Source of the DNA: Sediminihaliea albiluteola
Lineage (GTDB): Bacteria > Pseudomonadota > Gammaproteobacteria > Pseudomonadales > Halieaceae
Assembly: GCF_014077625.1 (NCBI RefSeq)
Contig: NZ_JACFXU010000013.1
Location: 372,001-436,000 of the forward strand
Length of the DNA stretch: 64,000 bases
Reading direction: 5' to 3'
Shown: positions 1 through 64,000 of the stretch, one piece after another
Numbering within the stretch: position 1 is the first letter of the stretch
Layout of the letters: each line of letters starts with the position of its first letter
Program-made: the position numbers and the translations under genes
The notes under the pieces: model-generated
The model's input: only the letters and a program-made list of their open reading frames with translations
The model's database searches: none
What the model was told of the DNA's origin: nothing

Positions 1-51
1 ATGGCCTTGTCCCGCTAAGAACTCAGCTCAGCTAAGTGTCAGGTGCTCTTG

Positions 52-1158
52 ATGGACCCTTTGAGCCAAGGGGTGTTGGGCGCCTCTCTGCCGGCATCTA
101 TGAGCAAGCCTGGCAATACAGTAGCAGCATTATTACTGGGCTTTTTGGCCGGTATGGCAGCCGATCTGGATGTGCTAATCCGCTCCGCTGAAGACCCTCT
201 GCTTTTTCTTGAGTATCACCGGCAATTTACCCACTCACTGATATTTATTCCTATTGGCGGCCTGCTGTGTGCATTGGTGTTGCACCCTTTGATCGGGCGT
301 CGACGGGGCCTGAGCTTTGCACGCAGCTTGCTGTTTTGCAGCTTGGGCTACGCTACCCACGCTGTGCTCGATGCCTGCACCACCTATGGCACCATGTTGC
401 TGTGGCCCTTTAGTAGCGATCGTATTGCCTGGAATACGATATCGATTATCGATCCACTCTTTACCTTGCCGCTGCTGCTACTGATCGCTGCTGCAGCGAT
501 ACGCGCACAGCCACGCTTAGCGCAGTTAGCCCTGGTCTGGGCCTTGGGCTACATGAGTCTGGGCTTGTGGCAGCGCAATAGTGCGCTGGACTTAGGGCAT
601 CAGCTCGCTGCGGCGCGAGGTCACCAGGTGCAACGACTGGAGGCCAAGCCCAGCTTTGGCAATATCCTGCTGTGGAAGGTGGTCTACCAAACAGAGGATC
701 GCTTCTACGTGGATGCAGTGCGCAGTGGCCTGAGTCCGCGAGTTTATCCCGGTGATTCTATCGCTCGCTTAGATCTAGAGCGCGATCTGCCCTGGCTGGA
801 TGCCACTTCCCAGCAGGCGACAGATATCGCGCGCTTTACTTGGTTTAGCAATGGTTATGTGGCCTTAGACCCCGACCGCCCGCAGCGCGTTATTGATATC
901 CGTTACTCCATGTTGCCTAACGAGCTGCAGGCCTTGTGGAGCATTGAGTTAGATCCCTCAGCAAGCAGTGATCAGCACGTCGCTTATCGCACTCACCGGC
1001 AGGCTGGCAGGGACAGTTTTGCTGACTTATGGTCTATGCTCACTGGCGCCGCGGAGTCTCTGCCACTGCAGAGTTTGGCCGAGCAAGCAGCCCAGCGCTC
1101 GGTGCCAGCGGTAGACCAACTGCGACTAGATCAGAGTAGGGCTTCAGCTAAGTATTGA
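52..1158 (+). CDS. Membrane-bound metal-dependent hydrolase-like protein (DUF457/YdjM family)
   Basis: The N-terminal half is a run of hydrophobic helices carrying the family's conserved polar signatures: an Asp pair in GMAADLDVL, a His in RQFTHSLIF and a His/Asp pair in THAVLDACTTYG. These probably bind metal in or at the inner membrane. The C-terminal ~200 residues are soluble and less conserved. ATG at 52 is preferred because AGGTG lies 6-7 nt upstream; GTG at 43 is an alternative. The gene converges on the aminotransferase downstream. YdjM-type proteins are often called hydrolases, but no activity can be assigned to this one. Confidence 0.8.
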   Translation: MDPLSQGVLGASLPASMSKPGNTVAALLLGFLAGMAADLDVLIRSAEDPLLFLEYHRQFTHSLIFIPIGGLLCALVLHPLIGRRRGLSFARSLLFCSLGYATHAVLDACTTYGTMLLWPFSSDRIAWNTISIIDPLFTLPLLLLIAAAAIRAQPRLAQLALVWALGYMSLGLWQRNSALDLGHQLAAARGHQVQRLEAKPSFGNILLWKVVYQTEDRFYVDAVRSGLSPRVYPGDSIARLDLERDLPWLDATSQQATDIARFTWFSNGYVALDPDRPQRVIDIRYSMLPNELQALWSIELDPSASSDQHVAYRTHRQAGRDSFADLWSMLTGAAESLPLQSLAEQAAQRSVPAVDQLRLDQSRASAKY

Positions 1159-1225
1159 GCGAAGAGTAGGCCATCATGGGGAAGGTTGATAGTAGTGGCC
1201 ACTAGACTGATCTAGGTGGAGAGCA

Positions 1226-1251
1226 GCGCGCTGTGATCAATTACAGCGCGC
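1226..1251. terminator. GC-rich hairpin between convergent genes
   Basis: GCGCGCTGT (1226-1234) and ACAGCGCGC (1243-1251) form a 9-bp stem with an 8-nt loop, midway between two convergent genes. There is no clear U tract on either side, so its role as a terminator is inferred from position. Confidence 0.4.
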
Positions 1252-1285
1252 GCTGGCATGTGGATGGGAATGGCTAGGAGGCCGT

Positions 1286-2470
1286 TTAGCCCTTAGCGTA
1301 GATCGCTTTGGCGGCTGCTTGAGCGAGGCCGGTGCGGATCTTAGCGCCCTGATCATGTAGCACAGACTCTAGTGCTGCCAGGCAGATTAGGACATGGCGC
1401 GCGCTACTGCTGTGCCCCATCAGGCCGATGCGCCAAGTTTTACCAGCCAGTGCACCTAAGCCCGCGCCGATTTCCAAATCAAACTCATTGAGTAGCGCGC
1501 TGCGTACTGCGGCATCATCTACACCCTCGGGAATGCGCACCGAGTTCAGTTGCGGCAGGCGATGAGCCGCATCAACCGCCATTTCTAAGCCCATAGCCTC
1601 AAGGCCTGCCACGAGTGCTTGATGGTTGAGTTGGTGACGCGCCCAAGCGGCTTCGAGGCCTTCTTCTTTGAGCATTAATAAGGATTCATGCAGGGCGTAA
1701 AGCGCATTGACAGGAGCGGTGTGGTGGTAGGCACGCTTTGATTCACCGCCCCAGTAGCCCATTACCAACTGCATATCGAGAAACCAGCTCTGGACTGGGT
1801 GTTTGCGCTGTTTAATACGCTCGACAGCGGCCGGGCTGAAAGTGACCGGTGATATGCCCGGTACACAGGACAGACATTTCTGGGTGCCAGAGTACAGCGC
1901 ATCGGCGCCCCAGGCGTCGACACGAAGCTCCATGCCGCCCAGAGAGGTGACGGTATCGACAATGCTCAGGGCATTGTGCTGCTTGGCCAAGGCGCAGAGC
2001 GCAGCCACATCGCTGTAGACTCCAGTAGAGGTTTCAGCGTGCACGAAAGCCAGTAAGTTGGCCTCGGGGTGTCGCTCAAAGGCCGCGGCAACTTTGTCGA
2101 CACTCACAGGTTTTCCCCATTCGTCCTCAACCACCACGGCGTTTGCGCCACAGCGTTTGACGTTTTCTATCATGCGTCCGCCAAATACCCCGTTGCTGCA
2201 CACAATCACCGTATCGCCAGGGGACAGCAAATTGACGAAACAGGCTTCCATACCGGCGGAGCCGGGTGCTGAGACTGGCAAGGTGAGGGCGTTGTCGCTT
2301 TGAAAGGCGTACTGTAAAAGGCTCTTGATATCGTCCATCAAGGACACAAACAGCGGGTCCAGGTGGCCGATCGTCGGCCGAGAAAGTGCCGCCAGTACAC
2401 GGGCTGGGACATCCGAGGGACCGGGGCCCATCAGGGTGCGCTGGGGTGGGAAAAAACTGCTGCTGGTCAT
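1286..2470 (-). CDS. Class V aminotransferase, alanine/serine-glyoxylate aminotransferase-like
   Basis: 394 aa, the normal length for the family. It has the N-terminal GPGPSDVP motif typical of alanine-glyoxylate and serine-glyoxylate aminotransferases, the SAPGSAGMEA cofactor region, an Asp in SIVDTVTSLGG, and the PLP Schiff-base lysine K198 in SGTQKCL. It probably transfers an amino group from alanine or serine to glyoxylate in the cytoplasm. A GAGGCG sequence lies upstream of the ATG. Its stop lies 37 bases from the start of nothing else in the same direction; ppdK, on the same strand, ends 38 nt upstream of it, so the two could be cotranscribed. The exact amino donor cannot be told from sequence. 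Confidence 0.87.
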   Translation of the reverse strand: MTSSSFFPPQRTLMGPGPSDVPARVLAALSRPTIGHLDPLFVSLMDDIKSLLQYAFQSDNALTLPVSAPGSAGMEACFVNLLSPGDTVIVCSNGVFGGRMIENVKRCGANAVVVEDEWGKPVSVDKVAAAFERHPEANLLAFVHAETSTGVYSDVAALCALAKQHNALSIVDTVTSLGGMELRVDAWGADALYSGTQKCLSCVPGISPVTFSPAAVERIKQRKHPVQSWFLDMQLVMGYWGGESKRAYHHTAPVNALYALHESLLMLKEEGLEAAWARHQLNHQALVAGLEAMGLEMAVDAAHRLPQLNSVRIPEGVDDAAVRSALLNEFDLEIGAGLGALAGKTWRIGLMGHSSSARHVLICLAALESVLHDQGAKIRTGLAQAAAKAIYAKG

Positions 2471-2507
2471 GGGGCGCCTCTAAGTCGGTTAAAGCGTGGA
2501 GCTGGGC

Positions 2508-5114
2508 TTAGTTGCCCAGCTCGTGTTTGACCTTGGCTTGTGCCGCGGCAATGCGGGCAACAGGCACTCGGAAGGGGCTGCAGGACACGTAATCCAAGCC
2601 CAGGTCGTGACAGAACTGAATTGAACGCGGGTCACCGCCGTGTTCACCGCAGATGCCGTACTTAATACTAGGGTTGCGAGCGCGACTTTCGTCGACAGCC
2701 ATTTCCATTAAGCGGCCTACAGCCCGTTGGTCGAGAGACACAAAGGGGTCAGATTCGATCAATTTTTTCTCCAGATATTGCGGGATAAACTTGCCTGCGT
2801 CATCCCGTGAGAAGCCGTAGGTCATCTGGGTCAGGTCATTGGTGCCAAAGCTCATGAATTCCACTTCGCTAGCCAAGCGGTCGGCGCCAAGTGTTGCCCG
2901 AGGCGTTTCCATCATGGTGCCAATACGGTAGGGCACAGAGACGTGCTTCTCTTTCAGTACCGCTTGAATGCCGCGGTCAATGATTTCACTGATCAAGCGA
3001 ATTTCGCGAACGTTGACGACCAGTGGGATCATGATTTCAGGCAGTGGCTTGTAGCCCTCTTCGATTGCATCGACTGCTGCGCTGATAATGGCTTTGACTT
3101 GCATTTCGGTAATTTCTGGGTACACCACCGAGAGCCGGCAGCCGCGGAAACCGAGCATTGGGTTGACCTCGGCCAATCCTTCGGTGATTTCACGGATTTT
3201 GCTCGCGGGCTTTCCGATGCGCTTAGCTAGGGCTGCCATCTCATCATCATTGTGCGGCAGGAATTCGTGCAGAGGTGGGTCTAGCAGGCGCACGGTGACC
3301 GGCAGGCCATCCATCACTTTAAACAGGGCCAGCATGTCATCATGCTGGAAGGTCAGCAGTTGATTGAGGTAGCCCTGACGCTCTTCCTTAGTCTCAGACA
3401 GAATCATGGCGCGCATCACGTCAATGCGCTCGGCCTCAAAGAACATATGTTCGGTGCGGCACAAGCCAATACCCTCGGCGCCTAGCTCCAGTGCTTTGGC
3501 TGCATCCTCTGGGGTTTCGGCATTAGCGCGCACTTTTAGACGGCGGTGCTTGTCCGCCCAAGAGAGCAGAGTCTGGAAGTCGTCGCTGGAGCTGGCTTCT
3601 TTTTTCGGGATATCGCCGAGCATGACATCACCGGCTGTGCCATCGAGAGTGATGATATCGCCGCGCTTAACAACGGTACCTTCCTTGGTGGTTGCCGTGC
3701 CGGCGGCATAATCAATTTTCAGCGCACTGCAGCCGGTAATGGCGCAGACACCCATGCCGCGAGCAACGACAGCGGCGTGTGATGTCATGCCGCCCAGTTC
3801 AGTGAGAATACCGGCGGCGACCTTCATGCCGTGGATGTCTTCCGGGGTGGTTTCGCGGCGCACCAAGATGACGCTGTGTCCTTGGGCGGCAACCTCTACC
3901 GCTTCCTCGGCGGAGAACACCACTTTGCCAGTGGCACCGCCGGGGCTGGCGGGCAGGCCGGTAGCAACGATGTTGGTTTTTTCTGCAGGGTCGACCATCG
4001 GGTGTAGGAAAGCTTCAACGTGCTCGGGGGAGACACGCATCAAGGCTTCGCTCTCGGTGATCAAGCCTTCGCGGACCATTTCGACAGCGATTTTTACCGA
4101 TGCACGGCCGGTGCGTTTACCACTGCGTGTTTGCAGCATGTAAAAGCGTCCTTCCTGGACTGTAAACTCCAAGTCCTGCATATCGCGGTAGTGCTTTTCC
4201 AGTAGGGCTTGGGTTTTGTACAGCTCCTCGTACACCTGTGGTTGGCGCACCTTGAGTTCCGATACCGGTAAAGGGGTGCGGATGCCTGCAACAACATCTT
4301 CGCCGGCAGCGTTGAATAGGAACTCGCCAAAAAATTGCGCTTCACCGGTAGAGGGGTTGCGGGTAAAGGCGACACCAGAACCTGAGTCTTCACCGAAGTT
4401 ACCAAACACCATCGCCTGAACGGTAACAGCGGTGCCCAGGGTTTCTGGGATGTTGTTCATTTCGCGATAGACATAAGCGCGGGGGGTGTGCCAAGACATG
4501 AACACGGCTTCGATAGCCATTTTGAGCTGTACGAAGGGGTCTTCAGGGAAGTCCACGAGGGTTTTATAAATGCGGATGATTTCCTGCCAGTCCTCGGCGC
4601 TCATCTCCGTGTCGAGTGTCTTGCCGTGGGCTGCTTTGTATTTTTCAATTTCGTGTTCAAATTGCTCGCCGCCGGCCTCCATGACCACATCGGCAAACAT
4701 TTGGATAAAGCGGCGGTAGCTGTCGTAAGCAAAGCGCGGATTGCCGGTTTTCTTTGCTAGGCCGGCGGCGATCTCGTCGTTTAAGCCTAAGTTCAGCACG
4801 GTGTTCATCATGCCGGGCATCGACACTGCAGCACCTGAGCGGACTGAGAACAGCAGTGGGTTTTCTGGGTCACCAAAGCGGGCGCCCATTTCCTTTTCCA
4901 CCAGGTCCAGCGCCACACGATATTCCTGTTCAAGCAGCGGTGGCAGTTTGTTGCCCGATTCAAAAAACTCGCGACAGGTGGGGGTAGTGATAATAAAGCC
5001 GTAGGGCACCGGTAAACCCAAGCTGGTCATTTCACAGAGGTTGGCACCTTTACCACCGAGTAGATCGCGGTCGTCTTTACTGCCTTCGTTGAACAAGTAC
5101 ACTCGTTTAGCCAT
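2508..5114 (-). CDS. ppdK: Pyruvate, phosphate dikinase
   Basis: 868 aa enzyme interconverting pyruvate, ATP and phosphate with phosphoenolpyruvate, AMP and pyrophosphate. The N-terminal nucleotide-binding domain has LLGGKGANLCEM. The swivelling domain carries the phosphorylated His446 in GGMTSHAAVVARGMG. The C-terminal TIM barrel has GAEGIGLCRTEHMF, FGTNDLTQMTYG and a catalytic Cys region CGEHGGDP. I chose the ATG at 5114, giving MAKRVYLF, because GGAG lies 5 nt upstream; the open frame extends seven codons further without a better ribosome site. Two HexR-like palindromes lie upstream, which suits a central-carbon enzyme. Confidence 0.96.
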   Translation of the reverse strand: MAKRVYLFNEGSKDDRDLLGGKGANLCEMTSLGLPVPYGFIITTPTCREFFESGNKLPPLLEQEYRVALDLVEKEMGARFGDPENPLLFSVRSGAAVSMPGMMNTVLNLGLNDEIAAGLAKKTGNPRFAYDSYRRFIQMFADVVMEAGGEQFEHEIEKYKAAHGKTLDTEMSAEDWQEIIRIYKTLVDFPEDPFVQLKMAIEAVFMSWHTPRAYVYREMNNIPETLGTAVTVQAMVFGNFGEDSGSGVAFTRNPSTGEAQFFGEFLFNAAGEDVVAGIRTPLPVSELKVRQPQVYEELYKTQALLEKHYRDMQDLEFTVQEGRFYMLQTRSGKRTGRASVKIAVEMVREGLITESEALMRVSPEHVEAFLHPMVDPAEKTNIVATGLPASPGGATGKVVFSAEEAVEVAAQGHSVILVRRETTPEDIHGMKVAAGILTELGGMTSHAAVVARGMGVCAITGCSALKIDYAAGTATTKEGTVVKRGDIITLDGTAGDVMLGDIPKKEASSSDDFQTLLSWADKHRRLKVRANAETPEDAAKALELGAEGIGLCRTEHMFFEAERIDVMRAMILSETKEERQGYLNQLLTFQHDDMLALFKVMDGLPVTVRLLDPPLHEFLPHNDDEMAALAKRIGKPASKIREITEGLAEVNPMLGFRGCRLSVVYPEITEMQVKAIISAAVDAIEEGYKPLPEIMIPLVVNVREIRLISEIIDRGIQAVLKEKHVSVPYRIGTMMETPRATLGADRLASEVEFMSFGTNDLTQMTYGFSRDDAGKFIPQYLEKKLIESDPFVSLDQRAVGRLMEMAVDESRARNPSIKYGICGEHGGDPRSIQFCHDLGLDYVSCSPFRVPVARIAAAQAKVKHELGN

Positions 5115-5223
5115 GGAATCTCCAAGTAGTGACACGGTCGTATTTCAATCGCCGCGAGTATATAGAGTTACGGCCTTTGGCGGGAGCACTGGCGTGATAA
5201 AAAAGGTTGTAATATCAACAACT

Positions 5224-5301
5224 TGTAGTATCACTACACGCTAGCCGGCGATACGGCGTGAATCTAGCCCACCGTATCGCCAAATTTGTAGAATTACTAC
5301 A
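5224..5301. promoter_or_regulatory. Two HexR-like palindromes upstream of ppdK
   Basis: TGTAGTATCACTACA (5224-5238) fits the HexR consensus TGTARTNNNAYTACA exactly, and TGTAGAATTACTACA (5287-5301) differs at one position. Their start-to-start distance is 63 bp, about six helical turns. A weaker dyad, GTTGTAATATCAACAAC, sits at 5206-5222. HexR is a known sugar-phosphate-responsive regulator of central carbon genes in gammaproteobacteria. Assignment here rests on motif similarity alone. Confidence 0.55.
5247..5281. repeat. 10-bp inverted repeat between the HexR-like boxes
   Basis: GGCGATACGG (5247-5256) and CCGTATCGCC (5272-5281) are perfect inverted repeats around a 15-nt loop, lying between the two HexR-like boxes in the LLM oxidoreductase-ppdK gap. 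There is no U tract. It could be a leader hairpin or a weak attenuator between the two same-strand genes. Confidence 0.45.
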
Positions 5302-5307
5302 CTTTGC

Positions 5308-6192
5308 TCAGCGACTTTCGAGTATCTCGCAGAGCCGGTCGATTTCAGAGAGATCGGCTGTGGCGGGTACTAGGAATAATTCTTCGCAACCTGCTGCTTC
5401 AGCATTATCCAAAGCTTCGCGCAGGGCCTCAGCATTGCTGCGCGTGACTGATTGGGCCATGGCTTTGGCAATCTCTGGCCCCGCGATGTCTAAGTAATTG
5501 TAGACGTAATCATAAAGGCGAGATTGAGCATCATCTGCTAGTGAATACCAGAAGCCGCCCATCCGGTAGGGTTTCTCGCTGCGCCCAGCTTCCTGCCATG
5601 CTCTATCGGCAGTGGCAAAGGCATTGGCCAGCTCATGCTTTTCACCATTGCCCGACCAGGCGTAGAGGCCGTCTGCCCATTTGGCACATCGGGCGATACT
5701 TTTGGGGCCCAAAGCGCCGGCCAGTATTTTCGGTCCACCTGGCTGAGTGGGCGTTGGGCCGATAGAGCCGGCGCCACTAATAACCTCTTCTCCAGCCCAG
5801 ACTTGGCGCATCGTTTTGACTTGATCGTCCATGCGTTGATAGCGGCCCTTCATGCTCTGTCCCATGGCTTGGTAGTCTTGGGCGCGACCGCCGTAGCCGA
5901 CGCAGATTTGCTCCATGCGGCCTCCCGATAGGATATCCATGGTTGCGACTTCTTTGGCAACGCCAACGGCACTGTGCATAGGCAGCACGTAGAGTGTCGG
6001 AGTTATCTTTACTCGGCTGGTAGCAATGGCAGCTGCCGACAGTAGGGCGCGCATATCATAAGTTGGGCCATGGACGCGCTCACCACAGGACAGGCTGTGA
6101 AAAGGGCCTTCATCGACGCGCTTAAACCACGCCAGGTAGTCCTCGCGGTTCAGGCCGGCTTTCATATACGGTAGGCAAATTCCGATCTTCAT
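5308..6192 (-). CDS. LLM-class flavin-dependent oxidoreductase
   Basis: 294 aa luciferase-like TIM-barrel protein. It begins MKIGICLPY and shows the family pattern VKITPTLYVLPMHSAVGVAKEVATMDILSGGR-type core, followed by GYGGRAQDYQAMG and GPKILAGALGPKSIARCAKWADG. Members reduce or monooxygenate substrates using FMN or F420. The substrate is unknown. It lies 193 nt upstream of ppdK on the same strand, separated by the regulatory region described above. AAGGAA precedes the ATG by about 9 nt. Confidence 0.83.
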   Translation of the reverse strand: MKIGICLPYMKAGLNREDYLAWFKRVDEGPFHSLSCGERVHGPTYDMRALLSAAAIATSRVKITPTLYVLPMHSAVGVAKEVATMDILSGGRMEQICVGYGGRAQDYQAMGQSMKGRYQRMDDQVKTMRQVWAGEEVISGAGSIGPTPTQPGGPKILAGALGPKSIARCAKWADGLYAWSGNGEKHELANAFATADRAWQEAGRSEKPYRMGGFWYSLADDAQSRLYDYVYNYLDIAGPEIAKAMAQSVTRSNAEALREALDNAEAAGCEELFLVPATADLSEIDRLCEILESR

Positions 6193-6445
6193 AGGCTGTA
6201 GTTCCTTAGACTTATAGTGATGGACAGCCGTTAATTATGGCCTAGCCTGAAGACTTCTGCGCCGCTAGCTGTACAGATTGGTATACCAGTTGCTGAAGCT
6301 CTGATTCACTCTGAGTATTAGCCCTGCTGAACTTGTCGCACAAGCGCCGCTCTGCTTAGCCATTCCGTTTGGCTTGGGCTCAGATCAGCTTATTGTGGCA
6401 ATGGTTTTAGGGCGTGACACTGTGGCTGAGTTACACTAGCAGCTA

Positions 6446-7147
6446 ATGAAAATAACTTATCCTAGCCAATGCCTCTTTTTACTGCTCTTGCTGTTGGCAC
6501 TAGCTGTCAGTGGCTGCACTGAAACCCCCATGCGGCTCAGTGCACAGAGTCAGCAAGCTATTAATTTTAGTGGTGACTGGGAACTGAACTACGCCCAGAG
6601 TGACCAGCTGCAAGCGCGGCTTAACAGCACGTTTCGTGAGCTGCGGAAAAAGGCTGAGCGCAGTCGGCCGCCAGTCAGTGATAGGGCTGGGCCGCAAATT
6701 AACTTAGCTACATCGAGCCATGATGCTGACTCGCTGATTGCTTTGGCGCGGATGGCAGATCTGATTACCCAGTCGCCACTTCTGCATATCAAACAAGATG
6801 AGCAGGGTATTTTAGTTAAACGGGAAGCTAATTTTGCGCTTGACTGTCAGTTTGTGGGAGAACAGGCCTACCGCCTCGATTCAGCGCTAGGCCGTGAGCG
6901 CTGCGGCTGGCTGGGACATCAGTTGGCTTTTACTTTGCTGCTACCGGAGGGCTTGAGTATTCGGCATCTGCTGACCTTAAGCAGCGATCGCCAGCAATTG
7001 AATATTGCCACTACCCTTGTTTCAGACCAAGTATCGATGCCCTTTACTTTAAATAGAGTTTATCAGCGCTTTGATCCAGGCAGTCGCGGTTATCACTGTA
7101 AAATGACCCTGACTAAAGGCCGAGTTTGTAGCACGGAGTCACAATGA
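6446..7147 (+). CDS. Uncharacterized lipoprotein
   Basis: 233 aa. A hydrophobic signal segment ends in a lipobox-like LALAVSGC near residues 18-25, so the mature protein is probably lipid-anchored in the envelope. I do not recognise a domain. The body contains WELNYAQSDQLQARL and two Cys residues (FALDCQF and GRERCGW) that could form a disulfide. Its last 4 bases overlap the next lipoprotein gene (ATGA), so the two are very likely translated together and may act as a pair. Confidence 0.68.
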   Translation: MKITYPSQCLFLLLLLLALAVSGCTETPMRLSAQSQQAINFSGDWELNYAQSDQLQARLNSTFRELRKKAERSRPPVSDRAGPQINLATSSHDADSLIALARMADLITQSPLLHIKQDEQGILVKREANFALDCQFVGEQAYRLDSALGRERCGWLGHQLAFTLLLPEGLSIRHLLTLSSDRQQLNIATTLVSDQVSMPFTLNRVYQRFDPGSRGYHCKMTLTKGRVCSTESQ

Positions 7148-8283
7148 AGTACTTAGTGTTGCTGGTCTTGCCTTTATTGTTAATAGCCTGCGCTAGTGAG
7201 CCTGAGCCTTTAGCTCAGCAAGCGCTTGCTGACAGCGCTTGGCCCATGCCAGTGGGCGAGGTGCAATTGCACTTAAGGCAGAGTTTGGCTGAAGAGACTG
7301 CGCTGGATATCTCGCTCGTGGTTTTTGATCCCGGCTTGCCGGAGGCTGTGACTGTGCAGGGTACTCGGGGGCTGTTTCCGCTAATCCGTAAAGCTGAAGC
7401 GCGTTATTTACCCGTGCTACTTCGACAGACCCTGATGGATACCGGCGCCTGGGGGGTGATCAGAGTGCTGCCAGAGCCCGACCCCTCGGCGCAGTTGCAA
7501 ATTACTGCCACTATATTGCACTCCGATGGCGAGCATCTGCTGTTGCAACTGGAAGCGGTGGACGCAAGTGGGCGGCAGTGGCTAAACCGCAGCTATTACG
7601 ATCGAGCTGAAGATGCTGACTACCCGGTCGCTGAGGGCGCTGATCCTTTTGCTGATCTCTATCGCCAGATCGCCAACGATTTGCTGGCGCAACTCGAAGC
7701 ACTTGAGCACAGTGCCCTAGTGGCGCTGCGGCACACGGCTATGCTGCGTTACGCCGCGACTTTGTCAGAGGAGGCTTTTGGTGGGTATCTGACTAGGACA
7801 GAGGCGGGCTACTATCAGCTTCTGCGCCTGCCCGCTGCAGATGACCCAATGTTGCTGCGGGTACAGCGTATACGCAATCATGAGCATCTGTTCATTGATA
7901 CTGTCGACGAACAGTATTTGGACTTATTTGAAACGATGCGTCCTACCTACAATCTGTGGCGGCAATATGGTCGTGAGCAAGCTCAGTATATGCGGGATTA
8001 CCAGCAGCGTTTGTTGGAGCGGGACAGAGCCGGTCGCAGGGGCTCTTTTGCGGCGCTGCAGCAGAGTTACAACGCTTTCAAATGGAGCAAAATCCAACAA
8101 CAGGACTTGCAAGAGTTGGCTCAGGGCTTTAACAATGAAGTGACCCCCACGGTCTTAGAGGCAAGTGGTCGGGTGTTTCGACTTAATGGCAGTCTACAGT
8201 CCCAATATGATGAGTGGCGCGCAATTTTACGGCAAATTTTTTCACTGGAAACGGGGCAGAGCAGGGGCCAAGATAAGCTGTGA
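7144..8283 (+). CDS. Uncharacterized lipoprotein
   Basis: 379 aa with a short signal peptide and lipobox LLLIACA, so a predicted lipoprotein. The first half (residues ~40-190) resembles a small mixed alpha/beta envelope domain with the phrase LLQLEAVDASGRQWLNRSYYDRAED, suggestive of a peptidoglycan- or outer-membrane-assembly accessory fold. The second half is charged and helical, rich in QQ and RD. No named family can be assigned with confidence. Its start overlaps the stop of the preceding lipoprotein gene. Confidence 0.68.
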   Translation: MKYLVLLVLPLLLIACASEPEPLAQQALADSAWPMPVGEVQLHLRQSLAEETALDISLVVFDPGLPEAVTVQGTRGLFPLIRKAEARYLPVLLRQTLMDTGAWGVIRVLPEPDPSAQLQITATILHSDGEHLLLQLEAVDASGRQWLNRSYYDRAEDADYPVAEGADPFADLYRQIANDLLAQLEALEHSALVALRHTAMLRYAATLSEEAFGGYLTRTEAGYYQLLRLPAADDPMLLRVQRIRNHEHLFIDTVDEQYLDLFETMRPTYNLWRQYGREQAQYMRDYQQRLLERDRAGRRGSFAALQQSYNAFKWSKIQQQDLQELAQGFNNEVTPTVLEASGRVFRLNGSLQSQYDEWRAILRQIFSLETGQSRGQDKL

Positions 8284-8337
8284 TGATCGCGGTACTATCT
8301 CATAATATATTGCCCAAGTTGGCAGAGGCTTTTAATC

Positions 8338-9108
8338 ATGGCAGATGATACACGCAGTGATAGTTCGGACACGCTGTTCGATTCCCTGATGCGCCTCAGT
8401 GGTCAAGTGGCAGGGGGGACTTTAGAGCTGGCGCGTAATACTGCCACTCTGACAGCGATTTTCGGTGAGACCTGGTTGCGCAACACCTTGCTCAATAGCT
8501 TGGAGCCCGAACGTTTAGAGGCTATGGCAGAAGCGGGGCATTTTCTGCGAGATGCTCGTGAAACTGCGGGTTTGTCACTCAAAGACTTGTCTGAAAGCCT
8601 CGGCTTGTCTGATAAGGAGGTGCTGGAGGAGGTCGAGTCCGGTGATAAGATTATGCCACTGGAGCTGGTGCTGCGCAGTGCTTCGCTGCTGGCCCGCCAC
8701 GACCCGATACCTTTCCTGTTGAAGTTTCTGCGTACCTATAACCCGCAGTTGGAAAAAACCCTAGAAAGTTGGGGCATGATGGCGCTGCCTAAACACTATG
8801 AGCGAGAGCGGCGCTTTACCAATCTGTATCGCAAGCACGATGTCCTGCGTGATTTTAGCGACGATGAGTTCCAGCGTTTTATAGATTACATGGAGAGTTC
8901 TTCAAATTTAGTACTGGATGTGATGACTCGGGAAAAAGAAGCCAATACAGTGCAGCGGCGCAGCCCGGCAGCAGCCAAAACTAAAAGCAACACGAAGAGC
9001 AAAACCAAAGCCAAGGCCAAAGCTAAAACAAAGACTCAGCGCAGTACATCCGCTGGGAAAAAAACCAAGCAGCAGCGCAATAAAGCGCGCAGCAGTGATA
9101 AGGAATAG
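8338..9108 (+). CDS. XRE-type helix-turn-helix protein with lysine/alanine/threonine-rich tail
   Basis: 256 aa. Residues ~75-125 form a Cro/C1-type HTH (LRDARETAGLSLKDLSESLG, then EVLEEVESGDKIMP). The centre is helical. The last ~45 residues are almost entirely Lys, Ala, Thr, Ser and Arg (KTKAKAKAKTKT), like the histone-H1-like tails of AlgP-type DNA-binding proteins. The protein is probably a nucleoid-binding or transcriptional regulator. It sits between the lipoprotein pair and rlmKL; no target operator is evident. Tail length probably varies between strains because of its repetitive codons. Confidence 0.75.
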   Translation: MADDTRSDSSDTLFDSLMRLSGQVAGGTLELARNTATLTAIFGETWLRNTLLNSLEPERLEAMAEAGHFLRDARETAGLSLKDLSESLGLSDKEVLEEVESGDKIMPLELVLRSASLLARHDPIPFLLKFLRTYNPQLEKTLESWGMMALPKHYERERRFTNLYRKHDVLRDFSDDEFQRFIDYMESSSNLVLDVMTREKEANTVQRRSPAAAKTKSNTKSKTKAKAKAKTKTQRSTSAGKKTKQQRNKARSSDKE

Positions 9109-9138
9109 TATGAGATCCACAACTAGGTTTTGCAGTTT

Positions 9139-11340
9139 ATGGCGCAGTTGAGTGCAACAGCCCAGCGCGAGTGGTTTGCTACTTGCCCTAAGGGAATAGA
9201 GGGGCTCTTAGCCCATGAGCTGCAGACACTGGGTGCCAGCAGTGTTCGTGAAACAGTGGCCGGAGTGTATTTTGATGGTCCTTTAGCCCTTGGCTATCGG
9301 GCTTGCCTGTGGTCCCGTTTGGCCAACCGTGTGCTCTTGCCAGTGGCCACTATCGAGGCTGCGACAGCTGATCAGCTCTACAGCGGTCTGCGCCAAATTA
9401 ACTGGGGCGAGTGGCTGGATGTTAAGCAGACTTTTGCCATTGATTTTACTGGCGATAACCGAGAAATTCGCAACACGCAGTTTGGTGCCCAGCGCAGTAA
9501 AGATGCCATAGTCGACTGGTTTCAGGATCAGCAGGCCCAGCGGCCTTCTGTAGCGCGCAAAGATCCAGATTTGCGTTTTAATATCCGACTATCACGCGAT
9601 CGCGCCATGGTAGCTTTCGATATGGCCGGCGGCAGCTTGCACCGCCGCGGTTATCGGTCCCAAGCTGGCGCCGCGCCATTGAAAGAGAACCTTGCCGCGG
9701 CTTTGCTGCTGCGCGCTGATTGGCCGGGCATGGCAGCCCGTGGCGGCGCCCTCATTGATCCTATGTGTGGCTCCGGCACTCTGTTATTAGAAGCGGCAAT
9801 GATGGTCGCTGATATTGCGCCGGCACTGTCGCGCGGTCGTTTCGGTTTTGAGAATTGGCAGGGTCATAATCGCCAGCAGTGGCAGGCGATTTTGGCGGAT
9901 GCTCGCAGTCGTGCCGAGCATGGCCGGGCGCGGCAATTACCCGAAATGCGCGGCTACGATGCGGATCCGCGAGTGATCCGTAGGGCACAGGAAAACAGCG
10001 CAGCCCTAGGCTTAGAAAAAGCTGTCAGAGTGAGCTGCAAACCTTTGGGTGAGTTGCAAAAACCGACACACATAGCTCTTCCCGAAGGGCTGGTGATCTG
10101 CAATCCACCCTACGGCGAGCGCCTCGGCGAAAAAGACAGTTTACGCTATCTCTACCGCGAACTGGGCGAGGTGATGAAACGCGAGTTTGATCACTGGCAG
10201 GCAGCGATATTCACCTCAGATTTAGATTTAGCTAGGGCCATAGGTCTGCGTAGCCACAAGCAGTACAAGTTGTACAACGGCGCCATCCCCTCGACTTTGT
10301 TGTTATTTGATCTGCACAATAACCGACTAAAAGACTCCCCAAGTCCTACTGCTTCGGCTTCTGCTGCGGCTAGCGGCACAGCGACGGAGCTCAGTGATGG
10401 GGCGCAGATGTTTGCCAACCGCATCCGCAAAAACCGCAAGCGCTTGTCGTCTTGGCTGCGGCGCGAACAAATAGAATGCTACCGTCTCTACGATGCGGAT
10501 ATGCCTGAATACGCCGTGGCAGTGGATATCTATGGCGAGCAGGTCCATGTGGCGGAATATCAAGCCCCTAAGGATGTTGACCCGGCAGCTGCTCAGCGCC
10601 GTATGGAAGAGGTAATGGCGGCTTTGCCTCAGGCCTTAGGCCTGCCTAGGGAGGCTATCGCTTACAAGCTGCGTCAGCGTCAGCGCGGCAACGAGCAATA
10701 TCAGCGGCAGGCTTCTACAGGTGAAATGTTCAGTGTGCGAGAAGGGGCGGTCAAGTTGCTGGTCAACTTACAGGACTATCTCGACACCGGTTTGTTCTTA
10801 GATCATCGTCCGCTGCGACGGCGTATTGCCGCTGAGGTCAAGGCTAAGGATTTCCTCAACCTGTTCTGTTACACCGGCAGTGCCACGGTACACGCTGCTG
10901 TGGCAGGCGCTCGCTCGACGACCAGTGTCGATTTATCCAATACTTATTTAGCTTGGTTGCGCAGTAATTTGGCGCATAACGGTCAGGGCGAAAACAGCAA
11001 CCACATTGTGCGAGCCAATTGCATGGAGTGGTTGTCGCACTGCGATCAGCGCTTTGATCTGATCATGCTCGACCCCCCATCTTTTTCAAATTCAAAAGCG
11101 ATGGATGATAGCTTTGATGTACAGCGGGATCATGCTGACTTGCTTCGGGCTGCTATGGCCTGCTTGCGACCGGGCGGGCAATTGTATTTTTCTAATAATC
11201 GCCGGGGCTTTCACTTAGACCCGGAGCTGCAAGAGGCCTTCGACTGCGAAGATATCACTCGACAGACCATCGATCCGGACTTTCAGCGCAACCCAAAAAT
11301 ACATGTTTGTTATCGCTTCAGGCATCGCAGTAAAAGCTGA
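9139..11340 (+). CDS. rlmL: Bifunctional 23S rRNA methyltransferase RlmKL (G2069 N7 and G2445 N2)
   Basis: 733 aa two-methyltransferase fusion that modifies domain V of 23S rRNA. The N-terminal half has a THUMP region followed by a SAM-binding site DPMCGSGTLLLEAAM and the catalytic NPPYGER near residue 322. The C-terminal half is an RlmK-type enzyme with LNLFCYTGSATVHAA and LDPPSFSNS near residue 645. ATG at 9139 is taken as the start; TTG at 9130 would add three residues and neither has a strong ribosome site. Length matches the E. coli enzyme (~700 aa). A short low-complexity linker rich in Ala/Ser sits near residue 400. Confidence 0.94.
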   Translation: MAQLSATAQREWFATCPKGIEGLLAHELQTLGASSVRETVAGVYFDGPLALGYRACLWSRLANRVLLPVATIEAATADQLYSGLRQINWGEWLDVKQTFAIDFTGDNREIRNTQFGAQRSKDAIVDWFQDQQAQRPSVARKDPDLRFNIRLSRDRAMVAFDMAGGSLHRRGYRSQAGAAPLKENLAAALLLRADWPGMAARGGALIDPMCGSGTLLLEAAMMVADIAPALSRGRFGFENWQGHNRQQWQAILADARSRAEHGRARQLPEMRGYDADPRVIRRAQENSAALGLEKAVRVSCKPLGELQKPTHIALPEGLVICNPPYGERLGEKDSLRYLYRELGEVMKREFDHWQAAIFTSDLDLARAIGLRSHKQYKLYNGAIPSTLLLFDLHNNRLKDSPSPTASASAAASGTATELSDGAQMFANRIRKNRKRLSSWLRREQIECYRLYDADMPEYAVAVDIYGEQVHVAEYQAPKDVDPAAAQRRMEEVMAALPQALGLPREAIAYKLRQRQRGNEQYQRQASTGEMFSVREGAVKLLVNLQDYLDTGLFLDHRPLRRRIAAEVKAKDFLNLFCYTGSATVHAAVAGARSTTSVDLSNTYLAWLRSNLAHNGQGENSNHIVRANCMEWLSHCDQRFDLIMLDPPSFSNSKAMDDSFDVQRDHADLLRAAMACLRPGGQLYFSNNRRGFHLDPELQEAFDCEDITRQTIDPDFQRNPKIHVCYRFRHRSKS

Positions 11341-11672
11341 TTGTTATTCTTTGCTTGGCTGCTTCTAGCAGCGCTGATGCTGTATTTGTGAGGCTTTGCC
11401 GGTAAGTGTCTACAAACTGCTGGACTTGGCTCTGTCCACATTATGCCTGCCTAGCGGGGAGTGCTAGGCAGGAGCACAGAAGAAGCTATGATTTTAATGT
11501 TAAGTCATTGATTATTAAGCCCTTATGGCCGCTGAAAGCACAGTGGCCAAGGCTCTTGAAGGGGAGCTGGGATGCTCATTACTGAGCATTTATCCAGACT
11601 TACCCCCAAAGTTATCCACAGCTAGTTCTAGCTGATTTGCCTCGACTAATGCTGTCAGTCTATGACTTTGCG
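11341..11672. other. Intergenic region with hairpins and DnaA-box-like sites
   Basis: A 332-nt gap between convergent rlmL and the CurA-like gene. It holds a 10-bp hairpin (CCTGCCTAGC at 11446-11455 with GCTAGGCAGG at 11463-11472) and a 7-bp hairpin (ATGCTCA 11572-11578 with TGAGCAT 11583-11589). It also has TTATCCACA at 11612-11620, an exact DnaA-box consensus, with a one-mismatch copy TTATCCAGA at 11589-11597. No gene was seen. Confidence 0.5.
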
Positions 11673-12692
11673 CTAGTGGCTTGGCTCGGCTAGCTGCAGT
11701 AGCTGCTTGCCTTGGTTGCGGCCGTCATAGAGGCGCAGCAGAGTGCTTGGAATGTTTTCGAAACCCTGCTGAATGTCCTCCCGCCAAGCAATCTCTCCGG
11801 CGGCAACCCATTGTCCCAAATCGCGATAGGCCTCTTCCATGCGATCCATGAAGTCCATCATGATAAAGCCTTGCAGGCGCAGTCGCCGGGTGATGACTTT
11901 CATCATGTTGCGGGGGCCTGGGGCGGGGCTGGCGTCGTTGTAGCCCGAAATAGCGCCGCACATGACGATGCGGCCGAAGTCGGCCATGTGCTCAATGCCG
12001 GCCTCTAGCGTATCGCCGCCGACGTTATCGAAAAACACATTGATGCCGTCGGCACAGCGGCGCGCGAGCTCGTCCTTAAGGTTTTGCTTTTGGTAGTCGA
12101 TGACCTCGGGGATCTTGCAGTCTTGCTGCAGCCACTGGCATTTTTCTTCACCGCCCGCAATACCGATGACGCGACAGCCCTTAAGCCGAGCGATTTGCGC
12201 TACGACAGAGCCGGTCGCTCCAGCAGCACCTGATACTAATACGGTTTCGCCAGCGACCGGTTGGCCGATCTCTAGCAAGCCGAAGTAGGCTGTCAGGCTT
12301 GTTCCACCGAGTACACTCAGTGCCATTGAGGGGGTAACTTGAGCTGGTAGAGGGCGCGGCATCCAGCCTGAACTTGGATCGGCCAGGCTATATTCCTGCC
12401 AGTTAAGCATGCCCTGCACTAAGCTGCCCACTGGCAGCTCGGGGTTGTTGGAGCGTATTACTTGGCCCACGCCACTGGCGCGCATTGGCTCGCCGATGGC
12501 CACCGGTGGAAGGTAGGAGGGTTCATCCTCGACCCAACCTCGCATCGCCGGGTCGAAGCTGAGCATGAGAGTTTTAATCAGCGCTTGTCCGGCTGCGGGC
12601 TCTGGGATAGCACTTGTCACCAATTCAAAATGTTCGGTGCCGATCATACCTTCTGGCCGGGCTTTGAGGAGCCACTGTCGATTGTTGTTCAT
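11673..12692 (-). CDS. NADP-dependent MDR-family oxidoreductase (CurA/prostaglandin reductase-like)
   Basis: 339 aa zinc-independent medium-chain reductase. The N-terminal GroES-like domain has LSFDPAMRGWVEDEPSY, diagnostic of the leukotriene/curcumin reductase branch. The Rossmann domain has VSGAAGATGSVVAQIARLKGC and FDNVGGDTLEAGI. It probably reduces the C=C bond of alpha,beta-unsaturated carbonyls with NADPH. I chose MNNNRQWLL at 12692 because AAGGACA lies just upstream; five extra codons are open but would overlap that site. It is divergent from the flavodoxin-like gene. Confidence 0.88.
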   Translation of the reverse strand: MNNNRQWLLKARPEGMIGTEHFELVTSAIPEPAAGQALIKTLMLSFDPAMRGWVEDEPSYLPPVAIGEPMRASGVGQVIRSNNPELPVGSLVQGMLNWQEYSLADPSSGWMPRPLPAQVTPSMALSVLGGTSLTAYFGLLEIGQPVAGETVLVSGAAGATGSVVAQIARLKGCRVIGIAGGEEKCQWLQQDCKIPEVIDYQKQNLKDELARRCADGINVFFDNVGGDTLEAGIEHMADFGRIVMCGAISGYNDASPAPGPRNMMKVITRRLRLQGFIMMDFMDRMEEAYRDLGQWVAAGEIAWREDIQQGFENIPSTLLRLYDGRNQGKQLLQLAEPSH

Positions 12693-12857
12693 TATTGTCC
12701 TTATCAAATATTGCTTGTTATGGAGTTGCTCGGGATATTACATCATTTAACTTGGGCTTGATGCTAGGGGCCCGCTTATGGCATGACTTGCGCTCTGGCC
12801 TGTGTTCAAATCCCTTAGCGCCCAATATCCCTTGGGCGATATTCAGTGGGCAGTGCA

Positions 12858-13328
12858 ATGGAGTCTACAACAGTGAAGCAATTGCTGATTGTCTATCACA
12901 CACAAAGTGGTGCTAGCGCTAAGCTTGCCGAGTCGCTGTGGCGCGGGGCGCTCGACGAGGGTTCGGTGAGCGTTAAAGTACAGCGCGCTTGGGATTGTGG
13001 CACTGAGGATTTGTGTGAGGCTGATGCTTTGGCATTGGTAGCAGCAGAGAACTCCGCTGCCTTGGCTGGCAGTATGAAAGATTTTCTAGACCGTTGTTTT
13101 TATCCTGCCATTGAGCGGCAGCTAGTTTTGCCCTATGCGCTGGTGTTAAGTGCGGGCAACGATGGTCGCAATGCTGAGCGCCAAGCACAGAGGGTTTTGT
13201 CAGGCATCCCTTTTACTGAAGCGACACCGCCACTGATTTGTCGCGGTGAGGTTGACTCCCGGCATCGGCAACAGTGCCGCGAATTGGGGCAAGGTCTCGC
13301 CGCGGGTTTGGCAATGGGGATATTTTAA
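12858..13328 (+). CDS. Flavodoxin-like/NADPH-dependent FMN reductase-type protein
   Basis: 156 aa flavodoxin fold. LLIVYHTQSGASAKLAESL is the phosphate-binding loop for FMN. ALALVAAENSAALAGSMKDFLDRCFYP resembles the second FMN-contacting loop of the flavodoxin/WrbA group. ATG at 12858 is preferred over GTG at 12846. The hotdog thioesterase begins 16 nt after its stop, so the two are probably cotranscribed. The redox partner is unknown. Confidence 0.78.
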   Translation: MESTTVKQLLIVYHTQSGASAKLAESLWRGALDEGSVSVKVQRAWDCGTEDLCEADALALVAAENSAALAGSMKDFLDRCFYPAIERQLVLPYALVLSAGNDGRNAERQAQRVLSGIPFTEATPPLICRGEVDSRHRQQCRELGQGLAAGLAMGIF

Positions 13329-13344
13329 ATAAACAAGGAAAACT

Positions 13345-13809
13345 ATGTCTCAGTCAGTAAATCCTCCGGAAGGTTTTGAGCCAGTTCCAGCTGGTTTAGG
13401 CTATACCGATTCTTTACAGCCGCTGTATCGCCGTATTGACGACGATCTGGTGAGTTTTGGTTTGTCCGTGGCCGAGCAGCACCTGAATGTCATGGGGCTC
13501 TGTCACGGGGGTGTGTTAATGACACTTGCCGACGTTGCCGCGGCCTCTGGGGTCAATCACGCGATGGGCACGAAAGGTGGCACACCAACGATAAACTTGA
13601 GTTTTGATTTTGTTAATGGGGCCAAAGCGGGTCAGTGGCTGCAAGCCGATGTGACTAGCGTGACGATGAAACGTCGTTTTGGCTTCGCCAGCGGCGTAAT
13701 TACTCACGGGGAGCTCATTATCGCTCGTTTCAACGGCACCTTTTATGTTCCCGACCACGACGGTATCTGGAAAAGGGGTAAAGCAGCTGGTGCACTGGCG
13801 AGGAAGTGA
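13345..13809 (+). CDS. PaaI-family hotdog-fold thioesterase
   Basis: 154 aa single hotdog domain. The active-site helix signature GLCHGGVLMTLADVAAASG holds the conserved HGG and the catalytic Asp. The strand region TINLSFDFVNGAKAGQWLQADV is typical of 4HBT acyl-CoA thioesterases. It probably hydrolyses a medium-chain or aryl acyl-CoA. AAGGAAA precedes the ATG. It converges directly on the LysR gene, whose stop is the next base. Confidence 0.84.
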   Translation: MSQSVNPPEGFEPVPAGLGYTDSLQPLYRRIDDDLVSFGLSVAEQHLNVMGLCHGGVLMTLADVAAASGVNHAMGTKGGTPTINLSFDFVNGAKAGQWLQADVTSVTMKRRFGFASGVITHGELIIARFNGTFYVPDHDGIWKRGKAAGALARK

Positions 13810-14697
13810 TTAGCCCGGCTTTTCTGTTTGTACATCTGGCAATAAGATATCAATAAAGGCTTGCGCTGCCCGCGACAGGCTGCGGTTGCGGTGGTACACC
13901 AAGCCGAGTGTGCGCTCAATGCTGATGCCCTCTACGCTTAGCGGGCGCAGAGTGTCATCGCACATGCTGCGGGGTAATACCGTCCAGCCTAGACCTACTG
14001 CAGCGAGCATGCGAATGGTTTCCAGATAGTTGGTGGCCATTGAGATTTGCAGCTTTAGGTTGTGCTGGTCGAAGAGTTTTTTGACGATCTGTCCTGTGTA
14101 AGTATTGAGTCCTGGCAAAATGGCGGCGTGTTCGCTGAGTTTTTCCAAAGGGCAGGGGGCTAGGCTGGCTAGGGGGTGGTCCGGAGCCACCATAACGTCC
14201 AGCGGGTCGGTCCAAACTGGCAGGGTCACTGTGCTGCTGTCGCTAGCAGGCGCCAAGGTGACAATGGCTAATTCCGCCTGTCCCTGCATGATTAAATCGT
14301 AGGCCTGCTCCGAATCCATAAAATCGATATCGATATGAACCGCAGGAAAGCGCTTGCTGAATTCATGGAGTATCGGTGGCAGGCGATGAAGGCCAATGTG
14401 ATGACTGGTGGCCAGACGCAATTGGCCCGCCACCTCGCCTGATAAATCGCGCACCGCCTGCTGCGCATCGAGCAGCTGCTGCATAATGCTATTGGCATGG
14501 GGCAGCAGGGCTTGCCCGGCCTCTGTCAGACTGACATGGCGACCGATGCGGTCGAACAAGCTGCACTGCAGTTGCTGCTCTAGTAGGGCGATGCGCTTGC
14601 TCACAGCCGGCTGGGTTAAGTGCAAGGTTTCGGCGGCCAGTGAAAAGGACTTGTGCTTGGCGACTTCGAGGAAGGCGCGGAGGTTTTGGCTGTACAT
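13810..14697 (-). CDS. LysR-family transcriptional regulator divergent from leuCDB
   Basis: 295 aa. The N-terminal winged HTH is clear (LRAFLEVAKHKSFSLAAETLHLTQPAVSKRI), followed by the periplasmic-binding-like effector domain. Start MYSQNL at 14697 is preferred; the frame can extend to TTG at 14709. Its position directly divergent from leuC, with a T-N11-A palindrome between them, suggests that it controls leuCDB. A LysR gene in the same place is known next to leuC in Pseudomonas. The effector is probably a leucine-pathway intermediate, but that is inference. Confidence 0.85.
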   Translation of the reverse strand: MYSQNLRAFLEVAKHKSFSLAAETLHLTQPAVSKRIALLEQQLQCSLFDRIGRHVSLTEAGQALLPHANSIMQQLLDAQQAVRDLSGEVAGQLRLATSHHIGLHRLPPILHEFSKRFPAVHIDIDFMDSEQAYDLIMQGQAELAIVTLAPASDSSTVTLPVWTDPLDVMVAPDHPLASLAPCPLEKLSEHAAILPGLNTYTGQIVKKLFDQHNLKLQISMATNYLETIRMLAAVGLGWTVLPRSMCDDTLRPLSVEGISIERTLGLVYHRNRSLSRAAQAFIDILLPDVQTEKPG

Positions 14698-14717
14698 TGG
14701 TATTCCCAAAAGGAATG

Positions 14718-14767
14718 AAACAAATAAAAATAATAAATTTGTTTTATTGAATGGGCAAGCTTAAAAT
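14718..14767 (+). promoter_or_regulatory. LysR operator and leuC promoter
   Basis: AAACAAAT (14718-14725) and ATTTGTTT (14737-14744) are perfect inverted repeats separated by 11 nt, giving the LTTR box T-N11-A. The right arm overlaps a -35-like TTGTTT (14739-14744), 17 nt from a -10 TAAAAT (14762-14767). The leuC ATG follows at 14810. The dyad also covers the upstream region of the LysR gene, so it may mediate autoregulation. Confidence 0.6.
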
Positions 14768-14809
14768 CGCCTTATTCCCTAGGTCGCAAGACACCGAGCG
14801 AGGTAGAAC

Positions 14810-16240
14810 ATGGCCGGACAAACTCTGTACGACAAATTGTGGCAGCAGCACTTAGTCGAGTCTCATCCTGATGGGACCTCACTGCTTTATATAGATCGTC
14901 ATTTGCTGCACGAAGTGACCTCACCGCAAGCCTTTGAAGGGCTGCGTTTAGCCGGTCGCAAGCCTTGGCGCTTGGATGCCAACCTGGCGGTGTCTGATCA
15001 CAACGTACCCACCACAACAGCAGAGCGGGCCGGTGGGGTCGAGGGCATTATCGATCCAATTTCGCGCCTGCAAGTGCAGACTCTGGGCGATAACTGTAGC
15101 GATTTTGACATCGTTGAGATCCCGATTAACGATCGTCGCCAAGGCATTGTGCACGTGGTGGGCCCAGAGCAGGGCGCGACCTTGCCCGGCATGACGGTGG
15201 TCTGCGGTGACTCGCACACTTCTACTCACGGTGCACTGGGTGCGCTGGCACACGGCATCGGCACCTCTGAAGTGGAGCACGTGCTAGCTAGCCAGTGTCT
15301 GAGCACCAAGAAAATGAAGAACATGCTGGTCCGTGTCGACGGTCAGCTGCAAAAGGGTGTGACAGCAAAGGATCTTGCACTGGCGATCATCGGTAAAATA
15401 GGCACCGCCGGCGGTACCGGCTACGCCATTGAGTTTGGCGGCGAAGCGGTGCGCTCACTGAGCATGGAGGGTCGTATGACGCTCTGTAATATGTCGATCG
15501 AAGCGGGCGCCCGGGCCGGTATGGTGGCGGTTGATGACACCACTATTGAATACGTTAAAGGCCGCACTTACGCCCCCAAGGGGGAGCAGTGGGAGCAGGC
15601 TGTAGCGGCTTGGTCGGAACTGCACAGCGATGACGATGCGGTATTTGATGCGGTCGTGGAAATGCGCGCTGAAGATATTCAGCCCCAGGTCACTTGGGGC
15701 ACTTCGCCGGAAATGGTGCTGCCGATTGATGGCCTACTACCGGACCCAGATTCATTCGATAGTGAAACAGCGCGTGAGTCGGTGCGCCGCGCTTTGGAGT
15801 ACATGGGCTTGAAGGCGGGTATGCCGATTACTGATATCAAGCCTGATCGAATCTTTATTGGCTCCTGTACTAACTCCCGTATTGAAGACCTGCGCGAGGC
15901 AGCAGCGGTGGTGCGCGGTAAGCAAGTTGCCGCCAGTGTTAAGCAAGCACTGGTGGTGCCAGGTTCTGGTGAAGTCAAGGCCCAGGCTGAAGCCGAAGGT
16001 CTGGATAAGATCTTTGTTGAGGCGGGCATGGAGTGGCGCGAGCCAGGTTGTTCCATGTGCCTGGCTATGAACGCCGATAAACTGGGTGATGGCGAGCACT
16101 GCGCTTCCACCTCTAACCGAAACTTCGAAGGGCGCCAAGGCTTTGGTGGTCGCACGCATTTAGTCAGCCCAGCAATGGCTGCTGCAGCGGCAGTGGCTGG
16201 TCATTTTGTCGATGTGCGCAACTGGCAGGAGGGAGCGTAA
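14810..16240 (+). CDS. leuC: 3-isopropylmalate dehydratase large subunit
   Basis: 476 aa, the usual length. With LeuD it isomerises 2-isopropylmalate to 3-isopropylmalate in leucine synthesis. The [4Fe-4S] ligands lie in [17 protein letters not shown] and [11 protein letters not shown]. The N-terminal region [14 protein letters not shown] is typical. The stop overlaps the leuD start by one base (TAATG), which implies translational coupling. Confidence 0.97.
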
Positions 16241-16887
16241 TGAGAAGCTTTACCGTACACGAGGGCATTGTGGCTCCGATGGATCGCGCCAATGTCGACA
16301 CTGACTTGATTATTCCCAAGCAGTTTCTCAAGTCGATTAAGCGCAGCGGTTTTGGCCCTAACTTGTTTGATGCCTTGCGCTATTTGGATGAAGGGCAGCC
16401 TGGACAGGACAACAGTAAGCGGCCATTGAACCCGGACTTCCCGCTCAACCAGCCACGCTATGCCGGCGCCTCTATATTGCTGACTAGGAAGAACTTTGGC
16501 TGCGGCTCTAGTCGTGAGCACGCCCCTTGGGCTTTGGAAGATTTTGGCTTTCGCTGCGTTATTGCCCCTAGCTATGCCGATATCTTCTTTAACAACTGCT
16601 TTAAGAACGGTGTGCTACCTATTGTTTTACCAGAAGAAACTGTCTCAGATCTTTTCGAAAAGATGTATGCCGAAGAAGGCTTCAGCCTGACCATTGATTT
16701 GCCGGCCCAGGAAATTCGCAGTGCTTCTGGTGAAGTGATTCCCTTTGAGGTTGAAGAGTTTCGCAAGCACTGCCTAGTCAACGGTTTGGACGATATTGGT
16801 CTGACCTTGCAAAGCGCCGAGGCCATTCGCGCCTTTGAAAAACAACACCAGCAGCGCAATCCCTGGCTGTTTGGCAGCCTTAAATAA
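16240..16887 (+). CDS. leuD: 3-isopropylmalate dehydratase small subunit
   Basis: 215 aa swivelling subunit of isopropylmalate isomerase. It has the diagnostic [14 protein letters not shown] and [15 protein letters not shown], which contribute the substrate-recognition loop and the active-site serine region. It is coupled to leuC by a one-base overlap, and leuB follows 14 nt later. Confidence 0.97.
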
Positions 16888-16901
16888 CACGGAGTAAGCC
16901 A

Positions 16902-17981
16902 GTGTCACGCAAAATACTCATCCTGCCCGGTGATCATATCGGGCCAGAAATCATGACCGAAGCGGTGAAAGTACTGGACTTGGTCAACGAGCGCTTCAAG
17001 CTGGACTTGAGCTTGGATCACGCGCTTCTGGGCGGCGCAGCAATTGATGCCTGCGGCGTACCGCTGCCCGAGGAAACCCTGACTAAGGCCCGTGCCAGTG
17101 ATGCAATTTTGCTCGGCGCTGTCGGTGGCCCCGAGTGGGACAAGCTTGAGCGTCATCTGCGCCCTGAGCGCGGCTTGCTAGGCTTGCGCTCCGAGCTGCA
17201 ACTCTTTGGTAACCTGCGGCCAGCACTGCTGTACCCGCAGTTGGCAGAGGCTTCCAGTCTCAAAGCGGAGTTGGTAGCTGGTTTGGATATTCTGATTGTC
17301 CGTGAGCTTACCGGCGGCATTTACTTTGGTGAGCCCCGCGGTATTCGCACCCTCGATAACGGTGAGCGTCAGGGCTATAACACTTATGTTTATAGCGAGT
17401 CTGAGATTCGCCGCATTGGTCACTTGGCATTTTCACTGGCACGCCAGCGCGACAAACGGGTGTGCTCAGTCGACAAGTCCAACGTACTGGAAGTGACAGT
17501 GCTGTGGCGCGAGGTCATGGAAGAGGTGGCCCGTGACTATCCAGACGTGGAGCTGACACATATGTACGTGGACAACGCGGCGATGCAGTTAGTGCGGGCT
17601 CCGAAGCAGTTCGATGTATTGGTTACGGGCAATATGTTTGGCGACATTCTGTCAGACGCCGCTGCCATGCTTACCGGCTCGATTGGCATGCTGCCCTCGG
17701 CCTCACTTGATCAGCAGGGACGTGGTATGTACGAGCCCTGCCACGGTTCAGCGCCGGATATCGCTGGCAAGGGTATAGCTAACCCCTTGGCCACTATTTT
17801 GTCGGTGGCAATGATGCTGCGCTACACTCTCAATGAAGTCCCCGCAGCAGAGGCTATCGAACAAGCAGTTAGTGCGGTGCTAGACCAAGGTTTGCGCACT
17901 GCAGATATACACTCTGGAGATTACCAACGGGTGTCTACCTCTGAGATGGGCGAAGCGGTCATACGCGCACTCCAAGCTTGA
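16902..17981 (+). CDS. leuB: 3-isopropylmalate dehydrogenase
   Basis: 359 aa, starting at GTG with GGAG 11 nt upstream. It oxidatively decarboxylates 3-isopropylmalate with NAD. Motifs include [11 protein letters not shown], the substrate-binding [12 protein letters not shown], the Mg-binding Asp region [14 protein letters not shown] and [18 protein letters not shown]. It is the third gene of the leuCDB operon. Confidence 0.97.
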
Positions 17982-18037
17982 GGCACTGTACGATTCACCT
18001 ACTCCAACATTCACCCCAAGCATAGGACATAAACTCC

Positions 18038-19066
18038 ATGGCAGATTCATACGATGTAGCAGTCGTCGGCGCCACCGGTGCTGTCGGCGAAACCATTATC
18101 GAAATCCTTGAGCAGCGCGACTTTCCAGTGCGCAACTTGTACGCCCTAGCCTCGAGTCGCTCAGCAGGTAAGGTGATCAAGTTTAAAGGCAAGTCAGTGA
18201 CAGTTTCTAATTTGGCAGACTTCGATTTCAGCCAAGTTCAGATCGGCCTGTTTTCCGCAGGTGGCAGCCTATCGAAAGAGTATGCGCCTAAAGCGGCAGC
18301 GGCGGGCTGTGTGGTCATTGATAACACTTCTGAATTCCGTCGCGATGAAGACATTCCGCTGATTGTTCCAGAGGTCAATATCGAGGCCTTGGGCGATTAC
18401 AAGAAGCGCAACATTATCGCCAACCCCAACTGCTCAACCATTCAGATGCTAGTTGCACTGAAGCCAATTTATGACGCGGTGGGTATTAAGCGTATTAACG
18501 TTTCGACCTATCAAGCGGTCTCTGGCACTGGCAAAGAAGCGATCGAAGAACTGGCCAGCCAAACGGCGCGTCTGCTGAATGGTCAGGAGCCCGAGTGTGA
18601 GGTCTATCCTAAGCAGATCGCCTTTAACGCACTGCCCCATATCGACACTTTCCAAGAGAATGGCTACACCCGGGAAGAAATGAAGATGGTTTGGGAAACT
18701 CAGAAAATCTTCGCTGATGCTGATATCCAGGTGAACCCGACCTGTGTGCGCATTCCGGTGTTTTTCGGTCACTCCGAAGCGCTGCATATCGAAACCGCGG
18801 AAAAGATCACTGCCGAACAGGCGCGTGAGTTGTTAAGCAAGGCACCCGGGGTCACGGTCATGGATGAGCGAGCCGATGGTGGTTACCCGACGGCTGTATC
18901 AGAGGCTGCAGGTAAAGATCCAGTCTATGTCGGACGTATCCGCGAAGACATCTCACACCCAAACGGTTTAAACCTCTGGGTTGTCGCCGATAACGTGCGC
19001 AAAGGTGCAGCACTTAACAGTGTCCAAATTGCTGAGAGTTTGATTGAGCAGGGCTATCTTGATTAA
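18038..19066 (+). CDS. asd: Aspartate-semialdehyde dehydrogenase
   Basis: 342 aa. It reduces aspartyl phosphate to aspartate semialdehyde for lysine, threonine, methionine and diaminopimelate synthesis. It has the NADP-binding VVGATGAVGETI, the catalytic Cys in NPNCSTIQM, an Arg in SEFRRDEDIP and a His in GHSEALHIET. Because the Cys is present, it is an active Asd rather than the inactive Usg-type paralogue that some relatives carry next to fimV. Confidence 0.95.
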   Translation: MADSYDVAVVGATGAVGETIIEILEQRDFPVRNLYALASSRSAGKVIKFKGKSVTVSNLADFDFSQVQIGLFSAGGSLSKEYAPKAAAAGCVVIDNTSEFRRDEDIPLIVPEVNIEALGDYKKRNIIANPNCSTIQMLVALKPIYDAVGIKRINVSTYQAVSGTGKEAIEELASQTARLLNGQEPECEVYPKQIAFNALPHIDTFQENGYTREEMKMVWETQKIFADADIQVNPTCVRIPVFFGHSEALHIETAEKITAEQARELLSKAPGVTVMDERADGGYPTAVSEAAGKDPVYVGRIREDISHPNGLNLWVVADNVRKGAALNSVQIAESLIEQGYLD

Positions 19067-19282
19067 TAAAGTCCATGCCGACATACTTGGCGACATCTGG
19101 GGCGCTCTAAGGGGCCGCTAGGGCTTGCTAGAGCGCCTCACATGATCTCTGCAATAGCTTTCAGCTGCTTTGTAGTTGTCGACTGAATTAAGTTTTGGGT
19201 TCTTCACCTGCCCCAAATAAGCAATTGAACGAGGGGATGTCAGTGCCGTCTAGGGGCTGCTATAAAATAATAAGGCTAGGGT
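19067..19282. other. asd-fimV intergenic region with hairpin
   Basis: GGCGCTCTA (19101-19109) pairs perfectly with TAGAGCGCC (19129-19137) around a GC-rich loop downstream of asd. It is followed by only a weak T-rich stretch, so it is at best a poor terminator. No small gene was seen. Confidence 0.4.
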
Positions 19283-21676
19283 ATGGCGCAAAAGCGTAAA
19301 TTAGCGGCGGTGATGTTCTCCTTGGGCTGCCTTCAGGCCAGCTCGGTTTGGGCGCTAGGCCTAGGGGAGTTGAGCTTAGAATCCTTTCTCAATGAGCCCT
19401 TAAAAGCAAAAGTTGACCTGCTTAACACTGCTGATCTGCAAGCGGATCAAATTAAAGTACGACTTGCCACCGCCGAGGACTTTAATCGCCTCGGCGTAGA
19501 TCGTGCGTATTTCCTCACCGGTATTAAGTTTGAAATTCAACTCGACGAGCAAGGTCGCGGCTATATTCTACTGAGTTCCGACGATCCGGTGCTCGAGCCC
19601 TACCTAGACTTTATCCTTGAGACTCGTTGGCCTTCAGGTCGTTTACTACGTGAATATACGGTACTGGTTGACCCGCCAGCCTTCGATCAAAGTACCAAGG
19701 TTGTTTCAGCTACTGAGCGGGTCGCCGAACTTGAAGGCAGTCCCGCTCCGGCAAAAAAAAAGACTGAAACACAGCAGTCTGGGACTCACCTTGAGCTACA
19801 GAAACAGTCTGATTTAGCTTCAGGGGCTATGCCCCAGCGTGACTATAGTGCGGGTACGGCGGCTGTGCCTGAGCCCGGCGCTCGCTACATGATTCGCCGC
19901 GATGAAAATTTATGGAGCATCGCTCGAGTAGCAGCGCCCGAAGGTGTTTCTGTTCATCAAACGATGCTGGATATTCAGCGTCTCAACCCCGATGCCTTCA
20001 TTGATGGCAATATCAACCAGATCAAAGCCGGCTATATTATTTACTTGCCCTCAGCAGAAGAGATTAGTTCCGCTGATCTGGCTCAAGCACTGTCTGAAAT
20101 TAAACAGCAGAACGAAGATTGGCGTGCTGGTCGTTCATCGGCCTCAGCTAAGGCTGTTGAAAAACCAGCACTGAGAGTTTCTGCTGAGCCTCAGGAGGCA
20201 CAGGCTGAGCCTGAAGCTCTTGAGTCTGAACAGCTTAACTCCTCTGCCAATGCTGCGGCGCTCTCTGGTGCTATGGAAGCATTGCAACGCTTTGAGCAGC
20301 AAAGTAAGGCCTTACAGAGCCGTTTAGACTCGCTCAGTGAGCAAGTGCAGAGCCTGCAGAGTATTGTCTCGGTTAAGGACGATCAAATACGCGCACTGCA
20401 GGAAGCCCTGCGCGCCCAAAGCCCCTCGGGAGAATTGCCCCCAGGCCTCGGTCTTAACACAGAGGATGTGACTAGTGCGGCTGAGCGGAGCGAAGCGGCG
20501 CAAGGCTTCGAAGCCGAAGATAGCTTGCCTGCTGATTCAGATGCTTTGCTCAGTGCCCAGCAACAAAGCCTCGGGGCAGCAAGTGATCAGTCTATAGCAG
20601 CAGGACAGCAAGATGCGCAAGTTCAGGCTGAGCCAGGCGCCGCGAAGGAGCTCTCCGCGCCAAATAAAGCCAGTGACAGTGGGTCCGCAGCAGCTAAACC
20701 TGCTTCGGACTCATTGCCCCTTGCCGGCAGTTCTTGGTTTTCTACTTGGCTCTATCCGGCTGTTGCACTGTTATTGGCGGCTTTGGCGGGACTGTGGTTC
20801 TGGCGCCGGCGCCAGCAGCAAAGCGACGAAGATGACAGTGCAAGCAATGATATCTTTGCCGGTATAGCAGCCGTAAGCAAAAACCCATCCGCCGATGATA
20901 ATGAAGCGAGCAATTTTGCTGCTCAATCGGACTCGGCGGTGTTAGCTGCCGATGCTGCTCAGCCTGTCTCAGCAGCTGCAGAGCATCAGCATGGCCACCT
21001 CACTGATAGTCATAGTGACGATGCACTGGCAGAGGTGGATATTTTTATTGCCTACAGGCGCTACCCGCAGGCGATAGACTTGCTTAAAACAGCTATTGCT
21101 TCAGAGCCGAACAATCCCCTTTATCGTCTGCGGCTGTTAGAGCTTTACCATCAGCTTGGGCAGCCTGCTAATGCAGAAGAGCAGCTTGCAGCATTGCGCG
21201 GCATCGGCGATCAGCAAGTGCTGGCTCGGGCTGAGCAAGTGCTCGCGTCAGGGGCTCAGGGCATCGCTAGCAGCGATCAATTTAACAGGCCTACAGCCGG
21301 TCAGCCCGAAGGTGCTTCAGAATTTGGACTGGGCTCGCGCAATAGCGATATAAGCACGGGATTTGCTGAGTCCGATTTGGCTAGCGCAGAGGGCTTTGAT
21401 GAGCTCGAAATTGAAGATGACTTCGGTATTGAGCCAGGTGAAGAGCTCGATTTGAGCGCTGATTTTGCTAGCTTTGATGAGGCTGATCTAGCTGATGATG
21501 ACGAAGATCTGATGTTTGCCTCCGAGGATAGCCGCATTTCGACTAAGTTGGATTTGGCCCGCGCATATATGGATATGGGCGATGAAGATGGCGCTCGGCA
21601 AATTCTTGATGAGGTCGTGCTCGAGGGTAGCCAGCAACAGCAGCAGGAGGCGCAGGCTCTGCTCGACCGACTTTGA
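19283..21676 (+). CDS. fimV: FimV-like pilus/polarity hub protein
   Basis: 797 aa. A signal peptide (ending SVWA near residue 24) is followed by the FimV N-terminal domain LGELSLESFLNEPLKAKVDL, a periplasmic LysM peptidoglycan-binding domain (~residues 195-250) and a coiled coil around residues 330-375. One TM helix follows (WLYPAVALLLAALAGLWFW, ~residue 490), then an acidic cytoplasmic region with TPR-like repeats and the terminal FimV motif TKLDLARAYMDMGDEDGARQ. In Pseudomonas it organises the cell pole, type IV pili and twitching. Its TGA overlaps the TTG start proposed for truA. Confidence 0.93.
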   Translation: MAQKRKLAAVMFSLGCLQASSVWALGLGELSLESFLNEPLKAKVDLLNTADLQADQIKVRLATAEDFNRLGVDRAYFLTGIKFEIQLDEQGRGYILLSSDDPVLEPYLDFILETRWPSGRLLREYTVLVDPPAFDQSTKVVSATERVAELEGSPAPAKKKTETQQSGTHLELQKQSDLASGAMPQRDYSAGTAAVPEPGARYMIRRDENLWSIARVAAPEGVSVHQTMLDIQRLNPDAFIDGNINQIKAGYIIYLPSAEEISSADLAQALSEIKQQNEDWRAGRSSASAKAVEKPALRVSAEPQEAQAEPEALESEQLNSSANAAALSGAMEALQRFEQQSKALQSRLDSLSEQVQSLQSIVSVKDDQIRALQEALRAQSPSGELPPGLGLNTEDVTSAAERSEAAQGFEAEDSLPADSDALLSAQQQSLGAASDQSIAAGQQDAQVQAEPGAAKELSAPNKASDSGSAAAKPASDSLPLAGSSWFSTWLYPAVALLLAALAGLWFWRRRQQQSDEDDSASNDIFAGIAAVSKNPSADDNEASNFAAQSDSAVLAADAAQPVSAAAEHQHGHLTDSHSDDALAEVDIFIAYRRYPQAIDLLKTAIASEPNNPLYRLRLLELYHQLGQPANAEEQLAALRGIGDQQVLARAEQVLASGAQGIASSDQFNRPTAGQPEGASEFGLGSRNSDISTGFAESDLASAEGFDELEIEDDFGIEPGEELDLSADFASFDEADLADDDEDLMFASEDSRISTKLDLARAYMDMGDEDGARQILDEVVLEGSQQQQQEAQALLDRL

Positions 21677-22503
21677 GAGACTTGTGTTCACCCGATCCGC
21701 TGCCTGCTGGTACACGAATTGCCTGTCGTATTGAGTATGACGGCAGTCGCTATAATGGCTGGCAGTCACAGCCTCAAGCTCACTCCACCACGGTACAAGA
21801 TACCCTAGAGCTAGCTTTGTCTCGCGTTGCCGCGCAGCCGCTGCGAGTGCAGTGTGCGGGGCGTACCGATAGTGGGGTACACGGCTTTGCCCAGACCATT
21901 CATTTTGATTCGCCGGTTGAGCGCAGCCCTAAAGCTTGGGTGCTCGGTACAAATGCCAATTTGCCAAGCGATATTCGCGTGCACTGGGCGCAAGCTGTGC
22001 CGAAAGACTTTCACGCACGTTTTTCAGCTATTTCTCGGCGTTACTGCTACATCATTGCCAATACTACAATCCGTCCAGCACATTTAAATCAACAGGTCAC
22101 TTGGTATCGCCATGCTCTAGATGCCCAGTTGATGCATCGCGAGGCGCAGTGCTTACTTGGCGAGCAAGATTTTAGTGCCTTTCGAGCAGCGGCCTGTCAA
22201 TCCAATAGCCCTTATCGCAATGTCCAAAGCCTTGCAGTCACTCGCCGAGGCTCACTGGTGGTGATAGATATCCAAGCAAATGCTTTCCTACATCATATGG
22301 TGCGCAATATTGCGGGGAGCTTGATGTTGCTCGGTAGTGGACGGCAGGCAGTGGGCTGGTTGGCCAAGGTCTTGGCGGGGCGCGATCGCAAGTTGGCCGC
22401 CGATACTGCTGCAGCAGATGGTTTGTACTTGATGGAAGTACTCTATCCAGAGCGTTTCACACTGCCAGCAGTGCCCGAAGGGCCGCTGATACTGGGCGGC
22501 TAA
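21673..22503 (+). CDS. truA: tRNA pseudouridine(38-40) synthase
   Basis: Pseudouridine synthase acting on tRNA anticodon arms. The catalytic Asp is in CAGRTDSGVHGFAQ, and other motifs are IEYDGSRYNGWQ and AFLHHMVRNIAGSLM. The start is uncertain: TTG at 21673 overlaps fimV by 4 bases, while TTG at 21682 gives a protein only slightly shorter. There is no ATG before the conserved core. The order fimV-truA-trpF is conserved in pseudomonads. Confidence 0.94.
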   Translation: MRDLCSPDPLPAGTRIACRIEYDGSRYNGWQSQPQAHSTTVQDTLELALSRVAAQPLRVQCAGRTDSGVHGFAQTIHFDSPVERSPKAWVLGTNANLPSDIRVHWAQAVPKDFHARFSAISRRYCYIIANTTIRPAHLNQQVTWYRHALDAQLMHREAQCLLGEQDFSAFRAAACQSNSPYRNVQSLAVTRRGSLVVIDIQANAFLHHMVRNIAGSLMLLGSGRQAVGWLAKVLAGRDRKLAADTAAADGLYLMEVLYPERFTLPAVPEGPLILGG

Positions 22504-22578
22504 AGCCAGTCCTGTAAAGACAGTAGCGCTTGCAGTCTGGTATGATTCTGCCCCCTGTTTCGAGTGACTGATTAAAGC

Positions 22579-23217
22579 GTGAGCCAAACTCGTATCAAGA
22601 TCTGCGGTATTACCAATCCGCTTGATGCCATCTCTGCCGTCGATGCTGGTGCCGACGCTTTGGGCTTGGTGTTTTACGCCCCTAGTCCGCGGGCGGTGAG
22701 CCTAGAACAGGCCCAGGAAATAGTCGCGACTGTGCCGCCATTTGTACAGATCGTAGCGCTATTTGTGAATGAGAGGGCAGAACAAGTGCAGCATATCCTC
22801 GATAAGCTGCCGCTGCATACGCTGCAGTTTCACGGTGATGAAGACGCCCAGTATTGCGAGCAATTTAAGCGTCCTTATCTCAAGGCTATACGAGTTCGCT
22901 CGGGTATGGATCTTAGGGCGGCTTGTGAACCCTATCGCAAGGCAAACGGCATCTTGCTCGATAGCTGGCAGGAAGGTGTGCCAGGAGGCACCGGTCAGGT
23001 CTTTGATTGGTCCCAGGCGCGACAAGAGTTTTCTCGACCAGTCGTTTTAGCTGGTGGCCTGAATGCAGACAATGTCGCTCAGGGGATGGCTTTGCTGCGT
23101 CCTGCTGCGGTAGATATCAGCGGCGGCGTTGAACAGTCGCCTGGGCGAAAAGATGCAAACAAAATGGAACAGTTTATAGCGGCGGTGCGTGCCGCCGACC
23201 AACACTTGAAGGTGTGA
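22579..23217 (+). CDS. trpF: Phosphoribosylanthranilate isomerase
   Basis: 212 aa TIM-barrel enzyme of tryptophan synthesis, GTG start. Catalytic Cys is in [13 protein letters not shown] and catalytic Asp is in [22 protein letters not shown]; the phosphate-binding region is [15 protein letters not shown]. trpB follows after 4 nt. The enzyme is a stand-alone protein here, not fused to trpC. Confidence 0.96.
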
Positions 23218-23221
23218 TGTA

Positions 23222-24442
23222 ATGAGCAGTGAAATAGATCAAAACATATTTGGAACAGTGCCCGACGCCTATGGACGCTTTGGCGAGTACGGCGGCAAAT
23301 ATGTTGCTGAGACGCTGATGTCGGCTCTGTCTGAACTTGAAACCCTCTACAACAAGCTCTCCCTAGACCCTGATTTTCAGCGTGAGCTAGACCAAGACTT
23401 AGCACATTACGTAGGTCGACCATCGCCGCTATACGAGGCTCGTCGCTGGTCAGAGCAAATCGGTGGGGCGCGTATCTTTTTGAAGCGAGAAGACCTCAAC
23501 CACACCGGTGCCCACAAGGTGAACAACACTGTGGGTCAGGCCTTGCTGGCCAAGCACATGGGGAAAAAGCGCGTGATTGCTGAAACTGGCGCTGGGCAGC
23601 ACGGCGTTGCTACGGCGACTATCGCTGCCCGTCTCGGCCTTGAGTGCCAGATTTTTATGGGTGAGGAAGACGTGCGCCGGCAAGCCCTTAATGTCTATCG
23701 AATGAAATTGCTCGGTGCCGAAGTGATTCCGGTTAGCTCTGGCTCTAAAACCCTTAAAGACGCCATGAACGAAGCGATGCGCGACTGGGTCACCAATGTC
23801 GATGACACCTTTTACATTATTGGTACGGTCGCTGGCCCTCATCCTTACCCTGCGATGGTGCGTGATTTTCAGTGTGTTATCGGTCGCGAAGCCCGCGAGC
23901 AGTCTTTGGCGCAAGTGGGTAAGTTGCCAGATGCACTGGTAGCCTGCATCGGCGGTGGCTCTAATGCCATCGGTCTGTTCCACCCCTTCTTAAATGACCA
24001 AAGCGTTGCCATGTATGGCGTTGAAGCAGGTGGACGAGGCATGAGCAGTGGTGAGCACGCCGCACCACTCAATGCGGGTTCGCCAGGGATATTACATGGC
24101 AACCGAACTTATTTAATGCAGGATGAAGACGGTCAGATTTTGCACACCCATTCGATCTCAGCTGGCTTAGATTACCCCGGCGTGGGCCCAGAACATGCGT
24201 GGCTAAAAGATATCGGCAGGGTGAGCTATGTTGTGGCTAATGACGACGAAGCACTGGCCGCATTCCATACCCTGACTCGTGTCGAGGGCATCATGCCAGC
24301 CCTTGAGAGCAGTCATGCTCTGGCTTACGCCGCCAAACTGGCTGCGGATATGCGCCCAGACCAACACATTGTGGTTAACTTGTCTGGCCGCGGTGACAAA
24401 GACATTCATACCGTCGCTGAGCTCGACGGTATACAGTTTTGA
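23222..24442 (+). CDS. trpB: Tryptophan synthase beta chain
   Basis: 406 aa PLP enzyme condensing indole with serine. The PLP lysine lies in [19 protein letters not shown], with the phosphate loop [15 protein letters not shown] and the catalytic Glu in [14 protein letters not shown]. It sits between trpF and trpA, separated by 4 and 10 nt. Confidence 0.97.
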
Positions 24443-24452
24443 GGAAAGACTT

Positions 24453-25274
24453 GTGAGTCGAATAAAGGGACGTTTTGAACAATTAGCGCAGCAGGGGCGC
24501 AAGGCGCTTATTCCCTACATAGTCGCTGGTGATCCGAGTAAAGACATCACAGTTCCCCTGATGCATGCCTTGGTCGAAGCCGGCGCCGATATTTTGGAAT
24601 TGGGCGTGCCATTTTCCGACCCAATGGCCGAGGGGCCAACCATCCAACTGGCTCATGAGCGAGCTTTGGATGAGGGTACTAGGCTGCGTGACGTATTAGA
24701 GATGGTGGCGCAGTTCCGTGAGCGGGATAAGGAAACTCCGGTCTTGCTGATGGGCTACGCCAACCCAGTGGCGCGTATGGGCTATGCGCAATTTGCCGAT
24801 GCGGCGCATGCCGCGGGTATTGATGCCGCGCTAACTGTCGACATACCACCAGAAGAAGTGGCCCTGTTGAACACTGAGTTGCGCCGTGTGGCCATGGATA
24901 ATATCTTTTTGATTGCGCCGACCACGCCAGATGAGCGGATGCAGCTAATTGCTGATCAAGCCAGTGGCTTCATTTATTACGTGGCACTTAAAGGTGTGAC
25001 CGGGGCGGGCCACCTTGATACAGATCAAGTGGCGACTCAATTGGCTAGAATTCGCCAACATACCGAGCTGCCCTTAGCGGTAGGTTTTGGTATCAAAGAC
25101 GCGACTTCTGCTAGTGCTATTGCTGGGGTTGCCGATGGCGTGGTTGTAGGCAGTGCGCTGGTACAATGTTTGAGTGATGGTCTGGCGGCTAATGAGCAGC
25201 CAGAGTCATTAATTGCTAGAGTCGCCGGTCTATTAGCTGAAATACGCCGGGGCATGGATAACACGGGTTCCTAG
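24453..25274 (+). CDS. trpA: Tryptophan synthase alpha chain
   Basis: 273 aa, close to the usual ~268. It cleaves indole-3-glycerol phosphate and channels indole to TrpB. Catalytic residues lie in [20 protein letters not shown] (Glu, Asp) and [10 protein letters not shown] (Asp). The phosphate site is [15 protein letters not shown] at 24453 with upstream GAGGAAAG is the start; the frame is open further upstream inside trpB but those codons are not conserved sequence. Confidence 0.96.
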
Positions 25275-25321
25275 TTAACGGCGCAGCCGTTTATAATCCC
25301 CTCAACAAAGCGGGAGAGATC

Positions 25322-26275
25322 ATGAGCTGGATTGACAAGATACTGCCATCTGGTGTGCGTAGAGAAGAAGGGCAACGCCGTTCCAACGTACCCGAAGGGC
25401 TGTGGAAAAAATGCCTTAAGTGCGAGGCGGTATTGTATCGCCCTGACGTCGAGCGCAACGAAGATGTGTGTCCTAAGTGTGACCACCACATGCGAATTGG
25501 TGCGCGACGTCGCCTTGATATCTTCCTTGACAAAGAGGGTCGGGAAGAAATCTTTAGTGAAATTGAGCCCCTAGATCGGCTGAAATTCAGAGATAAAAAG
25601 CGCTATCGGGACCGCCTGTCAGCGGCGCAGAAATCAACCGGTGAGAAAGATGCACTGATTGCTATGCGCGGCACCTTACAAGGCTTGCCGGTAGTGGTAG
25701 TGGCTTTTGAGTTTGCCTTCCATGGCGGCTCCATGGGCTATGCGGTGGGTGAGAAATTCACCCGGGCGGCGCAGCTGGCTTTAGAGGAGGGCATACCCAT
25801 GGTGTGCTTCTCGGCCTCCGGTGGTGCTCGCATGCAGGAAGCGCTAATTTCCTTGATGCAAATGGCTAAAACTAGCGCTGTGATCGAGCGCTTGAAGCTG
25901 GCTGGTGTCCCCTATGTATCGGTGATGACAGACCCCATCTACGGTGGCGTGTCGGCGTCTCTGGCTTTATTGGGTGATATTAATGTTGCTGAACCGGATG
26001 CTCGAGCCGGTTTTGCCGGCCCCAATATCATCGAACAAACGATTCGACAGAAGCTCCCTAAAGGCTTCCAGCGCAGTGAGTTTTTACTTGAGCACGGCGC
26101 CATCGACATGATCGTTCACCGCAATGACATGCGTGATACGCTCGCGCGTTTATTGGCTAAGTTGACCAATAGCGAGCTCAGCCAGAAAGCTGAAGCTGAA
26201 GAGGATGAGCTAGAACAAGATGAGGCAGCGCTTGAGCAGGAAGTAGAGGCGGAATCTAAGCCAGAAGATGAGTGA
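25322..26275 (+). CDS. accD: Acetyl-CoA carboxylase carboxyltransferase subunit beta
   Basis: 317 aa. With AccA it moves the carboxyl group from biotin to acetyl-CoA. The zinc ribbon cysteines are C31, C34, C50 and C53 (CLKC and CPKC), and the crotonase core has [14 protein letters not shown] and [17 protein letters not shown]. The C terminus is a Glu-rich tail of about 30 residues, longer than in E. coli. Its end overlaps the folC start by 8 bases. Confidence 0.97.
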
Positions 26276-27548
26276 CAATGATCTTGGGCTTTGGTTGCAG
26301 CGGCTTGAGCAGCGCCACCCTAATGAAATAGATCTCGGCCTTGAGCGGGTAGGCGAGGTCGCAGAGCGACTCGGATTGCTGCCCCTCACTGTGCCGGTCT
26401 TGACGATTGCCGGCACTAACGGCAAAGGCTCCACTGCAGCGGCTCTTGAGTCGCTGCTCTTGCAGTTGGGGCGCAGACCTGGGGTTTTCTCTTCGCCGCA
26501 TCTATTGCGCTTTAATGAGCGAATTCGGGTGGCGGGCTTTGAGGCAAGTGACGAGGACATCGTCGCTGCTTTTGCTCGTATAGAAGAGGCTCGTGGCGAT
26601 ATCTCGCTGAGCTATTTTGAGTTTGCCACCTTGGCAGCGCTGTTAGTGTTTCGCAGTGATGCTGCTGATGTTGTGGTCTTAGAAGTGGGGCTCGGTGGGC
26701 GCTTGGACGCGGTCAATATCGTCGATGCCTCAGTGGCAGTGATTACCAGTATCGCTCTGGATCACCAGCAGTGGTTAGGTGATGACATTGACGCCATTGG
26801 TCGAGAGAAGGCCGGTGTATTACGTGCTCAGCGTCCGGCTGTGATCGCTGAGCCGGCACCGAGCGAAGGCTTGCTACAGGCGATTGCTGAGAGTGCTGCA
26901 GAGCCTTATTTTATCGGTCGTGACTTTTTTTGCGATGAGCAAGCTGGCACTTGGCAGGCTCGAGTGCGCAGTGCTGATGGTAGCTTGATTGAGCTCGAGC
27001 CTCAGCCGCAGAGCCCGATAATCGCCACTAACCTCTGTGCCGCGCTGCAGGCCTTGAGTTTGCTGGGGGAGGATGTGACTCATTTAGAGCTTTCTCAGGC
27101 CCTTGCTGACTTTGCTCCAGTGGGGCGTCGGCAGTCAGTAGCCATCGCTGGCCGCGATTATATTTTAGATGTTGCGCACAACCCTCATTCGGTTGAGAAA
27201 TTACTTGAATACTTGCAGCTAAATCCGTGTGAGGGAAAGACAATTGCTCTTTTTTCAGCAATGGAAGACAAGGCAGTTCGCGATATAATTCGCCTATCTG
27301 CTGCGAGTTTTACAGCATGGTTTCTGGCTGATCAGCCTAGCAACCCGCGGGCCGCCAAGGCGGCTGATATCGCTGCCATGCTGCGCGATGAAAATCAGTA
27401 TATGATCAGTGTTAGTAAAAACTTACGTCAGGCATTTCGTCGTGCCCAGAGCCTGATAACAGAACAAGATCGTTTGGTTGTGTTTGGTTCATTTTCTACC
27501 GTGGCAGAGCTATTACCGCTGCTGGAAAAAGATCGCAACAGGAAATAA
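26268..27548 (+). CDS. folC: Bifunctional folylpolyglutamate/dihydrofolate synthase
   Basis: 426 aa Mur-ligase-like enzyme that adds dihydropteroate to glutamate and extends folate polyglutamate chains. The P-loop is [16 protein letters not shown], followed by [16 protein letters not shown] and [15 protein letters not shown]. It overlaps accD by 8 bases, and the SPOR gene follows 3 nt later. Confidence 0.95.
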
Positions 27549-27551
27549 TAG

Positions 27552-28223
27552 GTGAACGACGTCCTTAAACAGCGCCTTGTAGGCGCTTTGATTCTGGTCG
27601 CGCTGGGTGTTGTGTTCTGGCCGATTATCTTTGTCGAGCCTGATGCCGCGCCGAGCGCTAGCGAAGTGCGTCTGCCACCGCGGCCTAATATTGATACAAG
27701 GCCTTTGCCTTCGCCGGACAGGGTAGGCCTGCGTGCCTCCAAACCACTCGAGCTTCAAGATAGCGAGCTGGACTTTGTGGAGCCACAGGAGCACTTAGTG
27801 CCCGAAGAGTCCCCAGGCGAAGTTGTGCAGCAAGACTCAAAGTCGCCAGAAGCCGCTCAAGTTCCAGTTGAGCCGGCTCAGCCTGTCACTCCGCCCCCGG
27901 CAGCAGCTGAGAAGGATTTAAGCGTCGCTAGCAAGACCCGCAGTGAGCCCCCGGTCCAGCCAGAAATTGATGCTCAGGGCGTACCGGTGGCTTGGATGCT
28001 GCAAGTGGTTAGCGTCAGCCGTAAAGAAAGCGCTGAAAATACCCGTCAGCGGCTCCAAAATATGGGCCATAAGGCCTATATCAAAACGGCTCAGGCTGGA
28101 GACAAGACAGTCTACCGGGTCTATGTGGGACCTAAATTTGAGCGCGCTAAACTCGATGCCATCAAGGCCGATGTGGACCGGCAGTTTGGAGTCAAATCGA
28201 TGATTCGGCGCTACCTACCTTGA
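27552..28223 (+). CDS. dedD: SPOR-domain protein (DedD-like)
   Basis: 223 aa, GTG start. One N-terminal TM helix (GALILVALGVVFWPIIFV) is followed by a long Pro/Glu-rich periplasmic linker. The C-terminal SPOR domain (~residues 148-223, AWMLQVVSVSRKESAENTRQ and TVYRVYVGPK) binds denuded septal peptidoglycan. In E. coli the protein promotes septal wall synthesis. Its position after folC and before cvpA matches E. coli dedD. Confidence 0.88.
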   Translation: MNDVLKQRLVGALILVALGVVFWPIIFVEPDAAPSASEVRLPPRPNIDTRPLPSPDRVGLRASKPLELQDSELDFVEPQEHLVPEESPGEVVQQDSKSPEAAQVPVEPAQPVTPPPAAAEKDLSVASKTRSEPPVQPEIDAQGVPVAWMLQVVSVSRKESAENTRQRLQNMGHKAYIKTAQAGDKTVYRVYVGPKFERAKLDAIKADVDRQFGVKSMIRRYLP

Positions 28224-28308
28224 TGCCAATAGCTGGAAAATTACAGACTAATCTTCATTTCTGTGCCCTAGGCTGCTCTGTTAGAATGCGCAGTCAATGT
28301 GTCGGTGA

Positions 28309-28842
28309 GTGTTTGTGAACTGGGATCTTATGACCTGGCTCGACTGGGCCATTATTGGCATTGTGGGCTTATCTACGCTGCTTAGTTTATGGCGCGGTTT
28401 TACGCGGGAGGCGCTCTCGCTAGTGGGCTGGGTAGCAGCCTTTGTTATCGCAAACTTATACGCCAGTCAACTGGCCTCTAGTTTAACTGAGTTCATTAGC
28501 AATATTACGGCGCGCTATATGGCTGCTTGGCTGCTACTGTTTGTGGTGGTGCTGGTCTTGGCTGGTTTGGCCGGTATGGTGATGTCACAGTTGGTCAGAG
28601 CAACTGGTATGGGCCCAACGGACCGCCTGTTGGGTACTATTTTCGGATTCACTCGCGGTGTGGTGATTGTGCTCGTGTTGGTGTTTCTCATCAGAGAACT
28701 GCTGCCACCTCGCGACCACATGTGGTTGCATCAAGCGCAGCTGATGCCGCAGGTGGATGCATTGATGAATTGGGCTCAGGGTATTCTGGGCCGCTTTGAT
28801 ACAGGCGACTTATCGGCCATCGTGCCGGAGCGCTCGGTTTAA
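28309..28842 (+). CDS. cvpA: CvpA family membrane protein
   Basis: 177 aa with four predicted TM helices. The conserved CvpA features include [33 protein letters not shown] and [22 protein letters not shown]. It lies directly upstream of purF as in E. coli, where it is needed for colicin V production and envelope integrity. GTG at 28309 or GTG at 28315 can start it. Confidence 0.92.
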
Positions 28843-28882
28843 GAACAAGCTGCAGTGCACCCATCGCTGTGAGGAGAATTCC

Positions 28883-30406
28883 ATGTGTGGTTTAGTTGGA
28901 ATGGTCGGTAAGAGCAACGTCGCCGCCGATATTTACGATGCGCTGACGGTGCTACAGCATCGCGGGCAAGATGCCGCAGGTATTATGACCTGCAGTAATG
29001 GCAGGTTTAACCAACGCAAGCGCGAAGGCCTGGTGCGCGATGTGTTTCAACAGCACCATATGGAGCGCTTGCAAGGCCCGATTGGTATTGGCCATGTTCG
29101 CTATCCCACCGCGGGCAGTTTTGGCACCGCACTGGCACAGCCCTTTTACGTTAACTCCCCCTACGGTATTGCGCTAGCCCACAACGGCAACCTGACCAAC
29201 TCTGAGCAATTAGCTAAAGAGCTGTTTCAGGATGATTTGCGGCATCTCAATACTGATTCAGATTCCGAAGTACTGCTCAATATTTTCGCCCATGAAATGC
29301 AGACTCTCGGCAAGCTCAGCCCCGTTGCAGATGATATTTTTAAGGCCGTTGAGGCGGTGCATCGTCGCTGTCGCGGTGGTTACGCTGCGGTCGCCATGGT
29401 AGTTGATTACGGGGTGGTTGGGTTCCGAGATCCCAACGGTATTCGTCCCTTGGTAGTGGGTAAGCGTGATTCTGAGCAGGGTGAAGAGTACATGTTGGCC
29501 TCGGAAAGCGTCGCTCTTGATGTACTCGGCTTTGAAATGATTGATGATGTGGCACCGGGTGAGGCGGTATTTATCGATCGCCAGGGTCAACTTCATCGAC
29601 GTCAATGTGCAGCAAAGACTCGCCTGAGTCCTTGTATCTTCGAGCATGTCTACTTCGCTCGCCCCGACTCATTAATGGATGGCGTGTCGGTCTACAAAAC
29701 TCGCATGCGCCAGGGCGAGTATATGGCACGTAAAATTCTGCGCGAGCGCCCCAACCACGATATCGATGTGGTCATTCCAATTCCCGACACCAGCCGGATC
29801 GCCGCCCAGTCTTTAGCGACAGCCTTGGATATTAAATTCCGTGAAGGCTTTATGAAGAACCGCTATATCGGTCGTACTTTCATTATGCCGGGACAGAGCC
29901 AGCGTAAAAAATCCGTACGGCAGAAGCTTAATCCGGTGCCTCTGGAGTTTGACGGTAAGAATGTCATGTTGGTGGATGATTCCATTGTCCGCGGCACTAC
30001 CTGTAGGCAGATTATCCAAATGGCTCGCGACGCCGGCGCAGCTAAAGTCTATTTCGCCTCTGCGGCACCGCCGGTGCGCTATCCCAATGTCTATGGGATC
30101 GATATGCCGACCGCGTCAGAATTAATTGCCCACAATCGCAGTGTCGAAGAGGTCTGCGAATTAATCGGCGCTGACTGGCTGGTGTTCCAAGACCTAGAGG
30201 ATCTGGTCGCTTGTTCCCATGAAGGTAATATTCATGCCGATGGTTTTGATTGCTCGGTGTTTGATGGCAATTACATCACCGGTGATATTGACCAAGCCTA
30301 TTTAGACCAGCTGGCAGCCCAACGCAGTGACGAAGCGCGTAAACAAAGCAAGGCAGGCCTACAGGAAGAGGGGGCCATAGTGGGGCTGTATAATGACGCT
30401 TCCTGA
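28883..30406 (+). CDS. purF: Amidophosphoribosyltransferase
   Basis: 507 aa first enzyme of purine synthesis. ATG at 28883 with GAGGAG 7 nt upstream places the catalytic nucleophile Cys at position 2 (MCGLVGM), as the N-terminal nucleophile mechanism requires. Upstream open codons are therefore not coding. The glutaminase domain has [10 protein letters not shown], and the PRPP-binding loop is [18 protein letters not shown]. The end overlaps metZ by 14 bases. Confidence 0.97.
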
Positions 30407-31622
30407 TGCTATGCATACCCGAGTCGATCAGCAACTAGAGGATGCCCTAGCAGCAGCCCACCCTGACACCTTGGCGATTCGCGCAGGCATTCAGCGCAGC
30501 CAAGAGGGTGAGCATTCTGAGCCTATTTATGCCACTTCTAGCTATGTCTTTGCATCTGCCGCAGAGGCCGCAGCGCGTTTTTCTGGGGACAGTCCGGGCA
30601 ATGTGTATTCGCGTTATACCAACCCGACAGTGCGCAGTTTTGAACAGCGTATAGCGGCCCTTGAAGGTGGCGAGCAGGCGGTGGGCACAGCTTCCGGTAT
30701 GGCGGCTATTCTCAGCACTTGCATGGCGCTGCTGAAAGCGGGGGACCATGTGATCTGCTCGCGCGATGTCTTTGGCACCACAAGCAATCTTTTTGGCAAG
30801 TACTTAGCCCGCTTTGGTGTGGAAGTGACCACGGTGCCATTATTGGCAATCGATCAATGGCGGGAAGCGCTGCGCCCAGAAACCGCTATGTTATTTCTTG
30901 AAACCCCCTCTAACCCCTTGTGTGAGGTGGCAGATCTAGCGGCTTTTGCACAACTGGCGCGAGACAGTGGTGCTTTACTGGTGGTCGATAATTGTTTCTG
31001 TACACCTGCACTGCAACAGCCCCTGTCCTTAGGCGCCGATATAGTGGTGCATTCAGCCACCAAATTTCTCGATGGTCAGGGTCGCTGTGTAGGTGGCGCA
31101 GTCGTCGGGCGTGAAGAGCTGATTAGCGAAGTACTCGGCTTTCTGCGCACTTGTGGGCCAACTATGAGCCCTTTTAATGCCTGGGTTTTTGTCAAAGGTT
31201 TGGAAACCCTTAGCTTGCGTATGGCAGCTCACAGCCAAAACGCATTAGAGCTAGCTCGCTGGCTTGAACAGCAGGATGTGGTTGAGCGGGTATATTACGC
31301 CGGTCTTGAAAGTCACCCAGGGCACGAACTCGCCGCTCGGCAGCAGTCGGCTTTTGGCGGCGTACTGTCGTTTAAGATCCGCGGCGGACAGGAGGAAGCC
31401 TGGCGCTGCATCGATGGCACGCGCATACTGTCCTTAACTGCCAACTTAGGTGATACTAAATCGACTATTGTGCACCCCGCATCGACCACTCATAGTCGTT
31501 TGAGTGCCCAGCAGCGCAGTGCAACTGGCATCAGCGATAATTTGATTCGAGTGGCGGTGGGGCTAGAGCACGTGGACGATCTTAAAGCAGATCTGCAGCG
31601 GGGGTTTGCCGCTCTTAAGTAA
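30393..31622 (+). CDS. metZ: O-succinylhomoserine sulfhydrylase
   Basis: 409 aa Cys/Met-metabolism PLP enzyme. The PLP lysine is in [22 protein letters not shown], and [34 protein letters not shown] is typical. It makes homocysteine from O-succinylhomoserine and sulfide. The location after purF and the FDGQGR-type loop are as in Pseudomonas MetZ. ATG at 30411 is an alternative start. Confidence 0.93.
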
Positions 31623-31655
31623 GCCTATACAAAGCTCAATTGGGATAGTGAGTTG

Positions 31656-32585
31656 ATGCAGTTACAAAGTGTGATTGACAGGACCGTATCTGAAATAGGG
31701 CGAGTAGTACTAGGTAAAGAGTTACAGATTCGTTTGGCTCTGTGCTGTTTGTTTGCCCGTGGGCACCTCTTGTTAGAAGACTTGCCAGGTATGGGTAAAA
31801 CTACTTTGTCCCATGCCTTGGCAGATGTCTTAGGCCTGTCTTATCAGCGGGTACAATTTACTAGTGATCTGTTGCCGGCCGATATCCTTGGGGTGTCGGT
31901 CTACGATCGCAATGAGGCCAGTTTCACTTTTCACCCCGGTCCGATCTTCACCCAACTGTTATTAGCCGATGAAATTAATCGCGCTACGCCCCGCACCCAA
32001 AGCGCGCTGCTTGAAGCCATGGCAGAAAGGCAGGTAACGATTGAGGGGCAGACGCGCAAATTACCAGAACCTTTTTTTGTTATCGCCACACAAAATCCGA
32101 TTCATCAATCGGGTACTTACCCTTTGCCTGAATCGCAATTGGATCGTTTTTTGATGCGACTACAGTTGGGCTATCCCACGCCTCAGGCGGAGCGCGAGAT
32201 GCTTCTGCGTCAGAGTCTTGATGGCTCTCTGGGTGAAGCACTTAAACGCTGTATTAGCGAACAAGAGCTAAATCAAATACGCCAAGCCATTGCTGCAATA
32301 CACGTCTCAGATAGTTTGCTGGACTACTTGCAACGACTAGTGGCCTATAGCCGTGAGTCCGCTGAGTTTGCCGTGGGCTTATCTCCGCGCGCTGCTTTGG
32401 CCTTACTCAATTGCGCCCGTGCTTGGGCCCTGATGAGTGATCGCGGGCATGTCGTGCCAGAGGATTTACAGATGGTGCTGCCAGCGGTGGCTGCTCACCG
32501 TGTTGTGCCCAGTGCTGATTATGCCGGTGATGGCATGGCCCTAGTACTGCAAATGCAGCGCAATGTGGATGTCATCCGCCGCTGA
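31656..32585 (+). CDS. MoxR-family AAA ATPase
   Basis: 309 aa. Walker A is in LPGMGKTTLSHALA, Walker B in LLADEINRATPRTQSALLEAM, and ATQNPIHQSGTYPLPESQLDRF is the MoxR sensor region. MoxR ATPases act as chaperones for metal insertion or assembly of partner proteins, usually with a DUF58 protein. The DUF58 and transglutaminase genes follow, making the standard trio. Confidence 0.93.
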   Translation: MQLQSVIDRTVSEIGRVVLGKELQIRLALCCLFARGHLLLEDLPGMGKTTLSHALADVLGLSYQRVQFTSDLLPADILGVSVYDRNEASFTFHPGPIFTQLLLADEINRATPRTQSALLEAMAERQVTIEGQTRKLPEPFFVIATQNPIHQSGTYPLPESQLDRFLMRLQLGYPTPQAEREMLLRQSLDGSLGEALKRCISEQELNQIRQAIAAIHVSDSLLDYLQRLVAYSRESAEFAVGLSPRAALALLNCARAWALMSDRGHVVPEDLQMVLPAVAAHRVVPSADYAGDGMALVLQMQRNVDVIRR

Positions 32586-32595
32586 GGGCCAATCA

Positions 32596-33660
32596 ATGCG
32601 CTCACAGCCTAAGTTTATTACGCGTTACCCTCAGGTATTGGCTCGACGCTTTTCGTCATGGCTGAGTCGCAGAATCCCTCCAGCTCGCAGTGTCACTCTG
32701 AATCAGAAAGGTATTTTCATTATGCCTTCCCGGGTTGGCTTTTTGTTCTTTATAGTTCTGTTGGTGATGTTGTTAGCCGCCATCAACTATCAGAATAATA
32801 TGGCTTACGCCCTGACTTTTTTGCTCGCCACGCTGTTTGTGATTGGCATCTTGCATACCTACGCCAATCTCTCTGGCTTGACGATTCATGCAGTGCAGGC
32901 AATGCCTGCCTATCCTGGACAGCGCAGCCGCTTCGACTTGCGACTGGAGCGGGGCAGTGATCGGCCGCGCTTTGCATTGCGCTTGTGCTGGCCAGATAGC
33001 AGCGAGCACTTGCTCAACTTACAGGACGCTGAAAGTGTTTCCTTAAGCTTATTTTGCACAGTGGGGAAGCGCGGTTGGCACCATCCGGGCCGGCTGTTAG
33101 TGGAGTCAAGTTACCCCTTGGGCCTGCTGCGCTGTTGGACCTGGGTGGATTTAGATCTAAGGGCCATGGTCTACCCTCAGCCCATAGCCAGTCCCGAGCC
33201 ATCTGAGCGGGTCCCTGGAGGCGGCGCAACAAATAGTGCAGCGCTACTTGATAGTGATGATTTTTTTGGTTTTCGAGATTATCGACTGGGTGATTCTTTG
33301 TCTCAGCTGCACTGGAAAGCTTATGCCAAAGGGCATGGCCTAAAAAGTAAACAGTATGCCAGTTACGCCCAGCGCAGCCTGTGGTTGAATTGGGATAGTT
33401 TTGCTGGACTAGCTACTGAGCAGCGTCTTTCACATTTGTGTTTTTGGGCACTTGAGTTTGATCGACAGCAAGCGCTCTACGGCCTGCGTTTACCCGGAGT
33501 GTTGTTAGCGCCAGCCAGTGGTGAGCGACAGCTGGAAAAGGTGCTGAGCGCATTGGCGCTCTATGGCCAAGATGAGCCGAGTGATTCGCTCTCGGTTGTG
33601 AGGCCCGATAGACCAAAGCCTAGCGCCAAGCGGGAATCTCTTGGGGAGCCAGACTGTTGA
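32596..33660 (+). CDS. DUF58 domain protein
   Basis: 354 aa. Two TM helices near residues 45-85 (FLFFIVLLVMLLAAINYQNNMAYALTFLLATL region) precede a DUF58 domain with the diagnostic FRDYRLGDSLSQLHWKAYAKGHGLKSKQYA. ATG at 32596, with GAGGG 8 nt upstream, is preferred; the frame can extend to 32563 inside moxR. The stop overlaps the TTG start of the transglutaminase gene. Confidence 0.9.
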   Translation: MRSQPKFITRYPQVLARRFSSWLSRRIPPARSVTLNQKGIFIMPSRVGFLFFIVLLVMLLAAINYQNNMAYALTFLLATLFVIGILHTYANLSGLTIHAVQAMPAYPGQRSRFDLRLERGSDRPRFALRLCWPDSSEHLLNLQDAESVSLSLFCTVGKRGWHHPGRLLVESSYPLGLLRCWTWVDLDLRAMVYPQPIASPEPSERVPGGGATNSAALLDSDDFFGFRDYRLGDSLSQLHWKAYAKGHGLKSKQYASYAQRSLWLNWDSFAGLATEQRLSHLCFWALEFDRQQALYGLRLPGVLLAPASGERQLEKVLSALALYGQDEPSDSLSVVRPDRPKPSAKRESLGEPDC

Positions 33661-35702
33661 GCGTTTTGCAGCAAGTGCCGCGCAATGCGCTAGTGTGGCT
33701 AATTATCAGCATGTTTGCGCTGCTTATTCCACATCTAGAGCGAATTCCTTTTTGGGTAATAGCGCTGTACATACTCAGCGCGACTTGGCGCTTTATGGTG
33801 CATCGGGGCCGCTGGTCCTTTCCCGCTCGCAGCATGCGCTTAGTGCTAGTTGTCCTGTCCTTCGCCGGAATCTATTTTAGCTATGGCAGTTTCCTAGCTC
33901 TGGAATCGACGGTAGCCCTTTTACTGACGGCCTATGCCCTGAAGCTGCTCGAGTTAGTGCGGCGGCAAGATGCCTATGTGCTACTTTTTCTCGGTTATTT
34001 TGTGTGTACAACTGAATTTCTATTCAGCCAAGATCTGCTGATCGTTTTGTACTCACTATTGAACGTTTTACTTATCACCACAGCACTAGTGGCACTGCAT
34101 CAACCGGCACAACAAGTATTTCACTTTGGCTCTTTGCGTTATGCCGGGATTATGCTGCTACAGGCTTTTCCATTGATGTTGGTGTTGTTCTTTTTGTTTC
34201 CCCGTATTGAGCCACTGTGGACTGTGCCGATTAAAAGCCATGCCGCTCGTACTGGCGTTAGCGACTTTATGCGGCCCGGTGATATTTCGCGTTTAAGCCA
34301 ATCTGATGAGGTGGCCTTTAGAGTGCAGTTTGATGGCGAGATACCGCCGCCTGCAGAGCTCTACTGGCGAGGCTTAGTGTTTAGCCGCTTACAAGACGGG
34401 GCCTGGTCAAGTATACCGAGCTACGCTATTCCGGCCCAAGAGCGAGCTGCGCCCAGGCTTGAAACCAAGGGCGAGGCACTGCGCTACACAGTCTTGATGA
34501 GACCTACCCAGCAGCCATGGTTATATAGTTTGCGCTATGCGCGCTCCAGCGATGCCGCTGTCATCGAATCGGCTGACTTTCGTTTATATTCCTCGGTCGA
34601 TCTTGAAGATCAGTATCGCTACCAGGTGAACTCTTGGCCGCAGACTGTGCTGGATCAGGACTTGTCAGCTTGGCGTCGGCGCAGCGAATTGCAACTGCCT
34701 GATGACAGCAATCCACGCAGCCGAAGACTAGCTCAGCAAATGCGTAGCAATAGCGCCAGCGATGCTGAGTTTGTGGCAGAAGTACTAGCGATGTTTCGTC
34801 AGCAGCCCTTTGTTTATACCCTGCAGCCGCCTTTGCTCGGCGAGCAGCCGATGGATGATTTCTTATTCAATAGCCGTCGCGGTTTTTGTGAACATTACGC
34901 TTATGCCTTTACGCTAATGATGCGCGCTGCGGGTATCCCTGCGCGGGTGGTTGCCGGCTATCAAGGCGGGGAAGTTAATCCACTCAACCGCACTGTTATC
35001 GTCCATCAGTTTGATGCTCATGCCTGGGCTGAGGTGTGGTTGGAGGGCGAGGGTTGGCGCCGAGTAGACCCCACAGCTGCGGTTTCACCCGATCGTATCG
35101 AGTTGGGCCTGGAACAGGCGATGGCCGCCGAAGGGAGTTTTTTGTCGGACTCACCCTTATCGCCGCTGCGTTATCGGAGTATTTCTTGGCTTAATTCCTT
35201 GCGTCTGCGCTACGACGCAATGAGTTACCGCTGGCAGTCTTGGGTTGTTGGCTTTGACAGCGAGCGGCAGTTTAGCTTGCTGGAAAGTGTTATGGGGCGA
35301 CTGACAGCGCAAAAATTTATCGCTGTCTTTGTCGGCAGTGGACTTCTGGTTTTGCTGCCGACAGCTTGGCTACTGCTGCGCAAGCGGCGGGTATCAGCCA
35401 CAGACCCTATAGATCAGCTGTATTTGTCCTGTTGCCAGGCGCTGTCTGCTAAGGGACTAGAGCGTTTTAGCGGAGAAGCGCCAGCCGACTTTGCTCAGCG
35501 TGCGGCACAGGCTCTGCCCCATGCCGCAGAAGCGATAGAGAGTATGACAAAGGTTTATAGTGGCTGGGTTTATGGGCCTCGGGCCGAGGGTGCTGAGAGT
35601 GAGGCACTGCGGCAAATGCGTTTAGCCCGCACAGACTTAATTCGTGCACTGTCAACAAGGTCTCGCGCCGCTGCCGCTCCGAGTGAAGCGCCACAGGGCT
35701 AA
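33657..35702 (+). CDS. tgpA: TgpA-type transglutaminase-like membrane protein (DUF3488)
   Basis: 681 aa, TTG start overlapping the DUF58 stop. About five N-terminal TM helices are followed by a periplasmic transglutaminase domain with an intact triad: Cys411 in RRGFCEHYAY, His455 in FDAHAWAEVW and Asp471 in RRVDPTAAV. A further TM helix (VFVGSGLLVLLPTAWLLL) and a DUF4129-like C terminus close the protein. P. aeruginosa TgpA is an essential inner-membrane protein with the same layout. Confidence 0.92.
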   Translation: MSVLQQVPRNALVWLIISMFALLIPHLERIPFWVIALYILSATWRFMVHRGRWSFPARSMRLVLVVLSFAGIYFSYGSFLALESTVALLLTAYALKLLELVRRQDAYVLLFLGYFVCTTEFLFSQDLLIVLYSLLNVLLITTALVALHQPAQQVFHFGSLRYAGIMLLQAFPLMLVLFFLFPRIEPLWTVPIKSHAARTGVSDFMRPGDISRLSQSDEVAFRVQFDGEIPPPAELYWRGLVFSRLQDGAWSSIPSYAIPAQERAAPRLETKGEALRYTVLMRPTQQPWLYSLRYARSSDAAVIESADFRLYSSVDLEDQYRYQVNSWPQTVLDQDLSAWRRRSELQLPDDSNPRSRRLAQQMRSNSASDAEFVAEVLAMFRQQPFVYTLQPPLLGEQPMDDFLFNSRRGFCEHYAYAFTLMMRAAGIPARVVAGYQGGEVNPLNRTVIVHQFDAHAWAEVWLEGEGWRRVDPTAAVSPDRIELGLEQAMAAEGSFLSDSPLSPLRYRSISWLNSLRLRYDAMSYRWQSWVVGFDSERQFSLLESVMGRLTAQKFIAVFVGSGLLVLLPTAWLLLRKRRVSATDPIDQLYLSCCQALSAKGLERFSGEAPADFAQRAAQALPHAAEAIESMTKVYSGWVYGPRAEGAESEALRQMRLARTDLIRALSTRSRAAAAPSEAPQG

Positions 35703-35713
35703 TTAGTACTGGC

Positions 35714-36847
35714 TCAGCTCTTAGCCGCTGAGCTGATGACCACCACTGAGCGTAGCCGGCTACTGCCAAAGCGGCTCATGGCATTAAAGTTATCTCGAGC
35801 AATTGGCAGGTGCTGGCAATCGAGTGCGCTGCGCGCGTCTTCGTCCTGCATCGATGCCGTTGAGGTGTCACCGCGGTCGGGGTCATGGACATATAAGCAG
35901 CGATCATCATAACCACTCATTACCACCCAGTGAGGGGCTTTCATGCTGTCCATGCGGTAAGTAGAGATTAGAATCAGCACATTGGCGCCGCTTTGAAAGT
36001 GGTCAATGACTTGTTGTTGGTCCATGTCTTCATAGTGCACGGGCAGCGCCGCTGCCTCGCACTGTGATACAAAACTCTCGTGGGCGATGCGCATCACACG
36101 CTTCTTGTTTTCATCGCGCACCCCATCTAAAAACAGCGGCCCTGGGTTGTTAATCCAGGCCTGGGCATAAAAACCACGGCGCTGTGCCGCTAGTGCCAAG
36201 CCCAGCGGGTGGCAGCCACCGTGACCTGAGGTCATAAACACAGTGGTAGCTTCGCGCCACAGCTGAATTTCATCCTCTGGGCTGGGTTGATAGTCTCCAG
36301 GCAGCCCAGCCATGGCCATCATCAGCGCGCTGGGGCCACAGGTAAAAGCAGTGGTCTGGGCTAGCCAGGGTAGCGTGCGGCTATCGCCAGAAGGTGTATA
36401 GGGGTGGATGCACTTTTCCATGCGCAGCGCTGGACCGTGATCTTCGTAATAATCCTCGTAGAGACCAAACTGCTTGTAGCCTAGCTTTTTATAGAGCGTG
36501 ATAGCAGCGTAGTTGGTGCTAGCAACTTCTAGTCGTAAATAGATGGATCCGGCATCACGGGCGCCGTCTTCGGAGGCTTTGATCAGTTTTTCAGCCAGCC
36601 CCTGACCTCTAGCTGAAGGCGCCACTGCCAGTGAGTAGAGTCGTGCCAGATGTGTACCGCGGCGCAAGGTTACCAACGCATAGGCAGAGACCTGCTGCTC
36701 AATTAGTGCTACGGTAAACACACAGTCGGGGTGGCTTAACCAGCGGCGAAAGCTTCGGCGACTGATGCGGTCAGTGGCAAAGCAGCTTGATTCCAGTTCC
36801 AGTAGGGCGCTAAGGTCCTTGCTTTGCGCGGGGCGAATTTCAATCAT
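35714..36847 (-). CDS. GNAT acetyltransferase fused to a C39-like peptidase domain
   Basis: 377 aa. Residues 1-150 are a RimI-like GNAT domain with the acetyl-CoA loop SLAVAPSARGQGLAEKLI. Residues ~160-360 are a C39-like papain fold with Cys170 in TTAFTCGPSALMMAM, His in APHWVVMSGYDD and Asp in YVHDPDRGD. This fusion is known and is often found beside a RimK-like ATP-grasp ligase, which is absent here. It may modify and cut a small peptide, but the substrate is unknown. It converges with tgpA. Confidence 0.85.
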   Translation of the reverse strand: MIEIRPAQSKDLSALLELESSCFATDRISRRSFRRWLSHPDCVFTVALIEQQVSAYALVTLRRGTHLARLYSLAVAPSARGQGLAEKLIKASEDGARDAGSIYLRLEVASTNYAAITLYKKLGYKQFGLYEDYYEDHGPALRMEKCIHPYTPSGDSRTLPWLAQTTAFTCGPSALMMAMAGLPGDYQPSPEDEIQLWREATTVFMTSGHGGCHPLGLALAAQRRGFYAQAWINNPGPLFLDGVRDENKKRVMRIAHESFVSQCEAAALPVHYEDMDQQQVIDHFQSGANVLILISTYRMDSMKAPHWVVMSGYDDRCLYVHDPDRGDTSTASMQDEDARSALDCQHLPIARDNFNAMSRFGSSRLRSVVVISSAAKS

Positions 36848-37221
36848 CTGGCTTGGATTCTGTGGCGGTTAGAGCTTGGACTATAGCCTGTTAGGGTGCT
36901 CGGTATCCAGTGAATCCATACTGTAAAAAAGCAGCTTTGTAAGTGCTAATAATTACCGTCATGGAGGCCTAAATAGTGCTTGCCTTATCGTATTCTCAGT
37001 CTAGAATTCACGCCGTTTCATACCCTACCAGGATTGTATGTTTCCAATATCATAGCGTTGTGCCCGGAAGCCTTGGCGATACCGGTGCAGTGTACAAAAA
37101 ATACCGGATTATCGAGGACTTATGGCCGTGCTGAACCCTGCAGTTTTTCCGTGGTCGAACGCTTTATGCGTCAACGGACTGTCTTATATAAATCGAGCTC
37201 CCTATCAGGGAGGGCTCTATC
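36848..37221. other. speA upstream region
   Basis: A 374-nt gap between the divergent GNAT/C39 gene and speA. It holds the leader ORF listed separately (37122-37232). The long distance from the GNAT/C39 start leaves room for a structured leader; I see no confident promoter or known riboswitch. Confidence 0.5.
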
Positions 37222-37232
37222 ATGAATGCTAA
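37122..37232 (+). CDS. Possible 36-residue leader peptide overlapping speA
   Basis: A small ORF with its own ribosome site (GAGGA four bases before the ATG region) that ends 11 bases inside speA, so it would be translationally coupled to it. The core reads PWSNALCVNGLSYINRAPYQ. speA's own GGAGGG lies within this ORF, so ribosomes on the leader would cover it. E. coli also has a small protein gene, yqgB (43 aa), just upstream of speA; resemblance to it is faint. Treat as a candidate regulatory peptide. Confidence 0.5.
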   Translation: MAVLNPAVFPWSNALCVNGLSYINRAPYQGGLYHEC

Positions 37233-39150
37233 CATTTCCAAAGCAGCCGAAGCTTGGGACGCGGAAGATAGCAGCGATCTCTATGGTATTGATGCCTGGG
37301 GCGCTGGTTACTATTCGGTATCCTCTCAAGGTGATGTTCAGGTCAATGTTGACCACGACGGCGAAACTGTCTCGGTATCGCTAATGGACATTGTGTCCGG
37401 AATGCGCGGCCGGCAGTTGGATATGCCTGTGGTGCTGCGGGTGCGCAATGTCCTAGACGACCGTATTGCCACTCTCAATGAGTCCTTTGCTAGTGCCATA
37501 GAGCAGGGCGGTTATAACAATGTTTACCGCGCTGTGTTTCCTATCAAGGTGAACCAGCAGTGTCATGTGATTGAAGAGATTGCCGACTATGGGCGCCGTT
37601 ATAACCACGGTTTCGAGGCTGGCAGCAAAGCTGAGCTTATTATTGCCCTGAGTCAATTGCGCGATGTGGAAACCCTTGTGGTTTGCAATGGCTATAAAGA
37701 CGCCGAGTTTATCGACCTAGGCCTCTACGCCCGGCGCATGGGCTATCCGGTGTTTTTTGTGCTGGAGTCACTGCATGAGCTGCGTCTCATCATCGAGCGC
37801 AGCCGTGCTCTGGACGTCGAGCCGCTGATTGGTGTCCGGATGCGCAGTTCGGTGAAAGTAGATGGCCATTGGAGTCAGGACAGCGGGGATCGCTCGATCT
37901 TTGGTCTCTCTACCACGGCCTTGTTGCAAGTGGTCACTGAGTTGCGTGAAGTGGGCATGTTGCACTGTCTACAGATGCTGCACTGTCACTTGGGTTCGCA
38001 GGTTCCAAACATTCGCAATGTGCGCAGTGGCGTGCTGGAAGCCTGCCATATTTACGCGGGACTGATTGCTGAAGGCGCCCCTATGGGCTACTTGGACCTG
38101 GGCGGCGGTTTGGCGGTGGATTATGAGGGTGCCAGTGCCAATAGCACTCACAGCATGAACTACCAACTCGACGAATACTGCGTCAATATCGTTGAAAGTG
38201 TGCGTGAAACCCTCGATCCCTTGAATATTGCGCACCCTGTGTTGGTGTCGGAATCAGGGCGGGCAACCGTGGCCTATTCGTCGATATTGCTGTTTAATAT
38301 TCTCGACGTGCGCGATAGCCAGCCGGGCGCGATACCCGAGCAACCGCCCGAGGGCAGTTCTGAATTTATCGGACACTTGCTGGACGTGCTGCAGCGTGTA
38401 TCGCCAGATAGCTTCCAAGAGTGTTACAACGACGCGCTGTTTTACCGCGACGAGTTGCGCGAGCTGTTTTACCGCGGACGGGCCACTTTGCGCGACCGGG
38501 CCTTGGCTGAAGATATTTGTTTGGCAGTGATGCAGCGCATCGCCAAACTGCTGCCAGAACTGGAGCGAGTGCCGCCGGAGCTAGAGTCTCTGCCAGAACA
38601 GTTATCGGACATTTACTACGCTAACTTCAGTTTGTTCCAGTCGCTGCCGGATATCTGGGCTATTGATCAAGTGTTTCCGATTATGCCGATTCACCGCCTG
38701 CAGGAGCAGCCTACCCGAGAGGGGATATTGGCCGACCTCACCTGCGACTGCGATGGGCGGATTGCCAACTTCAGTCTGCCCTCTGGACCGAGCACTACCT
38801 TGCCGCTGCACGCTTTGCGTGAAGGCGAAGAGTATTACGTCGGTGTTTTTCTGGTGGGGGCTTATCAGGAAACTCTGGGTGATTTACACAACCTATTTGG
38901 CGATACCAATGTGGTCAATGTATCGGTTAATGCGGACGGTAGTTTTGACTTTGTGGGTGAGTTGCAGGGCGATAGCATCGCCGACGTTTTGAGTTACGTA
39001 GAGTACGAACCCAAGCACATGCAGGAACAGTTCCGCCAAGTGGCGGAAGAGGCGGTGCGTTCAGGCCGCATCACACTTGAGCAGCGACAGAGCATACTCA
39101 GTGCGTTTCGCGATAGCCTGCAAGGCTATACCTATTTTGAACACCACTGA
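37222..39150 (+). CDS. speA: Biosynthetic arginine decarboxylase
   Basis: 642 aa PLP enzyme of the alanine-racemase-fold family that makes agmatine from arginine, the first step to putrescine. The PLP lysine is in RAVFPIKVNQQ, GGGLAVDYEG binds the cofactor phosphate, and CDCDGRI near residue 515 holds the reactive Cys region. GGAGGG lies 7 nt before the ATG. The two following genes build spermidine from the putrescine. Confidence 0.96.
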   Translation: MNANISKAAEAWDAEDSSDLYGIDAWGAGYYSVSSQGDVQVNVDHDGETVSVSLMDIVSGMRGRQLDMPVVLRVRNVLDDRIATLNESFASAIEQGGYNNVYRAVFPIKVNQQCHVIEEIADYGRRYNHGFEAGSKAELIIALSQLRDVETLVVCNGYKDAEFIDLGLYARRMGYPVFFVLESLHELRLIIERSRALDVEPLIGVRMRSSVKVDGHWSQDSGDRSIFGLSTTALLQVVTELREVGMLHCLQMLHCHLGSQVPNIRNVRSGVLEACHIYAGLIAEGAPMGYLDLGGGLAVDYEGASANSTHSMNYQLDEYCVNIVESVRETLDPLNIAHPVLVSESGRATVAYSSILLFNILDVRDSQPGAIPEQPPEGSSEFIGHLLDVLQRVSPDSFQECYNDALFYRDELRELFYRGRATLRDRALAEDICLAVMQRIAKLLPELERVPPELESLPEQLSDIYYANFSLFQSLPDIWAIDQVFPIMPIHRLQEQPTREGILADLTCDCDGRIANFSLPSGPSTTLPLHALREGEEYYVGVFLVGAYQETLGDLHNLFGDTNVVNVSVNADGSFDFVGELQGDSIADVLSYVEYEPKHMQEQFRQVAEEAVRSGRITLEQRQSILSAFRDSLQGYTYFEHH

Positions 39151-39192
39151 TACAGTGTTGATATTTATCAGATTACAAGCTGAGGAGAATTC

Positions 39193-40413
39193 ATGTCTAA
39201 GGTCATGATCATAGGCGCCGGCGGAGTCGGTGGAGTTGTTGCGCACAAATGTGCGCAACTGCCAGAGGTGTTTAGCGAAATCGTATTAGCTAGTCGTACC
39301 GAAGCGCGCTGTAAGGCGATAGCGGAGCAATTGCCCCGGCCGGTGAAAACCCTGCAGGTCGATGCAGATAATGTCGATGAGCTGAGCGCGGTATTAAAAG
39401 CTGAGCAACCAGAGCTGGTCATTAACGTGGCACTGCCTTATCAGGACTTGTCGATCATGGACGCCTGCTTGAACGCCGGTGTTCACTACCTTGATACCGC
39501 TAACTACGAGCCACCGGAAACGGCTAAATTCGAATACCACTGGCAGTGGGCTTATCACGATCGCTTTGTAGAGGCCGGTCTGACTGCGCTGCTTGGCAGT
39601 GGCTTTGATCCCGGCGCGACCAATATGTTTACGGCCTACCTAGCAAAGCACTATTTCGATGAGATTGAAGAGCTAGACATTATTGACGTCAATGGTGGAG
39701 ACCACGGTTACCCCTTTGCCACTAACTTCAACCCAGAGATTAATATTCGCGAAGTCAGTGCCGAGTGCCGACACTGGGAAGACGGCGAGTTTGTAACTAC
39801 CCCAGCCATGTCGAAGATGGCCCGCTTTGAATGTCCGGAAAATGTGGGTAGCTACAATATTTATCGCATGTATCACGAAGAGCTGGAGTCTTTGTCCAAG
39901 CATTTTCCTTCGCTTAAGCGCGCCCAGTTCTGGATGAGCTTTGGCGACAGCTACCTGAAACATTTGGAAGTCTTAGAAAATGTGGGCATGACAGGCATCG
40001 AGCCAGTGGAATACGAAGGCCAGCAGATTGTGCCAATTCAGTTCTTGGCTAAGTTGCTGCCAGATCCATCGACTTTGGGGCCGCGGACTAAAGGTAAAAC
40101 CTGCATAGGCACTATTGTACGCGGGCGTAAAGATGGTCAGGAAAAGGTCATGTACTTATACAATATCTGCGACCACCAAGAATGCTATGAGGAAGTTAAA
40201 TCTCAGGCTATTTCCTATACCACTGGTGTGCCGGCGATGATTGGCGCCAAGATGATCTTGGAAGGTCACTGGAAGCGGCCCGGTGTATGGAATATGGAAC
40301 AGTGTGATCCAGATCCGTTTATGGCAGATATGAACCGCTATGGCTTGCCTTGGCAGGTGGTAGAGCTGGATCCAAACTTCCGTTTGGACGTGCAAAAAGG
40401 ACAAGAACTGTAA
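39193..40413 (+). CDS. Carboxynorspermidine/carboxyspermidine dehydrogenase (saccharopine dehydrogenase fold)
   Basis: 406 aa. The Rossmann motif MIIGAGGVGGVVAHKCA binds NADPH, and the catalytic domain has GSGFDPGATNMFTAYLAKHYFDEI. It condenses aspartate semialdehyde with putrescine (or diaminopropane) to give carboxyspermidine. The next gene, nspC, starts on the base after its stop. Together with speA this is the alternative polyamine pathway known from Vibrio and Campylobacter relatives. GAGGAG precedes the ATG. Confidence 0.92.
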   Translation: MSKVMIIGAGGVGGVVAHKCAQLPEVFSEIVLASRTEARCKAIAEQLPRPVKTLQVDADNVDELSAVLKAEQPELVINVALPYQDLSIMDACLNAGVHYLDTANYEPPETAKFEYHWQWAYHDRFVEAGLTALLGSGFDPGATNMFTAYLAKHYFDEIEELDIIDVNGGDHGYPFATNFNPEINIREVSAECRHWEDGEFVTTPAMSKMARFECPENVGSYNIYRMYHEELESLSKHFPSLKRAQFWMSFGDSYLKHLEVLENVGMTGIEPVEYEGQQIVPIQFLAKLLPDPSTLGPRTKGKTCIGTIVRGRKDGQEKVMYLYNICDHQECYEEVKSQAISYTTGVPAMIGAKMILEGHWKRPGVWNMEQCDPDPFMADMNRYGLPWQVVELDPNFRLDVQKGQEL

Positions 40414-41589
40414 ATGGAAATCCACCAGTTTACTGACTTCTCGCAACTGGACACTTCGCGCCTTCCGTCCCCCTGTTTTGTGGTGGACGAAGTGGCGGTA
40501 GAGCGTAATTTACGCATTTTGTCAGAAGTGGCAGAGGCCAGTGGAGCCAAGATTTTGGCGGCGCTAAAAGCCTTTAGCATGTGGCACTTTGCACCGCTGG
40601 TCTCACGTTACCTCAGTGGTACCTGTGCCAGTGGTTTGCACGAGGCGCGCTTGGGGCGTGAGCACTACGGCGGCGAAGTGCATGTCTTTGGGGCAGCTTA
40701 CAGTGAAGAGGATTTGAGCCAGATTTTGCAGATTGCTGACCACGTTGTATTTAACAGCTGTGCTCAGTGGCGGCGTTTCCAGCCATTAGTTCAAGAGGCT
40801 CTGGCTAAGCGGCCGCAATTGCGTTTTGGTTTGCGCATCAACCCTGAGCACTCAGAAGGTGATGTAGCGATTTATGACCCTTGCGCGCCGGGCTCACGCT
40901 TGGGCATTCCATTATCACAATTGGATGAAAGTGCGCTGGAAGGGATTTCTGGCCTGCATTTCCACACCCTCTGTGAGCAGGATTTCCCGCCACTGCAGCG
41001 CACCTTGGCCGCGGTGGAAGAGCGTTTTGGTCATCTCTTGCCGCAAATGGATTGGATTAATTTTGGCGGCGGACACCATATTACACGTCCCGATTACCAG
41101 CGCGATGACTTAGTGCAGTGTATCCGCGACTTTTCTGAGCGCCATGCTGTGCAGGTCTACCTTGAGCCAGGTGAAGCCGTCGCCATTGGTACCGGTGTAT
41201 TGCTTGGTACAGTGCTGGACTTGAGCTGGAATACCATGGATCAGGCCATCCTTGATATTTCCGCCACTTGCCATATGCCAGATGTACTGGAAATGCCTTA
41301 TCGTCCAGCTATTTACGGGGCAGGGGAGCCAGGCCAATTGGGTCACGACTACCGTTTAGGCGGTCTCACTTGTCTGGCAGGTGATGTGGTCGGTGACTAT
41401 AGCTTTGCTAAAGCACTCGAGCCGGGACAGCGCATCCTGTTTCAGGATATGGCGCACTACACCATGGTTAAAACCAGTACCTTTAACGGCACTCGCTTGC
41501 CCGCGATAGCGGTCTGGAACTCTGAAACAGACGCGCTGCAAGTGATCCGCGAGTTTGGCTACGAGGACTTTCAACAGCGCTTATCCTAG
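40414..41589 (+). CDS. nspC: Carboxynorspermidine decarboxylase
   Basis: 391 aa PLP-dependent decarboxylase of the alanine-racemase fold. The PLP lysine lies in KILAALKAFSMWHF, with HFHTLCEQDFPPL, NFGGGHHITRPDY and EPGEAVAIGTG. It produces spermidine or norspermidine from the carboxy intermediate. It begins on the base after the stop of the dehydrogenase gene, so the two are tightly coupled. Confidence 0.95.
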   Translation: MEIHQFTDFSQLDTSRLPSPCFVVDEVAVERNLRILSEVAEASGAKILAALKAFSMWHFAPLVSRYLSGTCASGLHEARLGREHYGGEVHVFGAAYSEEDLSQILQIADHVVFNSCAQWRRFQPLVQEALAKRPQLRFGLRINPEHSEGDVAIYDPCAPGSRLGIPLSQLDESALEGISGLHFHTLCEQDFPPLQRTLAAVEERFGHLLPQMDWINFGGGHHITRPDYQRDDLVQCIRDFSERHAVQVYLEPGEAVAIGTGVLLGTVLDLSWNTMDQAILDISATCHMPDVLEMPYRPAIYGAGEPGQLGHDYRLGGLTCLAGDVVGDYSFAKALEPGQRILFQDMAHYTMVKTSTFNGTRLPAIAVWNSETDALQVIREFGYEDFQQRLS

Positions 41590-41916
41590 CCTAGCTCTTG
41601 ATCGCTGAGTACATCTTGTCGCACCAGTAAATCCTGTTCCCTGTATTACCCGGGCTAGAAATAACACTCTAGACTGCTATGTCATTTCGCCAAGCAGAGA
41701 CGGCTGAAGGCTATTTTCAATAGCCTTCAGCATCTCACCTTTGAAGTGCTCTATAGTACATGTCAGCTTGAGAGCATTGTTTTTTTCAGGGGATTACTAA
41801 GTAATTTAATATGCAGTAATATGTTTTTGGTCATCATCGCGTTGACCTATTGTTGTTCCTCTCTGCTTATTGCGCTAGCCCTTGTAGGCAGCATAGTTTT
41901 ATAGGGGCTGAATGTC
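41590..41916. other. nspC-cas1 intergenic region with palindrome
   Basis: A 327-nt gap at the boundary between housekeeping genes and the cas island. GCTGAAGGCTATT (41703-41715) and AATAGCCTTCAGC (41719-41731) form a perfect 13-bp stem with a 3-nt loop but no U tract. TTGACC at 41842 is a possible cas1 -35 with a weak TTATTG-like -10. The sequence is visibly AT-richer than upstream. Confidence 0.5.
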
Positions 41917-42891
41917 ATGGAAGACTTATCTCCTTCGGATCTAAAAAGCATCCTTCACTCTAAGCGAGCCAATATTTACTACCTTCAATATTGTCGGGTG
42001 CTTGTCAATGGTGGGCGTGTTGAATACGTAACTGACGAAGCTCGTCGAGCTTTGTATTGGAATATCCCCATAGCTAACACTACAACTTTGCTACTAGGCA
42101 CTGGTACATCGATCACCCAAGCAGCTATGCGTGAGCTTGCTAAAGCTGGTGTATTGGTAGGGTTTTGTGGTGGCGGTGGTACGCCTTTATTTAGCGCGAA
42201 TGAAGTTGATGTTGAAATAGCGTGGCTGAGCCCGCAAAGTGAGTATCGGCCCACTGAATACTTGCAGCAGTGGGTTAAGTTTTGGTTTGACGATGCTCTA
42301 CGTTTAGAAGCCGCGAAGATGATGCAACAGGCACGGCTTGATTTTATCGAAAAACATTGGTTTTCAAATCGTCATTTAAAAGAGAATGGTTTTATCATTG
42401 AGCCTAATCAGCTTAAGCCTTTATTAGATGACTCTCGCTCAGCAATCGACACTCGACCAGATACCATGTCTTTGCTTACAGAAGAAGCCCGTCTAACTAA
42501 GCTTCTTTATAAGATTGCTGCGAATGTTTTGGAATATGGCGATTTTACCCGTGCGAAACGCGGTTCTGGTGTTGATCCTGCAAACCGATTTCTAGATCAT
42601 GGTAATTACCTCGCATATGGGATGGGAGCTACAGCAACTTGGGTTATAGGTTTGCCTCATGGCTTGGCTGTTTTACATGGTAAAACGCGGCGTGGCGGTT
42701 TGGTTTTTGATGTTGCTGATTTGGTAAAAGATGCTTTAGTTTTACCACAAGCTTTCATTTCTGCGGCTAGAGGCGATGAAGATCAAGTATTTCGTCAAAG
42801 CTGTATAGATAACTTAACTCGTGCAGAAGCTCTCGATTATATGATCAAAACGGTTCAAGACGTTGCTGCGCATTTAGGTGGCAATAAATGA
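41917..42891 (+). CDS. cas1: Cas1 integrase, type I-F
   Basis: 324 aa. The metal-binding active site is intact at E190 (in TEEARLTK), H254 (GLAVLHGKT) and D268 (VFDVADL); as I recall, these fall at the same residue numbers as in P. aeruginosa type I-F Cas1. It inserts new spacers together with Cas2-3. The stop overlaps the cas2-3 start by 4 bases. Codon use is AT-richer than in the flanking genes, consistent with horizontal acquisition. Confidence 0.96.
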   Translation: MEDLSPSDLKSILHSKRANIYYLQYCRVLVNGGRVEYVTDEARRALYWNIPIANTTTLLLGTGTSITQAAMRELAKAGVLVGFCGGGGTPLFSANEVDVEIAWLSPQSEYRPTEYLQQWVKFWFDDALRLEAAKMMQQARLDFIEKHWFSNRHLKENGFIIEPNQLKPLLDDSRSAIDTRPDTMSLLTEEARLTKLLYKIAANVLEYGDFTRAKRGSGVDPANRFLDHGNYLAYGMGATATWVIGLPHGLAVLHGKTRRGGLVFDVADLVKDALVLPQAFISAARGDEDQVFRQSCIDNLTRAEALDYMIKTVQDVAAHLGGNK

Positions 42892-45800
42892 ATATCTTAT
42901 TGGTGTCTGAGTGCAATAGAGCCGCTTTAAAAGAAACACGGCGAATTTTAGATCAGTTTGCCGAAAGGCGCGGTGAGCGTACTTGGCAAACATCCATCAC
43001 TAATGATGGGCTTAAAACCTTAAGGCGAATGCTGCGCAAAACCGCGCGCAAAAACACCGCGGTAGCCTGCCATTGGATACGCGGCCTTGATCACAGTGAG
43101 TTACTATGGGTTGTAGGTAATAGTCACCGTTTTAATACGGAAGGTGCAGTACCGACCAATACAACTGAGCGTGATATTCTTCGCTTAGCCGATGAAAACG
43201 GCTGGCACACAGGTGAGGCAATTTATCTATTCAGTGCTTTTGCTGCGTTGCTACATGACCTTGGTAAATCTTGCGATGCTTTTCAAGCTCGTTTAGCAGG
43301 TAAAGTACACCATGAAGGCCCAAATTTGTATCGCCATGAGTGGGTTTCTTTACGCTTATTTCAAGCATTTGTTGGCTTAGATGATGATGCAACCTGGTTG
43401 CAGCGTGTTGTTGATTTAGGTGAAGGCAAAGATAGTGAATGGCTAGGTGGATTGCAGCGAGATGGCTTGGATAGAGATACTGATAAGCCATTTAGTAGCT
43501 TGCCACCTTTAGCTGCTGCATTGGCTTGGTTGGTCGTTACTCATCACCGCTTGCCGACTAAGCCAGAAGATCAACAAGCCGTTAGGGCTGATAAGTTTGA
43601 GTATTATTTTCAACAGATTAATGCACGGTGGAATCAAGATTGTATGGATTCTGACCATGAGCTGATAAAACCTTATTGGACCTTTAGTAATGGCTTACCA
43701 ACCAGTAACCCAGTGTGGCAAAAAAGAGCAGCTCGCATAGCAGCTCGATTGCTGAAATTACAAAGTAGTGTTAGAGCTCAAGCATGGCTGGATAATCTCT
43801 ATGTCATGCATTTGTCGCGTTTAAGCTTAATGCTAGCAGATCATCACTATTCTAGTTTGACTGAAAAGTCACAGCGGATTACTCATAAGACGACTACAAA
43901 ACTTTATGCAAATACTGACCGAAAAACAGGAAAATACAATCAGACATTAGAAGAGCACCTGATTGGTGTTGCTATTAATGCGGGCTATGTTAGCCATAGC
44001 TTGCCAGATTTAGAGCGCTCTTTGCCCACTTTAAAAAACCATAGGGGTTTACGTAAGCGTAGTACTTTAGCTCGTTTCCGTTGGCAAGATAAAGCTAGTG
44101 ATTTAGCCACTTCCTTGCGCGAACGCAGCGCTAAACACGGCGCTTTTATCGTCAATATGGCTTCAACAGGTTGCGGTAAAACTCTAGCCAATGCTCGAAT
44201 TATGTATGCCTTAGCCGAACCCAGCCAGGGTGCACGCTTTTCTGTCGCTTTAGGATTAAGAACTCTGACTTTGCAAACAGGGCAAGCCTACCGAAATCAT
44301 AAAATGTACCTCGATGAGGATCAACTAGCCGTTAGAGTGGGCGGTTCAGCAAGTCGCGATCTGTTCGAATATTATCAACAGGAAGCAGTAAAGCACGGTT
44401 CTGAGTCGATACAAGATCTCATTGATGAAGATGGTGGGGTACTTTATGAAGGCGATTATGATGCACACCCTTTATTAGCTCGTACGCTACATAAACAAGA
44501 TATTAAATCCTTAGTTTCTGCACCTGTGCTGGTTTGTACGGTAGATCACTTAACCCCAGCTACTGAAAGTAAGCGGGGTGGGCGTCAAATTGCACCTATG
44601 CTGCGATTGATGACTAGTGATCTGGTTCTAGATGAGATAGATGACTATGGTTTAGAAGATTTGCCTGCGCTAGCGCGTCTAGTCCATTGGGCAGGTTTAT
44701 TAGGCTCACGGGTCATGTTGTCCTCCGCAACACTACCGCCAGCTTTAGTGCAGGGATTATACGATGCTTATCGAGCAGGGCGTGAGCAACATCAAGCGAA
44801 TCGTGGAGAACCACACACTCCAATTGATATTTGTTGTGCTTGGATAGATGAGCTCCGCAGTGTTGCTAAAGATTGCCCAAGTAGCGGTCAATTTAAAACG
44901 GCTCACCTAGAGTTTGCTCAGAAACGCGCTAAAAAGCTGGCAGCAGAAGTTAAGCAGAAAAATGTGAGGCGGGTGGCTGAATTAGTAGCAGTTCAGTGTA
45001 ATAGCAACAAAAAAGAAGAGGTTTATCGTTCTTTTTCAGAGCAGATGCTTAAAAGCGCCTTAACGTTGCATCAAATAAACCACACTGTTGATGATAAGAC
45101 AAAAAAGCAGGTAAGCTTTGGTTTAATACGCATGGCCAATATTACTCCGTTAATTGAGATTGCACGGCTGCTTTTTAAATCTAAAGTCCCAACTGATACG
45201 CAGGTTCACCTTGCTGTTTATCACTCGCAATTTCCGCTGTTAATGCGCTCAGCAATAGAGCATGAGCTAGACACAACGCTTAATCGTGATCAGCCTCAGA
45301 CGGTATTTTCACTGCCGCGCATCCACAAGCTATTAAAAGAATCTAGGCAGCAAAACCATATTTTTATTGTTCTAGGGTCGCCTGTCACAGAAGTTGGTCG
45401 TGACCATGATTATGATTGGGCAGTGGTAGAGCCTTCATCGATGCGTTCACTTATTCAGTTGGTCGGCCGTGTTAGACGTCACCGACCAGAGCCCTACTTA
45501 GAAGTTAATGTTCATTTGCTACGACGTAACGTGCGCTCTTATATAACACCACAAAAAGCTGCCTTTTTAAGGCCGGGCTTTGAAAATGATGAAGAGCAAC
45601 TGGATAGCAAAGATTTGGCTGATATATTGGAGCAGCATGAGTGGGAAATTATTGATTCACGTCCACGGATTTTGGAGAGTGTAGAGTTAAAACCTAAACA
45701 GAGCTTAGTTGATATTGAGCATTATCAGTTACAGAAAAAAATGTTACCGAAGCAAGTACGTACTGGTTCACCACGCCGTCGAGCAAGTCACTCTGAAAAC

Positions 45801-46232
45801 AAGCCCCCTCCGCTTGGTGCGCATAGTTGGTGGACAGCCCCCTACGCCACCTTGCTAGCTGTTTTACAGAGTGAGCAACCTTTCCGAAAGGATGATGGTC
45901 GGCAGGCAGATCTCGTACTGCTACCCAATGATGAAGAAGATGATTTTCTGTTGCATAGAATTGATAAGGAAAGAGGCGTCTATAAAAACATTTACACGCT
46001 CATTGAAGAGTCTATGTTGCAGCGGTTGCCTGACAGTGAGCTGCAGGGCGAGCGCATAAGCCCTTGGTTTTCAGAGGATTATTTAAGCTTGTTGATTAAC
46101 CAAGCCGAGAATGAAGGGTTGGAACTTGATCGCTGTGCTAAAAAGTATGGTGTTTTGAGCTTGAACACAGTTCGAAAAGGTAATCAAGTATGGGGTTTTC
46201 ATGCTGCATTAGGTTTTTTCCAGGCGACATGA
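42888..46232 (+). CDS. cas3: Cas2-3 fusion nuclease-helicase, type I-F
   Basis: 1114 aa, the hallmark type I-F fusion. A Cas2-like domain occupies residues ~1-90. The HD nuclease has H123-D124 (LLHDLGKSC) and later HHRLP. The helicase has Walker A near K431 (STGCGKTLA), DEAH-like LDEIDDYG near 582, SSATLPP and the motif QLVGRVRRHRP near 858. Cas2 pairs with Cas1 for adaptation, and the HD-helicase degrades targeted DNA. No frameshift or lost motif is seen. Confidence 0.96.
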   Translation: MNILLVSECNRAALKETRRILDQFAERRGERTWQTSITNDGLKTLRRMLRKTARKNTAVACHWIRGLDHSELLWVVGNSHRFNTEGAVPTNTTERDILRLADENGWHTGEAIYLFSAFAALLHDLGKSCDAFQARLAGKVHHEGPNLYRHEWVSLRLFQAFVGLDDDATWLQRVVDLGEGKDSEWLGGLQRDGLDRDTDKPFSSLPPLAAALAWLVVTHHRLPTKPEDQQAVRADKFEYYFQQINARWNQDCMDSDHELIKPYWTFSNGLPTSNPVWQKRAARIAARLLKLQSSVRAQAWLDNLYVMHLSRLSLMLADHHYSSLTEKSQRITHKTTTKLYANTDRKTGKYNQTLEEHLIGVAINAGYVSHSLPDLERSLPTLKNHRGLRKRSTLARFRWQDKASDLATSLRERSAKHGAFIVNMASTGCGKTLANARIMYALAEPSQGARFSVALGLRTLTLQTGQAYRNHKMYLDEDQLAVRVGGSASRDLFEYYQQEAVKHGSESIQDLIDEDGGVLYEGDYDAHPLLARTLHKQDIKSLVSAPVLVCTVDHLTPATESKRGGRQIAPMLRLMTSDLVLDEIDDYGLEDLPALARLVHWAGLLGSRVMLSSATLPPALVQGLYDAYRAGREQHQANRGEPHTPIDICCAWIDELRSVAKDCPSSGQFKTAHLEFAQKRAKKLAAEVKQKNVRRVAELVAVQCNSNKKEEVYRSFSEQMLKSALTLHQINHTVDDKTKKQVSFGLIRMANITPLIEIARLLFKSKVPTDTQVHLAVYHSQFPLLMRSAIEHELDTTLNRDQPQTVFSLPRIHKLLKESRQQNHIFIVLGSPVTEVGRDHDYDWAVVEPSSMRSLIQLVGRVRRHRPEPYLEVNVHLLRRNVRSYITPQKAAFLRPGFENDEEQLDSKDLADILEQHEWEIIDSRPRILESVELKPKQSLVDIEHYQLQKKMLPKQVRTGSPRRRASHSENKPPPLGAHSWWTAPYATLLAVLQSEQPFRKDDGRQADLVLLPNDEEDDFLLHRIDKERGVYKNIYTLIEESMLQRLPDSELQGERISPWFSEDYLSLLINQAENEGLELDRCAKKYGVLSLNTVRKGNQVWGFHAALGFFQAT

Positions 46233-46248
46233 AATCCCCTAGTAGCTG

Positions 46249-46321
46249 CTGCCTACGCGGCAGTGAAATGCTTATAAAAGCGAAGCGCTAATATTTCTGA
46301 GCTGCTTATTCAGCAGGCGTC
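46249..46321 (-). ncRNA. Degenerate two-repeat mini-CRISPR, candidate cas-regulating RNA (CreR-like)
   Basis: Reading the minus strand, pseudo-repeat 1 (46321-46294) matches the array repeat at 21 of 28 bases. It keeps the whole 8-nt crRNA handle CTCAGAAA and the stem-loop, with one C-G pair replaced by T-A. A 25-nt spacer (46293-46269) follows, then pseudo-repeat 2 (46268-46241), whose Csy4 stem-loop at 46263-46249 differs from the array only by one loop base while its downstream handle has decayed. Csy4 processing would give a 53-nt RNA (8+25+20). A -10-like TAAAAT lies at 46328-46323, about 7 nt before the first stem, with a weak TTGAGG at 46353-46348. Confidence 0.72.
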
Positions 46322-46370
46322 CATTTTAGCAAAGTTTATTCCAGCTTCCTCAATCCTTATATTAATAATA

Positions 46371-46397
46371 GTTAATATTAAGCTAAGCGTTAATAGG
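46371..46397 (-). promoter_or_regulatory. Candidate target site of the mini-CRISPR RNA, upstream of csy1
   Basis: On the minus strand, CC (46397-46396) is the canonical type I-F PAM. It is followed by a protospacer that matches the mini-CRISPR spacer at positions 1-5, 7-11 and 13-16. The only mismatches in the first 16 are positions 6 and 12. The site abuts a -35-like TTGATT (46398-46403), so a bound Csy complex would block csy1 transcription. Confidence 0.65.
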
Positions 46398-46425
46398 TTG
46401 ATTAATGCTTTAGGCGGGCTAAGAT
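46398..46425 (+). promoter_or_regulatory. Candidate csy1 promoter
   Basis: TTGATT (46398-46403) and TAAGAT (46420-46425) are separated by 16 nt. A short dyad AAGGCA-GG-TGCCTT (46441-46454) lies in the presumed 5' leader, and GGAGGG (46461-46466) is the ribosome site for csy1. The match to consensus is moderate. Confidence 0.4.
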
Positions 46426-46470
46426 GGGGTTATTGTTGATAAGGCAGGTGCCTTTACAGCGGAGGGTAGG

Positions 46471-47826
46471 ATGTCATCACCAGAGTTAACCAGTAGAGCT
46501 AATACACTACGTCGATTGATTTACGAGTACATAGATGAGCAATTCCAAGAGAAAGTTAAGAGTTTAGAAGTCGGTACTGATGCATATATAAAGCAGCAAG
46601 AAAAATATCAGCCCAATAATTGGTTGGCTGAAACAATGAAAAGAATTGCTGGTATTCAGGTCGTTACGCATCCTTTTAGGATGACAAACTCACAAGTTAA
46701 TATACGTCACGCAAGTAGTTTTTACTGTAACCCTGATGAGTTGTTAGAGCAGAATTACGTGACAAGTCATGTATTGAAAAATGGTTACTTGGATGACCTC
46801 ACAGGTAATGCCGCATCTTTCCCAGCCTACACATTTCTACAGCTCGAACATGAGGGACAAACACTCCTGCAAATGGCTGTGAGAAAGGACCAGGATCTGA
46901 TTTCTGCTTTACATGAAGATAAAGAGTTAGCAGCCTTATGGGTAAAAGATATATCAGAAATTTATCTTCCGAGAACAGAAAGTGTCGCTTCACATACATC
47001 AGGCAAGCAAATTTTCTGGAACAACGGGGAAGACCCGTACGATAATGATAACTATATTTTATTGGCCCCTCTTTATTCGAGCTCGTTGTCATATGAGTTG
47101 TATAAAAAAATAAGCCACGATCGCTACAGTGAAGAAGCTGTTAAGGCTAGGGAAGCTGCTAGAGCAAATAAAATACATGATGGCGTTGCTAGAGATTACC
47201 GAAACTTAGCTGTTCTCAAATTGGGAGGATCCAATACACAAAACGTATCTCGACTAAATAACTTAATGGGTGGCCAGAATTATTTATTGCCCTCTTTACC
47301 ACCCAGTTGGAAGTCTAGAAATCAGCGTCCACCGCTAAAAGTCTCATCAATCTTTTCGTTATTTGAAAAGCGCCGTGATACCAAGCAATGGCTAGACGAG
47401 TTGAAAGAGTTTTTATCTAATCAACCCCCCGCAAATAAACACACCCGCAATAAAGTTGACCTCTTAGTTAGTGGCTTACTTGATGAGCTGTATATTTTTG
47501 TCACTGCTTTTCAAGAGTTACCCGCAGGTTGGAGCAAGGATGAGTTATGCGATTTGTCAAGCGCTCAGTGTTATTGGTTAGACCCAGCTCGAGGATTAGA
47601 AGATGAAGAGTTTGCTGAGTCTTGGCTTAATAGTGATTGGGATGTGACTGTAGAGCACGACTTTGCCCGCTGGTTAAATCATCAACTAGGCAGCAAAGTG
47701 AAGCATTTAGGGGATGTTGAGTTCCGTCGCTGGGCCCGTGAGATGCGCAAAGACAGTTACTGGCAGCGTTTTATTAGCGGAAGTTTGAAGGCATTGCAGA
47801 AACAACACGTACGGAGGGAAGGCTAA
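46471..47826 (+). CDS. csy1: Csy1 (Cas8f), large subunit of the type I-F complex
   Basis: 451 aa. It begins with a helical domain (YIDEQFQEKVKSLE) and includes VTHPFRMTNSQVNIRHASSFYC and LGGSNTQNVSRLNNLMGGQNYLLPSLPPSW, which are characteristic of Csy1. It binds the crRNA 5' handle with Csy2 and reads the PAM. The stop overlaps the csy2 start by one base. GGAGGG precedes the ATG. Confidence 0.94.
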   Translation: MSSPELTSRANTLRRLIYEYIDEQFQEKVKSLEVGTDAYIKQQEKYQPNNWLAETMKRIAGIQVVTHPFRMTNSQVNIRHASSFYCNPDELLEQNYVTSHVLKNGYLDDLTGNAASFPAYTFLQLEHEGQTLLQMAVRKDQDLISALHEDKELAALWVKDISEIYLPRTESVASHTSGKQIFWNNGEDPYDNDNYILLAPLYSSSLSYELYKKISHDRYSEEAVKAREAARANKIHDGVARDYRNLAVLKLGGSNTQNVSRLNNLMGGQNYLLPSLPPSWKSRNQRPPLKVSSIFSLFEKRRDTKQWLDELKEFLSNQPPANKHTRNKVDLLVSGLLDELYIFVTAFQELPAGWSKDELCDLSSAQCYWLDPARGLEDEEFAESWLNSDWDVTVEHDFARWLNHQLGSKVKHLGDVEFRRWAREMRKDSYWQRFISGSLKALQKQHVRREG

Positions 47827-48785
47827 TGGAACTAGAACATAATGCTTACTTGGTCTTGCCTCGTTTACATGTGCAGAACTTAAATACTATTTCTAGCCCT
47901 ATGACCTGGGGTGCGCCTGCAATCACTGCTGCCATGGGCTTTATGCTGGCGTTACAGAGAAAAGTTCCTTTTGATTGGGAGCTGGATTTACTGACAGTCG
48001 GCATGGTTATTCATGACTTTGAGCCGCAGGTTAATGGAGGTTTCGTTAAAAAGTTTAGCTTAACCCGCAATCCCTTAGGTAAGGATGGTAAAACGCCAGG
48101 TATTATCGAGGAAGGGCGCGCCCATGCCACCATCAGTTTAGTTTTTGGTGTTTATGTGGCAGGAGACACAAGCGATGAGCTTTTGCAGGAACGTGCTAGG
48201 ACTATCTATAAAGAAGCCAGCGCCATGCGATTTGCTGGCGGATCAATTATTTATAGTTCAAACACTTGGTATAAACCGCAGATTCTTATGCTGCCTGAAG
48301 ACCAAGCTGAAACGCAGCATACCTTAGCTCTTAAACGCAGTTTGTTGCCAGGTTTTGCACTGATTAGCCGCGATGATGTTTTAGTGTCCCATACAAAAAA
48401 ACTCCAGGAGGAAGAACCAGAGTTAACTGCACTTGATGCATGGCTTGATTTATCCCGCATCAATAAACGTTGCGTGGTCACTCGAATTGAACAACCAAGC
48501 GGTGAAATTAAAGAGACTGTCGGCTGGCAGTCAGACCGTGAAAAGGGCAGTGGCTGGCTTGTCCCCATCCCTGTCGGTTACAGCGCTTTATCCGAGCTTT
48601 ACAAAGCAGGTGAAGTACAAAATGCTCGAGATCCTCACATTCCGTTCCGGTTTGTAGAAAGTATGTACTCCATTGGCGAATGGTGTAGCCCACACCGCTT
48701 ATCATCATTAAATGAGCTTTTGTGGTCCTCTCATGCCGACCATGAGGCAGGTATTTACCGCTGTATTAACCATAATTCAAATTAA
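47826..48785 (+). CDS. csy2: Csy2 (Cas5f)
   Basis: 319 aa RAMP-family protein with LVLPRLHVQNLNTISSPMTWGAPAITAAMGF, the typical Csy2 N terminus. It caps the crRNA 5' handle with Csy1. It is coupled to csy1 by a one-base overlap (TAATG), and csy3 begins 25 nt downstream behind AAGGAG. Confidence 0.94.
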   Translation: MELEHNAYLVLPRLHVQNLNTISSPMTWGAPAITAAMGFMLALQRKVPFDWELDLLTVGMVIHDFEPQVNGGFVKKFSLTRNPLGKDGKTPGIIEEGRAHATISLVFGVYVAGDTSDELLQERARTIYKEASAMRFAGGSIIYSSNTWYKPQILMLPEDQAETQHTLALKRSLLPGFALISRDDVLVSHTKKLQEEEPELTALDAWLDLSRINKRCVVTRIEQPSGEIKETVGWQSDREKGSGWLVPIPVGYSALSELYKAGEVQNARDPHIPFRFVESMYSIGEWCSPHRLSSLNELLWSSHADHEAGIYRCINHNSN

Positions 48786-48810
48786 AAATTAGCTTCAAGG
48801 AGCGAAAGTT

Positions 48811-49839
48811 ATGACTAAAAATACTTTGAAAACAGCATCGGTATTGGCGTTTGAACGAAAAATTGACCCATCTGATGCTTTGTTATTCTCCGGAAATTGG
48901 TCTGAACGTGATTCTTCTTCGAGTTGGACACCAATTGCAGTGCGTGAAAAATCAGTAAGAGGGACAATTTCTAATCGATTAAAAGCTAAGGATCAAGATC
49001 CAACTAAGGTTGATGCGGCAATAGAAAGTCCTAACTTGCAGACAGTTGATATAGCGACACTAGATAGCGAGCACGATACATTGCAAGTTCGCTTTACTTT
49101 GCGAGTACTGCCGGGAACTGGCACACCCTCTGCTTGCAATAATGCTGACTACCAAGAGAAACTTGCCGAAACTGTGAATCAGTATGTACAGGCCAATGGA
49201 TTTACTGAGTTGGCCAGACGTTATTCAGCTAACCTAGCGAGTGGTCGTTTTTTGTGGCGCAATCGCATCGGTTCTGAGCAGGTCGAAGTCAGTATTGCAC
49301 ATTTAGTCGATGGCAAAGCGGCTGCAGTCTACACGTTTAATAGCTTAGATTTCTCCCTGCGTAATTTTGACCACTCAACAGAAGGTTTAGAGCAATTAAG
49401 CCATGTGATATCTAATGGCTTATTAGGCAAAGAGCATGTTTTACTCCAGGTAACTGCATTTGCCCGAGTAGGAGCTGGACAAGAAGTATTTCCTTCGCAA
49501 GAGCTTATTTTAGATCGTGGTCGTGGTGATAAAAGTAAAACTCTTTACAGAGTAAATGGTGTCGCTGCCATGCATTCGCAGAAAATAGGCAACGCGATTC
49601 GCACCATTGATACCTGGTACCCAGTCGAGGATGACGTCATAGATTTAGGACCGATTGCTGTTGAGCCTTATGGCTCGGTGACAACTCAGGGTAAAGCCTA
49701 TCGTCAGCCAAAGCAGAAAATGGACTTTTACAACCTACTCGATAATTGGTTGCTTAAGGATCAAGTACCAGCCTTAGAGCAGCAGCACTATGTCATGGCG
49801 ATATTAGTACGTGGTGGTGTGTTTGGTGATGCGGGTTAA
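48811..49839 (+). CDS. csy3: Csy3 (Cas7f), backbone subunit
   Basis: 342 aa. Six copies polymerise along the spacer in a normal type I-F complex. Family motifs include SVLAFERKIDPSDALLFSGNW, SGRFLWRNRIG and EPYGSVTTQGKAYRQPK. Every sixth spacer base is flipped out between Csy3 subunits, which matters for the mini-CRISPR target described elsewhere. csy4 follows 4 nt after the stop. Confidence 0.95.
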   Translation: MTKNTLKTASVLAFERKIDPSDALLFSGNWSERDSSSSWTPIAVREKSVRGTISNRLKAKDQDPTKVDAAIESPNLQTVDIATLDSEHDTLQVRFTLRVLPGTGTPSACNNADYQEKLAETVNQYVQANGFTELARRYSANLASGRFLWRNRIGSEQVEVSIAHLVDGKAAAVYTFNSLDFSLRNFDHSTEGLEQLSHVISNGLLGKEHVLLQVTAFARVGAGQEVFPSQELILDRGRGDKSKTLYRVNGVAAMHSQKIGNAIRTIDTWYPVEDDVIDLGPIAVEPYGSVTTQGKAYRQPKQKMDFYNLLDNWLLKDQVPALEQQHYVMAILVRGGVFGDAG

Positions 49840-49843
49840 TGCT

Positions 49844-50407
49844 ATGGATTATTATCTAGATATTAAACTATTGCCCGATCCTGATTTTATTCCTAGCATG
49901 CTCATGAATGCGTTGTTTAGTAAATTGCACCGAGTGCTGGTAGAGCGGAGGGAGCTTAACGTAGCAGTCAGTTTTCCTGAGTATAGCCTAAACCCTTTGG
50001 GCTTGGGGAATTGCTTGCGCTTATACGGTAAGCAAGGTGATTTGGATAGCTTACAAGACACAGGCTGGTTAACAGGTATGCGAGACCATGTGGTTTATCG
50101 TGATGTGCAGCCCGTACCTAGTAACACTGAGTATGTAGAAGTACGACGAGTGCAAGCTAGGTCAAACGTTGAACGTCTAGTTCGACGGAGCGCAAAGCGC
50201 AAGGGTATTAGTGAAGAACAAGCTCGGGAAGCCTATCAAAATGCACAACCAAAAATGTTACGTTTGCCCTTTATAAGCCTTAACAGTCAAAGTAGTGGCC
50301 GGAGATTCTCTTTGTTTATAGAGCAAGGAAGGCCGCAAAAAGAGTCGAAAGCAGGCGAGTTTAATCGTTATGGAATAAGCCAAACCGCGACTGTTCCTTG
50401 GTTTTGA
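49844..50407 (+). CDS. csy4: Csy4 (Cas6f) crRNA endoribonuclease
   Basis: 187 aa, the same length as P. aeruginosa Csy4 and clearly similar (MDYYLDIKLLPDPDF, terminal VPWF). It has the catalytic His29 (SKLHRVL), the Ser/Thr region LNSQSSGRRF, and the arginine-rich helix VQARSNVERLVRRSAKRK that grips the repeat hairpin. ATG at 49844 is chosen because it gives the conserved N terminus; open codons before it overlap csy3. It cuts each repeat 3' of the stem. Confidence 0.96.
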   Translation: MDYYLDIKLLPDPDFIPSMLMNALFSKLHRVLVERRELNVAVSFPEYSLNPLGLGNCLRLYGKQGDLDSLQDTGWLTGMRDHVVYRDVQPVPSNTEYVEVRRVQARSNVERLVRRSAKRKGISEEQAREAYQNAQPKMLRLPFISLNSQSSGRRFSLFIEQGRPQKESKAGEFNRYGISQTATVPWF

Positions 50408-50535
50408 CCCTTTTTTTACAAGTTGGCAGCAGGCTAAGTAAATCAATGACTTACGCCGGCTGCTTATAAGAGGGTTTTTTTATCACAAACCTCTCTGGCT
50501 CTTTAAAACTGCCGGCATAAGCCTTAAAAGCTCTA
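50408..50535 (+). promoter_or_regulatory. CRISPR leader with IHF site
   Basis: AT-rich stretch between csy4 and the first repeat. AATCAATGACTTA (50441-50453) fits the IHF consensus WATCAANNNNTTR exactly. IHF bending of the leader is known to be required for type I-F spacer integration. The array's intact repeats start here and the degenerate one is at the far end, so this is the leader side. Confidence 0.7.
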
Positions 50536-53500
50536 GTTCACTGCCGCATAGGCAGCTCAGAAAATCAATCCAGTTTTACGCATAAAGCAGAGCATGTTCA
50601 CTGCCGCATAGGCAGCTCAGAAATTTCGGAGCCTGTCATTTTCGCTGGCCATGCCGTTCACTGCCGCATAGGCAGCTCAGAAACTATCGGCAATGTGGCC
50701 CGTAAAGCGCTTAAAGTTCACTGCCGCATAGGCAGCTCAGAAAACTCTGCTATGTCCTGCAACGCCTTTCGGAGCGTTCACTGCCGCATAGGCAGCTCAG
50801 AAAATGCGCAGATTGCTGGCAATGTCGCTAGCGCTGTTCACTGCCGCATAGGCAGCTCAGAAATAGCTTGATATGCGACCACAGCAGAAGGCCGAGTTCA
50901 CTGCCGCATAGGCAGCTCAGAAAGAATACGTCTATGTTCCTGTCGAAGTTGAGGTGTTCACTGCCGCATAGGCAGCTCAGAAACGGCAGTGCTTCCCCCC
51001 TCGTGCATGTCATTAAGTTCACTGCCGCATAGGCAGCTCAGAAATCCGGTTTATTTGTTGTCGTGAATAGGCTCCTGTTCACTGCCGCATAGGCAGCTCA
51101 GAAAACTGCCTTGTTAGCTAGCGCCCGCATCCACGCGTTCACTGCCGCATAGGCAGCTCAGAAATCCGGTTTATTGGTTGTCATGTCTGGGCTCCAGTTC
51201 ACTGCCGCATAGGCAGCTCAGAAAAAGCGTCTATTTCATCACTGAAGCTCACGCTGTTCACTGCCGCATAGGCAGCTCAGAAAAGCACTCAGGCCAAGCT
51301 CAGCTATGGCGTCTTGTTCACTGCCGCATAGGCAGCTCAGAAAGAGGAATCCGCCTGCTAGTGTGCTGCCGATACGTTCACTGCCGCATAGGCAGCTCAG
51401 AAAGTTCAGCATCCTTACGCAGCTTCTCGCACTCGGTTCACTGCCGCATAGGCAGCTCAGAAATTACATCACGGACGATGAAGCGCTACAGGTCGGTTCA
51501 CTGCCGCATAGGCAGCTCAGAAAGCTTTGTTTTTGCTGATACAGGGAACGAACATGTTCACTGCCGCATAGGCAGCTCAGAAAATACTGACCGCTCTAGG
51601 GCGCTTAGAGACGTGGTTCACTGCCGCATAGGCAGCTCAGAAATCCTAGTGTCGCTCAGCACTTCCACTTCCTGCGTTCACTGCCGCATAGGCAGCTCAG
51701 AAAATGCGGATACCGGGCAAAAGTCAGTGATACACGTTCACTGCCGCATAGGCAGCTCAGAAACAAACCCGCTGCAATGTGTTTCCAGTAAATACGTTCA
51801 CTGCCGCATAGGCAGCTCAGAAAAACAACAAAAGAATATATAGCCATTTACGAAAGTTCACTGCCGCATAGGCAGCTCAGAAAAGCTTGAAGAGTGTTTC
51901 AAGCTCGTCCATGCTGTTCACTGCCGCATAGGCAGCTCAGAAATATTAGTCTTACTCGCCCTTGGGCTGTTTCTTGTTCACTGCCGCATAGGCAGCTCAG
52001 AAACTACGTTGTTGACGAACCATGGGAGTGCAGGGGTTCACTGCCGCATAGGCAGCTCAGAAAATGTTGCCGTTGGCGGTAAACTCAGCATGATGGTTCA
52101 CTGCCGCATAGGCAGCTCAGAAAAAGTGTTGCACGCTCGGCCATTCTCGCGTGGCGTTCACTGCCGCATAGGCAGCTCAGAAATAACTAGGTCATCGACT
52201 GTTATTTCATGCCGCGTTCACTGCCGCATAGGCAGCTCAGAAACTTCTTGCTTGCACTACAGGTACTCAGGGAGCAGTTCACTGCCGCATAGGCAGCTCA
52301 GAAATAGCCTCTCGTGAGACCGCGCAGCGCCATACAGTTCACTGCCGCATAGGCAGCTCAGAAAAATACGGCATTAACAAGCGGTGCCGAAGGGTCGTTC
52401 ACTGCCGCATAGGCAGCTCAGAAAATCTGCACTGAGTTACCAAACTCTAAATTATTGTTCACTGCCGCATAGGCAGCTCAGAAAAAAGAAGCTAATCAAG
52501 TCTTGCAGGCTGATATGTTCACTGCCGCATAGGCAGCTCAGAAACTTTAGCTGAATGTGCTTGTCGGTGATGTTGAAGTTCACTGCCGCATAGGCAGCTC
52601 AGAAAATTGGCATTACTGATTCACAACTGTCATTACCGTTCACTGCCGCATAGGCAGCTCAGAAAATCTGAAACTCGCACTATTTGCGCAGTGTTGCGTT
52701 CACTGCCGCATAGGCAGCTCAGAAATGAGCGCGTCTTGATCAGATTAATAGGGCTAGGTTCACTGCCGCATAGGCAGCTCAGAAAACTGCACGATATGTC
52801 GCGGCGAAGCGGTCACGGTTCACTGCCGCATAGGCAGCTCAGAAACTGTGATAGATCAGATTGTTGGCGCTATGGATGTTCACTGCCGCATAGGCAGCTC
52901 AGAAAAACCTCATCAACAGTGAGGATGATGTGGCGATGTTCACTGCCGCATAGGCAGCTCAGAAAGTGAAGCTGAGACGGATTGTGTTAGTGCAATAGTT
53001 CACTGCCGCATAGGCAGCTCAGAAAGATGCGGGAACGTCGCGGCCATCTGAAACTCGCGTTCACTGCCGCATAGGCAGCTCAGAAAAAGGTCTTTGATGG
53101 GCTGGCGCGGCACATTGAGTTCACTGCCGCATAGGCAGCTCAGAAACCCTCGATAATTGCCTTCAGCTCGGCATCACTGTTCACTGCCGCATAGGCAGCT
53201 CAGAAAACTACAGCGAACCCATGTTGTAGACTCATTCTGTTCACTGCCGCATAGGCAGCTCAGAAACTGAAAGGCACCGATCAACAGTTGACGGGGTTGT
53301 TCACTGCCGCATAGGCAGCTCAGAAATACATGGGACCCCGAAGGACAGTACCGTCGCAGTTCACTGCCGCATAGGCAGCTCAGAAAAGTAGCTGGTCTAT
53401 TTCCTCCAGCGCCTTACCGTTCACTGCCGCATAGGCAGCTCAGAAAAATGACCACCTTCCAGGCGGGCTAATCGAGCAGTTCACTGCCGCATAGGCAGCT

Positions 53501-56500
53501 CAGAAAGACTCGCAAGGGTTTATGGGTAGAGAGCGTCAGTTCACTGCCGCATAGGCAGCTCAGAAACAAAACACACGCGGGCATCGTATAAGCGTCTGGT
53601 TCACTGCCGCATAGGCAGCTCAGAAAAAGCTTCAACATGCTTGCACTGCTTGGTGATGGTTCACTGCCGCATAGGCAGCTCAGAAATCACATTGTCTTTT
53701 CGCCCCTAATGCTTGCTTGTTCACTGCCGCATAGGCAGCTCAGAAAAGATGATGAGGGGCATGTTGTTACGGTATCGCGTTCACTGCCGCATAGGCAGCT
53801 CAGAAAATCACCGCAAACAGCATGGCACTGAATGCCACGTTCACTGCCGCATAGGCAGCTCAGAAAGCGGCTGATCGAGGACGTGCCTTCGGTCACTAGT
53901 TCACTGCCGCATAGGCAGCTCAGAAAAAGGTCTGGCCTAGCTGTTCAGTATGGCATCAGTTCACTGCCGCATAGGCAGCTCAGAAAGTAACACAAGGGGC
54001 TTAAATGCTAAGCGACATGTTCACTGCCGCATAGGCAGCTCAGAAACACGCAGATACGGCACAGGAATGCCGGACTATGTTCACTGCCGCATAGGCAGCT
54101 CAGAAATCTATAAACTTGCTGCTCTTTAACCATTTACGGTTCACTGCCGCATAGGCAGCTCAGAAAAACACCCCCGCATGTTCAAATTACGCATTACAGT
54201 TCACTGCCGCATAGGCAGCTCAGAAAACAGGATACGGCGTGCTAGCTAATGGCTTGCTGTTCACTGCCGCATAGGCAGCTCAGAAAAACGCACAAGCCTA
54301 CAGCCGAGCAGCGCGCGCGTTCACTGCCGCATAGGCAGCTCAGAAATAGCTGGGTCGACACAGGTTTTGATATTGACAGTTCACTGCCGCATAGGCAGCT
54401 CAGAAATTCCCGTTCATGATGATGTCTTGGAAGAAGTCGTTCACTGCCGCATAGGCAGCTCAGAAATCATGTAATCAATCTGAGCGCGCTTTTTACGCGT
54501 TCACTGCCGCATAGGCAGCTCAGAAAAGCCACCGCTATTTCTCATTGAGCGCTTGAGTGTTCACTGCCGCATAGGCAGCTCAGAAAAGCAGATGATTACA
54601 CAGTAGCAATACCGACTCGTTCACTGCCGCATAGGCAGCTCAGAAATCAATTAGTGCCGCAGCGTCGCGCCCCGCGAGGTTCACTGCCGCATAGGCAGCT
54701 CAGAAAGCGAGCTGATGATTTGCGGGACTTTCGTCCTGGTTCACTGCCGCATAGGCAGCTCAGAAAGACAGGGTCTTCCAATCCCGCAGGGCTAGTGCGT
54801 TCACTGCCGCATAGGCAGCTCAGAAAGTACATTAGATGCTCTCTGCCAAGAGCTGGTCGTTCACTGCCGCATAGGCAGCTCAGAAACCCTTCTTCGCGTT
54901 GTTCCAAATCGCCTCATGGTTCACTGCCGCATAGGCAGCTCAGAAATTGGGACAACCTGCGTGATGGTGCTATGGGCGGTTCACTGCCGCATAGGCAGCT
55001 CAGAAAATTAGTAACAAGCTCAGGCCCAAGCTCAAACAGTTCACTGCCGCATAGGCAGCTCAGAAAGCTCACGATCACCCACCGGGCCGAGCACATGAGT
55101 TCACTGCCGCATAGGCAGCTCAGAAATGCAGTCAATCTCACGCTGACCACCACAGGCTGTTCACTGCCGCATAGGCAGCTCAGAAACTGTCGGGGAATCA
55201 GTTGCTTTGAAAGAATCAGGTTCACTGCCGCATAGGCAGCTCAGAAACAGATATCAAGTCTACATCGAAGAAAAACCATGTTCACTGCCGCATAGGCAGC
55301 TCAGAAAGCGAGCTGCTGCGTGAACCCTTGGTAGGTCTTGTTCACTGCCGCATAGGCAGCTCAGAAACTGTGCTTAGCCTAATCCTCGCCTATGCCTTCG
55401 TTCACTGCCGCATAGGCAGCTCAGAAAATTGCTTCGTCATCGGTGATGTACGCGCTAGCGTTCACTGCCGCATAGGCAGCTCAGAAATTAGGGCGCGCGG
55501 CGACCGGTACGGGGACTTCGTTCACTGCCGCATAGGCAGCTCAGAAACTAAGTAGTAAAAACTTAGGGACAAACACCCCGTTCACTGCCGCATAGGCAGC
55601 TCAGAAAATCAAGACCAAACATTTCCTTAAAGTGGACAAGGTTCACTGCCGCATAGGCAGCTCAGAAAAAGCTAGATCAGTTTATGTGGATACAGCTTAA
55701 GTTCACTGCCGCATAGGCAGCTCAGAAATTTCCGCGAAGCTTGAGCAGCCCTTCAGCTTCGTTCACTGCCGCATAGGCAGCTCAGAAAGTCCGGTAGGTT
55801 AACCTTCTGCCACAGTAGAGGTTCACTGCCGCATAGGCAGCTCAGAAAATTATAAGACCATTGAATCAACATGCGAGTTTGTTCACTGCCGCATAGGCAG
55901 CTCAGAAAAGACCTAATGTCGGGTATCAGCGGAACTACTCGTTCACTGCCGCATAGGCAGCTCAGAAATAACATCGTTCTCAGTTAGTTTTACCGTCATA
56001 GTTCACTGCCGCATAGGCAGCTCAGAAACACACTTTAGACTTAACAGATGCTTTTGTACCGTTCACTGCCGCATAGGCAGCTCAGAAATTCAAAGAGGCA
56101 GGGCTTACTATGTACTGTATGTTCACTGCCGCATAGGCAGCTCAGAAACTCACTTGTCCGAAAGGTCGGGAGCAAGGGTTGTTCACTGCCGCATAGGCAG
56201 CTCAGAAAAAACCTAGCGACATCAACACCGATAACGATTGGTTCACTGCCGCATAGGCAGCTCAGAAATCTACGCCGTCATCAAACTCTACTGCCATTTC
56301 TGTTCACTGCCGCATAGGCAGCTCAGAAATCAAGCTTGAACTCAATTTCTGATCTGAACTGGTTCACTGCCGCATAGGCAGCTCAGAAATATAATAGTTG
56401 CTAACGACAAATATATTCTCGGTTCACTGCCGCATAGGCAGCTCAGAAAAGTTAAAAATTGGCACATTTAATGCGGGTGACGTTCACTGCCGCATAGGCA

Positions 56501-56749
56501 GCTCAGAAACAGTGCTGGGCCGACCTTTTTTATCTTGCCCAGTTCACTGCCGCATAGGCAGCTCAGAAACTGGACTGTGACATCAAACTCCACAGCTGCG
56601 TGTTCACTGCCGCATAGGCAGCTCAGAAAGACGACCGGGACGTGTGGATTCGCGTCGGAATGTTCACTGCCGCATAGGCAGCTCAGAAAGTTTTCGGTAC
56701 TGGTCAGGTACCGTTTTCGGTGTTCACTGCCGCATAGGTAGCTCAGAAA
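50536..56749 (+). CRISPR. Type I-F CRISPR array, 104 repeats and 103 spacers
   Basis: The 28-nt repeat begins GTTCACTGCCGC and ends with the handle CTCAGAAA. Its 5-bp stem CTGCC/GGCAG with a 5-nt loop is the Csy4 substrate. I counted 104 repeats at a 60-bp period. Spacers are 32 nt apart from seven of 33 nt and one of 31 nt. All repeats read as identical except the last (56722-56749), in which one stem C is T, leaving a G-U pair. That marks the leader-distal, oldest end. The array lies directly downstream of csy4 in the same orientation. Confidence 0.98.
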
Positions 56750-56785
56750 GCAAACTGTGGGTGAGAAATGACGGTTTTAACCCGC

Positions 56786-57562
<777 letters not shown>

Positions 57563-57730
57563 TCAATTTTGGCTGTGGCTGGGGGGCTTGTTAGGCACCG
57601 ATACTTGCCCGTCGACATCATAGCGATGATGGCGGTGCTTTGCCCAGCCTAAAGCAGAACTAGTCTTTAAGTGCCTGTCGGACTGAGTCCTGATAGGCTT
57701 AGTACAATACAAACACAGTAAGGATGTTGA

Positions 57731-59488
57731 ATGATGCGAGTTTACTTAAGACTTATACAGCTGGCTTTGGCGCCACTGCTGCTAGTGCTGATGACAACTT
57801 CAGTACGGGCAGATTGGATCGAAGACAGTAATCGTTATGCCCTCGAGATACTCAAGCAGCAAGCGCAGTTGAGTCCCGAAGGTGTTTCAAACTATGGCCT
57901 GAGTGAGTTTGATGCCGAAGTGGCAGACCTTGGGCCCAATATCACACAACGTGAAATTGCACTGGCTCAGCAGCAGCTTAGTCGTTTAAGAGCTGCGCTT
58001 GAAAGTGAAAGTGCTGCCAGAGTCCGACAGGATCTACAGATCATGATCGATGCTTTGGAAAGTGAGATTACTACGGCGCAACTAGAGTATGAGCACCTAC
58101 TGCCGTATTACGATATGCATGGCTTTATGTTCGGCAGCTTTAAGTCTTTGCTAGATCCACGCAACGATGCGGCGCGTTACCCAGCTGCTTTAGAGCGTTT
58201 GCGTAAGTACACCGGCCAGAGTGAAGGTTATCAGCCAGCTACTGAGCAGGCGATGGCTTTGACCGAAGCGCGTCTCAAAGTTGATGGCCTGATTGGGCCC
58301 TATCGCGGACAGCTAGAAGCCGACCTTGATAATGCGCCGCGTTATATCGCCGGTATCCGCAGTGTCTTTGAGAGCTCCGGATTAACAGCTTGGGAGAGTG
58401 ATTTCGCAGTACTCGAAGAGCAACTGAATCAATATGAAGCCTGGTTGCGGGCGACCCTTGAGCCAAGAGCGCGAGACAATAACACCCTGCCTGAAGTGCT
58501 ATACGCTAATGAGCTGCAGAACTTTGGCGTGACTGACAGCCCCGCCGAACTGATTGCTGAAGCCCAGTACAGCTACCAGCTGATTCGTAGCCAAATGAAG
58601 GCCCTAGCTCGACAGATTGCCGAGAAACGGGGCTGGAAAGAGCGCGACCTGCTGTCAGTGCTGCATCAGTTGAAGGCCGAGCAAGTGCCTCAGGAAGATC
58701 TTTTGGCACTGTATAAGCAACGCTTAACAGTGATCGAAGACATTGTTCGCAAAGAAGATCTGGTTAGCTTGCCAGAGCGCGATGCGGTCATCCGTTTAGC
58801 GACTGAAGCTGAATCGGCTGCCATTCCCGCCTCTTTTATGAGCCCACCACAGTTGATTAACAACACCGGCCAGTACGGTGAATTTGTATTAGTGCAGAGT
58901 AACCCAGCGCTGGGTGATGACGCGCAAATGGACGATTGGAGCCACGACAGTATCGTCTGGGCGCTGACAGTACACGAGGCGCGGCCTGGTCATGAACTGC
59001 AGTTTTCTCGTTTAGTAGAAGACGGAACTTCTCTCGCGCGGGCAGTATTTGCCTTTAATAGCGCCAATGCTGAGGGCTGGGGTTTGTATTCTGAGTCCAT
59101 CATGCAGCAATACTTACCCCTAGAAGGGCAGCTGTTTAACCTCTATACCCGTTTGATGCGCGCCGCTCGCATGTTCCTTGACCCGATGGTCAACACCGGC
59201 CAAATGAGTCGCCAGGAGGCTGAAGATTTCTTAGTTGAACAAACGGCTATGTCTCGCGCTATGGCAAGCTCAGAAGCGGACCGCTATGCCTTTAGGGCAC
59301 CGGGACAGGCTACCTCTTATTACTTTGGTTATATCCGCCTGATGCGTTTGCGTACTGAGGTGGAGATTGCCCTGGGCGATCAGTTTGAGCCCCGAGCATT
59401 CCATGACTTTATTTTGCAGCAGGGCCTATTGCCACCGAACCTTCTGCGCGAGGCTGTACTGGCTGAGTTCGTCCAGAGTGCTGAATGA
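57731..59488 (+). CDS. DUF885 family putative metallopeptidase, exported
   Basis: 585 aa. A signal peptide (LALAPLLLVLMTTSVRA) precedes a mostly helical DUF885 domain. The metal-site motif HEARPGHELQ holds H415, E416 and H421, as in gluzincin-like carboxypeptidases. Near the end, EADRYAFRAPGQATSYYFGYIRLMRLR is a family signature. It probably works in the periplasm on an unknown peptide. ATG at 57734 is an alternative start. Confidence 0.88.
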   Translation: MMRVYLRLIQLALAPLLLVLMTTSVRADWIEDSNRYALEILKQQAQLSPEGVSNYGLSEFDAEVADLGPNITQREIALAQQQLSRLRAALESESAARVRQDLQIMIDALESEITTAQLEYEHLLPYYDMHGFMFGSFKSLLDPRNDAARYPAALERLRKYTGQSEGYQPATEQAMALTEARLKVDGLIGPYRGQLEADLDNAPRYIAGIRSVFESSGLTAWESDFAVLEEQLNQYEAWLRATLEPRARDNNTLPEVLYANELQNFGVTDSPAELIAEAQYSYQLIRSQMKALARQIAEKRGWKERDLLSVLHQLKAEQVPQEDLLALYKQRLTVIEDIVRKEDLVSLPERDAVIRLATEAESAAIPASFMSPPQLINNTGQYGEFVLVQSNPALGDDAQMDDWSHDSIVWALTVHEARPGHELQFSRLVEDGTSLARAVFAFNSANAEGWGLYSESIMQQYLPLEGQLFNLYTRLMRAARMFLDPMVNTGQMSRQEAEDFLVEQTAMSRAMASSEADRYAFRAPGQATSYYFGYIRLMRLRTEVEIALGDQFEPRAFHDFILQQGLLPPNLLREAVLAEFVQSAE

Positions 59489-59587
59489 CTGTGGCGAGCA
59501 TGAGCTATTAGAGCGCAGCTAATGCGCTGCCTTGCTGCCTGAACAAGTAATTTTGTAACACTGTCGATTAACTAGTGGAGAATGTTG

Positions 59588-60169
59588 ATGAGTAAAATAG
59601 TGGAAGAAGTCCTCTCTGCCAATGCTGATTACGTGTCCGACTTTGGGGATAAAGGCAATCTGCCTATGCCGCCTGGAAGGCAGTTTGCAATTCTTACTTG
59701 TATGGATGCACGCTTGGATCCGGCAAAATATGCCGGTCTAGCGGAAGGTGATGCCCATGTGATTCGCAATGCGGGTGGCCGGGCAAGCGATGATGCCATC
59801 CGCTCACTCGTTATTTCTTATAAATTACTGGGCACAAAAGAGTGGTTTGTTATCCACCATACCGATTGCGGCATGGAGACATTCACTAATGAAATCATGA
59901 ATGATTTGCTGTCCGGAAGCCTTAAAACCGCAACTATTGATGCCTCGGGTTGGCAGGATAGCAATGCGGGCGGTGGTACGAATGATGCTAAATTCATTAA
60001 TTGGTTAACCATCAGCGATCAAGAGCAAAGCGTCTTGGAGGATGTTCAACGAATCAGAGCTAACTCAATGGTGCCAAGTGATATTCCGATATACGGTTAT
60101 ATCTATGACTGCAAAACGGGAAAACTGATAGAAGTTCCTGAGGCCAGTGCAGCAGGTAAGGCAAGCTAA
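59588..60169 (+). CDS. Beta-class carbonic anhydrase
   Basis: 193 aa. Zinc ligands C38, H91 and C94 lie in [10 protein letters not shown] and VIHHTDCGM, with the D40/R42 dyad that gates the metal. It hydrates CO2 to bicarbonate in the cytoplasm. ATG at 59588 has GGAG 7 nt upstream; ATG at 59582 is too close to that site. A bidirectional terminator follows. Confidence 0.93.
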
Positions 60170-60196
60170 GGCCTATAAAATATTTTCACTCGAACT

Positions 60197-60233
60197 AACA
60201 AAAGCCGCGCAGCCTAGCTCTGTGGCTTTTGTT
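60197..60233. terminator. Bidirectional terminator
   Basis: AACAAAAGCC (60197-60206) and GGCTTTTGTT (60224-60233) form a perfect 10-bp stem with T-rich sequence after it on the plus strand and A-rich sequence before it. It separates the convergent carbonic anhydrase and PEP-CTERM genes. Confidence 0.8.
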
Positions 60234-60328
60234 ATTTACTTAATCCTGTGCTGAGACAATAGTAGCGTCAAAGCTTAGGCTGAATGAAAGGTGCTCAGTG
60301 GACTTACTTGTAGCTAGCGGGCCTCATT

Positions 60329-60955
60329 CTATGAGCGCTTATTGCGCCTTGACCAGCCGAGGATTGCTAGCCCTAGTCCGAACAGAGCGAGAGTGGCGGG
60401 TATAGGTACAGCAGTAGAGCTGTCGATAACAGTAAAGCTAGGCCCAAAGTACTTCAAGCTGCCGATACTGTTGGTCGGGCGATCTAAGCTACCCCCGGTA
60501 TCAAGAAAACGGGATTCCACGAAAGATATTTCAGGACCGATTGTCAAATAGCTAGCGTTTACGCGCATAAGATCTACGTCAAAATTGGTCGCAGCAATTA
60601 CATAGCCTGATCCTACCGCTAGAACGGTATTTGAAACATCAACTAGTCTAAATAAACCATCGAGCACTGTTCCAGTACCTGAAGCTATGGTTGCTGACAG
60701 GAGTAATGCTCCGGCGGGATTCCATATGCCAATGTCGTGTGATTCTGCGAGTCCATCCAGTCCTGAATCGTAGATTGCTAAGTGGTCGACTGTTATTTGA
60801 GAGTTAACATTAAATTCCCAGCCATAAACATAGGTTCCACTGGGGTTGGCAGTGTCGGTTCCGCCATTGGGAGTGACTATAACTGCCGCAGAAAGTGGGG
60901 CAGCCATGAGCAGAAAAGTTAATATTAGAGCTGGCCTTATATAGATATTTTTCAT
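60329..60955 (-). CDS. PEP-CTERM sorting-domain protein
   Basis: 208 aa secreted protein. A signal peptide (ALILTFLLMAAPLSA) precedes a beta-rich domain (residues ~30-180). The C terminus VPIPATLALFGLGLAILGW followed by SRRNKR is the PEP-CTERM signal recognised by exosortase. ATG at 60955 has GAGG 6 nt upstream. The protein is probably surface-attached or part of extracellular matrix. No exosortase gene lies in this window. Confidence 0.85.
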   Translation of the reverse strand: MKNIYIRPALILTFLLMAAPLSAAVIVTPNGGTDTANPSGTYVYGWEFNVNSQITVDHLAIYDSGLDGLAESHDIGIWNPAGALLLSATIASGTGTVLDGLFRLVDVSNTVLAVGSGYVIAATNFDVDLMRVNASYLTIGPEISFVESRFLDTGGSLDRPTNSIGSLKYFGPSFTVIDSSTAVPIPATLALFGLGLAILGWSRRNKRS

Positions 60956-61217
60956 GTCTTTCCTCGCCGATAGCTTGATCGAATACATTTATGCTTAAGC
61001 AACTTGTATGCCAATTTTATGAAAAGCTAGTAGCGCTGGGGCTGGCGAGCCATTGCATTGCTTGCTTATTCCCTAAAGTGTAAAAAAAGCTGACACTAAT
61101 AAGGCTTTTCTTACATCGCGTTAATAGCACCTGCCATGGCAGGTTTGCAGGACTACAAGAGCACACAGCTGCTTCACAAAGGTGGCTGGCATATGGATTT
61201 AGGCTGAGCTAATTATT

Positions 61218-61847
61218 ATGAATATTTTTGACTCTCCATTTTCTGGCATCCCTTTACAGGACCAGATTTCCAACCCAAATATTATCGTTGGACGTCATAG
61301 CTATTACTCAGGTTATTACCATGGGCATAGTTTTGACGACTGTGCGCGCTATTTAGCGGCAGATAGAACAGACGTTGACCAACTGATCATCGGCAGCTTT
61401 TGTTCCATTGGTTCTGGGGCCGTTTTTATGATGGCGGGCAACCAAGGTCATCGACATGACTGGGTAAGTACTTTTCCATTTTTCTATCAAGAGAATGATA
61501 GCTTCGTTGCTGCAAAAGACGGCTTTCAACGCGCAGGTAATACCGTCATAGGCAGTGATGTTTGGATTGGTTCAGAGGCCATGATTATGCCTGGAGTGGC
61601 GATAGGTCACGGGGCAATTATCGCCAGCCGGGCTGTTGTGACTAAAGATGTAGCGGACTACGAGGTGGTTGCTTCAAACCCTGCAAAGCATATTAAGTAC
61701 CGTTTCTCTGAGGAGAACATAAAAATGCTATTAGAAATGCAGTGGTGGACCTGGTCCGATAGTGAATTGAAAGGCTGCATGAATTTACTCTGCTCGACAG
61801 ATATTGAAGGACTGTATCAGCATTGGCTCGCTGAGATCCGCAAATAA
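61218..61847 (+). CDS. catB: CatB-type (xenobiotic) acetyltransferase
   Basis: 209 aa left-handed beta-helix acetyltransferase. It is close to CatB chloramphenicol acetyltransferases, sharing [41 protein letters not shown] (catalytic His) and [15 protein letters not shown]. It would transfer acetyl from acetyl-CoA to chloramphenicol or a related hydroxylated compound. No mobile-element remains lie beside it, so it looks chromosomal. A strong bidirectional terminator follows. Confidence 0.9.
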
Positions 61848-61886
61848 CAGGTCAAGTTGTTTCTATCAGCCGGGCTTAAAAAAAAA

Positions 61887-61914
61887 GGCCCCACAACATT
61901 GCCGCTGTGGGGCC
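61887..61914. terminator. Strong bidirectional terminator between catB and acnB
   Basis: GGCCCCACA (61887-61895) and TGTGGGGCC (61906-61914) form a perfect 9-bp GC-rich stem. It is followed by TTCTTTATTT on the plus strand and preceded by a run of nine A that serves as the U tract for acnB transcripts. Confidence 0.9.
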
Positions 61915-61999
61915 TTCTTTATTTAGCAAGGACAAGGCATGTCATATCGAGAGATATTCAATGCCTTGCTACTAAGCTGGGTTTTATCGCTAAGTGTTG

Positions 62000-62019
62000 G
62001 CGCCTAATTGATTAGGCGC
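62000..62019. repeat. 9-bp inverted repeat spanning the acnB stop codon
   Basis: GCGCCTAAT (62000-62008) and ATTAGGCGC (62011-62019) form a perfect stem with a 2-nt loop over the last codons of acnB. No U tract follows on the minus strand. It may stabilise the mRNA end. Confidence 0.5.
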
Positions 62020-64000
62020 TAACTTCAGAGATTTCTACCGCAGAAATACGTTTACCTTCTTCCGCACTCTTTTGGAACTCGATGATTTGGTCGAAGTTCA
62101 TATAGCGATAGATTTCAGCTGACATCGCATCCAAGTTCTTGGCGTACTCCATGTACTCTTCCGGAGTAGGTAGCTTGCCAAGTATCGCGCCAACTGCCGC
62201 TAGCTCAGCCGATGTCAGGTAGACATTGGCGCCATCGCCGAGACGGTTGGGGAAGTTGCGCGTCGATGTAGAAAGCACTGTGCTATTAGCTGCTACTCGT
62301 GCTTGGTTACCCATACACAGTGAGCAACCAGGCATCTCTGTGCGAGCACCGGCGGCGCCAAAGATGTTGTAGTAGCCTTCTTCCATCAACAGATGCTCGT
62401 CCATGCGGGTTGGCGGAGCAATCCACATACGGGTCGAGATGCCACCTTTGTGTTGTTGCAGCAACTTACCAGCGGCACGGAAATGGCCGATGTTGGTCAT
62501 GCAGCTTCCGATAAAGACTTCATCAACTTTGTCGCCGGCCACTTCAGACAGCAGCTTGGCATCGTCTGGATCGTTAGGGCAGCAAACGATTGGCTCTTTA
62601 ATTTCAGCCAAGTCAATTTCGATAACTTCTTTGTACTCGGCGTCTGCGTCAGCCTTCATCAGGCTGGGGTTGGCCAGCCACTCTTCCATCTTCTGCGCGC
62701 GACGCTCAAGTGTGCGAGGATCGCCATAACCTTCAGCAATCATAGAGCGCAGTAGTACGACGTTGGAGCGCAGGTACTCGGCGATAGTGTCTTCGTCGAG
62801 GGCGATGGTGCAGCCTGCTGCAGAGCGCTCAGCCGAAGCATCAGAGAGTTCAAAGGCCTGCTCAACGGTAAGGTTTTTCAGTCCTTCAATTTCTAAGATG
62901 TTGCCGGAGAAGATGTTTTTCTTGCCCTTTTTCTCCACTGTCAACAAGCCTTGCTTGATGGCGTAGTAGGGGATGGCGTGCACTAGGTCACGCAGGGTAA
63001 TACCGGGCTGCATGTCGCCTTTAAAGCGCACTAGGATCGACTCAGGCATATCCAGTGGCATAACGCCAGTAGCTGCGGCGAAAGCGACCAAGCCAGAACC
63101 CGCTGGGAAGGAAATACCCATAGGGAAACGGGTGTGTGAGTCACCACCGGTGCCAACCGTGTCGGGCAGCAACATGCGGTTTAGCCAAGAGTGGATGATG
63201 CCGTCGCCGGGGCGCAGTGATACACCGCCGCGGGTCATAATGAAGTCTGGCAGGCTGTGCTGGGTGTCAATATCTACTGGCTTGGGGTAGGCCGCAGTGT
63301 GACAGAAAGACTGCATGGTCAGGTCGGCAGAGAAGCCTAGGCAAGCCAAGTCTTTCAACTCATCGCGGGTCATTGGGCCAGTGGTGTCCTGAGAGCCGAC
63401 AGTAGTCATGCGTGGCTCACAGTAAGTGCCAGGGCGAACGCCCTCTACGCCGCAAGCTTTACCCACCATTTTTTGCGCTAGAGTGTAACCTTTGCCGGTG
63501 TCGACGGGCTGCTCCGGTGTGCGGAACAATGTTGATACAGGCAAGCCAAGCGCTTCGCGTGCACGAGTGGTCAGACCGCGACCAATAATTAAGTTAATTC
63601 GACCGCCGGCACGCACTTCGTCCAGCAGCACGTCAGACTTGAGCTCGAACTCACTGATGGTCTCGCCCGCTTCATTGAGGATTTTGCCTTCATAGACGCG
63701 GATATCGATCACATCGCCCATGTTCAGTTTTTCTACATCAGCTTCAAACACCAGTGCGCCGGCATCTTCCATAGTGTTGTAGAAAATTGGTGCAACTTTG
63801 CCACCGATGCAGATGCCGCCGCCTTTTTTGTTCGGTACGCCGGGGATGTCGTCACCGAAGAACCACAGTACTGAGTTGGTGGCTGATTTGCGTGATGAGC
63901 CGGTACCAACAACGTCACCTACGAAAGCAACGGGCAGTCCTTTGGCTTGAATGTCGGCAATTTGCTGCATGGGGCCAGTCACACCGTGTTCGGCTGGCTC
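62012..64000 (-). CDS. acnB: Aconitate hydratase B, C-terminal part (runs off the window)
   Basis: About 662 residues of the ~865-aa AcnB; the 5' end lies beyond the right edge and the frame is open to the last base. Visible are [23 protein letters not shown]-type sequence of the swivelling domain (here [15 protein letters not shown]), the [4Fe-4S] Cys residues in [12 protein letters not shown] and [11 protein letters not shown], and TRNFPNRLG. It interconverts citrate and isocitrate in the TCA cycle; AcnB also binds mRNA when its cluster is lost. The GTG at 63982 is internal, not the start. Confidence 0.96.

What the first reader, a model, noticed from the sequence alone, without database searches (positions are those of the whole stretch)
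46371..46425. Mini-CRISPR spacer matches a CC-PAM site at the csy1 promoter, with mismatches only at flipped positions 6 and 12
The site upstream of csy1 has the CC PAM, then matches spacer positions 1-5, 7-11 and 13-16. The only two mismatches in that stretch are positions 6 and 12, which do not pair in type I R-loops. Such a partial match predicts binding without recruiting Cas2-3 for destruction. The site touches the predicted -35. The inferred circuit is autorepression: free Csy complex loaded with this RNA would shut csy1-4, and repression would lift when crRNAs are abundant or anti-CRISPR proteins block the complex.
Basis: partly seen in the sequence, partly recalled or inferred. Interest (0 to 1): 0.92.

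Follow-up and report, generated by a model that had tools for sequence, protein, structure and literature searches.

The report
CRISPR-guided self-repression of csy1 promoter
Next to its CRISPR genes this bacterium carries a tiny one-spacer CRISPR whose guide RNA partly matches the start of the csy genes and probably tells the CRISPR complex to turn down its own production; this kind of circuit is already known, and this is a clear new example of it.

Summary
A minus-strand mini-CRISPR (46241-46321) lies between cas2-3 and csy1. Its 25-nt spacer matches a CC-flanked site (46371-46397) at positions 1-5, 7-11 and 13-16, with mismatches at 6, 12 and 17-25. The PAM abuts the predicted csy1 -35. 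The site is unique in the held genome. Comparative data support function: 154 loci with csy1 gave 66 distinct mini-arrays; in 63 the best match in the cas3-csy1 region has a CC PAM. Positions 6, 12 and 18 are mismatched in most; the other positions up to 17 mostly covary with their targets. The short spacer is expected to bind without triggering Cas2-3, as published for another I-F1 system. Best reading: a type I-F1 CreR, a crRNA-like RNA that makes the Csy complex repress csy1-4. This is a known kind (CreR; I-F1 mini-arrays; I-F CreTA at the same place in Acinetobacter). Extra findings: spacer lengths cluster in 6-nt steps (about 32-6n), and 24 of the 63 have a tiny ORF with tandem identical codons behind the target, like CreT toxins, whereas here csy1 follows directly. 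I have no expression data; repression is inferred.

The parts
46294..46321 (-). psiR1, degenerate first repeat; supplies the 8-nt 5' handle CTCAGAAA
   Evidence: 21/28 identical to array repeat, 3' 12 nt intact; mostly conserved in M. insulare
46269..46293 (-). 25-nt spacer (guide) of the CreR-like RNA
46241..46268 (-). psiR2, degenerate second repeat; supplies the Cas6f hairpin
   Evidence: 20/28 identical, 18 of the first 20 nt, stem intact
46323..46331 (-). predicted extended -10 (TGCTAAAAT) of the mini-array promoter; no clear -35
   Evidence: sequence and partial conservation in M. insulare; judged by eye, consensus recalled, not experimentally shown
46371..46395 (-). target protospacer; pairing expected over 46380-46395
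46396..46397 (-). CC PAM
   Evidence: best unconstrained match has CC in 63 of 66 mini-arrays
46398..46403 (+). predicted csy1 -35 TTGATT, adjacent to the PAM
   Evidence: TTGACT in M. insulare
46420..46425 (+). predicted csy1 -10 TAAGAT
41917..42891 (+). cas1f
   Evidence: PADLOC Cas1f E=1.8e-154
42888..46232 (+). cas2-3 (I-F)
   Evidence: PADLOC Cas23f E=0
46471..47826 (+). csy1 (cas8f1), first gene behind the target promoter
   Evidence: PADLOC Cas8f E=5.7e-107
47826..48785 (+). csy2 (cas5f1)
   Evidence: PADLOC Cas5f E=1e-92
48811..49839 (+). csy3 (cas7f1)
   Evidence: PADLOC Cas7f E=3.9e-149
49811..50407 (+). csy4 (cas6f); mechanical ORF start, true start may lie further in
   Evidence: PADLOC Cas6f E=2.9e-62
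50536..56749 (+). main CRISPR array, 103 exact repeats plus one degenerate last repeat; spacers 31-33 nt

Best explanation
The element is a type I-F1 CreR (cas-regulating, crRNA-like RNA). The mini-array is transcribed divergently from csy1. Cas6f (Csy4) would cut both degenerate repeats to give an 8-nt handle, a 25-nt guide and a 20-nt hairpin. The RNA assembles a Csy complex, with about five instead of six Csy3 subunits. The complex finds the CC-flanked site directly upstream of the csy1 -35, pairs through three segments (1-5, 7-11, 13-16) with positions 6 and 12 flipped out, stays bound without activating Cas2-3, and blocks RNA polymerase at the csy1-4 promoter. Less Csy complex, or Csy complex filled with crRNAs from the main array or blocked by anti-CRISPRs, would relieve repression. 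Shown here: anatomy, uniqueness, conservation, covariation, promoter-adjacent placement. Inferred: processing, loading, repression, release.
For: Anatomy. Uniqueness and chance controls. Of 66 distinct mini-arrays, 63 have as best unconstrained match a CC-flanked site; 61 of 66 reach score 9 with CC, against 0 of 66 for reversed spacers; the mini-array finder gives hits in 71 of 154 real regions and 0 of 154 reversed regions. Position profile: 1-5 matched in 63/63 (partly by choice, since scoring starts at 1), 6 in 10/63, 12 in 13/63, 18 in 14/58, 7-11 and 13-17 in 79-98%. Covariation. Window against M. insulare: position 1 is T in guide and target of one and G in guide and target of the other; 6 and 12 differ in the guide alone, 17 in the target alone; the intergenic alignment is best conserved in the mini-array, around its -10, and in the target plus -35. 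A -35 lies within 5 nt of the PAM in 44 of 59, against 19% of 932 control GGs; TTGA within 9 nt in 31 of 59, against 43 of 932. Published mechanism: truncated I-F1 complexes bind but do not trigger Cas2/3; I-F CreA in Acinetobacter has an 8-nt handle, 20-nt guide and 20-nt 3' handle, needs Csy but not Cas1 or Cas3, is unpaired at position 6 and tolerates loss of pairing at 10, 12, 19 and 20.
Against: No RNA or reporter data. The csy1 promoter was not listed by the strict promoter scan. The predicted CreR RNA does not fold better than shuffled sequence, and its minimum-energy fold does not form the two repeat hairpins separately (z 0.28). Read-through from cas1-cas2-3 could feed csy1 and weaken repression. 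In 48 of the 63 mini-arrays with a CC target the target lies more than 110 nt from csy1, and in 24 of those 48 a tiny ORF with tandem identical codons follows it, so conservation in relatives supports guided repression in general, not csy1 repression in each. 3 of 66 mini-arrays have no CC target in the region.
Confidence: 0.86

Rival explanations
1. The module is a remnant of a CreTA toxin-antitoxin: the guide once repressed a tiny creT toxin between target and csy1; creT was lost and the guide now only incidentally sits on the csy1 promoter.
For: CreT-like tiny ORFs behind the target in 24 of the 48 mini-arrays whose target is far from csy1; the window intergenic region is 239 nt against roughly 400-540 nt in the CreTA-like relatives that I compared; CreR-like and CreTA-like labels need at least 8 changes on the Csy3 tree.
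Against: Guide and target are kept in both the window and M. insulare, with a coordinated difference at position 1 and the -35 directly behind the PAM. This rival is about origin; it does not exclude present autorepression.
Confidence: 0.25
2. The complex bound at 46371-46397 mainly regulates the mini-array itself, or both divergent promoters at once.
For: Target and mini-array promoter share one 150-bp region; in some relatives the target lies 7-31 nt from psiR1, on top of the likely mini-array promoter (for example L044, L080, L056, L072).
Against: In the window the target starts 49 nt from psiR1 and abuts the csy1 -35; a -35 next to the PAM and pointing to csy1 is the common feature (44 of 59).
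Confidence: 0.1
3. A decayed leftover of a CRISPR array whose match to the promoter is chance.
For: Both repeats are degenerate (21/28 and 20/28).
Against: Degeneration spares the parts needed in a crRNA (handle in psiR1, hairpin in psiR2); CC targets in 63 of 66 and the covariation speak against chance for the family; chance controls for the window.
Confidence: 0.02
4. A self-targeting guide that leads to Cas2-3 cleavage or primed spacer uptake at the csy1 promoter.
For: CC PAM and intact seed.
Against: 25-nt guide with pairing over 16 nt; in I-F1, R-loops shorter than 32 bp did not engage Cas2/3 (PMC7296934, passages). Guide and site persist together in two lineages.
Confidence: 0.02

Closest known systems
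CreR (Liu et al. 2023, Cell Host Microbe; paper not seen, only its description in passages of PMC12948488, PMC13131331 and PMC12737573)
   Same: mini-CRISPR, crRNA-like RNA, partial complementarity to a cas promoter, proposed response to crRNA abundance and anti-CRISPRs
   Different: those passages name I-B, I-E and V-A or type I and V-A in general; here I-F1, with a 25-nt guide in place of 32
I-F1 mini-arrays of Shmakov et al. 2023, Nucleic Acids Res 51:8150 (reference seen; text not held; content recalled)
   Same: recalled: mini-arrays of two repeat-like sequences partly complementary to cas promoters, cas8 in particular, one I-F1 case tested as a regulatory guide
   Different: could not check whether this lineage, the 6-nt length steps or the CreR/CreTA interleaving are in that paper
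CreTA of I-F systems, Acinetobacter sp. WCHA45 (PMC10097628, sections 6 and 9 read, passages elsewhere)
   Same: same cas3-csy1 place, divergent two-psiR mini-array, CC PAM, partial match with position 6 unpaired, Csy-dependent repression
   Different: there the guide represses a toxin gene with a 33-bp mini-ORF and its target lies downstream of the creT promoter; in the window no tiny ORF intervenes, the target lies upstream of the -35, and csy1 starts 74 nt after the PAM
I-B CreTA with tRNA-sequestering CreT (PMC8501985, abstract)
   Same: two degenerate repeats; a toxin ORF with two consecutive AUA codons resembles ORFs seen in relatives here
   Different: haloarchaeal host; no toxin in the window

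Membership tests
CreR (RNA-guided cas autorepression) | mini-CRISPR with two repeat-like sequences near cas genes | tested here: met
CreR (RNA-guided cas autorepression) | guide partly complementary to a PAM-flanked site in a cas promoter | tested here: met
   the promoter itself is predicted
CreR (RNA-guided cas autorepression) | RNA processed by Cas6 and loaded into the effector | not testable with these tools
   handle and hairpin sequences are kept
CreR (RNA-guided cas autorepression) | represses cas genes; relieved by crRNA competition or Acr | not testable with these tools
   needs reporter assays
CreTA (CRISPR-regulated toxin-antitoxin) | small toxin gene (SD plus tiny ORF) behind the target promoter | tested here: not met
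   rule-based search finds no SD-led tiny ORF between target promoter and csy1 in the window (sequence)
CreTA (CRISPR-regulated toxin-antitoxin) | crRNA-like guide with CC-flanked partial target in the cas3-csy1 region | tested here: met
   compare
Type I-F1 CRISPR-Cas | cas1, cas2-3 fusion, csy1-4, 28-nt repeats with I-F hairpin | tested here: met

The most novel reading that the evidence does not exclude
Type I-F1 regulatory guides obey a structural code: spacers are cut in 6-nt steps (about 32-6n) so that each guide fits a whole number of Csy3 subunits and most cannot switch on Cas2-3; the unpaired flipped positions are not simply free but carry a skewed make-up that keeps them mismatched (A in the target, G or C in the guide); and the same mini-array has switched repeatedly between guarding a toxin (CreTA) and repressing the csy operon itself (CreR), the window being a converted case.
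Probability: 0.4. Interest if true: 0.65.

Novelty: new member of a known kind. Interest (0 to 1): 0.45.

Why it matters
It is a well-supported natural case of the Csy complex acting as its own repressor, in a system whose biochemistry is known well enough to predict why it binds without cutting. The comparative set (66 mini-arrays, 63 with targets) gives simple candidate design rules for nuclease-silent I-F guides: shorten in 6-nt steps and pair up to about position 17 with positions 6 and 12 free. It also suggests how an addiction module and an expression governor could turn into each other by loss or gain of a tiny toxin gene.

Tried and rejected
Close relatives through the Csy1 protein: a genome-contig scan confirmed none, and 5 of 97 genomes matched, the own genome among them; replaced by Csy3 searches. 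Considered and rejected: chance match, decayed array, a canonical array spacer matching the same region, a second full-pattern site of the guide in the held genome. Folding of the CreR region was uninformative (z 0.28). The strict promoter scan did not list the csy1 promoter and listed one minus-strand site inside the target. At flipped positions observed matches are near the product of base frequencies (6: 0.16 against 0.18; 12: 0.21 against 0.18; 18: 0.24 against 0.29), so no avoidance of matching is seen beyond the base make-up, which itself is skewed; I could not decide why.

Rows dropped before counts: of 55 other genomes with Csy3, the 9 weakest were not fetched; of 31 new, 3 were not fetched; one search kept the best 80 of 407. 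One locus (L086) lacked csy1. Finder hits scoring above 8.5 (L042/L125, L146) were dropped before the target test and 5 duplicate pairs merged. The -35 test used the 59 of 63 targets on the minus strand. Results against: 3 of 66 mini-arrays have no CC target in the region (L063, L105, L136). Of 148 distinct loci labelled, 40 have a cas3-csy1 region of 130 nt or more without a recognised mini-array, 36 have a shorter region, and 6 could not be judged. 14 of 63 spacer lengths are not within 1 nt of 6N-4. On the tree the CreTA label is not clustered (22 changes, shuffled mean 21.6) and CreR hardly (13 against 14.5, 49 of 500 shuffles as low). A third control, the reverse-complemented spacer, gave 42 of 66 scores of 9 or more with any PAM (1 with CC); I think it re-finds the same duplex from its other end, did not test that, and used the reversed spacer as control.

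Full report
What is there. The window holds a type I-F1 system: cas1, cas2-3, csy1, csy2, csy3, csy4 and an array of 103 exact repeats plus a degenerate one, with 32-nt spacers in 94 of 102. Between cas2-3 (ends 46232) and csy1 (starts 46471) lies a minus-strand mini-CRISPR: psiR1 46294-46321, spacer 46269-46293, psiR2 46241-46268. Each degenerate repeat keeps the part a crRNA needs: the handle CTCAGAAA in psiR1, the hairpin in psiR2. The spacer is 25 nt, seven shorter than the usual array spacer.

The match. The site 46371-46395(-) with CC at 46396-46397 pairs at 1-5, 7-11 and 13-16; 6, 12 and 17-25 do not match. It is the only site of its pattern in the held 3.3 Mb and the best of 7,345 CC sites in the window (12 against 8). 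2 of 20,000 shuffled spacers do as well in the promoter region, and none of 102 canonical spacers exceeds 7 with CC. The predicted -35 (46398-46403) begins at the next base after the PAM, with a -10 at 46420-46425; the strict scan did not report this promoter.

Relatives. Csy3 was sought in the order (56 of 390 genomes), the class (33 of 369) and named genomes (best 80 of 407). 46, 28 and 80 loci were read; with the window this makes 155, of which 154 have csy1. A repeat-based finder gave hits at or below the cut-off in 71 of 154 real regions and 0 of 154 of the same regions reversed; after merging duplicates, 66 distinct mini-arrays. Without any PAM condition the best match in the cas3-csy1 region has CC in 63 of 66. 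Reversed spacers give 0 of 66 at score 9 or more with CC, real ones 61 of 66.

Pairing pattern. Over the 63, positions 1-5 match in 63 of 63 (partly a result of scoring from position 1), 6 in 10 and 12 in 13 of 63, 18 in 14 of 58, 7-11 and 13-17 in 79-98%, and positions 19-32 in 13-57%. Flipping of every sixth base in type I complexes is established (passages in PMC7305327 and PMC11127173). In 67 overlapping pairs of similar spacers, paired positions show 292 coordinated changes, 35 spacer-only, 63 target-only and 29 both-changed-unmatched; flipped positions show 1 coordinated, 66 one-sided and 20 both-changed-unmatched. Marinospirillum insulare (L115, Csy3 82% identical) is the nearest of the loci read: position 1 is G in its guide and target, T in both of the window; 6 and 12 differ in the guide alone, 17 in the target alone. 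The intergenic alignment of the two is best conserved in the mini-array, around its -10, and in the target with the -35.

Why binding without cutting. In the I-F1 system of Aggregatibacter, spacer length L = 6N-4 for N Cas7f1 subunits; complexes with truncated spacers, even by 6 nt, form R-loops but do not trigger Cas2/3 (PMC7296934, passages). In I-B, a 24-bp spacer repressed its target while interference and priming disappeared (PMC10989794, abstract). The window's 25-nt guide with pairing over 16 nt falls in that class. Across the 63, lengths cluster at 12-15, 18-22, 24-27, 31-33 and 38, with one at 29; 49 of 63 lie within 1 nt of 6N-4; the period-6 concentration is 0.50 and no jittered set of 20,000 reached it, nor in a set thinned to 43 (0.55). 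53 of 63 are shorter than 31 nt. The listings showed me no paper that reports this, but the two most relevant papers are not held, so I do not know whether it is published.

Toxin cousins. In 48 of 63 the target lies more than 110 nt before csy1, and in 24 of these a Shine-Dalgarno-led tiny ORF with tandem identical codons follows (AGA AGA most often, also ATA ATA and TTA TTA). This resembles CreT toxins (a six-codon ORF with two consecutive AUA codons in PMC8501985, abstract), and I-F CreTA is known at the same place in Acinetobacter (PMC10097628, section 6), where the guide is 20 nt, positions 6, 11 and 18 are unpaired, and repression needs Csy but not Cas1 or Cas3. In 15 of 63, the window and M. 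insulare among them, csy1 follows directly (74 and 71 nt after the PAM). On a Csy3 tree the two arrangements need at least 8 changes among 38 rows; the labels are hardly clustered, many branches are weak, and start sites were set by rule, so switching is suggestive only.

Mechanism and status. The best reading is a CreR of type I-F1: the Csy complex, guided by its own mini-array, represses csy1-4 and not cas1 and cas2-3, which lie upstream of the site. Anatomy, conservation and covariation are shown; processing, loading, repression and relief are inferred. CreR is a known kind, described for I-B, I-E and V-A (as cited in PMC13131331, passages), and an I-F1 mini-array was, from recall, tested by Shmakov et al. 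2023, which is not held here. Hence: new member of a known kind. Left open: base make-up at flipped positions (target A in 87 of 126 and guide G or C in 85 of 126 at positions 6 and 12; p 5e-13 against target positions 26-40 and 4e-7 against distal guide positions; thinned set 2e-8 and 1e-3), for which I have no tested explanation.

Noticed in passing
L047, L163, L131, L182, L057, L158, L161, L045, L162 and others, 100-165 nt after the target PAM: CreT-like tiny ORFs with tandem identical codons (AGA, ATA, AGG, TTA; TCA TCA in L181) behind the mini-array target. TTA TTA and TCA TCA may be further codon classes of CreT; I did not search for earlier reports.
   Followed up: partly
L177, 115 and 220 nt after the target PAM: Two successive tiny ORFs, each with AGA AGA, behind one target (Pokkaliibacter plantistimulans).
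   Followed up: no
63 mini-arrays: At flipped positions 6 and 12 the target is mostly A and the guide mostly G or C, beyond flanking base make-up.
   Followed up: partly
L063, L105, L136: Mini-arrays whose best match in the cas3-csy1 region has no CC PAM; they may guide to another promoter.
   Followed up: no
L049, L127, L128, L141, L143, L144, L149: Vreelandella/Halomonas-like loci with a cas3-csy1 region of the same 237-nt length but no recognised mini-array, perhaps after its loss.
   Followed up: no
window 51045-51076 and 51165-51196: Two array spacers nearly alike (units at 51017 and 51137 are 93% identical over 89 nt, repeats included), probably taken from related invaders.
   Followed up: no
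L138 and L121: Here the target ends 12-23 nt before the chosen csy1 start codon, so the complex would cover the start region rather than end at a -35.
   Followed up: no
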